Of a stretch of DNA of 64,000 bases, positions 1 through 64,000 are shown piece by piece. Position 1 is the first letter of the stretch. Every line of letters begins with the position of its first letter. The DNA comes from Ehretia macrophylla (lineage: Eukaryota; Streptophyta; Magnoliopsida; Boraginales; Ehretiaceae), in NCBI GenBank assembly GCA_037974665.1, contig CM075764.1, positions 80,499,825-80,563,824 of the forward strand, given 5' to 3'. Both the position numbers and the translations under genes were made by a program. The notes under the pieces were generated by a model. That model did no database searches. It was not told the DNA's origin and saw only the letters and a list, made by a program, of their open reading frames with translations.

Positions 1-1127
1 TTGGCTCTAGAATATGAGAAGGATCCGGATTATATTTCTGCAAATTAGACACGTGAAAGACATCATGAACATTAGAGAAGTTCTCCGGTAAAGCCAACTG
101 ATATGCTAACTTGCCAACTCTGCTGGTAATCTCAAACGGCCCTGCAAACCTCGAACTCAGCTTACCACCTTTACCATAGCGAGAAAACCCCTTTCGAGGA
201 GACAATTTCAAGAAAACTCGGTCCCTGACCGCAAACTCCAAATCCCGATGGCACTTATCAACATAACTCTTGTATCTACTATGCGCTGTCAACATCATCT
301 GTCTGATCAACTGAACATTCTCAATTTTCTCTAGAAGCTCTGGCATGATAGTCTGATCAATAGCCTTCATCTCTCTTACTTCATCCCAATACAAAGGTGA
401 TCGGCACTTTAGGGCCGTAGAGAGCTACAAAAAGTGCCATCCCAATAGTCGCTTGATAACTATTGTTATAGGCAAACTTGGCAAGTGGTAGATGTTTCTC
501 CCAGTTCTTTCCGAAGTCCAGAACACAAGCCCTGAGCATATCCTCCAGAATCTGAATAGTCCTCTTAGACTGACCGTCGGTCTATGGATGATACATTTTG
601 CTGAAGTTTAACTGAGTACCCAAAGTCTCCTGAAGTTTTTCCCACAATCGAGAAGTAAACCAAGGATCTCAATTTGAGACAATATTAGATGGAATTCAGT
701 GAAGTTTAACAATCTAATCCAAACAAAGATCTGTCAACTTTGCAACTTCATCTCCCGTCCTCATTGGAATAAAATGAGCTGTCTTCGTCAAACTAGTGAT
801 GAAGTCCATCGTAATATGTTCCCACTTCCATTTCGGTATTGCCAACGGCTGAAGTGACTCTGCGGGTCGTTGATGTTCTGCCTTCACCCGTTGACAAGTC
901 AAACATCTGGATACAAACTGAGCAACCTCCATTTTCATGTTATTCCACCAATAATGTTGTTTCAGATCCCGATACATCTTATTTCCATCGGGATGAATTG
1001 TGTACTTAGAATTATGAGCCTCCTCCAGAATACCTCTCCTCAAACCTGGTTCATCGAGAACACACACCCTGTTCCGAAACCGAAGAATACTATCTTCATG
1101 TAATTTGAAGTCAGACTGATCATCCAT
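1..1127 (-). pseudogene. integrase region of element A (degenerate)
   Basis: Integrase would insert the cDNA into the host chromosome. The zinc-binding N-terminus is seen at 1060-880 (HNSKYTIHP, then CLTCQRVK), followed by the catalytic core starting WEHITMDFI near 800. The frame from 1127 to 714 is open for 137 codons. Beyond 713 it carries several stops but homology continues: a degenerate core, [10 protein letters not shown] near 470, and the C-terminal DVFHVS segment near 40. The chromodomain, if present, lies outside the window. Not functional. Confidence 0.85.
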
Positions 1128-1130
1128 GAT

Positions 1131-1688
1131 CTAATCCTTGATCTTCTGAAGTTTTGAGTCAAGTTGCTGAGCTTCTCTAATCTGAGACAGCAATAAAGGT
1201 TGAATACAGAGATGTGAACACATCACCCTAACCTGAGTCAACTCTAGTCTCCAATAACTAACTTCCTTAAGAACCTCCCACTTCTTCACAGCCAAGCAAG
1301 CAATACTCACCTTATGGCTAAGAGCATCTGCTACAACATTTGCCTTCATAGGCAGATAATTGATAGAACAATTATAATCTCCGAGAAGTTCCATCCACCT
1401 CCGCTGTCGCATATTCAACTCCTTCTGTGAGAACAAGTACTTCAGAATTTTATGATCAGTGAAAATCTCAAACTTACTGCCCCACAGATAATGACGCCAC
1501 TTTTTAAGTATGAATACAACTACTGCCAACTCAAGATCATGAGTCGGATAGTTCACCTTAAACGGCTTCAACTTTCTACAAGCATAGGCAATAACCCGAC
1601 CATTCTGCATAAGTACACAACCCAAGCCCTCCTTGGATGCATTGCTATAGATAACCATATTATCGGTTCCCTCTAGAAGAACAAGCAC
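1131..1688 (-). pseudogene. RNase H domain of element A
   Basis: RNase H removes the RNA strand during reverse transcription. The 185-codon open stretch has the family signature: [15 protein letters not shown] (the first catalytic Asp of the usual DAS is Asn here), the E of THDLELAVV, FTDHKILKYLF with the second Asp, and VVADALS at the end. The D-to-N change at the first catalytic position predicts loss of activity even if the frame were open. It is separated from the RT part by stops near 1689-2024. Confidence 0.85.
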
Positions 1689-1689
1689 T

Positions 1690-2702
1690 CACGTAAAGCT
1701 GGTTCATTTCTGAGTTAACTTAGAAAGTGGCCTTGCAATCTTAGAAAAGTCCTTCACAAACCTACGATAATAACATGCCAAGCCAAGGAAGCTACGAACC
1801 ACTTCAATCTTAATGGGGTCTATAGAAATACCGCTTTGAGTAATCACATGGCCAAGAAAAGATATTTGTTGCAGCTAGAATTCACATTTGCTGAACTTCG
1901 CAAACAATTGATGCTCTTGCAGCTTTTGTAGAATAAGTCGTAGATGTTGCTCGTGCTCCGATTCAGTCTTAGAATAAACAAAGATATCATCAATAAAGAT
2001 TACCATGAACTGGTCCAAGTACGACTAAAAGATCCGATGCATAAAATCCATGAATGCTACCGGTGCATTAGTTAGTCCAAAGGGCATAACTACAAATTCA
2101 TAATGCCCGTACCGAGTCCTGAAAGCAGACTTTTGAACATCCTCTGTACAAATCTGAAGCTGATAATACCCCTGCCTTAAGTCAAACTTAGAGTAGACTT
2201 TGGCTCCCTGAAGTTGATCAAACAACTCGTCAATCGGTGATAAAGGATACTTGTTCTTGATGGTCACTTGATTCAAACCACGATAATCAATACATAATCT
2301 CAAGCTACCATCTTTCTTCTTCATAAATAAAATAGGTGTTCCCCATGGTGAAGAACTCTGTTGAATGAAACCCTTCTTTAATAACTCATACAATTGAGTT
2401 TTCAGCTCTTTAAGCTCAACTGGTGCCATCCGGTACGCTGATTTAGAAATAGATTGAGTACCGGGAATCAGATTAATCACAAACTCAACATCTCTCTCTG
2501 GCGGCAATCCTGACAACTCCTCGGGAAATACATTGGGATATTCCCGAATTATAGGAACTTCCTCCAGCTTAAGCTGATCAGATGGCTTGTTGATCAAATA
2601 AACTAGATAACCCGAGCACCCCTTACTCACCAGCTTAATAGCTTTAGTTGATGAGATAATAAAACTTGTCTTAGCATCTCGGTTCCCCGCTACCTCAACC
2701 AC
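1690..2702 (-). pseudogene. reverse transcriptase domain of element A
   Basis: The open part (2702-2025, 225 codons) covers fingers and palm: [27 protein letters not shown] and MPFGLTNAP. The catalytic FIDD box is read at about 1999-1985, in a following stretch (2024-1690) broken by stops, with [17 protein letters not shown] thumb residues near 1760. It directly follows the protease frame. Active-site residues remain visible but the frame is interrupted at about 2024, so no full enzyme can be made. Confidence 0.85.
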
Positions 2703-2705
2703 TGG

Positions 2706-3077
2706 CTAATCTGGCAACCGAAACTGTACCAAATTTTTTCTACAGTTTAACAGGGCATCGTACTTAGAAAGCCAGTCTATACCCAAGATAACATCATACC
2801 CCCGGATAGGAAATAAAATAAGGTCTGAAGGAAAGTCCTGACCCTTAACATATATTTTACAATCTTTACATACTAAGTCAATCACATATTTTTCAATCAA
2901 AGAAGTACTAATCTCAACCACATAAGGCAATCTTTCAGGTTGCATATTAACACGTTGCACACAAGTAGGTGTAATGAAAGAATGTGTAGCACCAGAATCA
3001 ATCAACACTTTTAACAAGTTGATCGAGTATAAGGAAGTTACTTTCCACAACTGCCGCTGCTCAGGTACTTCTTCCAA
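2706..3077 (-). pseudogene. aspartic protease of element A
   Basis: Retropepsin-like protease that would cut the polyprotein. The 123-codon stretch keeps the catalytic DSGATHSF motif (about 3000-2977) and the conserved ILGIDWLSKYDA motif near 2770. It is open from 3077 to a stop at 2706 and sits between the gag knuckles and RT, as usual for plant Ty3/gypsy. Locally intact, but cut off from gag and RT by stops. Confidence 0.85.
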
Positions 3078-3134
3078 ATCTACTGCGTAGGCCCGAGCCT
3101 GAACCCGCTGCTGCTGAGGTGAACCACTGGTAGG

Positions 3135-4346
3135 TCAACCCTGATAACCCTGGGTCACTGGCTGACCCTCAGACCTCTGAAATCTAGGACAATCCCTCGC
3201 CTTGTGTTGGTTGCTACCGCAACCTAAACATGTTCCTGCCTTTACCCTACAATTGGCCTCCAAATGGCCTTGACGTTTACAGTAAGAACACTGCGGTGAT
3301 GAAGCACTAACACTACCCTTTGAAGACCTAGAAGCTGAAAAAGTAGCTATACCAGCCTGTTGCTGAGGTCTCACAATGCTAGGCCTATATTGACCCTGAG
3401 ACTGGGCTGGCCTGTACTGTGACTGAGCTTGGTAGGACCCCTGCTGAAACTGAGGCCTATAGAAACCCTGTTGGCCCTGAGGTCTAAAAGAGCTTTGATG
3501 TACTAGTGGCCTGTACACAACCTGTTGCACTAGAGGCCTATACACACCCTGCTGACCCTGCAGCTGAAATGGCCTCTTACTAGACTGACTAGGACTAATC
3601 TGTTCCCCTTTCCTCTTCTCTAACCTAGAAGCTGCATCAAAGGCCTCTGAAAACACATCATACTGAATCAGGGCCATTGCATCCAGAATCTCTGGCCTTA
3701 ATCCCAAAACAAACCTCTGAGTCTTACGCTCCTAATTTGCTACAAATTCCGATGCATACCGGGACAGCCTGGTAAAATTGGCCTCATACTGGGCCATTGT
3801 AGTATCACCCTGAACCAAAGACAGGAACTCCGCCTCTCTTCGTTCTCACACAATCCTCGGGACGTACTTAGCTCGGAACGCCCTAAGAAAGGAATCCCAA
3901 ATATAAGGAGTACCTTGTGCCTCCCAACCAGATTTCACTGTACGCCACCACTGTTCAGCCTCGTCATCAAACAAATAAACTGCAAATGTAACTTTCCTCT
4001 CATCAGTGTAATCCAAAGGATCAAATATCTTCTCAATTTTGTTGATCCAAGCCTCTGCCTTTTTATCATTCGGCTCGCCCTGGAATCTCGGTAGATAATA
4101 ACCCAGAAATTCCTTTAATATACTACGCCAATGATAACCACCCTGTGTGTTCAACATCTTAGCCTGCACAGCCTGTGCCTGAGCAGCCTGCCCCGCCAAT
4201 ATCTATGCCTGACCCACTATGACCTCGGTTATACGGTCCATAGCCACTGCTAGACGGTCATACCCCTGTCCTCTTCCTGGTGCCGCCTGACCTGGTGCCT
4301 CATCATCACCTTAGGGCATACCCTGTGTTCTCGGTCGACCCGCCAT
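3135..4346 (-). pseudogene. gag of element A with two CCHC knuckles
   Basis: Capsid/nucleocapsid protein. The likely start is the ATG read at 4346 (MAGRPRTQ), about 255 bases inside the primer-binding site. A capsid block (PRFQGEPND, AEQWWRTVKSGW) is followed by a glutamine- and proline-rich repeat region (YRP...QQG units, about 3560-3390) and two CX2CX4HX4C knuckles (about 3285-3190). In-frame stops lie near 4309, 4202, 3844 and 3733. Each fits a single C-to-T change from CAA, CAG or CGA. Longest open parts: 4199-3846 and 3707-3135. Confidence 0.87.
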
Positions 4347-4600
4347 TCTACTATTAAAGAGTTAGCATAGGTTATAACACATAGACAGTTTATAGCACAT
4401 AGGCAACAAACTCACGTAAAGCACATAAATCACTTAAGTATTAATCACATAAACAAGTTCATCACATATTCACATAGTCACTTAATCACATAATCACTTA
4501 ATCATTTTAACACATATTTCACTTTCTTTCACTTCATACATACTTTCATAATAAAACCACTACCCACATTTCGAGAATACCTCGGCTGATAACTAAACAT

Positions 4601-4614
4601 GTGCTCTGATACCA
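4601..4614 (-). other. primer-binding site of element A (initiator tRNA-Met type)
   Basis: Read on the minus strand this is TGGTATCAGAGCAC, the usual plant LTR-retrotransposon site complementary to the 3' end of initiator tRNA-Met. It fixes the 5' end of the internal region of element A. A 5' LTR should begin within about 6 bases to the right, but copia LTR sequence begins instead. Confidence 0.9.
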
Positions 4615-4620
4615 CTTAGA

Positions 4621-5404
4621 GATGTTAATGATAAAGGGTGGTGAGCCTTGTGCCATAACAGCAAAGAGATGCGATTGACTTATATATGGGTGATTGTTAG
4701 TTGAACGAATCACTGAATGTGACCAGAATAACAAACTACATGACTTTGGACTAATAGTTTGTTATTCGTTGCAAATTGTACAAATTAATCCTTTGACTTG
4801 AGGAATTACGACTGCCGGTTATATCAGAGGGCTAAATACTACGTTTGGACAATACCTGTCTTCCATAAGATGGGTTATGGCCTTTTGCGTTTTAGTTTTG
4901 TGGTATGAACTGACAGGTAATTGTCAAGATAGGATCCGTTAACCTCTGACGTGAGGCGATGTCCTATGCGATCTTATTTCGGTTGTTGAATGAGGAAGTC
5001 CTCGGCCAGGACACATAACAGATGGAATGATGGAAAGGGTTCCATAGGTGTCATCTCTCATTCCACCGAATAGATCTATGCATATAATCGTTTAGTGGAC
5101 TTAATCGTATCATGGTCCCCACAACGATCTGGACATATTTAATGGAAGGATCAAACTGCATGCTAATTCGCGACTATAAATAGAATCATAAAAGTTGGAC
5201 TTCATTACTGTATAAATTGTCATGATGCGCGTATGTTGCTAGACGTAACTCTTGAACATGAGGGTATTCCGGAGAATGACGGAGACATTCTTGGAATAGA
5301 TTACAAGGGTTTAATAGTCCCTCATCGCTATACGGTTATAAATCTAGAAAGTCACACACATAAAGATCATCAAGAATAAGGCAATTAACGAGCTTGATAT
5401 TAAG
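4621..5404 (+). repeat. copia LTR segment (left copy, part 1)
   Basis: Matches the 3' LTR at about 19936-20703, with only scattered differences and small gaps. It starts mid-LTR at GATGTTAATGATAAAG, directly against the primer-binding site of element A. It ends GATATTAAG at 5404 where a LINE poly(T) begins; the LTR resumes at 6327. No protein is encoded. Confidence 0.85.
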
Positions 5405-6326
5405 TTTTTTTTTTTTTTTTGTTAATTCAGTGGGAGATTTATTGATATCCAAAGGAAGTGGTACAAGTACAAGATTGTTGACAAACAACATCAAAACAAG
5501 ATCAAGGAAAGCAGAAGAGAAATAGTCCAAACAAGGACTAAAAGAACAAAAAGACAGGAAAACAAAGGAAAATCTCCTTAGTGGGTTCTCCGATCAGGGG
5601 GTCTTCCGTTAAACATGCCTCGAACTGCCCTAGTATAATCAAAGGAAGGTGTCGCCTTGGATGTAGATGCAGTGTTGGAAGAGATGGCAACATCACGATT
5701 GGTAGAGATGGCTTTGCCAAAAGTATGAGTAGAAACCTTATCCTTAGAACCTTTAGATGGGTACGGAGTAACCGAAATGTGAGAAGTATGTTGTTGTACA
5801 TGTGCCTGCGTAGGGATGTTCACCTTTTGGACATTGGTTTTTTTTTGGAAAACACCTGTTCCAGCAGTTTTATTCTCTACAGTCTTGGACTTAGAAAAAT
5901 TTTCCTGGGAACGTTCATCAATTTGATCACCATGATCTCCATGAGCTTCATCTGAGTTAAGTATATTAAATCTGTTATTGCTAACCAATGCTCTTTTTTA
6001 CGTGAAGCACCACGTCTCCTCCTATGCTTTTTATCTGCTTCATTCCATTCTGAATTGGTGCCTGAAGGTTTATCCTCAACCCGATTGTCTGGAGAATTAG
6101 GACAATTGGAAGTGTCATGACTTGCAACATTACAAAAAGTACATTTCTGTGGTTTCCAATCATATTCGATTAGGATCTCAACCTCTTCCCCATTAGGGAG
6201 TTCGACATCTGTCCTATCTGGGAGATCCTTTAGAATATTCATTTCCACACATACTCTTGCATAACTGAGATGTGACCGTGAGGCAGTTTTCGAATCCATC
6301 TGAAGAGGGAGGCCAATTGTGCTTGA
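5405..6326 (-). mobile_element. 5'-truncated ORF1-only LINE copy
   Basis: Minus-strand insertion in the copia LTR. Its 3' end is the poly(T) at 5405-5420, followed by GTTAATTCAGTGGG, the same tail as the full copy at 6779 and the reverse of the tail of LINE B at about 19003-19028. Coding sequence is the C-terminal half of a LINE ORF1, which ends about 160 bases before the poly(A). No RT sequence lies between ORF1 and the tail. Comparison with the uninterrupted LTR near 20700 places the right border at 6324-6328. I see no clear target duplication. Confidence 0.85.
5578..6326 (-). pseudogene. LINE ORF1 C-terminal half (CCHC knuckle)
   Basis: ORF1 proteins of L1-type plant LINEs bind RNA. Reading from 6326: IGLPLQMDSKT, SYARVCVEMNI, a CX2CX4HX4C knuckle (CTFCNVASHDTSNC, about 6142-6101), then RRRRGASRK. 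A frameshift near 5985 passes into the second open frame (5988-5578), which ends in FDYTRAV and FNGRPPDRRTH. It is close to the 6968-7807 sequence throughout. It cannot be expressed as one product. Confidence 0.8.
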
Positions 6327-6778
6327 AAACACGTTAAAGAGTTAATGTTGTTTATTTTGGACGTTAATAGTTAAGCGGACCTAAAGTACAAATAGTAAAA
6401 GTATTAGGGTCAAAGTGCAATTACTAAGTTGGAAACACATTAAAGTGATTAACGGTGTTATTTTGGCCATTAACGGTTAAGTGGGCCAAAATTGTAATAT
6501 TTGAAAATTTTGGGGCCAAAGTGTAAATACTGAAAAGTATTGGGTCTAAGTGAAAAATAGATTGAGGGGTCAATCTGTAATTAATTATTCTAAAAGGGTT
6601 TAGAATTAATTATTCTTTGTCTTCACTTAAAGACAAACAACAAGTTGCACTAAAAGACAACTTGCACAAAAGGACAAAAGACAAGTTGCATGATATTTGT
6701 CCAAATTGCCCTCTTATGGCCAGCCACTTGAAGGAGATTTTTAACACTTGGCTTCTTCATTTATTTAGATCATGACAC
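6327..6778 (+). repeat. copia LTR segment (left copy, part 2)
   Basis: Continues the LTR after the LINE insertion and matches about 20705-21178 of the 3' LTR. It contains imperfect repeats built around GTAAATACTGAAAAGTATTGGG-like units and, at 6620-6690, several ACAAAAGACAA-type units. It ends TTTAGATCATGACAC at 6764-6778, the left target-site duplication of the next LINE. Confidence 0.85.
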
Positions 6779-6967
6779 TTTTTTTTTTTTTGTTAATTCA
6801 GTGGGATTTTATTGAAAAAAAATGGAAAAATACATCAAAGTACAAACTGTATGACAACTGGTGTCATAAACAAGAACAATAAAGAAACGAGAAAATCATA
6901 TCGGTCGCAGACCGTAAGTTACAAAAGAAAAACATGAAAACGGAAAAATGATACAACAACATCATCA

Positions 6968-7807
6968 TTAAGTTTTTCGATCAGGTGGTCTTCCATTGAA
7001 GATGCCTTGGACTGCCCGAGTATAGTCAAAAGATGATTTAACTCTTGAAGTTGAGGCAATAGAATTTTCCTTGCCAGAAGAACTGAAATTTGAAATGACT
7101 TTGCCTGCAGTAGTTGTGGAATTTTTGTCTTTAGAACCTTGTGGTGGGAACGGGGTGACCGACATTTTTTGAGCTTGGTTTCCAGAATTTTGAAGCTTAG
7201 GGATACTCACATTAGTCCCATTTGAAGGCTTGGCTGAATAACTGACCTGTTTCATTTGGGACTTCTGTTGTCCATGGTAAACTCCCGTACCTTGATGATT
7301 GCCAAGATTCCCAGATTTGGAATTTTTTTTCTGAGAACGATCAAGAGAAGGTTCATCATTATCCTCATCAATAACATTGAGAACATTAAATCTGTTCACA
7401 TTACCCTTATTCTCTTTGCGGGAAGCACCACGTCTCCTTCTCGGTTTCTTACCAACATCAGTCCAATCCAAACTTGAACTAGTGACATTATTATTCACTT
7501 TCTCCTCAATAGAATTAGGACATGAGGATGTGTCATGTCCAACAACGTTGCAATGAGAACATTTGAGTGGAGTCCAATCATATTCAATCTCAATTTCAGC
7601 CAAACCTCCTTTAGGGAGCTCAACAAAGGTTCTGTCTGGAAGATCCTTCTGAATATTCATTTCAACACAAACTCTTGCATACACGAGATGAGAACGAGAG
7701 GCCGTTTTTGAATCCATCTGAAGAGGGATACCAATTGTGCTTGAAACATAACTGAGACCATCTTTGGTAAGTAAATCAAGTGGGACATTTAGTAGTTTTA
7801 ACCACAT
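6968..7807 (-). pseudogene. LINE ORF1, C-terminal part (CCHC knuckle, conserved C-terminus)
   Basis: 279 codons open from the ATG at 7807, but this ATG is internal: homologous ORF1 copies read through (VP-W-LK-NVPLDL). Seen in order: IGIPLQMDSKT, YARVCVEMNIQKDLPDRT, knuckle CSHCNVVGHDTSSC (residues ~95-108), a basic patch RRRRGASRKENK, a low-complexity Ser/Asn/Gln region, and a C-terminus with FDYTRAV and FNGRPPDR. The DUF4283 part lies upstream in another frame (7830-9857). Restoring one frame needs a small indel near 7820-7835. Confidence 0.8.
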
Positions 7808-7829
7808 TGGGACCCTATCACAATTAATA

Positions 7830-9857
7830 TTAGTTAATCAGTTGAAGGCCCATTTCCCAACGTCTAAGGAGAAGGGGATGGTGGTGGACATGCCATAGCT
7901 TTTGCATCACCCGGTCACAGAAAACTTGTGATTCAAATCGAAACACATAAAGCCCAAAGTCATTGGATTGAATGTCAACATGACCAAATTTATTCCATTG
8001 AGTATCAACCATTCTTCTAATTAAGAAAAATGGGGGAGGCTTACCTATAAATTGACCAATAAGGCAACAATTCCAGTGTTGAGCTCCATCCTCGAAAACA
8101 CTTTCTGGAGGCTTAGCAATTGTTCTCCCATCCCTAATTTCGAATTTGTCAAAGTAGTCCAGTTTGAGCGAATTGTTTAATTCACCCAGAAAGTGCTCCT
8201 TCCAATTGTTGGTGATAAGATTTGCGCCATTGGTACCATTTTGACTCCAGTCAGAGCGGAGGTTGGTTCCATGTCCTTCCTGTGTAGAACCATGAGCTTC
8301 AGCAGGTTTAGAAAAAGTTTGCTGCAGGGAAGGAAATTCATTTTGTAAATTAGCAAAAAGGCCATTGTTGAAGTGAGCTGGAAGATTTTGGCTGAAAGGA
8401 TCACCAACAAGATGATCCACTTCAGATGAATTTTGAATCTGATTCGCATTGAAAGCACCATCATCCATCTTAGGACCCACGGAATTATTAAAATTGGATG
8501 TCAACCCATTGTGCACGATGGAAGAGACTTGGATTTTGGGCAGCTCATTTGGCGAAAAAGGCGCCGAATTGGTGGAATGCTCGATGGATTGAGCATTCAC
8601 ATTCACTTGAGTCTGCATGAAATCATCTTCACGTGGAGGTGGGGCAGGCTGCTCAACAATTGGTAGTTTGGAATTCACGTTGGATTGAGCATTCACATTG
8701 CTAAGATCCGAAGCATTCTTCACACAATCAAATAAGAGACTCCCGACATGGTGGCCCACGTGGTTGCCCTGATCCGTGTGAAGACGTGGGGTATGAACCT
8801 GTTTGTCCATATGCTGACCAGCGTGACTTGCGATAATTAATTTGCTTGAAGGCTCAATAGTAGAGACATGGTTGGTAACTCGAGTGGCTTGGACAAACCC
8901 ATGTGCTTGCGGGCCCGTCTCATTAACATTGATAATATTTGAATTAGCATTGTCGGCCAAAGCAAGAGTCTCATGGCCAAAGATTCCTTCGTCCACATGC
9001 ATTTTTGAATTTTCTTCACGTGGGCCATCAACCGTGACATGAGTAGTAGGATCAACTGAAATAGCTGGATCATTTTGACCGTGGATACCATGTGAATCCA
9101 AAATTGGCTGAAGTGGATGGTCTTTAAGTGGGCCAGCCGCGTGAGTTGTGATAGACAAATTCTCATGCAGCACATGAGTTGCACCGAAAGTAGCAACGGC
9201 AACATTATTTGGCGTGCTTGAAGGGACCATGGGAATGACAGAATTGGAGGCATCATTGGGTTCCGCGTGGGGACCAACACCATGAATGCTTTTTCGTCCA
9301 AGTTGGTCTGGACCATACTGCATCTCACGCGCCATAACACTATTGCTCGAATTAACATTAATGCCATCATCGGACTTAGGAGAATGATTTCCAGATTGTT
9401 TAGATTCCGATGAGTGTTCAACATTCTTCTCAGACGAATTTGGAGTATTGCAAATTGGAGGGATTCCCAGTCGAGGATCATTCGGATCAAGCCCCATTGC
9501 TCTAATGGAGTCACGAACACCTTCTAATCTTGAACCTTTGAGAAATCGATCAAGGCTTGGAGCTGAACGAATTTCAGAATAGTCATCGATTTCATACTCA
9601 TCTTCACTCATATCAATTCCTTCATCGTATTCAAAAAACGCGGCCTGCTTGGCTTGAATAACCTTAAAAGCTTGCTCAAGCTGTTGGCTTGAATTGAACG
9701 ATTCTTCACCTTTTGCAGAAGAGGCGGATGAGGGCGAGCAATCTTCTTCGTCAACCTTGTCCATACTGCTAGTAGACTTGGACTTAGCTTTTAATCGTTC
9801 ACTTGAACGACGAGAGGAGGAAGAGGTGTTCTTACCTCTTCCCCCCATAGGGGACAA
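7830..9857 (-). pseudogene. LINE ORF1, N-terminal part (disordered region plus DUF4283)
   Basis: 675 codons open from ATG 9857, the first ATG after the leader. Residues 1-60 are Ser/Lys/Arg-rich (SSSSRRSSERLK), then an acidic stretch (DEGIDMSEDEYEIDDYSEI, ~78-97), then a long polar low-complexity region. Residues ~540-670 match DUF4283, an RRM-like fold in plant LINE ORF1 proteins: WKEHFLGELNNSLKL, HWNCCLIGQFIGKPPPFFLI, YVFRFESQ, LWHVHHHPLLLRRWE. The frame ends LIN-stop where homologues continue, so a frameshift separates it from the knuckle half. Not a host gene: it lies wholly between LINE ends. Confidence 0.85.
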
Positions 9858-10043
9858 AAATAAGTTTTTTTTTTCTGGTCAAATTTAACGATTTTGGTGG
9901 TGTCTATGGTTGTTTTGGGGTGGTTGAAGGGTGGTCAATGGGTGGACAAGGACTGGTATGTAGAGAGAAGGCAGAGAGAAATTTTCTAGAGAGAGAAGTT
10001 TCTTCAGCTAATCATATATATTGTTGTCGCATAATGCTTTGTT

Positions 10044-10098
10044 TTTAGATCATGACGCTTGTCATTTGATGAGCAAGCTTGTGTATCTATAAATAGAG
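10044..10098 (+). repeat. copia LTR segment (left copy, part 3) with TATA box
   Basis: Resumes the LTR after the LINE, starting with the right copy of the target duplication, and matches about 21165-21218. It includes CTATAAATAG (10087-10096), a good TATA box in plus orientation. It stops abruptly at 10098, where a new LTR of the same family starts with TGTTGG. Confidence 0.75.
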
Positions 10099-10575
10099 TG
10101 TTGGGGTATACCCTAATGCTAAATTTTGAGATGACCTTATTAGGGCTTAATGAGAGTATACTTATGTGTTTTATACAATATGTGATTTGTAGGATATTCA
10201 TATTCTCCGCTTCGATATGAATATGTCCCTAATGTTTATCCGAGAAGAGAAATGTTCTAAAAGGGTTTAGGATATTTCGCACTTTCTCTTCGATATGATA
10301 AGCATTAAGAATCGATTCATAGCCCTTCAGATTATTCAATCGGGACTAGAATAATCGAGTACGGGTTATCATATGTTATTACCTTTGATTAACATAGTGA
10401 TGTTAATGATAAAGGATGGCGTGCGAAATGCTAGAACAACATGGTGATGTAGACTAATAAACATATGAGTGATCGTCTGTGTACGGATCATTGAATGTGA
10501 CAATAAATAGTGAACTACATGATTTTAGGTTAAAAGTTTACTATTTAGTTGAGAATTGTGCAAATTAATCCTCAG
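10099..10575 (+). repeat. copia LTR, 5' portion of a second copy
   Basis: Begins TGTTGGGGTATACCCTAATG, aligned with TGTTGGAGATATGTCCTAATG-like sequence at the start of the 3' LTR (19608). It shares the ATATTCATATTCTCCGC and TAGCCCT-CAGATTATTC blocks. It is clearly more diverged from the other two copies than they are from each other. It is cut at about 10575, where minus-strand CRM gag begins. Confidence 0.8.
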
Positions 10576-11478
10576 GTAAAGGTGATGCACTCAGGTATTG
10601 TGGTGCTTGTCTTGGTTGTGTACCACGCCTCTTGAGTCGCTTCTCCACATTAATTTCCATATGCACCAAATCTTCTAACTCAACATAATGATGCAACTCA
10701 ATGGTGTTAGCAATTTCTCTATTCAGCCCATTCAGAAATCTAGCCATTGTCGCCTCCCGATCTTCCTCTACATTGGCTCTAATCATAGCCATCTCCATCT
10801 CTTTGTAATAATCATCCACACTTTTATTACCTTGATGAAGACCTTGCAGCTTGAGGTATAAGTCCCTATAATAATGACTGGGTACAAATCGTTGCCTCAT
10901 CACTCTCTTCATCTCATCCCAAGTTGCAATAGGACGATCTCCATTCCGCCTCCTATTGATGCACAACTGATCCCACCAATCAATAGCATAATCAGTAAAT
11001 TCAATTACAACAAGTTTTACCTTTTTCAGTTCAGCATAGTTATGACAATCAAAAACCAACTCCATCTTCTTCTCCCACTCAAGATATGCTTCGGGATCAC
11101 TCCTTCCTTGAAAAGCAGGAATTTTCATCTTGATGCTTCCCAAATTGTTATCAACACGGATCCTAGCTTCTCTATCTCGGCTATGTCTTCCATTGCTGCC
11201 TATTGACATCCGATCAAGTTCCTCATATCCTTCTTCTTCAAATTCATCCACAAGTTCAATTTCTCTTCGATGCAACCTGTTCCTCCTTGGTGCTTTTGGA
11301 GCAACTGGTGGCTGCACCCTTGGTGTTCTCTGTTCTACCCTAGCCATCCTCTCATGTAGTTGATCAAATTCAGCCCTCATCATTCGTCTCATCTCTCTCA
11401 TCAATGCCTGCTCTGTAAGTTCTGTCCAACGGGTTGTTGAACACCTTCATTAATGTTGTCTGCTTGATTTTGAGACAT
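10565..11478 (-). pseudogene. CRM-like gag, truncated
   Basis: The likely start is the ATG at 11478 (MSQNQADNINEG); one frameshift near 11430 leads into the 279-codon open frame starting 11404. The core has the gag signature DPEAYLEWEKKMELVF, FTDYAIDWWDQL, FVPSHYYRDLY and [19 protein letters not shown]. The C-terminal knuckle is missing because the frame runs into copia LTR sequence at about 10575, adding a few foreign residues before a stop. The same protein segment occurs at 30673-31225. Confidence 0.85.
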
Positions 11479-12247
11479 GATTAAATTTCACTCCCTCACG
11501 TGTTTCACTCAACTCAATTTGGCTTTTACCCTCTATTAATCTCACGCACTCTACCTTTTTCCTCTCGTATTCTCCTTCAAGTTCCCTAGAACTAATCAAG
11601 AGTACCAAGATAGGCACTAAAGCAACGTATTACTTTTTTTTTTCAAAATTTGATGATTTTTTTTTAGACCTCTAAGACTCTGGAAACAAGGTTAGAGAAA
11701 GAAACTTGAATAAAACTCAAAGAAGGAAACCTAGAAAAATAAGGAAAGTTGCAAAAACCCTATTCTAAAACACAAAAATGCCCAAAACTCATAGAAAACG
11801 TTGGAATTTGGCCCTAAGAGGGTGGTGCCCACAAAAAAGCTGTGGGTTATGCTCAGAACGTCGTTTCCCTTCAGAAAAGCTTGGCCACGAAGGCTAATTC
11901 AACAAAAACAAGTTTTTTTACTGTTCACTGTTTTGCCTTTTTTTTTCGTTTTTTTGTTTGTTTTTCTTTGTTTTCTTGACTTTCCTTTTTCTGTTTTTTT
12001 TCTTTTCCAGAAACGAAACACAATGAGCAAGTCACAAGAATTCAAATTTAGAAGCACAAGAAACCCTAGTTCACGCTTTTAGGGTTTGGCCAATTGAAAC
12101 CAAGAAACGGAATTGAAAAACAAGACACAAGAAAAGGAATTGACAGCAAGACTCAATCAAGAACGAAGAAAGAAAATTGAAACCTAACCTAGACACACGA
12201 ATTTGACCAAGAAAATAAGAAAAGGATAGGCAAACCTGATAAACCTA

Positions 12248-12261
12248 AGCTCTGATTACCA
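12248..12261 (-). other. primer-binding site of the CRM-like fragment
   Basis: Minus-strand reading TGGTAATCAGAGCT, one extra A compared with the usual TGGTATCAGAGC of initiator tRNA-Met sites. It lies two bases inside the LTR end at 12264. The inserted A may be a mutation in this copy or a family feature. Confidence 0.75.
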
Positions 12262-12263
12262 AC

Positions 12264-13049
12264 TGATACGAACCACACCAACATGTGACGCGATCCAACA
12301 CCAAGTATGGCAAATGACCCCAAGACCTTTCAGGATTGGATGGAACCGCGACCATAAGCTTAGCAAAGCTAAAACCTTGGTATAGTTGAAGACGCCACAA
12401 ACGAGGATGGAGATCTCGTTTGATAAGTCAGAGTTGAACGCCACAAGAATAATCTTGATAAGTTCGAAAAAAAGTTCTTGAGAACTTAAGGAGAATAATC
12501 TCACAAATTTAATATCAAAGTTGTCTTTCTATTATTTCTTGCAAATCAGCCTTATATAGGCAAAGAACAAATAAGTTTCCTAATTAGAAAAGACTCCTAA
12601 ACCCTAGCTGAAATAGAAAAACGTGAATAGTAACTAGGTCAAAGGAAACAAACTTGGAGACCAAGAAAAGACTCCTATTAACTATTTACGTGAATAGTGA
12701 CGTGAATAGTAACTAAAAAGGAAGCAAACTTGCAGCCCAAGAAAAGCTCCTTTCTAGTGTGAACACCTAATCTTGCAGCCCAAGAAAGTCTCTTTCCTAG
12801 TGTGAACACCTAAATTCGTCCATAGTGGACCCTAGGAAATAAACTAGAATACAAATAACTTAAACTAAAACTATGATAGAATTACAAAGAAATCAAATCT
12901 TGACCAAATCTTCAAATCTTCTTGAAACTTCTTGAAAAATCTTGAAGTTCTTGAATCTTGAAAATAGAATCTTGACTTGAATCTTTGCTGGAAAATTCAC
13001 CTAAATAAATGATTCATTGAACTTGGACGCTCATGGCTGGTTTGCATCA
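12264..13049 (-). repeat. CRM-like 5' LTR (short type), 786 bp
   Basis: Read on the minus strand it runs TGATGCAAACCAGCC to GGTTCGTATCA, with TG...CA ends. It matches the solo LTR at 52665-53448. A TATA box, CCTATATAAGG, is read at about 12561-12551. It lacks the pol-coding start found in the LTRs at 26178 and 33702. Its right edge abuts LINE sequence at 13050. Confidence 0.88.
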
Positions 13050-14138
13050 AAATTGGGTTTGGACTAACCACATCAAAGACAAATGCATTTGGACTCTCTC
13101 TATCCCCAAAGATTGCAGCTGGACTTGGAGGAAAATCTTGCAACTCAGATGTTTGGCTAAAACCTTCATTACTCACTGTATTGGTAATGGTATCTCTACT
13201 TTTTTCTGGCATGATAACTGGCATTTTTTCTGGAAATCTTCGTACTCTTTATGGGATAGACACCTTCTATCCATCTTTTGATGCTAGAGTTGCAGATATC
13301 ATCTATAACAATAACTGGATTTGGCCTCATCACCCTCCTTCATTGGCAAATCCCCACCCCGGTGCTATTTTAGCTCCTAATGATGATGATGATACTTTCA
13401 ACTGGGCTCATGTTTCTAATGGGAAGTTCTCTTTCAAAAAGACTTGGGATAACATTAGAGTTAAAAGGGATAAGATTCATTGGTATAAGCTTATTTGGTT
13501 TAACAATTGCATCCTTAAACATAGTTTCATCACTTGGCTTGCAATCTTGAATAAGTTGTCAACTAAGTACAGACTTGTTTCTTGGGGCATTCAAGATAAT
13601 TCTAATTGTGTTTTTTGCTACATGGGATGTGAAACAAATGAGCACTTATTTTTTGAATGTTCCTTCACTTGGAGAATCTGGAGACAGGGATTGTCGGCAC
13701 TTTCCATTGATTGTTCACTGTTCACTATTCCCAAAATTTTGGATACTTCTAGCTCTATTGATATATGGAGTTATGATTCCAAAGTCCATATTTTCAGAAC
13801 TTTTCTCTGTGCTGCTGTTTATCATATATGGATCGAGAGGAATAAATGTATTTTCAGAGAAGAAGCCTTTACTGAAGAACAAATCTTTAAGTCTATCCAG
13901 AACGATGTTAACTCCAAAATCCTCTCGAGCAAAAAATTCAAGAACACATCTATCAATCGTGATGTTTTGGAGCGATGGGGGCTTCTGAATTACTCTAACT
14001 AGTAATTCATTTGCTTTTTTGTTTTTTGTTCTTTCTTTTTCATTGATTTTGTTTTTTGTCTTTTTTGGTTTTCCTTAGTTGTACTTGTACTTTGTTTTTT
14101 CTTTGAATAAAATTTTACTGAATAATCAAAAAAAAAAA
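13050..14138 (+). mobile_element. 5'-truncated LINE (ORF2 3' part, poly(A))
   Basis: Plus-strand LINE tail. The ORF2 C-terminus is followed by a T-rich 3' UTR, AATAAAATTTTACTGAAT and poly(A) at 14128-14138. It is very similar to the fragment at 50707-51578, so both belong to one recent subfamily. The left edge abuts the CRM LTR, so original length and target duplication are unknown. Confidence 0.88.
13053..14002 (+). pseudogene. LINE ORF2 C-terminus (zf-RVT domain)
   Basis: The first part reads WVWTNHIKDKCIW, SWTWRKIL and FFWHDNW (to ~13210). A frameshift then leads to the frame 13181-14002, with WIWPHHPPSLA, FSFKKTWDNIR, KHSFITWLAILNKL, a zinc-binding-like CVFCYMGCETNEHLFFEC segment, and YHIWIERNKCIF. 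These are the hallmarks of the zf-RVT region at the end of plant LINE ORF2. The RT and endonuclease parts are missing. Confidence 0.88.
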
Positions 14139-14815
14139 GTGGGAACTTGGGGTAGAAAGGTAATTTCGTGCTATGTCGTTGTCTCATAGGATATAATTTC
14201 TATTGTGTGATCAAGTTGTATTGATTTGTTAGATTGTGATCATTCTTGAAGAAAATGTATTGTTCAAGAAGGTTGATCCATTCTAATTAAATAGAAATTG
14301 AGGAAGTGTCCTCTAAGCCACAAAATCACCTAAACCTAAATATCAAATCTATTCAAATTCGGTTTGAAATGTCATCATACAAGATCTTTGCAAATCTAGT
14401 AGTATATCTCATCCATTGAAGGATATGGGGATATCTTCTATTGGATGCACAAAAGTGGTTTGTGTCTTTGAGATAATGATTACTTGGATGAATCTTGTGT
14501 TTGCATCAGAGTTAGTGGGAGCGCAACCACTATTTTCAATCTGTATGTTGATGACTTGTATATCATAGTTGATGATATAAGTGATGTGATATCAGTTAAA
14601 GTCTCATATTAAATGTTCTCCATACTTGGAAGATTGTACCTAGAGTGATCTTGAAGGTGTTCAAGATGGTTTTCCGAAAAGAAATCAAAGAAATGAATTA
14701 TTATCCTTGGGACAATGAATCCATCTCTGACGAATGATTTTCGAGAAACTCGAGCGGCATAGCAAGCTTGAGATATTTCATCATATGCTCAATAATAGAT
14801 GACTTCATAAGTTGC
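14139..14815 (+). pseudogene. Ty1/copia reverse transcriptase remnant
   Basis: Weak but recognisable. At about 14491-14580 one frame reads DESCVCIRVSGSATT followed by LYVDDLYIIVDDI, the catalytic YVDD box of copia RT with its usual upstream DEPCVYKK-VSGSA block. Further stretches resemble the next conserved blocks, with many stops and frameshifts. The left part (14139-14430) shows nothing I can read as coding. The right edge is uncertain because LINE B begins near 14820. Confidence 0.65.
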
Positions 14816-14819
14816 TAAG

Positions 14820-15627
14820 TACAACGTTTGATCAACTGAAAATGGTCTGTATGTTTTCAGATTTGAAAACCTGAAGTTATTCCCAAATTTCTTGGTCAAT
14901 TATGGCATGTCAATAATAGACATTTGCTCCTGCGAAAATGGGATCCTAACGCCCAACGAGTCGAATTCAAGTGTGACAAAGTTCCTATATGGATCAAGTT
15001 GAGAAATGTTCCTTTCAGCTTGTGGACAATGGAAGGTCTTAGCCGTGTAGCCAGTGTTTTGGGTAGACCATTACAAATGGATCCTCTGATTGCTACAAGA
15101 ACTCAACTTGGGTACGCTCATGTTTGCGTTGAGATATTATTGGCCATCGATCATCTGATTGCCCTTTATCCCCTAAGGGGAATCCAGTGTCTGTGCAATA
15201 GCCTGATCCACCTTTGACGAAGATTGAGACCTCTCAGCAACCTACTCAACAACAAGAGGACAATGTGGAAAATGTTCAACATCCTGTACGACAACCCAGC
15301 CCACAAACTGGTGCAATTGATGGCCACAATGACCAATGGACTGAAGTTACTAGGAAAAAGAATTCAGGTAACTCCACATCCTTTCCTAAGTCTACCCAAT
15401 CTGGCACTTCTTCCCCAAAGCTCAACTTCAGCAAAAGTACTCCAACTGCAAATAAATATGATGCCCTTGACAATTTGAATGATAATCCAGATGATGGTCT
15501 TTCTGATCCAGAACCTGGAGAAATTCTTCCTCTAAAAGATGACACTGAAGTGGCTAAGCAATCTGATAAGCCTCAAACTGAGCAACCTAGCTCTCCCAAC
15601 TTGTCGGCTCAACCCAGTTTACCATGA
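14820..15627 (+). pseudogene. LINE B ORF1, C-terminal part
   Basis: Fragmented. YVFRFEN (from ~14850), then after a shift LWHVNN and LLLRKWD, then the 14924-15217 frame with VPIWIKLRNVPFSLW, GRPLQMDP and YAHVCVEI. The CCHC knuckle is mostly lost by a deletion near 15140-15160. The 15214-15627 frame is the polar C-terminus (VTRKKNSGNS, NKYDALDNL, EPGEILP). Its stop overlaps the ORF2 start ATG in ATGA-type arrangement (15624-15627), as in LINE C. Confidence 0.8.
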
Positions 15628-18600
15628 TTTTTTTAGTCTGGAATATTAGGGGGCTTAATAACCCCCAAAAACAAAAGGAAGTTTTTAAACTTGTAAATAA
15701 GTTTTCAATTGATGTTTTCAGTATTGTTGAAACAAAAGTCAAGAAGGGTAATGAATGTAATATTATTTCTCGTAAGTTACTAGCTTTGGGTTCATGCATA
15801 ACTACAACTCTAGCCCTTCTAGTTGTATATGGATTTTCTGGAACAAAAGCCTATTTGATATTACTCAAATTGACTCTACTGACCAAGCTATTTTATGTCT
15901 GATTACATCTAGAGTGAACAATACACAAGTCTTTGCCTCTTTTGTTTATGGAGACAATCTTGCAATCAACAAAAAATTCCTTTGGTCCAAGATTGTTGCT
16001 TGGAGTTCAACTTGTGCTACTCGGCCATGGTGCATCTTAGGAGATTTCAATGAAACACTTTTCCAGGATGAAAGATCATCTCAAAATCTCCCTAGTTCTG
16101 CTCTTGACTTCAAGAATTGTATATGTCAAGCTAACCTCATTGATCATCCCAGCAATGGCCCTCTTTATACTTGGAGCAACAAAAGCATTTCCTCACACTT
16201 CAAGGCCAGCAAACTTGATCGTGTACTTGTGAATGCGGAATAGATGAAGCAATTCAACTATTCTAAGCTCCATATTAAAATTCCAGGACTCTCTGATCAT
16301 TGTCCTCTTATTCTTTACACTGATCTTCCAAGAACCTCAAGGCCTAAAGCTTTTAAATTTTTCAATGCTTGGACATCTCATGACCTTTTTCTACAAGTTG
16401 TCAAACGAAACTGGAATTTCTTTATTGCAGGTTCCCAAATGTACAGACTTGTTCAGAAACAGAAAGCTCTTAAGCAAGCTCTTAAAGGTTTCAATGCTTC
16501 TTTCTTCTCCAACATCCCAGCTAGGATTCAAAGCCTCCATGAGGAAATCAGCTCAATCCAATATTCCATTCTTTGTGGTAATATTGATGAACAAACTTTC
16601 AGTCGGGAAAAATATCTTCTCAGTGAGATGGATTCTCTTTCTAAGGCTCAGGACAAGATTCTTCAGCAAAAATCAAGAATTCAATGGCTTCGAGATGGTG
16701 ACTCTAACACTGCTTACTTTCACAAGATTATTCGTGGAAGACAAGCACGCAACCTTATCACAAAATTGAAGTGTTCTGATGGAAGGGAGACAATGAATGA
16801 AATTGAGGTGCGTGATGAAACTGTTAATTTTTATATTCACTTTCTTAGTCCTTCTCAGAGTCAACCTAATTGGAGGACATTCAGCCTTTTGTTTCTAAAA
16901 CTATCTCAATGGAAGTTGCTAGCATGTTATCAGCTCCTGTCACCGCTGATGAGATTAAACAGGTTATGTTCTCACTCAACAGCTACAAGAGCCTTGTCCT
17001 GATGGGTTCACTTCCCATTTCTACAAGGTTGCCTGGCACATTGTGGGTAATAATGTTATTGAGGCTATTCTTTCTTTCTTTCGCTCTTCTTCTATTTTGA
17101 AGGAACTCAACTCAACTATTATTGCTCTGGTTCCTAAAGTTGAATCCCCTTCAATGGTCAAAGATTTTAGACCTATCTCTTGTTGTAATACAATCTACAA
17201 GTGTATCTCTAATATTATTGCCAATCGCATGAAGAGCAGCTTGCCTCACATTATTTCTCATAATCAATCTGCTTTTGTTGAGAACATATATCTTTGAGAA
17301 TATTCTTATTGCCCAGGATCTTGTTAGAAGCTATTGCAGGAAAAATCTTACTCCTAGATGCACAATGAAGGCTGACCTCATGAAAGCATTTGATACTGTG
17401 AACTGGGATTTCCTTGCTCTTTCTCTTAAGGCTTTTGGATTCCCGGATATCTTTGTGAAATGGATCCTTGAATGCATCTCAACAACTAGATTCTCTATCT
17501 CTATTAATGGAAGTCTTGAAGGTTACTTCCCTGGGACTAAAGGGATTTGAGGAAGGTGAAATTGCATGTTCGATATTTAGGGATCCCTCTTATTTCTGGA
17601 AGACTCCGTAAATCTGATTGCCAGGCTCTCATTGACAAAATTTCAAAGCGGATTGATAATTGGGCAAATAGATGGGTTTCTTTTGCAGGTAGACTTCAAT
17701 TGATCAAATCGATCTTATCAAGCTTGTACTCTCACTGGATCAGTGCACTGTTTATTCCCAAAGGTGTCATCTCAGTCATTGAAAGTAAGTTCAAAGCATT
17801 CTTATGGAGGGACAGTGGACCTAAAATTGCTTGGGAACATATTTGTAAGCCGATTGATGAAGGTGGACTTGGTATTAGAAGCATAGAGGAAATCAATCAA
17901 ACTGCTCTTCTTAAGCTCTCTTGGCGGTGTTACTCAATGCGTGACTCTCTTTACGGCTCTTGGGTTTGGTCTAATTATATCAGTGACAAATGCATTTGGA
18001 CTATCAAAATTCCCCAGGACACTAGCTGGACGTGGAGGAAAATCCTTCAAGTCAGGAACAAAGCAAAGAGATTCATTACCCATCACATTGGGGATGGTAG
18101 TCAGACTTATTTCTGGCATGATAATTGGCACCCCTCAGGTAACTTGTTTAATGAGTTCGGTATTGATGTTTCATATCCTCCAATCAATGCTAGAGTTGGT
18201 GAGATTATTCACAATAACAATTGGATATGGCCTCATCATCCCCCTTCTCTTGCTCGTCTTTTTCCCAATGAGTTGGTGCCAAATAACTCAGGTGACACTT
18301 TTCATTGGGCTCATTGCAATATGGGATTTTCTCATTCAAGAAAACTTGGAATAGAATCAGGGAAATTAGAGTGAAAATTCATTGGTATAAACTTGTTTGG
18401 TTCCAAAATTGCATTCCGAAGCACAGTTTCATCTCCTGGCTTGCTTTTCAGAATAAACTAGCCACTCTTCAAAGACTCATCTCTTGGGGCATTCAAAACA
18501 ATTCTAATTGCATTCTTTGCTACATGGGATGTGAAACAAATGAACATCTTTTCTTTGAATGCTTTTTCACTAAAAGAATTTGGCAATGAGGTCTACTTGC

Positions 18601-18901
18601 TCTCTCTCTTGATCAATCACTTTATACTCTTTCGAGCTTCATGGACATCTCACATACTATCCAACACAAGAACTATGATGCAAAGACACAAATTTTAAGA
18701 ATTTTTCTTTATGCAGCAATTTACCACATTTGGATGGAAAGAAATCGACGATTGTTCAATGAGGAAGCCTACACTAAGGAACACATTTTCAACAACATTC
18801 GTAGTGATGTCACATCAAAGATCATCATGGGTCGAAAATTTGCTCCCTCCAATCTCAACAGACGAACTTTGTTCGATTGGGGGATTTACGATTTTGCCTG
18901 A
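15624..18901 (+). pseudogene. LINE B ORF2 (endonuclease, RT, zf-RVT), catalytic RT palm deleted
   Basis: The start ATG at 15624 gives WNIRGLNNPQK and IVETKVKKG of the AP-like endonuclease; a frameshift near 15800 leads on to GDFNETL, SKLDRVLVN, a stop at 16241, then SDHCPLIL. The RT part reads WLRDGDSNTAYFHK, DFRPISCCNTIYKCIS and KADLMKAFDTVNWDF. At about 17545 the sequence jumps from GTKG to EEG-type residues, so the FADD catalytic block is deleted (about 350 bases relative to LINE C). The zf-RVT end (GCETNEHLFFEC) reaches 18901. Several frameshifts and stops; non-functional. Confidence 0.88.
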
Positions 18902-19028
18902 TTCAATGTTGGCTTTTTTCAATTTTTTGTTTTCATTTTGTTCATGAACTTATTTGTACTTTGATTGTACCTTGATGTACTTTTATTTTCATTTTAATAT
19001 ACTACCACTGAATTAACAAAAAAAAAAA

Positions 19029-19517
19029 TATTTAAAGGTACTTCTGAAGCACTTAAAATATATTCGATGGAGAAGATAAAATCCGTGGTGACGGATTTAG
19101 CAGTTTAGTTTTTGATCTGAAATTAATAATAGAATGTCTATTTCGGGATTCATGTTTGATGGGAACACAGTAAGTTAGAAAGGTTCTGAACGAACTGTAT
19201 GTCCCAATATGTATATTACATCTTTTGCAATATTTGATGTTACAAAAGAATTTGTTTGGATCAAGGTGATCATACAAGTTGATAATGGTTCTTATCATTT
19301 AGTTGTGATGTTTTTGCATTACGACTATAATGGAGCTATTGCACAAGCTAAAGGAATCAGGGTCTCACAGTATGTCCAAACATTTGGAAAGGTGTTACCA
19401 TTTTCATATATTGTATCTGTAGCCTATAACTATATTATGATATGTTATTACCGAAAAATGGCCATATCTTTTGATCTAGCTGACCCACTTACCTTAGCCA
19501 TGAATTTGTCATAGCTA
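19029..19517 (+). pseudogene. Ty1/copia RNase H remnant
   Basis: Degenerate end of a copia polyprotein. Blocks that align with the family: SISGFMFDGNTVS (for SGFVF-NGG-VSW), FVWIKVIIQV (for VWIR-FI-ELG), DYNGAIAQAKGIRVSQ (for CDNNGAIAQAKEPRSHQ) and DLADPLT. The first blocks and the last are in different or interrupted frames. It follows LINE B and precedes the polypurine tract and LTR, as expected for the end of copia pol. Confidence 0.7.
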
Positions 19518-19596
19518 GGTCCACGTCTTGTGAAGATTGATATGTGATATCATTGTGTGTTGCGCTAATACTATATATATATCATAGCATTAGTGC

Positions 19597-19607
19597 AAGT
19601 GGGAGAT
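19597..19607 (+). other. polypurine tract of the copia element
   Basis: AAGTGGGAGAT followed by the LTR start TGTTGG, a very common plant copia junction. It primes plus-strand DNA synthesis and here fixes the orientation and start of the 3' LTR. Confidence 0.85.
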
Positions 19608-21805
19608 TGTTGGAGATATGTCCTAATGTTATATAGTTAGATGACCTATTTTGGGATATTTTGGCATTAACTTGTACCTAATGGCATTTACATCTTTATG
19701 TTTGTTTACATATTGACTTGTTTGTGACGTTCATATTCTCCGCCATTCCTATTATATGAATGTGTCCTTAATGTTTTTTGGAGAAGAAATATATTCTAAA
19801 AGAGTTTAGAATACGTTGGCATATATCTTCGATATGATAAACATTCAAAATGATTCATAGCCCTCAGATTATTCGACTGGGACTAGAATAATCAAGTACG
19901 GGCTATCATATGTAAGTTACCTTTGATTAACATTGAGATGTTAATGATAAAGGGTGGTGAGCCTTGTGCCATAACAGCATAGAGATGCGATTGACTTATA
20001 TATGGGTGATTGTTAGTTGAACGAATCACTGACTGTGACCAAAATAACAAACTACATGACTTTGAATTAATAGTTTGTTATTCATTGCGAATTGTTTAAA
20101 TTAATCCTTTGACTTGAGGAATTACGGATGCAGGTTATATAAAGGGTTAAATACTGCATCTGGACAATACCCGTCTTCCATAAGGTGGGTTACGGCCTTT
20201 TGCGTTTTAGTTTTGTGGTATGAACTGACAGGTAATTGTCAAGATAGGATCCGTTAACCTCCGACGTGAGGCAATGTCCTATGCGATCTTATTTCGGTTG
20301 TTGAATGAGAAAGTCCTGGGCCGGGGCACATAACAGATGGAAAGATAGAAAGGGTTCCATAGGTGTCATCTCTCATTCCATTGAATAGATCTATGCATAG
20401 AATCGTTTAATGGACTTAATCGTATCATGCTCCCCACAACGATCAGGACATATTTAATGGAAGGATCGGACTGCACGCTAATTTACGACTATAAATAGAT
20501 TCATAAAAGTTGGACTTCATTACCATATAAATTGTCATGATGCGCGTGTGAACATGAGGGTATTCCAGAGAATGACGGAGACATTCTCGGAATAGATTAA
20601 AATCGTTTAATAGTCCCTCATCGCTATACGGTTATGAATCTAGAAAGTCACACACATAAAGAGCATCAAGAATAAGGCAACTAACGAGCTTGATATTAAG
20701 TTGGAAACACGTTAAAGAGTTAATGTTGTTTATTTTGGACGTTAATAGTTAAGCAAGCCAAAAGTGTAAATACTGAAAGTATTGGGGACAAAGTACAATT
20801 ACTGAGTTGGAAACACATTAAAGTGATTAACTATGTTATTTTGGCCATTAACGGTTAAGTGGGCCAAAATTGTAATTTTTGAAAGTTTTAGGGCCAAAGT
20901 GTAAATACTGAAAAGTATTGGGTCTAAGTACAATTTAGATTGAGGGGTCAATCTATAATTAATTATTCTAAGAGGGTTTAGAATTAATTATTCTTTGTCT
21001 TCACTAAAAGACAAAGAACAAGTCGCACTAAAAGACAAAAGTACAAAAGGACAAAAGACAACTTGCACAAAAGGACAAAAGACAAGTTGCATGAAATTTG
21101 TCCAAATTGCCTTCCTATGGCCAGCCACTTGAAGGAGATTTTTGACACTTGGCTTCTTCATTTATTTAGATCATGACACTTGTCATTTGATGAGCAAGCT
21201 TGTGCATCTATAAATAAAGGTCATGTCTTCATTCTTTTGTTGAGCTTTTTGGTCGAAAATCACTCTCAATTAGAAGGCAAAACTCTCTTTTTCTCCCTTG
21301 GTAGTTTCGGCCATATTAGAGAAAAATAGGAGGAGTTTTTCACTTGCTCTTCTAACTTTATACAAGCTTAGATCTATCACCAAGAAGCTAGCACATATAC
21401 TTGGTTGGTGTTGTTTGCCATTGGATGCTCGTGTGTTTCGATCTATGAACACTTGTGAAGGAAGCTAGTCCACGCTATCTACGAGATGAGAACTATATCT
21501 TCTTCCTTGATGCTCTCGGCCAAAGCACAAAAAAAGATAAGTGTTATTCTTTTTGCTTTATAATTATATACAAGCTTATTTCTACTACTAAGTATCCTGC
21601 ACATTAACTTAGTTTGTAGTAATAACTGTTGGATGCTTGTGTATTTTGATCTAGTGTCGTTGCATGTGTGAAGAAGGCTTGTCCATGCCGTAGCATCTCC
21701 ATAGTGGACTTTACTTTGGAAATGTATGTGATTACAAAAGTTAATCTTGAAAATTTTAAAATGCTCAACGCTTCCGCTTTAACTCTTTTATGTTGTGAAT
21801 CACAC
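19608..21805 (+). repeat. copia 3' LTR (about 2.2 kb, right end approximate)
   Basis: Starts TGTTGGAGATATGTCC right after the polypurine tract. It contains the region duplicated at 4621-10098, the TACTGAAAGTATTGGG repeats (about 20770-20930), ACAAAAGACAA units (21000-21090) and a TATA box at 21208. Downstream, 21310-21490 and 21520-21700 look like an old duplication of ~200 bases (TATACAAGCTTA ... GGATGC...TGTG ... GTCCA-GC). The end near 21805 is guessed from an ACGCTTCCGC-like LTR tail and is not proven. Confidence 0.75.
21208..21216 (+). promoter_or_regulatory. TATA box of copia LTR
   Basis: CTATAAATA in plus orientation, conserved with 10087-10095. It would drive transcription of a full copia element from the LTR. 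In this 3' copy it would drive outward transcription to the right. Confidence 0.6.
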
Positions 21806-22850
21806 GTTTCCGGGAACCGATCCCCCTTTCAATATGTCCAACTACAACAACTTTTTACGAGGTTCAAGCAAAGGATCAACATGCATATATTCAAAGATGT
21901 TCAAAACTAGATGTACATATACACATTATATATCATCTATATATAATGTAAAGCAAAAGTTGTTCAGTATACTTGTAGACTCAAGGTTGATGTAGTTTGG
22001 AAGTACTTTGATGCTTAAGAATTCCTTCTAACTTGAAGGGTCTAGGTAGTCCACCAAGTATCCAAAGCTCAACCCAAACTTGAAGAATTAAAGTGCTAGT
22101 CTTTCTTCAAGTTGTCTTTTGTATGTATGATGGTTACCACACAAAAGCGAAGCAAACTCTTCTATTTCTCACTATGGCCGAGAATGACACTTAGAGAAGA
22201 GGAAGATGATAGCTTGTTATGCCTTGTTTGTGTCGTTTGAATGTTAGCATAAGGGAGAGAGAGAATATCATCTTTTATTAACATAAACTATTATATTAGA
22301 TTGCCCAATCAAAATGGCTTCCTTGTTTTGACAAGCCATGCACATCCTAGGATTAGAATGATTGCAATTGAATGGCAAGAAGATAATCTTATCTCTCCTC
22401 ATTGTGTTGGCTGAGAATGGTAGTGGAAATAGAGAGAAAGTTGTCAACTTTTATGCATCAAATAATCTCTATTATATTTTAAGGTCCTTCATGCATTAAG
22501 AGCCAATCACATTATTTCTCTTTCTTATTTGAATTAATCAAGCCATGAATGACCTTGGATTGTAATCATTACAATCAAAGGACACCTTTTTCTCTCTCTT
22601 GCCACTTGGCAAAACGGTTCTATCATCAAAAAACAATGGTTATGATTCTTTTGTCTTTATTCAAGACTCAATCATATCCATTCAATTCAAAATCAAATGA
22701 CTAGGATTGATGACATGGACAATCCAATAGATTTCACATGCCACATGTCAATGCCCAATCATTAATTGTAATTCACCTTTTTGACAACTAAGATGATGAC
22801 GTGGCATTTCTCAATTTACATCATCATTACACATATATATATATAAACAC

Positions 22851-22904
<54 letters not shown>

Positions 22905-23030
22905 TTTTTTGCCCATTCTAATCTCTATTAGAATAAATATATTGAAACTACCTTTCAATAATTATAATTTGGCCCCAAAAGTTTTTGTAAATACAATTTG
23001 ACCCCCAAAACTTTCCAAAATTACACTTTT
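21806..23030 (-). repeat. degraded LTR-like sequence, partly inverted copia LTR
   Basis: No coding sequence seen. The right part (about 22920-23030) reads TTTGGCCCC, GTAAATAC and TTTGACCCCC units, the reverse of the copia LTR repeats. Blocks such as CACTATGGCCGAGAATG (22170) resemble the reverse of the LTR leader. I take it as a diverged minus-strand copia LTR. An AT microsatellite lies inside. The first ~200 bases (21806-22000) I cannot assign. Confidence 0.45.
22853..22900. repeat. (AT)n microsatellite
   Basis: About 24 uninterrupted AT units, with a shorter AT run at 22832-22844. Low-complexity open frames of Tyr-Ile across it have no meaning. Confidence 0.95.
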
Positions 23031-23205
23031 GATGGCTGCCCTCTTTTACAGAAACATTCTGTTGTCGTGGCATATGTTGCTGAGGAGTATCAATCTTCGC
23101 TTTCTGAGTAGAAATACTCATAGATGCATGATGAAGAGTAGGGAAATTATCCAAAAAAGACTTATCAGAATGGCCATTAACTGGAGTTCTTGACTATTTT
23201 TGCTC
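23031..23205 (-). pseudogene. possible LINE ORF1 shard
   Basis: The minus strand reads GHSDKSFLDNFPTLHHAS and a following polar stretch in one frame. The DNFPTL motif resembles EFPSL in the ORF1 at 7830-9857 and NFPPL in LINE E ORF1. It is short and low-complexity, so this is a weak call. Confidence 0.35.
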
Positions 23206-23647
23206 ACAAACAAGCATTCAACACTTAGACTATTTTAAATAGTATATTTTTAGTTGAAAAAAATTTCCATACGTATGCATTAACACCCAACTCTGTTAAA
23301 AACTCTATTTTTGCAAAAGAATGTATAAAAACCTTTAAAATTCCTAATCCGATTTAAAATTTGTTTTAATCGACACGAGTCTATTAATATCCGAGGACTA
23401 GGTTTTCAAGACGTTTAAAATACCCGTGTAAAAATTTTAGCGGACGTGTGTTCAAAATACTATTCATAAAAACCATCGATAAAATTTTTGATGCCGTTTT
23501 TGATGAAAATTTCATGAATGCACACATAGCATGTAATAGGAATATAAATCACAGAATTAGCGCATTCTAACTCATATAACACATAAACAGGTCAAAACAC
23601 GCAATTATATGCAAATGTGAAATCTAGGGTTTCACATTCTCCCCCCC
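23206..23647 (-). repeat. start of another gypsy-type LTR with polypurine tract
   Basis: On the minus strand a G-run with GAGAA (about 23647-23637) is followed by TGTGAAACCCTAG at 23636, the look of a polypurine tract plus a 3' LTR start in a Tekay-like element. The LTR sequence continues leftwards to roughly 23206. The internal region of this element is absent because CRM copy 1 is joined at 23648. This family differs from the TGTGACGCCC LTRs of element B. Confidence 0.55.
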
Positions 23648-26403
23648 TACCTGGAGCCTCAATTCCAAATCGTCCAGCTTATAGGAGCAATCCAGAGGAG
23701 ACGAAGGAGCTTCAAAGGCAAGTCGAAGAGTTGCTGGAGAAAGGGTACGTGAGAGAAAGCATGAGTCCTTGTGCAGTTCCTGTAATTTTAGTGCCTAAGA
23801 AGGATGGGACATGGAGGATGTGTGTTGATTGCAGAGCCATCAATAACATAACGGTTAAGTATAGACATCTTATTCCTCGCTTAGATGATATGTTAGATGA
23901 ATTGCATGGTTCTTGTGTGTTTTCTAAAATTGATCTTAAAAGTGGATATCATCAGATAAGAATGAAAGAAGGAGATGAATGGAAAACAGCGTTTAAAACT
24001 AAATATGGATTGTATGAGTGGTTAGTTATGCGTTTTGGACTAACTAATGCACCTAGTACTTTCATGCGCTTAATGAATCATGTTTTGCGTGCTTTCATTG
24101 GTAAGTTTGTTGTTGTTTATTTTGATGATATTCTGGTTTATAGCAAGAGTTTGCATGAACATGTCTCACATTTAAATTCAGTTTTGGATGTGCTTAGGAA
24201 GGAGAAGTTGTATGCTAACCTCAAAAAGTGTACTTTTTGCACCGATAAGCTTGTTTTCCTAGGTTTTGTTGTTAGTGCTAAAGGTATTGAGGTTGATGAT
24301 GAGAAGATCAAAGCTATCCAAGAGTGGCCAACCCCCTCAAGTGTAGGTGATGTTAGAAGTTTCCATGGACTTGCTGGTTTTTGCAGGAGATTCGTGAAAG
24401 ATTTTAGCACCATCTCAGTACCACTCACTGAAGTTATCAATAAAAACGTTGGGTTCAAATGGGGTGAAGATCAAGAGAAGGCGTTTCAGCTTATTAAATA
24501 CAAGCTTACTCAAGCTCCTTTACTTGTTTTACCTAACTTTACTAAAACGTTTGAAATTGAATGTGATGCCTCAGGTGTAGGTGTAGGCGCTATTCTTATG
24601 CAGGAAGGAAGACCCCTTGCATACTTTAGTGAGAAGCTCAGTGGGGCTACACTTAACTACCCCACCAATGACAAAGAGTTGTATGCTTTGGTTCGAGCTT
24701 TGGAGACATGGAAGCACTACCTATGGCCAAAGGAGTTCGTAATTCGTACAGATCATGAATCCTTGAAGCATTTAAAGGGTCAACACAAGCTGAATAAGAG
24801 ACATGCTAGGTGGGTTGAGTTCATTAAGACTTTTCCATATGTCATTCGTTATAAACAAGGTAAGGAAAATGTGGTTGCAGATGCATTGTCAAGAAGGTAT
24901 GCCTTAATCTCTACTCTTGATGCTAAATTTCTGGGCTTTGAGCATATCAAGGACCTTTATGAAGGTGATCACGACTTTAGTGACGTTTATAGGGCTAGTG
25001 AGAAATCTGCAGAAGGTAAGTTTTATAGGCATGAAGGGTTTTTATTTAGAGAAAATAAGTTGTGTGTGCCTAATTGTTCTTTAAGAGACTTGTTAGTTCG
25101 GGAATCCCATGGTGGTAGTTTAATGGGACAATTTGGAGTCGCTAAAACCTTAGCTATTTTGCAAGAGCACTTTTATTGGCCACACATGAAAAGGGATGTT
25201 GAGAGGACATGTGGAAGATGTGTTACTTGTAGGCAAGCTAAGTCTAGGATTCAGCCACATGGATTGTACATGCCACTACCGATTCCTAGTTCACCTTGGA
25301 TTGATATTTCAATGGATTTTGTTTTGGATTTACCTAGGAGTAGACGTGGAAGGGATTCAATTTTTGTTGTTGTGGATAGATTTTCTAAGATGGCTCATTT
25401 TATCCCTTGTCATAAGATTGACGATGCTTCTAATATTGCAGATTTGTTCTTCAGGGAGATTGTTAGGTTGCATGGTATGCCTAGGACAATTGTTTCAGAT
25501 CGTGATGCTAAGTTCTTAAGTTACTTTTGGAAGACTTTGTGGGGCAAGCTAGGGACAAAACTTTTGTTTTCTACAACTTGTCATCCTCAAACTGATGGTC
25601 AAACAGAAGTAGTTAATAGGACTTTATCTTCATTGATAAGGGCTATCATAAGTAAGAACATTAAAACTTGGGAGGATTGTTTACCACATGTTGAGTTTGC
25701 TTATAATCGTACTGTTCATTCTGCTACTAAGTTTTCACCTTTTGAAATTGTTTATGGTTTTAATCCCTTAACCCCTTTGGATTTATCACCTTTGCCTGTT
25801 TCTGAGCATGTGAACTTAGATGGTAAGAAGAAGGCAGAATTTGTGCAACAAATCCATGAGCGAGCATGACTCAACATAGAGAGGAGGACTAAGCAATATA
25901 CCAAGCAAGCTAACAAAGGACGTCGCAAGTTGGTCTTTGAGCCTAGAGATTGGGTGTGGGTACACATGAGGAAAGAAAGATTTCCAACACAGAGGCGTTC
26001 TAAATTGCTACCTAGAGGAGACGGTCCGTTTCAAGTCCTCGAGCGGATTAATGACAATGCCTACAGACTTGATTTGCCAGGTGAGTACAGTGTTAGTGCT
26101 ACTTTCAATGTTACTGATTTAAGTCCTTTTGATGTAGGTGATGATTTGAGGGCAAATCCTTCTCAAGAGGAGGAGAATGATGAGGACATCAAGGCTGCTA
26201 GGAATGTTCCAGATTCAATGCAAGTGCCAGTTGGTCCAGTGACAAGAGCTCGCGCTAAAAAGTTCAAGGAAGAGCTGAATAATTTGGTTCAGAAAGTTCT
26301 ACAACAAGAGGAAAGCGTGTTGGCTAGTAGAGATGAAGAAAGGCTGGTGTTACTCCTCCAAGTAGATCCACAAGAAAGCCGATTAGGCGTCCACATTCAT
26401 TGA
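23648..26403 (+). pseudogene. CRM-like pol (RT, RNase H, integrase, C-terminal TRARAK region), one stop
   Basis: The most intact retroelement frame here: open to 25869, stop TGA at 25867-25869 (CGC in copy 2), then open to 26403. [35 protein letters not shown] at 24118-24129. RNase [41 protein letters not shown]. Integrase: zinc region where the second His of the usual GHFG is Gln (GQFG), CGRCVTC, core [26 protein letters not shown]-terminus: GPVTRARAKKFKEELN. The usual MPFGLTNAP is MRFGLTNAP. The last ~75 codons lie in the LTR. RT N-terminus missing; the apparent ATG at 23617 is in flanking DNA. Confidence 0.88.
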
Positions 26404-27125
26404 ACTAGTTGGGTGAATATTCCAACAAAGATTCAAGTCAAGATTCTATTTTCAAGATTGAAGAACTTCAAGATTCTTCAAGAAGATTCGAAGATTTAGT
26501 CAAGATTTGATTTCTTTGTAATTCTATCTTAGTTTTGGTTTTAGTATTAATTTGAATTCTAGTTTATTAGGTGTTCACACTAGGAAAAATACTTTCTTGG
26601 GCCGGAAGAATAGGTGTTCGCACTAGAGAGGAGCTTTTCTTGGGCTGCAAGTTTGCTTCCTTTTTAGTTACTATTCACGTTACTATTCACGTGAATAGTA
26701 AATAGGAGTCTTTTCTTGGTCTTCAAGTTTGTTTCCTTTGACCTAGTTACTATTCATGTTTTTCCTACTTGGGCTAAGGTTTAGGAGTTCTTTTCCAAGC
26801 AGGATACTTATTTGTTAGTCCTTTTCCTTTGTGAATAGATAAGGCATTTTTTGTGATAATAAAGTTAGACAATTCTGATATTAAATTTGTGAGAGTATTC
26901 TCCTTAAGTTCTCAAGAACTTTTCGAACTTATCAAGATTATTCTTGTGGCATTCACCTTGACTTATCAAACGAGACTTCCATCGTCATTTGTGGCGTCCT
27001 CAACTATACCAAGGTTCTAGCTTCGCTAAGCATAGGGTCGCAGTTCCATCCATTCCTGAAAGGTCTTGGGGTCGTTTGCCATATTTGGTGTTGGGTCGCG
27101 TCACATGTTGGCGTGGTTCGTATCA
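26178..27125 (+). repeat. CRM-like 3' LTR (long type), 948 bp
   Basis: Starts TGATGAGGACATC and ends GGTTCGTATCA. The first 226 bases are also the end of pol, with the stop at 26401-26403. The start was fixed by comparison with copy 2 (27373 and 33702), where the target duplication proves the boundary. The TATA region (AATAGATAAGGC near 26835) is degraded relative to CTATATAAGG in other copies. Confidence 0.85.
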
Positions 27126-27372
27126 CTATGGTTGCACAACCACTATGCAATGCACTTAACAATGGAAATACAATATCAATAATGAAAGCAATGACACATA
27201 GGAGGAACAACAAAGTAGGTTGTCCTCAAAGCAATTAGAATTGAAGCAATAGCATAAACAACTAAACGGTTACAAAGGAACATTTACACATTTCACATAG
27301 AATCTTACCAAAACCTCAAGAATTCCTTAGAAACACATTTAAGCACTTAAAGAACAGTTACGTGACCATGGA
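27126..27372 (-). repeat. 3' LTR of element B, distal segment
   Basis: Matches about 45943-46200 of the 5' LTR (CTATGGTTG-GCAACCAC, AGGTTGTCCTCAAA). Its right end, ATGGA at 27368-27372, is the left copy of the CRM copy 2 target duplication. Its left end abuts the CRM copy 1 LTR. Non-coding. Confidence 0.85.
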
Positions 27373-27690
27373 TGATGAGGACATCAAGGCTGCAAGGAAT
27401 GTTCCAGATTCAATGCAAGTGCCAGTTGGTCCAGTGACAAGAGCTCGCGCTAAAAGGTTCAAGGAAGAGCTGAATAATTTGGTTGAGAAAGTTCTACAAC
27501 AAGAGGAAAGCATGTTGGCTAGTAGAGATGAAGAAAGGCTGGTGTTACTCCTCCAAGTAGATCCACAAGAAAGCCAACTAGGCATCCACATTCATTGAAC
27601 CATTTGGGCGAATTTTCCAGCAAAGATTCAAGTCAAGATTCTATTTTCAAGATTCAAAAACTTCAAGATTCTTCAAGAAGTTTCAAGAAG
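27373..27690 (+). repeat. CRM copy 2 5' LTR, first 318 bp
   Basis: TGATGAGGACATC start, identical in layout to 33702-34019 of the 3' LTR. It includes the pol C-terminal coding part (GPVTRARAKRFKEEL to HIH-stop at 27597), which has no pol upstream here and is just LTR sequence. It ends at TTTCAAGAAG, where LINE C ORF1 starts. Confidence 0.9.
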
Positions 27691-28026
27691 AGTGTTGGAA
27701 AGGAGAAGACACATCTTGTTGCTACACCATCTTCACTAAATATAGGTGCATCCTCACCAAAAAAAGGTGTATCTTCACCTAAATCAGGTGCATCTTCACC
27801 AAAGTCATTTGGAGCTAACATAAAGGTCAGTACAATGCCCAACAAATATGGAGCTCTTGCTGATGCTGACATTGATGAGGCTGATCGTGAACCTGGAGAA
27901 ATCCCTGAGGAGGAGGAAGAGAAGCAATCAGGTTTTGTTCCTACCGTGGCTGTTCCCAGTTATGGTAATCTCCCGAATGATCAGGCCGGTCCTACTACCT
28001 GGTCAACCCAAGCCAGGTTCCCATGA
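27691..28026 (+). pseudogene. LINE C ORF1, C-terminal part with SPK repeats
   Basis: About 111 codons: KTHLVATPSS, then three ASSPK-type units (GASSPKKGVSSPKS, about 27745-27800), NKYGALADADIDEA and REPGEIPEEE, ending at 28026 overlapping the ORF2 ATG at 28023. The open frame extends upstream into CRM LTR sequence, which is accidental. DUF4283 and the knuckle are missing. Confidence 0.8.
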
Positions 28027-30672
28027 TTATTTCCTCCTGGAATATAAGGGGGTTCAATAATCCCCTTAAGCAGAAAAAAGTGTTGAAATTTGAAAATAAA
28101 TTTTCTGTTGATATTTTTTGTATTGTGGAAACAAAAATCAAAAAAGGAAATGAAAGTAACATAATCTCTTGCAGGTTTAGTAATTATGGTTTCATCCATA
28201 ATTACAATTTCTGCTCTACTAGCCGAATTTGGGTACTCTGGAACAAACGTCTTTTTGATATTACTCAAATTGATGCTACTGACCAAGCTATCCTTTGTCT
28301 GATTACATCAAAAATGGATAATACTCAGGTTTACGCCTCATTTGTCTATGGGGATAGTCTTGCTTCCAACAGGCAACTCCTATGGTCTAAAATTGAAGAC
28401 TGGAACACTCTTTGTGCCTCTGTCCCTTGGTGTATCATGGGAGATTTCAATGAAGTCCTTTCTCCAAATGACAAATCATCTCATTTCCTTCCAAGAAGTG
28501 CTGTTGATTTCAGAAACTGCATCAATAATTGCAACCTCATTGATCACCCTACCAACGGGCCTCTTTACGCTTGGACAAATAAAAGTTCTTGCACTTACTT
28601 CAAGGCCAGCAAGCTTGATCGTGCACTTGTGAATGCAAATTGGTTGACTAGGTTTAATCATTCTAATCTCCATATTGAAATGCCTGGACCTTCTGATCAT
28701 TGTCCTATTATTCTATATTCCTCTCTTCCTAGAACTTCAAGACCAAAACCTTTCAAGTTCTTCAATGCTTGGACTTCTCATGATCTTTTCCTTGGTGTTC
28801 TAGAGCAGAACCGGAATTTTTATGCTACAGGTTCTCCTATGTTCCGGCTTGTGCAGAAACAGAAAGCTTTGAAGCACGCTCTCAAGGCTTTTAATGTCTC
28901 ACACTTCTCTAATATTCCAACTAGAGTTCAAAGCCTTCAAGAGGAAATCAATTCTATTCAACATTCTATCCTTGGTGGCAATTTTGATGAGCAACTTATC
29001 ACTCGTGAAAAGAATCTCCTGCATGAAGTTGAATCACTTTCAATAGCTCAAGATGAGAGTCTCAAACAAAAGTCAAGAATTCAAAGGTAATGATGTTATT
29101 GAGGCTATTCTCTCTTTCTTTAGCTCTTCTTCTATTTTGAAGGAAATCAATTCTACTATTATTGCACTAATACCTAAAGTTGATTCTCCTTTGATGGTCA
29201 AAGATTTTAGGCCAATTTCATGTTGTAATACTATTTATAAAATGTATCTCTAAGATCATTGCCAACCGTATGAAGAGCTGCCTTCCACACATCATTTCCC
29301 ACAACCAATCTGCTTTTGTGGAAAACAGATCAATTTCTGAGAATATTCTCATTGCACAAGACATTGTGAGGAATTACTCCAGGAAGAATCTCACTCCTCG
29401 TTGCACTATGAAAGTGGATATTATGAAAGCATTTGATTCTGTCAATTGGGACTTCATCATCCTTTCTCTCAAGGCAGTCGGATTTCCTGATATCTTTATT
29501 GGTTGGGTCCGAGAGTGTATCACAACAACTAGATTCTCTATTTCCATCAACGGGAGTCTTGAAGGCTATTTTCCAGGTACAAAGGGTGTTCGGCAAGGTG
29601 ACCCCATCTCACCTTACCTCTTTGTTATTGCTATGGAGATTCTTACCGGTATGTTTAATCAGCTCCATTGTACTAGAGATTTTCATTTTCATCCAAGATG
29701 TGCTAAACTCAAGCTGAATCATCTTTCCTTTGCGGATGACCTTCTTATCTTCTGCAAAGTGGATGAACTTTCTGTTATAAGCATTATTCGGACACTTGAT
29801 AATTTTCATACAGTTTCTGGGTTAAGGTATAATCTTGACAAGAGTCAGATTTTCTATGGTAGCTTCACTCCTGATAATATTAATCTTATTAATTGCATTC
29901 TTGGTTTTGAAGAGGGTGAATTGCCTGTTTGTTATTTAGGGGTTCCCCTTATTTCTGGTAGACTCCGTAAAAGTGACTGCCAAATGCTTCTCGACAAAAT
30001 CTCTAAATGTATTAATCATTGGGCGAATAGATGGCTTTCTTTTGCAGGCAGGCTCCAACTGATCAAATCAATCTTGTCCAGTATGTACTCTCACTGGATT
30101 AGTACACTTTTTATTCCTAAAGGTGTCATTTTGGATATGGAAAGAATGTTCAAAGCTTTTCTTTGGAGGGATAGTGGTCCTAAAATTGCTTGGGATCTTA
30201 TTTGCAAACCTTTGATGAAGGTGGACTTGGAATCCGTAGTATTGAGGAAGCCAATAAAACTGCTCTCCTTAAGTTTTTTTGGAGGTTTTACTCAACACGG
30301 GATCTTATTTGTAAACCATTTCAAAGATAAATGTATTTGGACACTCACTATTCCGCATGATATTTGTTGGGCGTGGAGAAAAATGCTTCATATTAGGAAC
30401 TTGGCAAAAAAATCCTTTACTCATCTTATTGGTAGCGGAAATTTGACACATTTCTGGCATGATAATTGGCACCCTTCAGGTAACTTGTTACATGAATTTA
30501 GTGTTGAAGTTACTTTTCCTTCCGTCAATGCTCGTGTTTCTGATGTCATTCATGATAATAATTGGATCTGGCCTCATCATCCACCTTCTCTTGCCGATCT
30601 CAACCCCTGCAATCTTATTGATTTGACTTCTAATATTTCGGATTCTTTTAATTGGGCACACTGTAGAAATGG
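28023..30672 (+). pseudogene. LINE C ORF2 (endonuclease and RT), internally deleted
   Basis: 28023-29090 is open for 355 codons and covers the whole AP-type endonuclease: SSWNIRGFNNP, VETKIKKG, GDFNEVL, SKLDRALVN, GPSDHCPII. After a deletion at ~29088 the RT follows: PISCCNTIYK, QSAFVENRSISENIL, CTMKVDIMKAFDSVNWDF, GVRQGDPISPYLFVIAMEIL, and the catalytic FADDLLIF at about 29728. Between ~30210 and 30318 the frame is shifted and then restored. The open frame 29270-30871 passes without a stop into CRM gag, giving a chimeric ORF. Confidence 0.88.
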
Positions 30673-31290
30673 TATTGAATTTACTGATTATGCTATTGTG
30701 TGGTGGGATCAATTGTGTCTCAATAAGAGGCGGAATGGAGAACATCCTGTGGCAACTTGGGATGAGATGAAGAGAGTAATGAGGAGGCGATTTGTACCCA
30801 GTCATTATTACAGGGACTTATACCTCAATCTGCAAGGTCTTCATCAAGGTAATAAAAGTTATTACAAATAGATGGAGATGGCTATGATTAGAGCCAATGT
30901 AGAGGAAGATCGGGAGACGACAATGGCTAGATTTCTGAATGGGCTGAATCAAGAAATTGCTAACACCATTGAGTTGCATCATTATGTTGAGTTAGAAGAT
31001 TTGATGCATATGGCAATTAAGGTGGAGAAGCAATTGAAGAGGGGTGGTTCACGACCAAGGCCAGCCCCGCAACACTCAAGTGCACCTTGGAGGTCAAGTT
31101 ACCCAAGAAAGGAGAAGAGTTCGACTACTTCCAAGGTCAAGCCCGAGCCCAAAACATCCACCCATGCCACGACTTCTCAAGTTAAAACAGCCCCTCCTAC
31201 AACTCATTCTAGTGATATTAAATAATTTAAATGTCAGGGACGAGGGCACATAGCTAGCCAATGTCCAAACAAGAGGGCAATGGTAGTTTT
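30673..31290 (+). pseudogene. CRM copy 2 gag, C-terminal part with knuckle
   Basis: Starts at IEFTDYAIVWWDQL, which matches the middle of gag at 10565-11478. A stop TAG after SYYK at about 30869 replaces GAG. The frame then continues 30872-31225 ([19 protein letters not shown]). The CCHC knuckle (C-X2-C-GRGHIASQC) lies at about 31225-31275; its first Cys codon is lost with a stop just before it (31223). Broken in at least two places. Confidence 0.85.
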
Positions 31291-32425
31291 GGAAAGCGGG
31301 AAGATTGAGTCAAAAAATGAAATGCAATCTGATGACATGCCCATACTAGAGGACACCGAAGTAGGTGAAGAAGAGGAATTTGGGGCAGATTATGGAGAGA
31401 TGCTTGGATTAGTGGCACGACGAGCTTTGAGCTTGCAAGCTAAAGAGGAGGAAGAAGTAGTGCAACGTGAGAACATCTTTCATACCTGCTGCCACGTGAA
31501 AGATAAGGTATGTAGTGTTATTATTGATGGTAGTAGTTGTACTAACGTTGCTAGTACTTCAATGGTTGACAAGCTAGGGCTCACAACAATTAAGCATCCA
31601 CGTCCATACAAGCTGCAATGGTTGAACAATTGTGGTGAGGTAAGGGTTACAAAACAGGTTGTGGTGCCGTTTCGCTTTGGAAAATATGAGGATGAAGTAT
31701 TGTGCGATGTGGTACCTATGCAAGCTGGACATCTTCTTTTGGGAAGGCCATGGCAATTTGATCGATGTGTGCAGCATGATGGCTTCACCAAAAAATACTC
31801 ATTTATGTTCAATCAACGGACAATCACTCTAGTTCCAATGACACCAAAACAAGTTTATGAGGATCAAGTGAGGTTACAAAAATTGAGTGATCAAATTAAC
31901 TTGAGTGATCAAAAGAATTTGAGTGATCAAGAGAATTTGAGTGAGCAAAAGATGGAGAGTGAAAAGAAAAAGAACAAGGCCGAATCTGGAAAGGTAGTGA
32001 GAAGAGAAAAGAATTCGGCCAAGGAGGTAAAAACAGAGGGAAAACAAAGAAATTTTTATGCAAAAGCAAGTGAGGTTAAGAGATCTTTGATTTCAAAAAG
32101 GCCAATGATTGTACTTATGTACAAAGAGGCTCTTTTAAACACTGACCAACTTGACTCTGCATTGCCTAGTGTTGTTGTTTCTCTCTGGCAAGATTTTGAG
32201 GATGTGTTTCCCGAGGAGATACCACATAGTCTACCACCTCTTCGAGGGATTGAACATCAGATAGATTTCGTACCTGGAGCCTCAATTCCAAATCGTCCAG
32301 ATTATAGGAGCAATCCAGAGGAGACGAAGGAGCTTCAAAGGCAAGTCGAAGAGTTGATGGAGAAAGGGTACGTGAGAGAAAGCATAAGTCCTTGTGCAGT
32401 TCCTGTAATTTTAGTGCCTAACTAG
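31280..32425 (+). pseudogene. CRM copy 2 protease and RT N-terminus
   Basis: 381 codons open. An acidic linker is followed by the protease core VCSVIIDGSSCTNVAS (the usual DSG-type motif is DGSSCTN in this clade; about 31510-31557) and HLLLGRPWQFDR. Then comes a charged region with LSDQ-N repeats (about 31880-31950) and the RT start [26 protein letters not shown] and PVILVPN. It stops at 32423 because ~8 bases are missing relative to copy 1 (AAGAAGGATGGG). Confidence 0.85.
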
Positions 32426-32957
32426 GACATGGAGGATGTGTGTTGATTGCAGAGCCATCAATAACATAACAGTAAAGTATAGACATCCTATTCCTCGCTT
32501 AGATGATATGTTAGATGAATTGCATGGTTCTTGTGTGTTTTCTAAGATTGATCTTAAAAGTGGATACCATCATATAAGAATGAAAGAAGGAGATGAATGG
32601 AAAACAGCATTTAAAACTAAATATGGATTGTATGAGTGGTTAGTTATGCCTTTTGGATTAACTAATGCACCTAGTACTTTCATGCGCTTAATGAATCATG
32701 TTTTGCGTGCTTTCATTGGTAAATTTGTTGTTGTTTATTTTGATGATATTCTGGTTTATAGCAAGAGTTTGCATGAATATGTTTCACATTTAAATTCAGT
32801 TTTGGATGTGCTTAGAAAGGAGAAGTTGTATGCTAACCTCAAAAAGTGTACTTTTTGCACGAATAAGCTTGTTTTCCTAGGTTTTGTTGTTAGTACTAAA
32901 GGTCTTGAGGTTGATGAAGAGAATATCAAAGCCTTCCAAGAATGGCCAACCCCCTAA
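32426..32957 (+). pseudogene. CRM copy 2 reverse transcriptase
   Basis: Continues the RT after the small deletion: [65 protein letters not shown]. Catalytic residues are intact. It ends at a stop at 32955 just before the large deletion that removes thumb, RNase H and the integrase N-terminus. Compared with copy 1 it keeps the normal MPFG motif. Confidence 0.88.
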
Positions 32958-32984
32958 AGTGTACATGATGTTAGAAGTTTACCA

Positions 32985-33927
32985 CATGTTGAGTTTGCAT
33001 GGTATGCCTAGGACAATTGTTTCAGATCGTGATGCTAAGTTCTTAAGTTACTTTTGGAAGACTTTGTGGGGCAAGCTAGGGACAAAACTTTTGTTTTCTA
33101 CAACTTGTCATCGTCAAACTGATGGTCAAACAGAAGTAGTTAATAGGACTTTATCTTCATTATTGAGGGCTATCATAAGTTACATTAAGACTTGGGAAGA
33201 TTGTTTACCACATGTTGAGTTTGCATATAACTGTACTGTTCATTCTGCTACTAAGCTTTCACCTTTTGAAATTGTTTATGGTTTTAATCCTTTAACTCCT
33301 TTGGATTTATCACCTTTACCTGTGTCTGAGCATGTGAACTTAGATGGTAAGAAGAAGGCAGAATTTGTGAAACAACTCCATGAGCGAGCACGCCTCAACA
33401 TAGAGAGAAGAACTGAGCAATATATCAAGCAAGCTAGAAAGGGACGTCGCAAGCTGGTCTTTGAGCCTGGAGATTGGGTGTGGGTACACATGAGGAAAGA
33501 AAGATTTCCAGCACAACGACGTTCTAAGTTGCTACCTAGAGGAGATGGTCCTTTTCAAGTCCTCGAGCGGATCAATGACAATGCCTACAGACTTGATTTG
33601 CCAGGTGAGTACAATGTTAGTGCTACTTTCAATGTTACTGATTTAAGTCCTTTTGATGTAGGTGACGATTTGAGGGCAAATCCTTCTTAAGAGGAGGGGA
33701 ATGATGAGGACATCAAGGCTGCTAGGAGTGTTCCATATTCAATGCAAGTGCCTGTTGGTCCAGTGACAAGAGCTCGCGCTAAATGGTTCAAGGAAGAGCT
33801 GAATAATTTGGCTGAGAAAGTTCTACAACAAGAGGAAAGTGTGTTGGCTAGTAGAGATGAAGAAAGGCTGGTGTTACTCCTCCAAGTAGAGCCACAAGAA
33901 AGCCAACTAGGAGTCCACATTCATTGA
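32985..33927 (+). pseudogene. CRM copy 2 integrase C-half and C-terminal TRARAK region
   Basis: Resumes at [17 protein letters not shown] (second catalytic Asp), [13 protein letters not shown] with the catalytic Glu, [30 protein letters not shown] and [15 protein letters not shown] stop TAA at 33688-33690 (CAA in copy 1) interrupts it. The final TRARAKWFKEEL region lies within the 3' LTR and ends at 33927. The zinc domain and first catalytic Asp are deleted. Confidence 0.87.
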
Positions 33928-34627
33928 ACCATTTGGGCGAATTTTCCAGCAAAGATTCAAGTCAAGATTCTATTTTCAAGATTCAAGAACTTCAAGATTC
34001 TTCAAGAAGTTTCAAGAAGATTCGAAGATTTAGTCAAGATTTGATTTCTTTATAATTCTATCCTAGTTTTAGTTTAATTCCCTATGGACGAATTTAGGTG
34101 TTCACACTAGGAAAAAGACTTTCTTGGGCTGCAAGATTAGGTGTTCACACTAGAAAGGAGCTTTTCTTGGGCTGCAAGTTTGCTTCCTTTTTAGTTACTA
34201 TTCACGTGAATAGTTAATAGGAGTCTTTTCTTGGTCTCCACGTTTGTTTCCTTTGACCTAGTTACTATTCACATTTTTCTATTTCAGCTAGGGTTTAGGA
34301 GTCTTTTCTAATTAGGAAACTTATTTGTTCTTTGCCTATATAAGGCTGATTTGCAAGAAATAAAAGTGAGACAACTTTGATATTAAATTTGTGAGATTAT
34401 GCTCCTTAAGTTCTCAAGAACTTTTTTGAACTTATCAAGATTATTCTTGTGGTGTTCAACTCCGACTTATCAAGCGGATTTCCATCCCCGTTTGTGGCGT
34501 CTTCACTATACCAAGGTTCTTGCTTTGCTAAGCAACGGGTCACGGTTCCATCCATTCCTGAAATGTCTTGGGGTCGTTTGCCATATTTGGTGTTGGGTCG
34601 CGTCACATGTTGGCGTGGTTCGTATCA
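33702..34627 (+). repeat. CRM copy 2 3' LTR (long type), 926 bp
   Basis: TGATGAGGACATC to GGTTCGTATCA, followed by the target duplication ATGGA. The first 226 bases code the end of pol. A TATA box lies at 34336-34345. Blocks near 34110-34260 carry repeated CTTGGGCTGCAAG and TACTATTCACGTGAATAG motifs typical of this family. Confidence 0.92.
34336..34345 (+). promoter_or_regulatory. TATA box of CRM-like LTR
   Basis: CTATATAAGG about 280 bases before the LTR end. The same box occurs in the solo LTR (about 53100-53108) and, reversed, at 12551-12560. Conservation among copies supports a promoter role. Confidence 0.6.
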
Positions 34628-35888
34628 ATGGAAGCGTGAAACAACCGATTTCCCCCTTTAACCCCTTTATAACACAAGCCATTTTCCTTTCAAACTCATG
34701 TTATTGTTCTAGATTAGTAAGCGGCCTATTCCATGATTCTAATTAACTCATTAGGTACCCTTAGGACCCTCGAAGTTACCCATTTACCCGCATTTAGCAC
34801 AAAAGTCCCAATTTTCCTCTTATGACTTTGTACTACACGTACCTCAACCAGGACTCAAACGAAAGTTAGCAAACCTTGTTTAGAACCTATATAGCCTAAG
34901 AATACCAAATATGAAGGCCAAATTAACCCGAATTTGCGATAACCCCGAAACCCACCCCTTTCAAAAAGTTGCCTAATTCATGCTTTTGTTAAGTTATGAG
35001 CAATTAAACCCTACGGGGCCTTTACACTACCTTCATTAGCACCTAAGGCATCTATTTGGACCATTGAATCAAACTATAAGGTTCGATTTCACAAAACCCT
35101 AGAAATTTCGTCACTATTCATGCCATACAATCAACGAATGAATTCAACCGTTTAAACTACGAAACAATAGCATAATTGTGGTCTCTACTACTTGTATACA
35201 ACATATATTATCATATTTGAGCATTTCATAATCATTTAGTAGCAAATCTACAAAATCAAGAAAAATGTCACATTTCTAATGTGCAATGTACAACCATGAA
35301 ATCCCTCACCTATAGTGCGTAAAAGCTCGAGGAAGGCTAGTGAACACCCTAATCTACTTGTACCTAGCTTGGCTTGGCTTGGAATAGAGATTTGAAGAGC
35401 CAAAATTCGTCCTCTAGCACAAGAAGGGCTGTTGGGTTCTGCTCCTATTTTCAGCTTTTATTATTATTATTATTATTATTGTGTCATGTTAAGCTTATGT
35501 GTGTGTGAGTTGAGTATATTAAGTGTGGGGTCAAGTTAGGTGTATGTAATGTCCATAAAAATAAGTCTAGTTAGCTTAAAAACGAGTCTAAATGTGCATT
35601 AATTAGGTTAGCTAACTAAAACATAAAGTTTCACTACGTAACACTATTCACTAGTTCGATAAAACATTTTCTAAACACATGCTCCTAACGCTCTTAGCTC
35701 AAATGTACATTTTTTTCATTCCTAAAACATTTAATATGATTTTAAAAAAATGCTAATTCGAAGAAAATAAACAGTTGAAAAATGTCATGAATAGTAATCA
35801 TGTAAAGCAGTAAGTAAATCACAGTAAAAATGCGCAAATAGTGGATGCAACAGTAGTTAAATGTACTGCTAAGTTCTTAGGCGTCACA
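34628..35888 (-). repeat. 3' LTR of element B, proximal segment
   Basis: Read on the minus strand it starts TGTGACGCCTAAG at 35888 and matches 47426-46210 of the 5' LTR. ATGGA at 34628-34632 is the right CRM target duplication. It carries a (TTA)n run at about 35457-35480. Non-coding. Confidence 0.88.
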
Positions 35889-36911
35889 CCATGCCCAATT
35901 AGACCTTTCCGATGAGAGATTTTCATAAATACTCGATCACCTAAGGCAAACTCCAAATCTCGACGACATCTATTTGCATAACTCTTCTGCTAACTTTGTG
36001 CTGTAAGCATTCTCCTTTTTATAAGCTGCACATTATCAATCATTATGTTCATCTTAGGCAATAGAGTAGGGTCGATAGTCTTCATCTCACCAACCTCATC
36101 CCAATAAAGAGGGGATCTGCATTTACACCCATAAAGTGTCTCATACAGTGCCATACCAATAGTAGCTTGATAACTATTGTTATAGGCAAATTCTGCGAGT
36201 GGCAAATATTTCTCCCAACTCTTACCGAAGTCCATAATACAAGCTCGGAACATATCTTCGAGGATTAGAATAGTTCTTTCAGATGTCCGTCTGAGGGTGA
36301 TAAGCAGTACTGAAGTTCAAAGTCGTGCCCAAAGCTTTCTGAATCTTCTGCCAGAACTGAGATATGAATCTGGGATCTCTGTCTGACACAATACTCTTTG
36401 GAATCCCATGAAGTCTGACAATATGCTCAACATATAACTCAACTAGCTTGTCAAGAGAATCAATTTTCTTTGTGGCAGTGAAATGAGAAGTCTTAGTCAA
36501 TCTGTCAACGACTACCCAAACGAAATCATTACCCTTCGAAGATCTCGGCAAGTCTGAGACGAAATCCATAGTAATATGGTCCTATTTCCAGTCAGGAATA
36601 GCCAAAGGCTATAACAACCCTGCAGGTCTCTAATGCTCCACTGTAACTTTCTGACATGTAAAGCATCTAGCAACATAGTCGGCAATCTCTCTCTTCATGT
36701 TGTTCCACCATAAGTTTTGTTTCAGATCCCTGTACATCTTTGTATTACCTGGATGGATAGTATATCTGGAATTGTGTGCCTCAGCAAGTATGTCCTTCTT
36801 CAAGGCTGGCTCACTCAGAATATAGATTATACCTTTGAATTTAAGAATGCCATCATTATGCAGTTTGAAATCCAACTCTTCCCTTTTAGACTTCTCTAAG
36901 ATTTTCAACAA
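35889..36911 (-). pseudogene. integrase of element B
   Basis: From 36911: HNSRYTIHPGNTKMYRDLK and CFTCQKVTVEH (zinc region), then 36569-36279 MDFVSDLPRSSKG, VVVDRLTKTSHF, VSDRDPRFISQFW, YHPQTD, then 36253-35990 [18 protein letters not shown] and [15 protein letters not shown]. Three frames separated by stops. It ends at KISHRKGLIGHG and joins the LTR directly at 35888, so the integrase C-terminus and polypurine tract are deleted. Confidence 0.87.
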
Positions 36912-37108
36912 TTGAGAATCAGTCTATTGAGCTTCTCTAATCCTGGATAATAAAAGAGATCGAATCTGCAAACTAGCGAATTGAATACCAGAATTTGAAG
37001 TTTTGGGCTTCCATAAGCACAGTTCTTCCATGAATTCCCAATTTTTTTATAATCAAACTAGCAACGGTAGCCTTTCGGCTCAAAGCATCTGCAACAATAT
37101 TGGCCTTA
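36912..37108 (-). pseudogene. RNase H end and linker of element B (part after LINE D)
   Basis: Reads KANIVADALSRKATVASLIIKKLG, the end of RNase H, which continues the domain interrupted at 40455. The first bases (about 37094-37108) are the left copy of the LINE D target duplication AACAATATTGGCCTTA. Confidence 0.8.
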
Positions 37109-37326
37109 ACGTAATCACAATATAAACAAAATTTAGGAAATACAATACGGAAGAGAGAGAAAATTATCTCCCTTCTCTCTAGAACCCACACCTTTTTTTT
37201 CTTTTTTTTTCATCTTGCGGTCCCTTGAGCACCATTCACCACCGTTACCAGCCCATCACCACCCCCTAACCACTCACAAACAGCCCTCAACCTTCAACCA
37301 TTACGCACCTCAAGCATAAACAGATC

Positions 37327-38778
37327 ATGGGAAAGAATAAGAAGAAGAAGTCTCCCACTTCTTCTTCTTCACCTAAGCCCAAAAATAGCCCTAAATCACC
37401 ATCCAAAGATTTAGCTACCAAGCCCAAGGCTAAGCACATTTGTTTTGATGAGAAGGAAGAAGACTCCCCTTCATCGTGTTCTGTTTCATCACGCCCTAAT
37501 GTGCATGCTAGAAAGGAGTTATGTCGCGGTTCTCCTAATCATTTTAATGCTGAAAACGTCAATGATAAAACCCATTAAGCCTATGCTAAAATGCATGAAG
37601 CATCTTCTGATTCGGATGAAGCCAACTCGTTTGATAATGAAGAAGATTATAACAAGGATGTTAACTAGAAAACTCAGCCTGATGTTAATGGCAATGAATT
37701 GGCTCAACAGCAAGTTGCTCACTCGGTCTCTAACAAAACTGGAAGCTATGGTGAAGACAAGAGTACTCATGTTGAAGTTAATCCACATGTTATGCACGTC
37801 AATGAGGAGAGAAAAACTTGCTTTGTTTCAACAGGTTATGCTTTTAGGGAACGCTTCAGCCTAGAAGACATCCAATCGATTGTGCAAAAACCCATCCCTT
37901 CTGAGATGGCCACTGAACTTTCATTGCCCGTTACTGCGGATGAAATCAAAGTCACTATGTTCAGCTTACCCAGCAATAAAAGCCCTGGCCTGGACGGTTT
38001 CACATCTCATTTTTACAGAAGTGCCTGGTCCATTGTCGGAGGAGATGTTATTGCTGCTATTCAATCCTTTTTTCGCTCATCTTCCCTCCTTAATGAAGTC
38101 AATTCTACTTTCATTGCTTTGGTCCCTAAAGTTACTAACCCTTGCATGGTTAAAGATTTCAGGCCTATCTCTTGCTGCAATACCATTTACAAATGCATTT
38201 CTAAGATCCCGGCCAATTGCATTAAACGGTGTCTGCCTCTCATCATTTCTGGGAACCAATCTGCGTTTGTTGAAAAGAGGCTCATTTTGGAGAATATCCT
38301 AATCGCTCAAGACATCGTCAGAGGCTATAATAGGAAGAACTCAGCTCCACGATGTACTCTTAAGGTTGATCTTATGAAGGCTTTTGAAACACTTCATTGG
38401 GATTTTGTTCTTTTAGTTTTGCAGGCCTTCGGCTTTCCCACTGTCTTCATCAATTGGATCAGCTGCTATATCTCTTCCCCTCGGTTTTCGGCCTCAATCA
38501 ACGGTAGTCCTGAGGGTTACTTCCGAGGTACCAATGGTGGTAGACAAGGGGACCCTATCTCACCATATCTCTTTGTCATTGCCATGGAGGTTCTCACTTG
38601 TATGCTTAACATCTTGGCTTCGAAAAGCAACTTTGGCTTCCACCCTCGCTACTCTAAGATGAAGCTCAACCACCTTTGTTTTGCGGATGATCTCCTTCTC
38701 TTTTGTAAGGCAGACCCCACTACTATTCTTGAGTTTGTCAACACCCTTAGTACCTTTTTATCAACTATCTGGTCTTAA
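37327..38778 (+). pseudogene. LINE D fused ORF1 N-terminus and ORF2 RT
   Basis: ATG 37327 opens a Lys/Ser-rich start (GKNKKKKSPTSSSS) like that of other ORF1 proteins. In the same frame, after stops at 37577 (TAA) and 37666 (TAG), it passes into FRERFSLEDIQSIVQKPIP of ORF2. RT motifs follow: GLDGFTSHFY, DFRPISCCNTIYKCIS, LKVDLMKAFETLHWDF, GGRQGDPISPYLF and catalytic FADDLLLF at about 38680. It ends by frameshift at 38778. The junction near 37845 keeps the frame. Confidence 0.85.
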
Positions 38779-40203
38779 GTTTAACCCTGATAAGAATGAA
38801 GTCTTCTTCGGAGGTGGTACCCCTATTCTCCGTTAATCCATTATTGCTTTACTGGGTTTCAAGGAAGGGAAGCTCCTTGTCTGTTATTTGGGTGTCCCTC
38901 TTATCTCTAGCATGCTTCATAGGCATGATTGTCAAAATTTGATTGATAAAATTTCGAGGAGGAATGATCATTGGACTGCAGGAAAGCTTCAGCTTATTAA
39001 GTCCATCCTCAACCATATGCACCTTTACTGGGCTTCTGTTCTCTTTATTCCTAAGGGCACACTTGTTGAGATTGAGCGAAAATTCACTACTTTCCTCTGG
39101 AGAGGCACGGGCCATAAAGTCTCCTGGAGCAATATCTGTAAACCTTTCAATGAAGGAGGGCTAGGTCTTAGAAGTCTTGATGAAATCAACCGTGCTACTT
39201 TTCTTAAACTTTTTTGGAGGTTGTACTCGTTGAGAGACTCCATTTGGAGTCGTTGGGTCTGGATTAACCATATCAAAGACAAATGTATCTGGACCATGAG
39301 TATCCCAGCAGACACTAGTTGGACTTGGAGAAATCTCCTTCTGTTGCGTCCCGTTGTTAAAGAGCTTATTACCCATAAAATTGGTAATGGCAAGAATTCC
39401 TTTTTTTGGCATGGCAATTGGTACCCTAGTGGCATTCTTGCAACTTTCTTTGGAGTTGATGTGTTTTACCCTCCCTGGCATGCAAGAGTTTTTGATGTGA
39501 TCGTCAATAATGGTTGGAACTGGCCTTTTCACACTCTGGATATTGCAAATTTAGACCCTTCTGCCAATCTTCTCCCGAGTAGCCCTAATTGTTTTGATAC
39601 ATTTATTTGGAAGCTCACAATTGGTAGCTCCTTCTCTTTTCATAAAGCTTGGAATCATATTAGAGAAAAAAGACCAACCAATAACTGGTCATCAATCGCT
39701 TGGTTCTCTCGTAACATCCCCCGACACAGTTTCATTACTTGGTTGTCCTGTCTTGATCACCAACCTACAAGATATCGGCTTCTTTGTTGGGGTACTATCT
39801 CCCATGCTCACTGCATCTTCTGCCATCAAGGACTTGAAACTCGCGATCACCTGTTCTTTGAATGTTGCTTCACCAAAAGAATTTGGAAGGGAGGTTTGCA
39901 ATTTCTTTTTATTGACGCACATATGTTTTCCTTTGCTGATATTCTTATACTTCACCAATCTTTTGCAGGTTCAGGAAACATTAGGGAATACATGTTTCGC
40001 TTGCTCTTCTGTGCTTCTATTTACCACATTTGGACATAAAGGAACTAAAGGTTGTTCCAGAATACTGCATCCACAGAGGAAGAAATCATTTCCAATATCA
40101 AAGATGAAGTGCTGACTAAGACTAAGGTTGGAAGCGGTTTCAAGGACTCATCATTCAATCGTCACTTTGTGGCGCGTGCATCAATTGATATCCTACTTAC
40201 CTA
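38779..40203 (+). pseudogene. LINE D ORF2 C-terminal part (thumb, zf-RVT)
   Basis: After the frameshift: HLSGLKFNPDKNEVFFGGG, a stop at ~38834, then open 38888-40039: GVPLISSMLHRHDCQNLIDKISRR, LQLIKSILNH, FLWRGTGHKVSWSNICKP, WVWINHIKDKCIW, FSFHKAWNHIREK, RHSFITWLSCLDH, a zf-RVT-like CIFCHQGLETRDHLFFEC. Stops at 40038 and 40050, then a degraded end to 40203. About 15 bases are missing in the DHWT-AGKLQL segment. Confidence 0.87.
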
Positions 40204-40454
40204 AAGTGTTGCCTGCGTGCAACTTTGATTTTATTTTTACTTAGTTTTTCTTTTCGTTTCTTTTAGTTTATTGTTGCCTGTGTGCAATTTGTTGTTATTA
40301 TCTTCTGTTTCATGTGGTGATTTTGTTCACGCATGTTTGATTGCCTACGGGCTTGTATATTCCTTGTAATCTCTTTTCTTCTTTTATAAAATCCATTCTT
40401 GCTACCCAGCAAAAAAAAAAAATCCATTCTTGCAGACCCAGCAAAAAAAAAAAA

Positions 40455-41247
40455 CAATATTGGCCTTACCTGAAAGATAATTAATAGTGCAGTTGTAGTC
40501 CTCAAGTAATTCCAGCCAACGCCTCTGCCTCATGTTCAACTCTTTCTATGAAAACAGATACTTCAGGCTCTTATGATCTGTGAAGATTTCAAACTTGTTG
40601 CCCCCGAGATAATGACGTCATTTCTTTAATACAAGAATAATAGCTGTGAGCTGAAGATCGTGTGTCAGATAGTTAAGTTCATAAGGCTTCAATTTCCTGG
40701 AGCCATATGCAATAACCTTTCCATTCTGCATCAATACACAGCCCAAACCCTCCTTAAAAGCATCACTATAGATTACCAGATTATCAGTACCTTCAGGCAA
40801 ACCAAGAATAGGAGCTATGGTTAACCTATTCTTTAATTCCTGGAAGCTAGCCTCACACTTATCATTCCAGTCAAACACAGTTTTCTTCTGAGTAAGCTGA
40901 GTCAAAGGCCCGGCAATTTGAGAAAAGTCCTTGACAAATCTTCGATAATACCCTGCTAAGCCAAGAAAACTACGGATCTCTGTAACAGTTTCAGGTCGTT
41001 TCCAAGCTAATACAACCTCAATCTTCGCTCGATCAACAGAAATACCATCCTGCGAGATAATATGACCAAGAAAAACAACTTGCTTTAACCAGAATTCACA
41101 TTTCCTAAACTTTACAAATAATTTGTGCTCTTGGAGAGTCTGTAACACAATCCTAAGATGTTGTTCCTGCTCGGCCTCAGATTTAGAATACACAAGGATA
41201 TCATCAATAAAGATAACGAGTTCTAAAAGCAATTTTAGGCACATCAT
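40455..41247 (-). pseudogene. RT C-half and RNase H of element B
   Basis: From 41247: catalytic [10 protein letters not shown] (about 41212-41180), [29 protein letters not shown], then RNase [16 protein letters not shown] (DAS changed to DAF), [19 protein letters not shown] stop at 40618 replaces the Trp of KKWRHYL; homology continues (FEIFTDHKSLKYLFS, NMRQRRWLELLEDY) to the LINE D insertion at 40455. Confidence 0.87.
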
Positions 41248-41640
41248 CTTTCTTAATCCTCAACTGATAATAACCCTGCCTCAGATCGAATTTAGAAAAT
41301 ACCCTAGCGCCCTACAACTGATCAAATAACTCTTCAATTAAAGGCAATGGATATTTGTTTTTGATAGTATCCTGGTTAAGACCCCGATAGTCAATATATA
41401 AGCGAAATAGTATCCTGGTTAAGACCCCGATAGTCAATATATAAGCGAAAAGATCCATCCTTCTTCTTAACAAATAGAACTAGTGCACCCCAAGGTGAAG
41501 AACTCGGTTGAATGAATCCCTTCTCAAGCAAGCCCTGCAATTGAACTTTCAATTCCTGCAATTCAGGTGGAGCCATTCTATACGGAGTCCTAGAGATAGG
41601 TGCAGTCCCCGGTAATAAGTCAATCATGAACTCTATCCCT
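41248..41640 (-). pseudogene. RT N-half of element B, with deletion and 43-bp tandem duplication
   Basis: Reads [39 protein letters not shown] and [12 protein letters not shown] perfect 43-base direct repeat (41364-41406 and 41407-41449) breaks the frame. After it come [18 protein letters not shown] and AFRT; then about 100 bases (the MPFGLTNAP region) are missing before the catalytic FIDD box. Confidence 0.85.
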
Positions 41641-42593
41641 CAACCAGGCGGTAAACCAGGTAATTCCTTTGGAAAAACCCCCCAGAAGCTCTCTCACAAT
41701 AGGCACATCATTCAATTTCAATTTGTCCCCAGGTTGGTTAATTAAATATGCAAGATAAGCCTCACAACCTTTGCTCAACAGTTTTGATGCTTTAATAAAA
41801 GAAATTATATGAGTTCCAGTTGATTTTCTACTTCCAACTATTTCAATTACAGGTTGGTCGGGCATTTCTAGTTTCACAATCTTCTTTCTACAATCAAGTT
41901 GTGCATAATATCTTCCCAACCAATCCATCCCCAATATAATTTCAAAGTCGTGGAAGGGTAGAATAATCAAATCAGTAGGAAATACATGACCCTCAATAAA
42001 AATATTATAGGCTTTACAAATAGATTTGGTAACAAACTTCGGACCCATAGGTGTATAAACCACAATCTCATGCAACAATTTATCATGTTTCAATTTAGCA
42101 TTTTGTGCACAAATAGGAGTAATAAATGAATGAGTAGCCCCGGAGTCAATTAAAACTTTAACCGACTGATCATTAAGAAGAAAAGTACATTCTACCACCA
42201 CAGTCGTATCCAGAAGCTCATCTGCATTCAAAGCAAATACTCGGGCCTGCCCTTTTGGTGCTGGTGCTGTAGCTGGTGCCCTGGTATGAAAACTCTGACC
42301 AAATGTCTGACCCCTGGTGTTCTTGAATTTCAAGTAGTCCTTAACCCAGTGCAAGTCACTCCCGCAACCTGTACACCTGTTCAACTTCCTCCAGCAATTC
42401 TCCTCTGTGTGGCCCTGATGCTGACAGAAGCTGCACTGCTGGTGACGTCTTAGAGCAGTGCCTCTCGAAGGAGCTCTATAAGAAGAAGTAGCTGAACTAC
42501 CCTGCTATGATCGTGTTGCCGCTAGACGAGGCTGACCCTGATTCTGACTCTGTACTGGTCATGCTTGAGTCTGAGTAGGGCCGGTATACTCTG
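41620..42593 (-). pseudogene. gag C-terminus (knuckles) and protease of element B
   Basis: 42593-42385 holds the Gln-rich tail and first knuckle (CSFCQHQGHTEENC-like, with stops). The frame 42384-41620 starts in the second knuckle (CTGCGSDLHWVKDC-type, last Cys changed) and covers the protease: DSGATHSFITP (about 42150-42118), ILGMDWLGRYYAQLDCR, and the linker to RT. It is open for 254 codons, and the catalytic Asp is intact. Confidence 0.85.
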
Positions 42594-43447
42594 TAATGAG
42601 GACATCAAGCCTATACAAATTGTTCAAGAAAGAGCCACGAAAGAGACAGGAATTAGACGTCCACATTCGTTAAACCGTCCACATTCATTGAATCGTCCAT
42701 GTTCATTGAACCATTTATTTGGATGAATTTTCCAGCAAAGATTCAAGTCAAGATTCTATTTTCAAGATTCAAGAACTTCAAGATTCTTCAAGAAGTTTCA
42801 AGAAGATTTGAAGATTTGGTCAAGATTTGATTTCTTTGTAATTCTATCTTAGTTTGAGTTTTAGTTTAATTTGAATTCTAGTTTATTGCCTAGAGTCCAA
42901 TATGGACAAAATTAGGTGTTCACACTAGGAAGGAGTCTTTCTTGGGCTCCAAGAAAAGGAGACTTTCTTGGGCTCCAAGGAAAGGAGTCTTTCTTGGGCT
43001 CCAAGTCTACTTCTTTGACCTAGTTACTATTCACGTCACTATTCATGTTAGGGTTTAGGAGTTCTTTTCCAAATAGGAAACTTATTTATTCTTTACATAG
43101 ATAAGGCTGATTGTCATGAAATAAAAGTAAGATGTTTTTTACTATTAAATTGTGAGATTATTCTCCTTGAGTTCTCCAAGAAACTCTTTCGAACTTATCA
43201 CAGGATTCCTTGTGGCGTTCAACCTCGACTTATCAAGCAGATTTACATCCCCGTTTGTGGCATCTTCACAATACCAAGGTTCTTGCTTTGCTAAGTAACA
43301 AGTCGCGGTTTCCATCATTCTCACTATACCAAGGTTCTTGCTTTGCCAAGCAAAGGGTCGCGGTTTCCATCATTCTTGAAAAGATCTTGGGTTTGTTTTA
43401 CCATTCTTGGTATTGGGTCTCGGCACATGTTGACCAGGTTCATATCA
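42594..43447 (+). mobile_element. CRM-like solo LTR in gag of element B, target duplication CTCTG
   Basis: Single LTR of 854 bp, TAATGAGGACATC (first G of TG mutated or lost) to GGTTCATATCA, with perfect duplications CTCTG at 42589-42593 and 43448-43452. It interrupts the Gln-rich part of gag, which resumes on both sides. The pol-coding start is mostly deleted (only ~60 degraded bases). It carries a duplicated CTATACCAAGGTTCTTGC-type block near 43270-43370, shared with the solo LTR at 52665. It formed by LTR-LTR recombination after insertion. Confidence 0.92.
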
Positions 43448-44270
43448 CTCTGAGTCTGCCTCAATTGCTGACTCTGACCCATTGAAACAGTCTGCCTCTG
43501 ATACCCTTGACTTTGAGTCTGGTGCGGTCGTTTACTAGGCTGACTCAGCTCCCCAAATAGGTCTGCCTTGCGTTTCTCATACCTGGTGGCTATTCTAACA
43601 GCTGCTGCATAGGAAGGATAGTCTTGAGTAGACAGATTCAATGAAATATCAGGCCTCAAACCCATAACAAATCTCTGGATTCTCTTGTTCTCTAGCTGCA
43701 CCAATTCTGGCACATAGTGAGACAAACAGGTGAAAGCAGCATCGTACTGGTCAACAGTCATGTTGCCCTGTTTCAAATTAATGAACTCCTACTCTCGCCT
43801 TTCAATAGGTGTTTTTGTAATGTACTTCTCTCAAAATTCTCTAACAAACTCATCCCAACTCCGAGGTACTGCCTCTGCCTCCCACCTAGATTTCACAGTG
43901 TGCCACCACTGCTTGGCATCTCCCTTGAGCAAAAATTCAGCACAAGCAACTCTCCTCGCATCAGTATACTCGAGGCTTGTAAGAATCTTCTCTACCTCGT
44001 TCAACCACTGCTCAGCCTGCATATCATCGGGCTCCCCAAAGAAACTAGATGGTCCACGGTGCAGAAATTTCTCAAGGCACCACCGCCCTCTGTTCCAGCC
44101 TGACCCTGTACCGGATTGCCCTTGGGAACATTACCTTCCTGCCTCTGAAGTACTTGAGCAATTTGCCCTATAGCAGCGGTCAATTGTGCATTAATTTTCC
44201 GCTGGTCAACCTCTTCTTCTCCCACATTCTAATTTATGTTCTGCCGACGAGGCCCTATCTCGAGTAGTTA
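43448..44270 (-). pseudogene. gag N-terminal and capsid part of element B
   Basis: Frames 44225-44001, 44022-43831 and 43776-43449. Reads GEEEVDQRKINAQLTAAIGQIAQVL, QAEQWLNEVEKILTSLEYTDARR, AKQWWHTVKSRWE, then KQGNMTVDQYDAAFTCLSHYVPEL and FVMGLRPDISLNL. Frames are separated by small shifts or stops. The knuckles continue beyond the solo LTR at 42593. Confidence 0.85.
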
Positions 44271-44599
44271 GAATGCAAAGTGTTATGACAAGTATATATG
44301 TAATTTACAAGTAAAGCACATAAGAAGAAGTTCACATAAAGTCACATATTGTCACATGAATATTTCATAGACAAGAGTATATATAAGTCACTTAATCATA
44401 CTTTACATTCAAGACTTTCCACGTCCATATCATAACTATTAAAAGACCTTTCACATTTCTATTTCCATGCTAGCATGTTCCTTACCAATTCAATTTTCAC
44501 TTAGTCAATCAAAAAGTCACTGATTCATGCAATCACGCAATCACATAATAGACCTCTACCCACAGACCGAGAAACCTATCCCGGCTCATGCATTCTAAT

Positions 44600-44612
44600 A
44601 GCTCTGATACCA
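44600..44612 (-). other. primer-binding site of element B
   Basis: Minus-strand TGGTATCAGAGCT, six bases inside the LTR end (LTR edge at 44619). Initiator tRNA-Met type, as in element A. Confidence 0.92.
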
Positions 44613-44618
44613 CCTAGA

Positions 44619-47426
44619 TGTCACGCCCCGACCCAACCCCATGCTAAAGGTTAAGTCTGGACCCGACAAATGGACAGAGTCTCCTCTGTACCGTGGGCAT
44701 TCTGAAAACCTGTAAACATTCAAATAAGCCACAGAACAACAAGAATTCTAATTCTAATTCAAATCCTTACTTCAAGGTCATCCGAGCCTTAAGCCATACA
44801 AACAATTTAAATACATACAAGCATGCATTCACAATATAAACTTCTTTACAAAGATGCTTATCATTCCATTCTATGGTAGCAATTAAACATACTTATAGGT
44901 TAAAGTCTACCAGTTCAACCCCTGCGACCACACACAAGCATGCAACAAACTAAAAGGAAGAATATTAGTTATTACATGCCATGGATACAAATCATACACT
45001 ACATCTAACTTACAACCAACATTATACACATGAGCTCAAGGCTCCCAAAATAGAACATTTTAAACAACAAATAAGGTCTTTACAACACAACAAGTACTAC
45101 AATCCACCTCAAGCAAGTAGGACACCGCAACTAAGGTAAATGATCAGTCTGGACCTCCTTCTCTCCATCTTCAACCAAATCAAGTTGGGGTTCAACCTCA
45201 GCGTCTCCTGAAACATGTTAGCGAGATATGAGCAACCACAATTGCCCAATGAGGGATTAAGACTACACGGGAATGCAATGCAACAATTATAGCAATTAAG
45301 CAATGAAAGCAAGTAAAGAACAACTGAAATAGTAAATAACCACACTTTTTTTGTTTTGTTAATTCAGTGTTTATTGAATCCAAAAAAAGACAGTACATGG
45401 GTACAGATCAATTACAGGGTGGCCGCGGCCAATTTGAAAAAAGACAAACAGATCACATCAAAAAATGACGTAAAAAATTCAGAGACCAACTAGAAAGGAA
45501 AAAATCAATGCATCCAATCAGGGGGTTCTCTGTCATAGTAGTCCTCAAAGGCATCTGTTTCATGAGCAGGGCCAGAAATGGACTGAAGAATATCCTTGCG
45601 CATTTTTTCGCGCGCTTTAAAATCGATCTTATTCCTGCCACGGGAATTGAAATGGACTGAAGAATAACCACACATATCAAAAGATACGATACACTTAACC
45701 CAAACACTCCAGAATTCACTTATCTTCGATCACGAACCACGAGCCACGAACCATGATCAATGTGCTGGCATAAACCCCAATCACTCCAGTGGGTGTACTC
45801 CGGATGTACCCTGACAACCTACGACCCAACACCCCCTAGCAATCTCCGGACCAGGCGAGTGAGAGACTAGGGCACGGAGATTGAATATCCACTGGCAAGC
45901 CCGCTGCCGCCCAGCTGATATTCAATACATCTGCCCCGGACACTATGGTTGTGCAACCACAATGCAAAGCACTTATCAATTGCAATACAATAACAATAAC
46001 GGAAGCAATAACACATGGGAGGAACAATAAAGTAGGTTGTCCTCAAAATACATAGAATAGAAGCATTAACAACTAAACAATTAAAGGATTACAAAGGGGC
46101 AATAATATAATTCACATAGAACTTTACCAAAAGCTCAAGAATGTCTTAAAAACACATTTAAACACCCAAGGAGCCTATACAAGGTCTTAGAAGCATGTGA
46201 CAATCGAATTCCTACCGTAACTACTTTGTAACTTAAACTGTTTTCCTTCCAAACTCATGCTATTATCTTAGATTAGTAAATGGCCTATTCTATACTCTTA
46301 ATTAACCCATAAGACACCCTTAGGACCCTTGAGGTTGCCCAATTACCCTCGTTTAGCATAAAAGCCCCAATTTTCCCCTTATGACTTTGTACTACACGTA
46401 CATCAACCGGGACCCAAACGAGTGTTAAAAAAGCTTATTTAGAACCTATATAGCCTAGGTATGCCATTTGTGAAGGCCAAAATAACCCAGATTTGCGATA
46501 GCCACAAAATCCATTTTAAAAAGTCTCCTAGTTCATCTTTTTGCTAAGTTACGAGCAATTAAACCTTACGAGGTCTTTACACTACCTTCATTAGCACCTA
46601 AAGCATCTATTTGGATCATTGAATCAAGCTATAAAGTTCATTTTCACAAAACCCTAAAAATCTCGTCACTATTCACCCCTACGAATCAACTACGATTTCA
46701 ACCATCTAAAATACGAAACAATAGCATAAAAGTGATCTCTACAACATGTATGCATCATGTATAGCAAGATTTGAACATATCATAAGCCAATATCAACAAA
46801 TCTAGAAATTCAACATTTTGACATAAACTTTACATGCACAAAAGAATGCTAAATCCCTCACCAATCATGCGTAGGAGCTAAAGGGAGGCTAGAACACTTG
46901 TGGAAGGGCTTGAACCTAGCTTAGGAGGGCTTGGATTGAAGATTTGATGAAAAAAATTTCTTCTCCTTGCTCAAGAAGGTTGTCGGGTTTGCGGCTGCCT
47001 GTTTTCAGCTTCTTTTGTGTGTGTTACTATGAGCTTATAAGGGTTGTGTAAGTATATAAGTTTAAGTGGGTTAAGTTGGGTGTGTGTTTTGACCCTAAAA
47101 TGAGTCTAGTTGACTTAAAAACGAGTCTAAATGTGCCTTAGTATGATAGCTAACTCAAATATAAAATTCAGCTACGTAACACTATTCATTGAACCACTAA
47201 AAACATTTCCTAAACGAAGACTCCTAACACAAATCGCTCAAAAACACATTTTTCTCATTCCTAAAATAATTAATGTGATTTAAGAAAAATACTAATTCGA
47301 AGAAAATAAACAGTTGAAAAATGTGATGAATAGTAATCATGTAAAGCAACAAGTAATGCACAGTGATTATGCGCAAATAGGGGATGCAATAGTAAAAATG
47401 TGCACGGTAGAATCTCGGGCGTCACA
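44619..47426 (-). repeat. 5' LTR of element B, about 2.5 kb plus a LINE insertion
   Basis: Minus-strand ends TGTGACGCCCGAG (47426) and GGGGCGTGACA (44619). It is interrupted at 45346-45662 by a LINE tail. The part 45940-47426 pairs with the 3' LTR segments at 27126-27372 and 34628-35888. The length fits Tekay/Del LTRs. No coding sequence; short open frames inside are chance. Confidence 0.9.
45346..45662 (-). mobile_element. short ORF1-end LINE tail in the element B LTR, 11-bp target duplication
   Basis: The perfect duplication AATAACCACAC stands at 45335-45345 and 45663-45673. Minus-strand content: poly(T) with GTTAATTCAGTG tail at the left, then a reading frame ending at 45505 with DAFEDYYDREPPDWMH-stop. 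The PPD end followed by stop, about 150 bases before the poly(A), resembles the ends of the ORF1-only copies at 5578 and 6968. Only ~317 bases were inserted (strong 5' truncation). Confidence 0.85.
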
Positions 47427-48077
47427 AAACAAGTATATGTGCTAGCTTCTCGGTGATAGATCTAAGCTTGTATAAAGTTAGAAGGCAAGAGAAAAATCCT
47501 ACCACCCTATCTTCACTATGGCCGAAAATACCATGAAAGAAATGAGAGAATTTTGTCATCTTTTTGCTCTTGTGTTGGCCGAAAAATTCATCAACAAAAG
47601 AGTAGAATAGTTGGCCTTTATATAGAGCTTTGAGATGTGTAGGCATGTGACAAGTGGCATGTTATGTCTTCTCAAGACATCATTCTTTTGCCAAGTGTCA
47701 AACATGTATATATATATCCAAGCCAACTTGTTCTTTGTCTTTTTGTGCTTTGTCTTTTAGTGCAAGTTGTCTTTTGTCCTTTTCTGTTTTGTCTTTTAGT
47801 GCAAGTTGTTGTTTGTCTTTTGGTAAAGACAAACATTAATTAATTCTAAACCCTTTAGAATAATTAATTGAAGATTGACCCCTCAATCTATTTGCATTTA
47901 GACCCCAACACTTTCAGTATTTGTACTTAGACCCTAACACTTTCAGTATTTGCACTTAGACCTCAACACTTTCAGTATTTGTACTTTAGCCCCAATACTT
48001 TCAGTATTTGTACTTTGGCCCCAATACTCTCAGTATTTGCACTTTTGGCCCGATTAACTATTAACGTCCAAAATAAA
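47427..48077 (-). repeat. copia LTR fragment with 29-bp tandem repeats
   Basis: Reverse complement of about 20735-21400 of the copia LTR: CTATGGCCGAAAATA, CTTTGTCTTTTAGTGC units, then repeats of about 29 bases (TTAGACCC-AACACTTTCAGTATTTG). At least five units lie between about 47897 and 48050, more than in the other copies. It is cut by element B on the left and element D on the right. Confidence 0.82.
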
Positions 48078-48078
48078 G

Positions 48079-48720
48079 ATGGCTAGGCAAAGGCAGGAAG
48101 AAGAATTTGTGAGCCTGAGGCAGGGAAACATGATTGTCGCACAGTATAAGGCTAGATTTGTCAGATTGTCGAGGTATATACCTGAGCTGGTACAGCCAGC
48201 TAGGAGGATGATTAGCAGGTTTGTTCATGGGTTGAGAATGGATATACAGCTGCATTTGACTGGGCAGCATTATGCTTCTTATTCTGAGGCATTCCAAGCA
48301 GCCTTGAAATTTGAGAAACGGAAAACAGAGATGATAGCTGAGAGTAGCCAGCCGAGTAAAAACCAGTACTTGGGCCAGAGCAGCCAGAGTCAGCAGAGGC
48401 AGTATCAGACTTTTGTTCAGGTTCCTCAATAGCATCCATATCAGCCTCAGTATCAGATTCAGGTGAGACCAGTTGTGACTAGACCTTAGTAGGGAGGTAC
48501 AACTACTACCACTGTCAGAGCCCCCGCACCTACGGGAGGCACTGCTGTAAGACAAAATCAGCAGTGCAACTTTTGTAATCGATCGGGGCACATTGAATCT
48601 AACTGCTGGAGGAAGAGTGGTAAGTGCACTGGTTGTGGGAGCGATTAGCATAAGGCGAAGGATTGCCCTAAATTTAAGAATGTTTAGGGCCGTATTGGAG
48701 GCCAGGGTGTACAAAATAGG
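48079..48720 (+). pseudogene. gag of element D, C-terminal half with knuckles
   Basis: EEEFVSLRQGNMIVAQYKARF, FVHGLRMDIQLHL and FEKRKTEMIAE up to a TAG stop at 48430, then a Gln-rich stretch with a stop, then the knuckles CNFCNRSGHIESNC (about 48567-48608) and CTGCGSD-HKAKDCP (about 48629-48670) with a stop between (CAG to TAG). It begins abruptly in the capsid at the copia junction. Confidence 0.85.
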
Positions 48721-49300
48721 GCTACAAGTGCGGGACCGACACAGAGGGTTCAGGCTAGAGTCTTTGCCCTAGATGCGGAGGAGTTACCTGATATTACAGT
48801 TATAGTGGAAGGTACATTTCTTCTCAATACTAAGTCAGTTAAAGTCATATGCACAATCTGTGAATGTTAGCATTGAAAAACTGCCACATAAAGTTGAAGT
48901 CAACCTTTAGGCGCGAAATTTGTTACTGAGTCTATTCGCAAATCTTGTGATATATGCATTGAGGACCATAATTTTCCTACTGATTTAATCATACTGCCCT
49001 TTCATGACTTTGAAATCATATTAGGAATGGACTGGTTAGGGAAATACTATGCACAATTGGACTGTAGAACAAAAATTATTTATCTTCAGATTCTTGACCA
49101 ACCAGTGCTTGAGATTGTTGGAAATCGTAGGGCTACTAGAACGCCCCTTTTATCATCAATCAAGGCTTCCAAGTTGTTGAATAAGGGCTGTGAAGCTTAC
49201 CTAGCTTATCTAATCAATCAACCTACTAATAAGTTGAATTTGAACGAGGTTCCAATTGTTAAGGACTTCCTTGGTGTATTTCCCGACGAATTACCGGGTT
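48721..49300 (+). pseudogene. protease of element D, active site deleted
   Basis: RVQARVFALDAEEL leads to KSVKVI, then the sequence jumps near 48850 to AQSVNVSIEKLPHKVEV. The DSGATHSFITP block present in elements A and B is missing, so the catalytic Asp is gone. The rest follows: DLIILPFHDFEIILGMDWLGKYYAQLDCR (open from 49027), and the linker with EAYLAYLINQP. Confidence 0.85.
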
Positions 49301-50125
49301 TACCACCGGATAGGGAGATTGAGTTTGTGATTGACCTAATGCCGAGCACTGCGCCAATTTCTAGAACTCCTTATAGAATGGCACTGGCCAAACTTCAGGA
49401 ATTGAAAATTTAACTTTAGAACTTGCTTGAGAAAGGGTTTATACAACCTAGCTCTTCGCCATGAGGTGTGCCTGTGTTGTTTGTGAGGAAGAAAGACGAC
49501 ACGCTATGGTTATGCATTGACTATAGGGGACTTAATCAAGTTACGATTAAGAACAAATACCCCTTTGCCATTGACTGAAGAATTATTTGACCAACTACAA
49601 TGTGCGAGAGTATACTTGAAATTTGACTTGAGGCAAGGTTACTATCAACTCAGGATTCGGAGTGATGATATACCTAAAACAGCATTCAGGACTAGTTATG
49701 GTCACTACGAATTTGTTGTGTTACCATTTGGGTTGACGAATGCACCAACCGCATTCATGGACTTGATGCAGAGGGTCTTTCGAACATATCTTGATCAATT
49801 TGTCGTAATCTTCATTGACGACATTCTGGTGTACTCTAAGGATGAGGTTGAATATGAACAACATTTGAAGATTGTGCTACAGACTTTGCAAGAAAACAAG
49901 CTTTTTGCTGAGTTCAACAAGTCCGAATTTTGGTTGAATCAAATTTCTTTTCTAGGCCATATCATTTCACACCAAGGAGTTTCCGTAGACCTAACTAAGA
50001 TTGAAGTTGTTTCGTCCTGGAAGAGACCTGAAACTGTGTCAGTGATACGTAGCTTTCTGGGATTGACAGGTTATTATTGGAGATTTGTCAAGGACTTCTC
50101 CAAAATTTCTGGGCCTTTGACCTAG
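49301..50125 (+). pseudogene. reverse transcriptase of element D
   Basis: Open to 49413 ([18 protein letters not shown]), stops around 49412-49465 (including TGA for the Trp of SPWG), [17 protein letters not shown] to ~49560, a 1-base shift, then open 49517-50125: [37 protein letters not shown] (about 49811), [14 protein letters not shown] and [15 protein letters not shown] (CAG) ends it at 50123-50125. Catalytic Asps are intact. Confidence 0.88.
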
Positions 50126-50700
50126 TTGACTCGAAAGAAAGTTGGCTATAACTGGGATGCTAAATGTGAATCTAGTTTCCAAGAATTGAAAAGGAGACTA
50201 ACTACAGCTCCTATACTTGCTTTGCCTGAAGGTACCAAAAACTTTGTTATCTACAGTGATGCGTCCAAAGAAGGTTTGGGCTGTGTTTTAATGCAGAATG
50301 GTAAGGTGATTGCCTATGCTTCTAGGAAGTTGAAACCATATAAAGTCAATTACCCTACACATGATCTTGAGTTAGTTGCAGTCGTGTTTGCTTTGAAGAA
50401 GTGGCGTCATTACTTGTGGGGTAGCAGATTTGAAATTTTTTTTTTTTTGATAATTCAATAAAATTTTATTCAAAGAAAAAACAAAGTACAAGTACAACTA
50501 AGGAAAACCAAAAAAGACAAAAAACAAAATCAATGAAAAAGAAAGAACAAAAAACAAAAAAGCAAAGGCTTTTTACTGACCACAAAAGCCTCAAGTACTT
50601 GTTTTCACAAAAGGATTTAAACATGAGGCAGCGGAGATGGCTTGTCCTGTTAAGTGGCTATAATAGTTCTATAAACTACGTGCCAGGTAACGCCAATGTG
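50126..50700 (+). pseudogene. RNase H of element D, split by a LINE fragment
   Basis: [26 protein letters not shown] and [15 protein letters not shown] up to ~50436. After the LINE insertion comes FTDHKSLKYLFSQKDLNMRQRRW to VPGNANVV at ~50700. Both catalytic Asp regions are intact but lie on either side of the insertion. Confidence 0.88.
50436..50566 (-). mobile_element. very short LINE 3' end (minus strand)
   Basis: Poly(T), then the reverse of the 3' UTR of LINE A (GAATAAAATTTTATTGAATTATCA with poly(A); Lys/Gln-coding A-rich stretch reversed). Only about 130 bases, inserted in the RNase H codons between FEIF and TDHK. A duplicated TTTTT may be the target repeat, but it merges with the poly(T) and cannot be measured. 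Confidence 0.85.
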
Positions 50701-50706
50701 GTTTCA

Positions 50707-51578
50707 GGAAATCTTCGTACTCTTTATGGGATAGACACCTTCAATCAATCTTTTGATGCTAGAGTTGCTGATATCATCTATAACAACAACTGGATTTGGC
50801 CTCATCACCCTCCTTCATTGGCAAATCTCCACCCCGGTGCTATTTTAGCTCCTAATGATGATGATGATACTTTCAACTGGGCTCATGTTTCTAATGGGAA
50901 GTTCTCTTTCAAAAAGACTTGGGATAACATTAGAGTTAAAAGGAATAAGATTCATTGGTTTAAACTTATTTGGTTTAACAATTGCATCCCTAAACATAGT
51001 TTCATCACTTGGCTTGCAATCTTGAATAAGTTGACAACTAAGTACAGACTTGTGTCTTGGGGCATTCAAGATAATTCTAACTGTGTTTTTGGCTACATGG
51101 GATGTGAAACAAATGAGTACTTATTTTTTGAATGTTCCTTCACTCGAAGAATCTGGAGACAGGGATTGTCGGCACTTTCATTGATTGTTCACTGTTCACT
51201 ATTCCCAAAATTTTGGATACTTCTAGCTCTATTGATATATGGAGTTATGATTCCAAAGTCCAGATTTTCAGAACTTTTCTCTGTGCTGCTGTTTATCATA
51301 TTTGGATCGAGTAAGGAACAAATCTTTAAGTCTATCCAGAACGATGTCAACTCCAAAATCCTCACGAGCAAAAAATTCAAGAACACATCTATCAATTGTG
51401 ATGTTTTGGAGATCGGGGGGCTACTGAATTACTTTAATTAGTAATTCATTTGCTTTTTTGTTTTTTGTTCTTTCTTTTTCATTGATTTTGTTTTTTGTCT
51501 TTTTTGGTTTTCCTTAGTTGTACTTGTACTTTGTTTTTTCTTTGAATAAAATTTTACTGAATTATCAAAAAAAAAAAA
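50707..51578 (+). mobile_element. 5'-truncated LINE fragment (ORF2 C-terminus, poly(A))
   Basis: Starts at GGAAATCTTCG, corresponding to 13225 of LINE A, and ends with poly(A) at 51567-51578. It codes LRTLYGIDTFNQSFDARVADII, WIWPHHPP, FSFKKTWDNIRVK, KHSFITWLAI and the GCETNEYLFFEC region, then a ~50-base deletion after IWIE near 51312 compared with LINE A. Very similar to LINE A. About 150 bases of the element D linker after VVADALS are missing at its borders. Confidence 0.9.
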
Positions 51579-51589
51579 GTTACTGAAAC

Positions 51590-53785
51590 TGGGATTCGTT
51601 TTACTAGTTTGCAAATTCAATCTGGATTGTTAACACAAATCAGAGAGGCTCAGAAGACTAATCCTCAGATCATGAAAATCCAAGAAAAAGCAAAAGAGGG
51701 AGAGTCGAAGTTTAAATTATATGCAGATGGTATCTTCAGATTCGAGGACAGGGTGTGTGTTCCTGGTGATCCAACTTTGAAGAATGAGATTCTGTCCGAG
51801 GCACATAATTCAAGATATACAATTCACTTGGGCAGTACTAAAATGTACAGAGATCTTAAATAATACTTCTGGTGGAACAATATGAAGACAGAGATTGCTA
51901 GGTACGTATCCAGGTGTTTAACTTACCAGAGGGTTAAAGCTAAGCATTAGAGGCCAACCGGGCTTCTGCAACCGTTGTCGATTCCGCAATGGAAATGGGT
52001 GCATATAACAATGGACCTTGTGACTGATTTTTCAAGATCTTCTAGAGGGTGTGATTCTGTTTGGGTTGTTGTAGACCGATTGACTAAGGTTTCACATTTC
52101 ATTTATGTGAACAAACAGGATAACCTTGATAAACTAGCTAAGCTTTACATTGCTAACATTGTGAGACTCCATGGTCTACCAAAGAGTATAGTGTCAAATA
52201 GAGATCCCAGATTCACTTCTCGTTTCTGGCAAAAGTTACATCGGCCATGGGAACTAAATTGAGCTTCAGTACTGCATACCATCCACAAACTGATGGCTAG
52301 TCTAAGAGAACTATCAGGATCTTGGAGGACATGCTGCGGGCATGTGTGTTGGACTTTGGGAAGAACTAGGAGAAATTCTTGCCTTTAGCATAGTTCGCCT
52401 ACAATAATAGTTACCAATCTACTATAGGTATGGCTCCCTACGAGGCATTGTATGGTCGTAAATGCAGATCCCCATTGTATTGGGAAGAGGTTGGTGAGAT
52501 GAGAACAGTTGATCTGACTGTGTTACCTGAGATGATTAAGATGGTGGATAATGTTCATCTTATTCGCCAGCGTATGCTTACAGCTCAGAGTCGTCAGAAG
52601 AGTTATGTAGATAAGCACCGTCGAGATCTCGAATTTGCATTGGGTGATCGGGTGTTTCTTAAGATGATGCGAACCAGCCATGAGCGTCCAAGTTCAATGA
52701 ACCATTTATTTGGGCGAATTTTTCAGTAAAGATTCAAGTCAAGATTCTATTTTCAAGATTCAAGAACTTCAAGATTCTTCAAGAAGTTTCAAGAAGATTT
52801 GATCAAGATTTGATTTCTTTGTAATTCTATCCTAGTTTTAGTTTAATTTGAATTATAATTTATTGCCTAGAGTCCAATATGGACAAAATTAGGTGTTCAC
52901 ACTAGGAAGGAGTCTTTCTTGGCCTCCAAGAAAAGGAGACTTTCTTGGGCTCCAAGGAAAGGAATTTTTCTTGGGCTCTAAGTCTACTTCTTTGATCTAG
53001 TTACTATTCAAGTCACTATTCACGAAACACTATTCACGTCACTATTCATGTTAGGGTTTAGGAGTTCTTTTCCAAAAAGGAAACATATTTGTTCTTTGCC
53101 TATATAAGGCTGATTTTTGTGATAAAAAAGGGAGACTTTTTGACTATTAAATTGTGAGATTATTCTCCTTGAGTTCTCCAAGAGACTCTTTCGAACTTAT
53201 CAAGGGATTCCTTGTGGCATTCAACCTTGACTTATCAAGCGGATTTCCATCCCCGTTTGTGGCGTCTTCACCATACCAAGGTTCTTGCTTTGCTAAGCAA
53301 CGGGTCGCAGTTTCCATCATATTCACTATACCAAGGTTCTTGTCTTGCTAGGCAAAGGGTCGCGGTTCCATCCATTCTTGAAAGATCTTGGGTTTGTTTT
53401 ACCAATCTTGGTGTTGGGTCTCGACACATGTTGACCAGGTTCGTATCATAAGATTTCACCTCAAAAGGGGTTGATTCGGCACTATAGTCCTAGGTTTGTG
53501 GGTCCATTTGAGATCACAGAAAATGTGGGTCCTTTAGCTTATCGTTTGGCTTTGCCTTCGAGCTTGTCGAGACTGCACGATGTTTTCCATGTGTCAATGT
53601 TAAGGAAATATCATCCAGATCCTTCACATGTACTTGAACCAGAGCCTTTGCAGATTGAGAAGAAGTTAACTTATGAGGAAAGACCGATTCGAATTGTGGA
53701 TCGGAAAGTTCAAGAGCTTCGCACAAAGAGTATTCCGATGGTAAAGGTTCTATGGAGTCATCACGGGTTTGAGGAAGCGACTTAG
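51590..53785 (+). pseudogene. integrase of element D, split by a solo LTR
   Basis: TSLQIQSGLLTQIREAQ, HNSRYTIHLGSTKMYRDLK (zinc region), WKWVHITMDLVTDF, VVVDRLTKVSHF, VSNRDPRFTSRFW (second Asp changed to Asn), [36 protein letters not shown] and GDRVFLK to 52664. After the solo LTR the frame resumes [40 protein letters not shown] to a stop at 53783 (GAG or CAG to TAG). Several stops in between. Confidence 0.88.
52665..53448 (+). mobile_element. CRM-like solo LTR in integrase of element D, target duplication TAAGA
   Basis: 784 bp, TGATGCGAACCAGCC to GGTTCGTATCA, with perfect flanking TAAGA at 52660-52664 and 53449-53453. Removing it restores the integrase frame (VFLK to ISPQ). Short type: no pol-coding start. 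It has a TATA box (CTATATAAGG, about 53099-53108) and the duplicated CTATACCAAGGTTCTTG block (about 53270-53345). Confidence 0.95.
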
Positions 53786-53865
53786 GAGAGAGAGGACCAA
53801 GTTCAGGGTCAGTATCCAGAGTTGTTTGTCGATCAGGTAAGAATTGCGTGGACGCAATTGTTTTA

Positions 53866-53877
53866 AGGAGGAGAGGG
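53866..53877 (+). other. polypurine tract of element D
   Basis: AAGGAGGAGAGG directly before the LTR start TGTAATACCCGAG at 53878. Primes plus-strand synthesis; it marks the end of the internal region. Confidence 0.85.
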
Positions 53878-54440
53878 TGTAATACCCGAGCCTGAAACAT
53901 GAAATTTTTCTGTTTCTTTTTCTGAAAATTTTATTTTTCTTATATTTTATGATATTTAAATGTTATTCGTTCATCGTCGCAAAGTGCATTGCATATTGAG
54001 AGTGGTAGTTAGAAAATGGTTTCTAGTCCTCAGCAAATAGTGAAAATAGTTTTTAGTCTTTTAATTTTTAGTATTTAGTATTTTAGTTGTTTGTTGAGTG
54101 AAATTATAGTTTTATGTCTTGTTTTAAGCCTAAAATGCCAACAAATAAGCTAGCTTTGACTAAGGACTTAAGACCTTTGACCTTTGACTTAAGTTATCAT
54201 CTTTTATAAGCATATTATACATACAAAAACAAAGAAAAGCTGGAAAATAAAAGGGGAGGGCCGAAACTTGAGGGAGAAAAAGAAAAAGAAAAAAAAAAGA
54301 TTTTCAAGCCAATCTTCAAATCTTCGTGTGGGGTTGCTTGGGATTGTTTCCGGGGCTCTTACCGTTGTTTTCCTAGCATCTAATAGCGACTAAGGTGAGG
54401 GATGCATCGTTATTTGCGCATTTGAATACATGTTGTATAA
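53878..54440 (+). repeat. start of 3' LTR of element D, truncated
   Basis: Begins TGTAATACCCGAGCC. The element B type is TGTGACGCCCGAG; the differences are G-to-A and C-to-T. It contains GGTGAGGGATG near 54393, the block also seen in the LTRs near 55822 and 58749. It breaks off at about 54440. Non-coding. Confidence 0.75.
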
Positions 54441-55291
54441 ACTTTAATTTTTGGGATTTATGCGTAGAAACCACACAACAATTTGTAAGTTTTGAATTAC
54501 ATTCTTTTAAATCTTGCATACACTTATGCAATCATTAAAAACATACAACTCATAAACATATTAAACTTGTTCTACTTATCAAACTATAAGTATCACAAAT
54601 TTTTCTTATGATACATTATCAAGAAGAAATAAAGAGCATACAAATCTAAAACATTATTAAATTTCTAAGAACTATTCTTAGACAACAACATTAATCAATA
54701 AAGTTTGGTCCGGTTATGCAATACCTTTGTATACAAAATAAAACTAGGGTTCATACTTGTAACCATAAACATGCAAAAAAATAAGATTGCTAGTTAACTT
54801 TACTTTGTTTAATCATTTAACTTGGTCTTTAATTAAATGATACCTCCCACTAATTTTATCAAATCTCACACTTCCTAAATGAGAAACATGAATCTAATTA
54901 AAGACTCAATAGTAGGTGACCATGTTCTCTTTAATATGAATACCCCTCAGCTTTGGTGCATTATTGAAGTAAACATAAAAAGAGTTAACAACTATTGCTA
55001 TCTATATCAATATAAAGGATATGGCCATTTTGCCCCTAAAACAACATATTCTCAGCTTTGGTGCATTATTGGCTACGTGATCTAGTTTAGATTACTACCA
55101 CCATCAAAGTGTAATCCGGCAATTCGAATCCCGAACCCCAGCACTTTGGTGCAACATTGGCTACAAGATATTGTAAGCTACACAACATCAATATGCTTTC
55201 TAGGTGAAACATTGTACTTATCATGAAACATGCCCCTTCTACCTTTGGGTAAGCAAAAGACAAGTACAGACAAGCACATGTAGCCTAGGAT
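54441..55291. other. unassigned AT-rich sequence, probably retroelement debris
   Basis: No coding sequence that I can support. It includes two copies of a CAGCTTTGGTGCA(T/A)-TATTGGCTAC block (about 54948 and 55053) and a third weaker one near 55141. The style suggests the leader or LTR of another retroelement, but I recognise no family. Confidence 0.4.
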
Positions 55292-56386
55292 TGTAACGCC
55301 AAGTGTGAAATTTATGTGCATTTACTTGCTTTAATTATTATTTGAAAGTAATATGTGCATTTAAGTGATTTACTTATTGTTGGCAGACAAAATATGAATT
55401 TAGATTGCATGTATTTAGAATTTAAGTGGCATTTCATTTAATTTAGCAAACTAGGACAAGCTTGTCGTTATTGTAATTTTTTTTACATTAGTAGTCTTTT
55501 ACCATAATAGATATTTTGTCTAGTAGGATATACATCTCATTATAATAAAAGAGTTTGAATTAGTGGTCTTTTAACCTTAGTAGATATTTTTCTCCCTAAC
55601 TAATTATTCTTCTAGTTGGTCAATTGGTCAATTAAGTTAACAAAACAAAGCAAAAAACAAGAGAAAGAGAGGGAGATCATAGGTGAGGGAAAGAAAAGAG
55701 GGAAGAATAGGAATAGTTAGGGTTTGAAGATTTGAAGAGAAAAGCTTCCATTTTAGGCCAAAACCAAGTGGAAATTGCTCAACCTTTTCTCAATCTTCTT
55801 GCATTAATCTTCAATATAGGTGAGGGATTTTCAAATCTAAAGTTTTAAAGTTAGCTTTTGATTATGAACTCATGTAATTGTGCTATATTTGTTAATTGTG
55901 CAAGAGTTTCTTGAATGGTAGTGTGGTGAGAGTAATATGTGTGCATAAAAGCTTGAATGAAACACCAATTGTATATACTAGCTTTGATGTGTTGTTTGTT
56001 GAATTTGTGGCTAAAAGTAGAGTTGAATCTTGTTCTTAGCTTGAGTATGAAACATATACTATACATTTGGTTAGTACATTTTTTAGTGGGTTGTCTAGAT
56101 TTTTCAAATTTGGAAAAATGTGTTATATGTTGAATTTGTGATTAAATACAAGTGTAATCTTTGCTCATAGTTGGGATATGAAGTATATACTATATATATA
56201 TGAGTTGGGTCCATGTTTTCATGGCTTAGAAGTAAAGTTAGATGGAGTTTTAGTGCATTTTTGTGAAATTCCAGAAAATTCCACCAATGGCAAAAGAGTG
56301 TTGTATGTTGAATTTAAGGCTAGGTGAAGACTAATTTTTGCTCTTTTTAGCTTAAATGTGTAGTTATATGTTTTATAAATAAATAA

Positions 56387-56390
<4 letters not shown>

Positions 56391-56440
<50 letters not shown>

Positions 56441-56603
56441 GTGGAGTTTGGTGTTGATTTTGGGGGTTGGCCGAATTTTCTAGCTTTGGTGCAAATCTTG
56501 TATCTTGCTTGCTAACCTTGCTCCATGCTTTGTAATGCTAATGTTGTGCACTTATATTGCATTATAGTTGGATAATATGTTGATTATGCTAGGATTGTGC
56601 ACT

Positions 56604-56668
<65 letters not shown>

Positions 56669-56838
56669 TGGTGGAGTTTGGTGTTGATTTTGGGGGTTGG
56701 CCGAATTTTCTAGCTTTGGTGCAAATCTTGTATCTTGCTTGCTAACCTTGCTCCATGCTTTGTAATGCTAATGTTGTGCACTTATATTGCATTATAGTTG
56801 GATAATATGTTGATTATGCTAGGATTGTGCACTTGTAT
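56391..56838. repeat. 230-bp tandem duplication with (AT)n tracts
   Basis: An identical 172-base block stands at 56437-56608 and 56667-56838, each preceded by an AT tract (56391-56436 and about 56606-56665). I see no mismatch between the two blocks. An AAAT run (about 56377-56391) precedes the first tract. The offset between copies is 230 bases. Confidence 0.95.
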
Positions 56839-56951
56839 GGCTTTATGAGTGGATTAATTGTTGGTTAAATGTTAGTTGTTAGATGTTGTAGAGCATGATT
56901 ATGTTGTTTTATGCACTTGTGTTGCATTGTAAACTATAGCTAAATGTGTTA

Positions 56952-57003
56952 AATGCTTATGTGCAATGCTATTGGAAATGCTTATGTGCAATGCTATTGG
57001 AAA
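56952..57003. repeat. 26-bp tandem repeat
   Basis: The unit AATGCTTATGTGCAATGC plus TATTGGAA occurs twice in direct succession, then ends AATGATTAAATG. Probably replication slippage inside the LTR. Confidence 0.85.
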
Positions 57004-57340
57004 TGATTAAATGTTTAAAGGTGTTGCTAATGGTATGGTAACCTACTTTGTCACCTATTAAAAGTGTTATTGCAATGGAATTGAATTGTTATTTAAATGC
57101 TAATGTGCTGAGGGGCAACCTACTTTGTTGTCCTCTCAAAGTGAAGTGAATGCGTGATTAAATGATTAAATGCGAATGCATAAGGGTTGCAACCTTTTAT
57201 CGAGGCATTAGCGTCGTGTCACTCTGAGCAACATGGGGCTTGGCGGTGTAATGGCATGACTACCATGATCCTATTCCCTAACTCGCATGGTTACATGTTG
57301 GCATATGCTAAAATATCCATCATGTGTGTAGTATTTAAAT

Positions 57341-58185
57341 CTAACCATTGATTCAAATTAAGTTGGTAGACAAGATGATGTGGCTTAGAGTCCATCCTTA
57401 GTGTTCTTTACTTTATGGAAGTCATACCTGCATATATACATAACATATACATGCTATATTAGTCTTACAACTAAGTACTTAATTAATTAAGCTAATCTCC
57501 ATTAGTTTAATTAATTATGAAAACAATCTTTCCATATTTACACTTTGGCCCCAATATTAATTCAAATTTATATATTGACCCCATAATTAACATTTAATTA
57601 CATATTGGTACAATTAACTATTAATGATCAATTAAACAATTGTTAACTCTTTAACAACATAAGAGAAACAAAATCTGATTGTTAACTCTTTAACAATTCA
57701 AAGAGAAACTAAAGTAATTGTTAACACTTCAACAATTCTAAAGAAATTAGGTTCAAGCTATAAGCTCAATAGGAAAATCACCCACAGGTGTTTTTTATGT
57801 GTGACCTTTTGTGATTCACCGCCATATAGCAATCAAGGAACATTAAACTGTTATCTCTCGTCATTCTCAAAATTCCCTCAAGTTCTAGGTTGACGTCTAG
57901 CAACATGCCTAGACAATATATAAGCTAATGATGACCAATTCAAGTGAATCCATTTATAGTCGTTGATCACTGTGCAATTTGATCCTTCCATTAATCATCC
58001 TATCGAACAAGAACCGTGATACAATTAAGTTCATAGACTCGATACGATGCAAAGATCCAAATGGTGGAATGATAGATGACATCCATGGAAAAACCTTTTT
58101 CCATCATCACGCTCTGGCCAAAGACTTCCTCATTCAACAAATATGTCTAGTCGTACAGGAAATCGCCTCACATCAGAGGTTAATG
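57341..58185 (-). repeat. diverged copia LTR fragment (reverse orientation)
   Basis: Reversed blocks of the copia LTR: CACTTTGGCCCC with ATTGACCCC (57540-57590), TTAACTCTTTAAC (57640-57700), TTTATAGTCG (57953), GGACTT-type sites, CTCATTCAACA (58130) and CCTCACATCAGAGGTTAA (58167). It aligns to about 20240-20800 of the 3' LTR in reverse, with more divergence than the other copies. It is followed directly by a Tekay-like LTR start. Confidence 0.65.
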
Positions 58186-59890
58186 TGTGACGCCCGAGAA
58201 CATTGTCATGATTCATTAACTGTTTCATCTACTGTTTGTGCATTTTCACTATTCATTTACTTGTTGCTTTCCTTGGTTACTATTCATTACGTTTTCCAAC
58301 TATCTATTTTCTTCGAATTAACAATTTTTTAAATCACATTAATTATGTTAGGAATGAGAAAAATGTAGTGTTGAGAGCATTCGTTTAGGAAAGGTTTTAT
58401 TGAACTAGTGAATAGTATTACGTAGTTAAACTTTATGTTTTAGTTAGCTAACATATTAACACGCATTGAGACTCGTTTTTAAGCTAATTAGACTCATTTT
58501 TATAGACTTAACACTCACCCAACTCAACACCACTTAGCATATATACTCACACACACATATTAAGCTCGTAAAACAAAAAAAAAACAAAAAAAGAATAGAA
58601 AAGCTGAAAACACTGTAGCAAATCCGAAAATAGCATAGGAGGAGAAATAGAGATTTTTGCTCAACAAATCCTCATTCCAAGCCAAGCCAAGCTAGGTGCA
58701 AGTGGTTTAGGGTGTTTACTAGCCTCCTAGGAGCTCCTACGCGCAATAGGTGAGGGATTTCATACCTATTTTTGCATTTCAAAAATGTGACAACTTTCTT
58801 GAATTTCTTGTTTTGCTCTTAAATGCTAATGCAATGCTCAAATATGCTTATGTATGTTATAAGTAGTAGAGACCTAATTTATGCTATTGTTTCGTAGTTT
58901 AATCGGTTGAAATTGCTCGTTGAATATTTGGCATGAATAGTGACGGGAATGTTAGGGCTTTAGATGTTAATGAAAGTAATGTAAAGGCCCCATAACATTT
59001 AATTGCTTATAACCTAGCAAAAGAATGAAATAGCCAACTTTTAGAAAGGGGTTTTGGGGTTATCGTGAATCCAGGTAAAATTGGCCTTCATTGTTGGTGT
59101 TCCTAGGCTAAGTAGACCCTAACTAAGCTTTGCTAGCTCTCATTTGAGTCCCGGTTGAGGTACGTGTAGTACAAAGTCAAAAGAGGGAATTTGGGGCTTT
59201 CGGGCTAGATGTGGGTAATTGCGTGACTTTGAGGTCCTAAGTGGTGTCATTAAGTGTCATTAGGAAGGTAGTATAGCTTGGTTGTGTACCTTGAACTTCG
59301 TATTACGTTTGAAAGCTAATTAGCCTTGAATTGCAAAGGGGATGTTTTGACCAAGTGTGGAATTTGTTCGGTTTGAGTGTTGGCATTGTCTTGGAAGGTC
59401 ATGGAAGCACTTTTGGTATGGTTATGGCATTAGTTGGGTGATTGGTTAACTTAGTTGTAGTATAAATCAACTAAGGGGACGAATGGATTTTTATGATTGT
59501 TATAGTTTAAACGGGTTTTCCTTGTATTTAAATGGATCATAATATGGATAGGTTTGCGTGGTAAAAACGAATTTCTATTATCATAGCTCGTTGGGATGTG
59601 ATAGCTTGAGAAAGTTAGAGAAAATAATAGTATTCTATTGAGTTTTTGTGACTTTTGCTCAATTGATGGTTTTAGTGTTTCTATTAGGTGCCATTAATGC
59701 TAGATGGCTTAAATGTTTGCTTAAACCCATTAAAAGATGGCTAGAAGTTGGTTAGAATGACTAGAACATAAAGAGGGACATTTAGGGCAATTGGTTTGTT
59801 CTAGTGTTTTAGGTGTTTGTAGAACTTCCTTGTGGTTGGTTAGTGACCGTTGAATGATTGGAATGCTCGTAGTGTCCTCCTGTTGCTTAG
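58186..59890 (+). repeat. Tekay-like LTR, truncated by LINE E
   Basis: Starts TGTGACGCCCGAG and follows the element B LTR (in reverse there): CTTCGAATTA, ACACGCATTGAGACTCG, CACTTAGCATATA, GGTGAGGGATTTCAT, TACGTGTAGTACAAAGTC. Plus orientation. The part after about 59300 becomes harder to match. It ends near 59890 at LINE E. No coding sequence. Confidence 0.75.
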
Positions 59891-59904
59891 AAGATAGATT
59901 GCCA

Positions 59905-61562
59905 ATACCGTGAATGCTCCTACTACCACTGTGCATGTCACGCATGGTTCAAACTTTTTGTCAGAACATTCAGTCGGTTCAAGCCTCAATGTGCATGTGG
60001 ACACTTTGCCAAATTATTCGTATATTCCTGGCCAAGCTGGCCAAAATTCGAATAATCTGGACCCTAATGTCGCCACTCTACCTCATCACACTCATTCCAG
60101 TTCCCTCCATCCCCATCCCTTGCATTCACAATTCACAAACACTTCCTTTTCCCAACCTCTCCCTCTGGACACGAACTTTCCTCCTCTACGTGCACCTGGC
60201 AGAAAAATTAATGCTCCTTTGATTCATGATCAGAATGCTATGGACCCTGGAGCTACCATCTCTCCTTATAGTAGCTCCAATAGTGGTCCGCTATCATACA
60301 AGCATGCTGTTGGTACGAATGTTATCTCAAACTGGAAGAGCGTTTTTGTTGGTAACCTCAAGAATAACCTCAAACTTAGCTTTGAGGAATGTGAAGATTG
60401 TGAGGAACTTGGAATGAAAATTGCTGCCCCGCCTATTGATGTCTATGAAGAAAATGATCATTACTGGAATTGCTGCCTTATCGGCTAGTTCATTGATAGG
60501 CCTCTTCCCTTCTTTCTGATCGAGAAATTCCTGGCCACTCAATGGAAGAAGTTTGGCAACATTGATGTCAAACGAACTGACAATGATCTATTTGTCTTTC
60601 GTTTTGAAAATGAAAATGTCATTGAGCCTATCCTGCAGGAACTATGGCACATCAACCATCGCTCTCTCCTTCTCCGATGATGGTCTCCAGATACTCAGCT
60701 GGTCAATCTAACCTTCGAAAAAGTTCCCATTTGGTTGAAATTTAAAAATGTCCCACTTGACCTTTGGTCGCAACAAGGCTTCAGTTATATTGGCAGTACC
60801 ATTGGGTTTCCTCTGCAAATGGACGCTAAGACTAAGGCTAGAGCTCACCTCGGGTATGCTAGAGTTTGCATCAAAATGGATATCAGCAAAGACCTACCAG
60901 ATCATACCTGGGCTTATAACAGGTACGGCCAACGTGTGAAGATTGATATTGAATACAATTGGAAACCTTCAAGATGTACCCGATGTAATGTTGTTGGTCA
61001 CAACAATAACAACTGTCCTAAGCAACCTGTCAAAGAACATGTGGCTGATGGTCCGAAAAAGCAGCAACGAAAGAATGATGAATGGAAATCTGTCTCCCGA
61101 AAGGGTAATCAGTATGCTCCTAAGAGGTACCAAGCTACGTTACCTGAATCTGAAACTCAAGTCAGAAACGATCTCCCGAAAGAAAATATTATCCCTATGA
61201 ATCCCAAAACTGGTGAGAACCTAACCGCAACCTCAACCATTGACAGTACCTTTGTCCCCCTTCCAATACCTGCGGCCCATACCCAAAAAGGGCTTCTCCC
61301 TACCCCAAGCTCTATCACCCCCTCTTCCCTCCCCTCAACTTCTCCCTTACCTCCTAAACCTTTCCCCCCTCCCAACCCAACCATGAATAAATTCAACCCT
61401 CTCCAAAAGGTAGGTGGCGATAAGGTCATTGAGGCTCCCTTGAATACCTCAACTCCTAGTGATCTCTCATTAGCTGTTAAATCTCTGGTGGATGGTAAGA
61501 CTCCTTTGCCCCCTACAGGAGTCCCTTCGGGCATTCTTGCTACCCCTTCCCGTTTTTTATGA
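59905..61562 (+). pseudogene. LINE E ORF1 (DUF4283 plus CCHC knuckle), two stops
   Basis: One frame throughout, broken by TAG at 60487-60489 (CCLIG-stop-FID, Gln in homologues) and TGA at about 60677 (LLLR-stop-W, Arg in homologues). DUF4283: WKSVFVGNLKNNLKLSFE, HYWNCCLIG, RPLPFFLIEKFLATQWKKFGN, FVFRFENE, LWHINHRSLLLR. Then VPIWLKFKNVPLDLW, GFPLQMDAKT, GYARVCIKMDI and the knuckle CTRCNVVGHNNNNC (about 60976-61017). A Pro/Ser-rich tail ends at 61562. Both stops fit single C-to-T changes. Confidence 0.88.
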
Positions 61563-64000
61563 TTTTTTGCTCCTGGAACATAAGGGGTTTCCATAAACCC
61601 TTCAAACAAAAAGAAGTTTTACATTTTGTAAATAAACACTCTATTGATGTTTTTGGCATTCTTGAAACCAAAGTTAAAAGTTTTAAAGCTAAACTCAGTC
61701 ATTGGTAATCATTTTCAACAATTTGGTTTCATTCATAACCATGATTCCTGTCACTCTGGTCGTATTTGGATTTTTTGGAATTTACGCAGGGCGCATCTCA
61801 TTAAACTTGACTCCATGGATCAAGCCATCCATTGCCAGGTTCACTCCCTTATTGATGATTCGTCTCTCTTAGCTACCTTTGTTTATGGCAGGAATACTGT
61901 TTCCGAAAGAAGGATTCTTTGGTCTAGAATATCTCATTGGAATGCTCATTCACTCCCCTGGTGTGTTTTAGGTGATTTTAACGAGATTCTTGAAGTTGAA
62001 GATAGAACTGAAAATTGCTCCCAGTCTTCTTCCCTTGTTGATTTCAGAAATTGTCTTTCTTCAGCGTCTCTTTATGACCACCCTAGTTCAGGCTCTTTAT
62101 TCACTTGGAGCAACAAAAGCTCGGGGGATAATTTTAAAGCCTCTAAACTTGATAGGGTCCTTGTTAATCAGCTTTGGTTTGACATGTTTGATCACTCTAC
62201 TGTCCATATTGAGAGCCCCGGTCCCTTTGATCATGCCCCCTTGGTCCTTTACACCTCCATTCCTGTTCTCCCCAAACCCAAACCCTTTAAGTTTTTTAAT
62301 GCTTGGACTGGTCATGATAAATTACTTGATACTGTTCGGGAGGTTTGGGACTTCCCTATTATCGGTTCCCCCATGTTTAGACTTGTTCAGAAACAGAAAA
62401 AGCTCAAGTTAGCGCTTAAAAGTTTTAACCGGTTGTATTTCTCTAATCTTGCTGATCAAATTTCCTATGTCAGAGAAAAACTTGCTTTCTTTCAACAGGT
62501 AATGCTTTCAGGTACAGCAACCGCAGATGGTATTATTCAGGGAAATGCACTTGGCCTAGAACTTGAATCCCTCTCAAATTCATTTGATTCAATTCTTCTC
62601 CAAAAATCAAGAATTCAATGGATTAAGGATGGGGATTCAAATACTGCGTTCTTCCACAAAGCTATCAAGAGTCGGTTTGCCAGGAACACCATTTCTAGAC
62701 TTGTGGACGACAATGGAAATGTTCTCACCAGGGATGATGAGGTAAAAAATGAAATTCTTAATTTTTTCACTAACTCTCTTGGCTCATCTGATGTGCACAG
62801 GGAACGTTTCAGCATGGAAGACATCAAGTCCATTGTGCAGAAAACCATCCCCTATGAGTTTGCCACTGATCTTTCATTACCAGTTACTGCTGATGAAATC
62901 AAAGCTACTATGTTCAGTTTAAATGGAAGTAAAAGCCCGGGACCAGATGGCTTCACGTCCCACTTTTATAAAACTGCTTGGACCATTGTCAGAGAAGACG
63001 TCATTTCTGTTGTTCAGTCTTTCTTTCAATCTTCCTCTCTCCTTAAAGAAGTCAACTCTACATTTATTGCTCTGGTTCCTAAAGTTGCAAACCCTTGTAT
63101 GGTTAAGGATTTCAGACCCATTTCATGCTGTAACACCATCTACAAGTGCATCACTAAGATTTTGGCCAATCGTATCAACCGCTGCTTGCCTCTTATCATC
63201 TCCGGGAACCAATCTGCATTTGTTGAAAAGAGACTCATTTCAGAGAATATTCTGATTGCTCAAGATATTGTGAGGGGCTATAACAGGAAGAATCCAACTC
63301 CTAGATGTGCTCTCAAGGTTGACCTTTTAAAGGCTTTTGACTCGCTCTGTTGGGATTTTGTTCTTCTTACTTTGCAGGCCTTTGGTTTTCCCAATGTCTT
63401 CATCAGCTGGATCAGTGCTTGTATTTCTTCTCCTCGGTTCTCTGTCTCAATCAATGGTAGTCTTGAAGGGTATTTTCACGGTACAAATGGTGTCAGACAA
63501 GGGGACCCTATCTCCCCATATCTTTTTGTCATCGCCATGGAGGTTCTTACATGCATGCTTAATATCTTGACCTTGAAAAACAACTTTGGCTTTCACCCTC
63601 GTTGCTCAATGATGAAGCTCAACCATCTCTGCTTTGCTGATGATCTCCTCCTTTTCTGTAAAGCTGAGCCCGCTACAATTCAAGACTTTATCAACACTCT
63701 CAACACCTTTCATCATCTTTCTGGTCTCCAGTTTAATCCGGACAAGAGTGAAGTTTTTTTTTGAAGGAGGTTCATTTGTTCTTAGGCAATCCATTATTGG
63801 TCTTTTGGGATTCAAAGAAGGCAAACTCCCTGTCCGTTATCTAGGGGTCCCCCTTATCTCTGGCATGCTGAGAAAGCAAGATTGTCAAATTTTGCTTGAT
63901 AAAATCTCGAATAGAATTGATCATTGGACCCATAACTGGCTCACTTTTGCTGGAAGGCTTCAACTCATCAAGTTTGTTCTCAACCACTTGCACCTCTTTT
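61560..64000 (+). pseudogene. LINE E ORF2 (endonuclease and RT), two frameshifts, 3' end outside
   Basis: The ATG at 61560 gives CSWNIRGFHKP and ILETKVKS; a shift near 61690 leads into the long frame to 63764 (706 codons by its first Met). Endonuclease: RIWIFWN, WCVLGDFNEIL, KLDRVLVN, GPFDHAPLVLY. RT: WIKDGDSNTAFFHK, SPGPDGFTSHFY, DFRPISCCNTIYKCI, CALKVDLLKAFDSLCWDF, GVRQGDPISPYLFVIAMEVL, catalytic FADDLLLF (about 63633). A run of nine T at ~63754-63762 adds one base and stops the frame (SEVFF-stop); the next frame continues EGGSFVLRQ and LPVRYLGVPLISG to the edge. Confidence 0.9.

Follow-up and report, generated by a model that had tools for sequence, protein, structure and literature searches.

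Retrotransposons of the LINE class that carry ORF1 only are best known from mammals (HAL1, whose elements use the enzymes of L1) and from the telomeres of flies (HeT-A). A plant DNA stretch of 64,000 nucleotides (the window) holds an element with the leader, ORF1, 3' UTR and poly(A) of a LINE, and the question raised by this locus is whether it is one internally deleted LINE or a member of an ORF1-only family, as a preliminary description had proposed. The interpretation as a family is supported by the analysis reported here, and we regard it as highly probable that the element belongs to a diversified, recently active, trans-mobilised ORF1-only LINE lineage ("half-LINE") in a plant. A lineage of this kind, in which ORF2 was apparently lost once, several subfamilies exist, ORF1 is strongly selected and the copies lie in centromere-like zones, is a natural test of what role LINE ORF1 plays when ORF2 is missing, of the means by which a LINE enzyme selects its RNA (the tail or poly(A)), and of how retroelements reach centromeres.

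Results and discussion

Structure of the element in the window

The window copy (family H1) occupies positions 6781-10043 on the minus strand, with its 5' end at 10043. It is enclosed by a target-site duplication of 17 bp with one mismatch (TTTAGATCATGAC[A/G]CTT), which reads TTTAGATCATGACACTT beside the poly(A) (6764-6780, its end overlapping the T-run) and TTTAGATCATGACGCTT beside the 5' end (10044-10060); the duplication and its mismatch had been recognized before, and only the length given then, 15 bases, is corrected. The first ~49 nt (9995-10043, minus strand) are unshared with copies at other sites and occur only in the segmental duplicates cp02 and cp03, and other near-full-length copies align only from element position ~47-70 onward. 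Unshared 5' sequence of this kind measures 5-57 nt, from which variable transcript starts are predicted. A 5' leader (9849-9994, minus strand) is followed by an ORF1 of ~954 codons (6968-9848, minus strand), which is distributed over two frames of 675 and 279 codons and therefore contains one frameshift between ~7807 and ~7830. The frameshift splits the DUF4283 domain (Pfam PF14111; 7664-8030, minus strand), which is matched in both ORF1 halves (E 4.6e-8 and 1.9e-9), in agreement with the ORF1 of about 950 codons described earlier, and an unbroken ORF1 of 962 aa is present in another near-full-length copy, cp28. The reported CCHC zinc knuckle, CSHCNVVGHDTSSC (CX2CX4HX4C; 7520-7561, minus strand), is legible in the translation, but the Pfam search of the window copy did not call the CCHC model. 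The 3' UTR of 176 nt (6792-6967, minus strand) ends in the tail CAATAAAATCCCACTGAATTAAC, shared with other elements, and the poly(A) is read as a T-run at 6779-6791 (minus strand). The leader, short 3' UTR and poly(A) are thus as first noted, as is the lack of endonuclease and reverse transcriptase (EN-RT): an EN-RT protein from the window used as query gave no match within 5.4-10 kb.

The sister LTR (19935-21219, plus strand) contains the empty site of this insertion at 21165-21181, where it had been placed previously. A second ORF1-only copy, which is diverged, 5'-truncated and belongs to family H2 (5408-6338, minus strand), adjoins the window copy inside the same LTR; its empty site lies at ~20701 in the sister LTR, and no clear target duplication was found in its flanks.

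Copy number and marks of insertion

A search of the host genome (20 contigs, 1.58 Gb in total) yielded at least 139 family-1 places (140 rows before second pieces of one place were merged), together with at least 150 rows of relatives for the H2 copy as query, one of which overlaps a family-1 place and was dropped; scoring covered these listed matches, below which 2564 and 2094 further candidates ranked at first look. The 3' end was read at 50 of the 139 family-1 places and in 20 of the 150 relatives (70 of the 289 listed rows). The tail follows directly behind ORF1 in all 70 copies so read, 69 of them have poly(A), and ORF2 lies between ORF1 and the tail in none, so that neither finding named beforehand as telling against a family, a sole copy or an intervening ORF2, was encountered. 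For contrast, 16 DUF4283 loci were chosen for their Pfam score or frame length, and 14 of them show a downstream EN-RT match of at least 90 residues. An autonomous plant L1-type LINE would share the DUF4283 ORF1, but is rejected as the identity of the element on the same count of ORF2. The copies cp23 and cp28 are neighbours, and the 3' end of cp23 was read on its own.

Target duplications of 10-20 bp were clear in 11 of the 27 copies tested and not clear in the other 16 (cp02, cp03 and cp23 were excluded from this test). The poly(A), the variable-length target duplications, and the 5' truncations, which vary across family-1 copies with a common 3' end, are the marks of target-primed reverse transcription, as in LINE-type retrotransposition. 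Identity between copies at different sites reaches 99.6% across ~1 kb. Judged from their 3' flanks and target duplications, the 50 family-1 copies represent 47 distinct insertions, and this refutes the proposal of one internally deleted LINE copied only along with its surroundings: although cp01, cp02 and cp03 have one target duplication in common and look like segmental copies, the varied 5' truncations and the existence of subfamilies that are diverged yet built alike also speak against that proposal, which we consider next to impossible. Segmental duplication as the sole source was rejected likewise, as it explains cp01-cp03 and one further pair and not the rest.

Common origin and selection on ORF1

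In a tree of LINE ORF1s (L002, L006, L015 and L016 omitted, no mammalian ORF1 contained), the 17 ORF1-only rows form one clade with support 100/99; the 3' end was read in 16 of them, the exception being L120 (H2). The 3' UTR can be aligned across four subfamilies (H1-H4). With no fewer than four subfamilies united in a single clade and sharing a single 3' UTR, the most likely course is one loss of ORF2, in the ancestor of the ORF1-only subfamilies. Between the four subfamilies dN/dS is 0.09-0.15, at dS 0.7-1.3 (six H1, four H2, three H3 and three H4 copies, plus L009-L014), which indicates that ORF1 stayed under purifying selection and answers the dN/dS comparison suggested in the preliminary description; inside H1 and inside H2 the ratio is 0.46-0.47. 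In a codon-position test of family 1, with cp02, cp03 and cp23 again excluded, informative changes at positions 1/2/3 numbered 10/12/20 versus 32/35/29 singletons (Fisher p 0.056, marginal). The ratio inside H1 and H2 and this marginal outcome weigh against the half-LINE reading. Neither the codon-position test nor two short hairpin stems in the 3' UTR, with a double change in two of eight pairs, is relied upon.

If ORF1-only copies arose repeatedly from ORF2-bearing LINEs, by an early poly(A) site, splicing or template jumps, the selection seen on ORF1 would be that of the autonomous parent, and selection is indeed as strong between ORF2-bearing LINEs (L009/L010 vs L014: 0.10), with the 3' end read in only 70 of the 289 listed rows. 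Repeated origin nevertheless appears very improbable to us, given the single fully supported clade, the one 3' UTR common to four subfamilies, the absence of ORF2 from the copies read, and the distance to the nearest ORF2-bearing ORF1 sampled, which shows ~42-57% identity over two pieces that were compared.

The nearest ORF1 relatives sampled are L013 and the ORF2-bearing LINE at 59910-64000 of the window (plus strand; ORF1 broken within 59910-61562, ORF2 from 61644 and running off the window), with tree support 96/95. No match to the N-terminus of the half-LINE ORF1 was detected in either, and the tail of L013 differs from that of the half-LINE; this may mean that the half-LINE lineage is a chimera or that its sister has exchanged its ends.

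Shared tail and mobilisation in trans

The last ~60 nt of the half-LINE match the tails of LINEs that lie in the same clusters and bear ORF2, namely L010, L014, L011 and a decayed LINE of the window (14987-19028, plus strand; matching 3' tail at 18965-19028), with 0 of 2000 mononucleotide shuffles for each. At the other end, the start of the half-LINE leader (query cp25) is weakly similar to the corresponding place in the leaders of the ORF2-bearing LINEs L009-L012 and L014 (stretches of 27-35 nt with 80-85% identity, E 0.027 in each case). EN-RT matches enclosed in frames of 1195-1232 aa exist alongside the half-LINE. From the missing ORF2, the target duplications, the shared tail and the coexisting ORF2-bearing LINEs we infer that the half-LINE is mobilised in trans. 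In such a cycle the half-LINE would be transcribed, its ORF1p would bind its own RNA, an autonomous L1-type LINE would provide endonuclease and reverse transcriptase in trans, probably after recognition of the shared tail together with the poly(A), and the resulting particle would follow the destination of the autonomous LINE, the centromere. ORF1 was probably kept for packaging its own RNA in cis, which would make that RNA competitive for foreign ORF2p.

Chromosomal location

Among the listed places, 281 of 288 are no more than 1 Mb away from a single point on their contig, and each of the 20 contigs has such a point. One narrow zone per contig is a centromere-like pattern, and the zones may well be the centromeres themselves. 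They are shared with the EN-RT places (124 rows merged into 121 places). The clustering could instead reflect retention in non-recombining DNA and not targeted insertion, the zones being perhaps pericentromeric or other heterochromatin; the zone centres are medians of the half-LINE places themselves, and 9 of the 121 EN-RT places are over 2.5 Mb away from them, both of which favour this alternative. We judge it unlikely, since the zones already contain copies with ~99% identity to others, each of the 20 contigs has one zone, and the plant LINEs Celine and HaCEN-LINE are reported, in excerpts of their accounts, in CENH3 chromatin (PMC11288735, PMC4628103).

Half-LINEs might also be partners and not parasites, their ORF1p carrying particles, those of the autonomous LINEs included, to centromeres. 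The constraint on ORF1, the unbroken copy cp28, the confinement shared with EN-RT places and the precedent of HeT-A Gag at fly telomeres (an excerpt of PMC5537684) are in favour, but ORF2-bearing LINEs possess an ORF1 of their own, and a partnership seems to us quite improbable. A HeT-A/TART-like division of labour at plant centromeres is suggested only tentatively and is probably not the case: the ORF1-only lineage would package and perhaps target, and autonomous LINEs with the same tail would give the enzymes. Under such a division, persistence through several subfamilies would make the half-LINE a stable, possibly cooperative centromere retroelement and not a short-lived defective copy.

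Comparison with known elements

The half-LINE ORF1 with its DUF4283 groups with the DUF4283 LINEs of this genome (in the tree without mammalian ORF1), and the half-LINE probably lies outside the mammalian HAL1 lineage, which descends from mammalian L1. SINEs encode no protein; the constrained ORF1 and the unbroken 962-aa copy exclude the half-LINE from that class. The likening to HAL1 made at the outset is apt. As expected of a HAL1-like kind of element, the half-LINE carries ORF1 only, is multicopy and has a 3' end in common with a LINE; HAL1 ("half-L1") elements are described in the part of PMC5753468 consulted as non-autonomous L1 derivatives encoding ORF1p only. The half-LINE differs in its plant host, its DUF4283/CCHC-type ORF1 and its centromere-like confinement, and its several subfamilies have one origin, whereas HAL1s arose several times (same part of PMC5753468). 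HeT-A of Drosophila is alike in chromosomal confinement, a likeness in which targeting by the half-LINE ORF1p is putative, but resides at telomeres by end attachment in head-to-tail arrays, while half-LINEs are internal insertions with target duplications. According to excerpts of their accounts, Celine (poplar) and HaCEN-LINE (sunflower) are concentrated in centromeres, and both carry the EN and RT that the half-LINE lacks (PMC11288735, PMC4628103); Celine has DUF4283 in ORF1 and a 189-bp 3' UTR (PMC11288735), and no ORF1-only family was found in those excerpts. Sunflower, tea, ash, Cuscuta and poplar are the plants for which the Celine paper names Celine-like elements. ZmSINE2/3 resemble the half-LINE as non-autonomous elements with a LINE 3' end, that of LINE1-1_ZM, argued in the part of PMC3747384 consulted to be necessary for recognition (one plant L1 lineage), but the half-LINE keeps an ORF1 of ~960 codons. 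No ORF1-only plant LINE or half-LINE was found among the open-access PMC papers listed in searches, some of them represented by titles and abstract starts. The window also contains a short insertion of a third family (45346-45677, minus strand), whose similarity to the half-LINE tail is limited to its final ~50 nt.

Structure of the window copy and its neighbour

The ORF1-only LINE (half-LINE) of the window lies on the minus strand and starts (5' end) at 10043. ORF1 spans 9848 to 6968, is interrupted by a single frameshift near 7807-7830, and is followed by a 3'UTR of 176 nt (6792-6967) and a poly(A) of 13 A. Pfam matches DUF4283, a domain reported from LINEs of diverse plants (PMC11288735), on each side of the frameshift; a CX2CX4HX4C knuckle at 7520-7561 (minus strand) is legible in the translation, with no Pfam call. 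No endonuclease-reverse transcriptase (EN-RT, ORF2) was detected in the stretch by comparison with an EN-RT protein from the same window. Both flanks carry a target duplication of 17 bp with one mismatch (6764-6780 and 10044-10060), and a single, empty target is found at 21165-21181 in the sister LTR. The preliminary description of all these features from the sequence was borne out, except that the duplication, correctly seen with its mismatch, had been given as 15 bases.

A second, 5'-truncated ORF1-only relative (copy 2) is located in the same LTR as the window copy, at 5408-6338 (minus strand). It has 65% and 44% amino acid identity to the window copy in two pieces, and the ORF1 end FDYTRAVRGMFNGRPPDRRTH and the tail are common to both. 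Comparison with its empty site near 20701 in the sister LTR gave no clear target duplication. Two diverged ORF1-only copies adjoining in one LTR argue against a one-off deletion as the origin. Window copies 1, 2 and 3 recur nearly identically at two more places on the contig (80.23-80.27 and 80.37-80.42 Mb, both inverted relative to the window segment at 80.51-80.56 Mb); since the spacing is the same, this looks like the triplication of a segment that measures at least ~40 kb.

Copy number and 3' ends

The preliminary description had held that an internally deleted LINE would be a sole copy, or would have relatives with ORF2 between this ORF1 and the same tail. A search of the host assembly (20 contigs, 1.58 Gb) with the C-terminal part of ORF1 detected family 1, that of the window copy, at a minimum of 139 places (140 rows, 77-100% identity), a lower bound because 139 of 2564 candidates were scored; 10 of the 140 rows have unbroken frames of at least 850 aa. 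The copy 2 protein gave at least 150 rows (the best of 2094 candidates; identity 100% down to 68%), including at least one family-1 copy. Of the 139 family-1 places, 50 had their 3' ends read: the 30 top-ranked ones and 20 taken from across ranks 31-83. Among the 150 copy 2 rows, 20 were read (identity 92-96% in 8, 75-81% in 7 and 70-72% in 5). All 70 copies have a tail like CAATAAAATCCCACTGAATTAAC (at most 6 of 23 changed) at the expected place behind ORF1 and none has ORF2 in between; poly(A) is present in 69, the ORF1-only relative L097 having the tail alone, and the ORF1 end motif is recognisable in 18 of the 20 relatives. An ORF2 fragment at copy cp09 begins 750 nt past that copy's own 3' end. 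In contrast, among 16 DUF4283 loci chosen by Pfam score or frame length (L001-L008 for 1.5 kb downstream only), 14 have an EN-RT match of at least 90 residues downstream of the domain, L003 has one of 21 residues and L006 none.

Copy cp05 (C9:79067755) contains a second tail and poly(A) within its 3'UTR, as from a short truncated insertion there. At L014, near 8712 (minus strand), LTR-like sequence contains an insertion-like fragment of ~16 nt of tail (CTCCCACTGAATTAAC) plus poly(A), probably an extreme 5' truncation of a half-LINE.

Marks of retrotransposition

Target duplications, which the preliminary description had proposed counting, measure 10-20 bp in 11 of the 27 copies tested (cp01, cp09, cp10, cp12, cp14, cp16, cp20, cp24, cp25, cp26 and cp29), with none clear in the other 16. 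That of cp01 is also present at cp02 and cp03, which look like segmental copies. The 5' truncation points differ among family-1 copies, 50 of which represent 47 insertions as judged by 3' flank and duplication; copies at different sites reach 99.6% identity over ~1 kb (pairwise mean 94.2%), and cp28, lacking only ~20 nt of the conserved leader, has an unbroken ORF1 of 962 aa. These sequence marks indicate that half-LINE copies moved as RNA, and recently. In cp01, cp10, cp14, cp16, cp20, cp24 and cp25, 5-57 nt of copy-specific sequence lie between the target duplication and the shared sequence, which may reflect either a variable upstream transcription start with source flank or added nucleotides.

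Probable common origin and selection on ORF1

In a maximum likelihood tree of the DUF4283-CCHC region, the 17 rows of the four ORF1-only subfamilies H1-H4 (window copy in H1, copy 2 in H2; 3' ends read for 16) lie on one side of a branch with support 100/99, and the 13 others, i.e. 11 EN-RT loci, the ORF2-bearing LINE at window 59.9-64 kb and L003, on the other. The 3'UTR from ORF1 stop to tail is alignable over all four subfamilies, as expected from a single ORF2 loss, and H1-H4 would have one origin and be long-lived. Two short hairpins are predicted in this 3'UTR (window 6792-6967 and homologues; 15 rows, four subfamilies), with weak covariation.

The dN/dS test suggested earlier gave low values between subfamilies (H1-H2 0.15, H1-H3 0.13, H1-H4 0.12, H2-H3 0.13, H2-H4 0.11, H3-H4 0.09; dS 0.7-1.3), similar to L009/L010 versus L014 among the DUF4283 loci (0.10), which argues that ORF1 was selected along the lineages producing ORF1-only copies. 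Values of 0.46-0.47 inside H1 and H2 are those expected of dead copies; H3 and H4 gave 0.09 and 0.17 (three pairs each). A first estimate between copies 1 and 2 was 0.26 (242 codons, C-terminal part included), and a codon-position test inside H1 pointed marginally in the same direction (p 0.056).

Chromosomal location

Among the matches listed, 281 of 288 half-LINE places (139 of family 1 and 149 of the 150 copy 2 rows) lie within 1 Mb of one point per contig, their own median, on the 20 contigs, and all lie within 2.5 Mb; rank in these lists follows resemblance to the copies in the window itself, and more distant ones elsewhere could thus escape. The 1-Mb zones total 2.5% of the genome. EN-RT places fall within 1 Mb of the half-LINE medians in 110 of 121 cases and beyond 2.5 Mb in nine. 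Because centromeres look like one compact zone per chromosome, the half-LINE zones look centromere-like by position; the CENH3 chromatin of poplar and sunflower has been reported to contain LINEs (PMC11288735, PMC12046899, PMC4628103).

Candidate helper and proposed mechanism

The last 60 nt of the half-LINE match the tails of the ORF2-bearing loci L010, L014 and L011 and of the window 15-19 kb LINE (local scores 33, 34, 27 and 33; each 0/2000 mononucleotide shuffles). A weak match to the L009-L012/L014 group (E 0.027) covers the initial ~27-35 nt of the leader, and ORF1 residues 2-67 (14-67 in L014) match this group too. The tree joins the half-LINE's DUF4283 region to L013 and the LINE at window 59.9-64 kb (96/95), but neither the leader start nor residues 2-67 were found in L013, whose tail does not match the last 60 nt (score 13; 67/2000 shuffles); the tails of L013 and the related window 37-40 kb LINE are unlike that of the half-LINE. 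Two readings would fit: the ends were exchanged in this L013-type sister, or the half-LINE is chimeric. Under both, the best candidate helper is the tail-sharing group. This group is among the ~50% rows of the EN-RT genome search, rows (assigned by EN-RT match, not tail) that include stop-free frames of 1195 and 1218 aa. The half-LINE tail may be recognised by ORF2p; in maize and sorghum, one plant L1 lineage has been argued to recognise tails (PMC3747384).

Based on the ORF2-less copies, the many insertions with LINE hallmarks, the single clade, the ORF1 constraint and the shared tail and location, we propose that ORF2 was lost a single time, that the half-LINE would be transcribed, that ORF1p may bind its RNA in cis, that this RNA would use foreign ORF2p, and that the element may be targeted to the centromere. 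It would work in the same way as HAL1 (PMC5753468), although with an ORF1 of the DUF4283 type of plants. HeT-A, which lacks RT, has a Gag that targets telomeres and likely obtains its enzymes from TART or TAHRE (PMC5537684); the half-LINE is also confined to one chromosomal compartment. No plant ORF1-only LINE was found among the matches listed from the open-access literature.

A third family, inserted at window 45346-45677 (minus strand) with a possible short duplication GTGTGGTTATT, has only the last ~50 nt in common with the half-LINE (TTCAATAAACACTGAATTAAC and an A-rich end). It has at least 40 genome matches at 94-100% (40 of 176 candidates scored), which by eye lie inside or at most ~1.2 Mb from the half-LINE zones.
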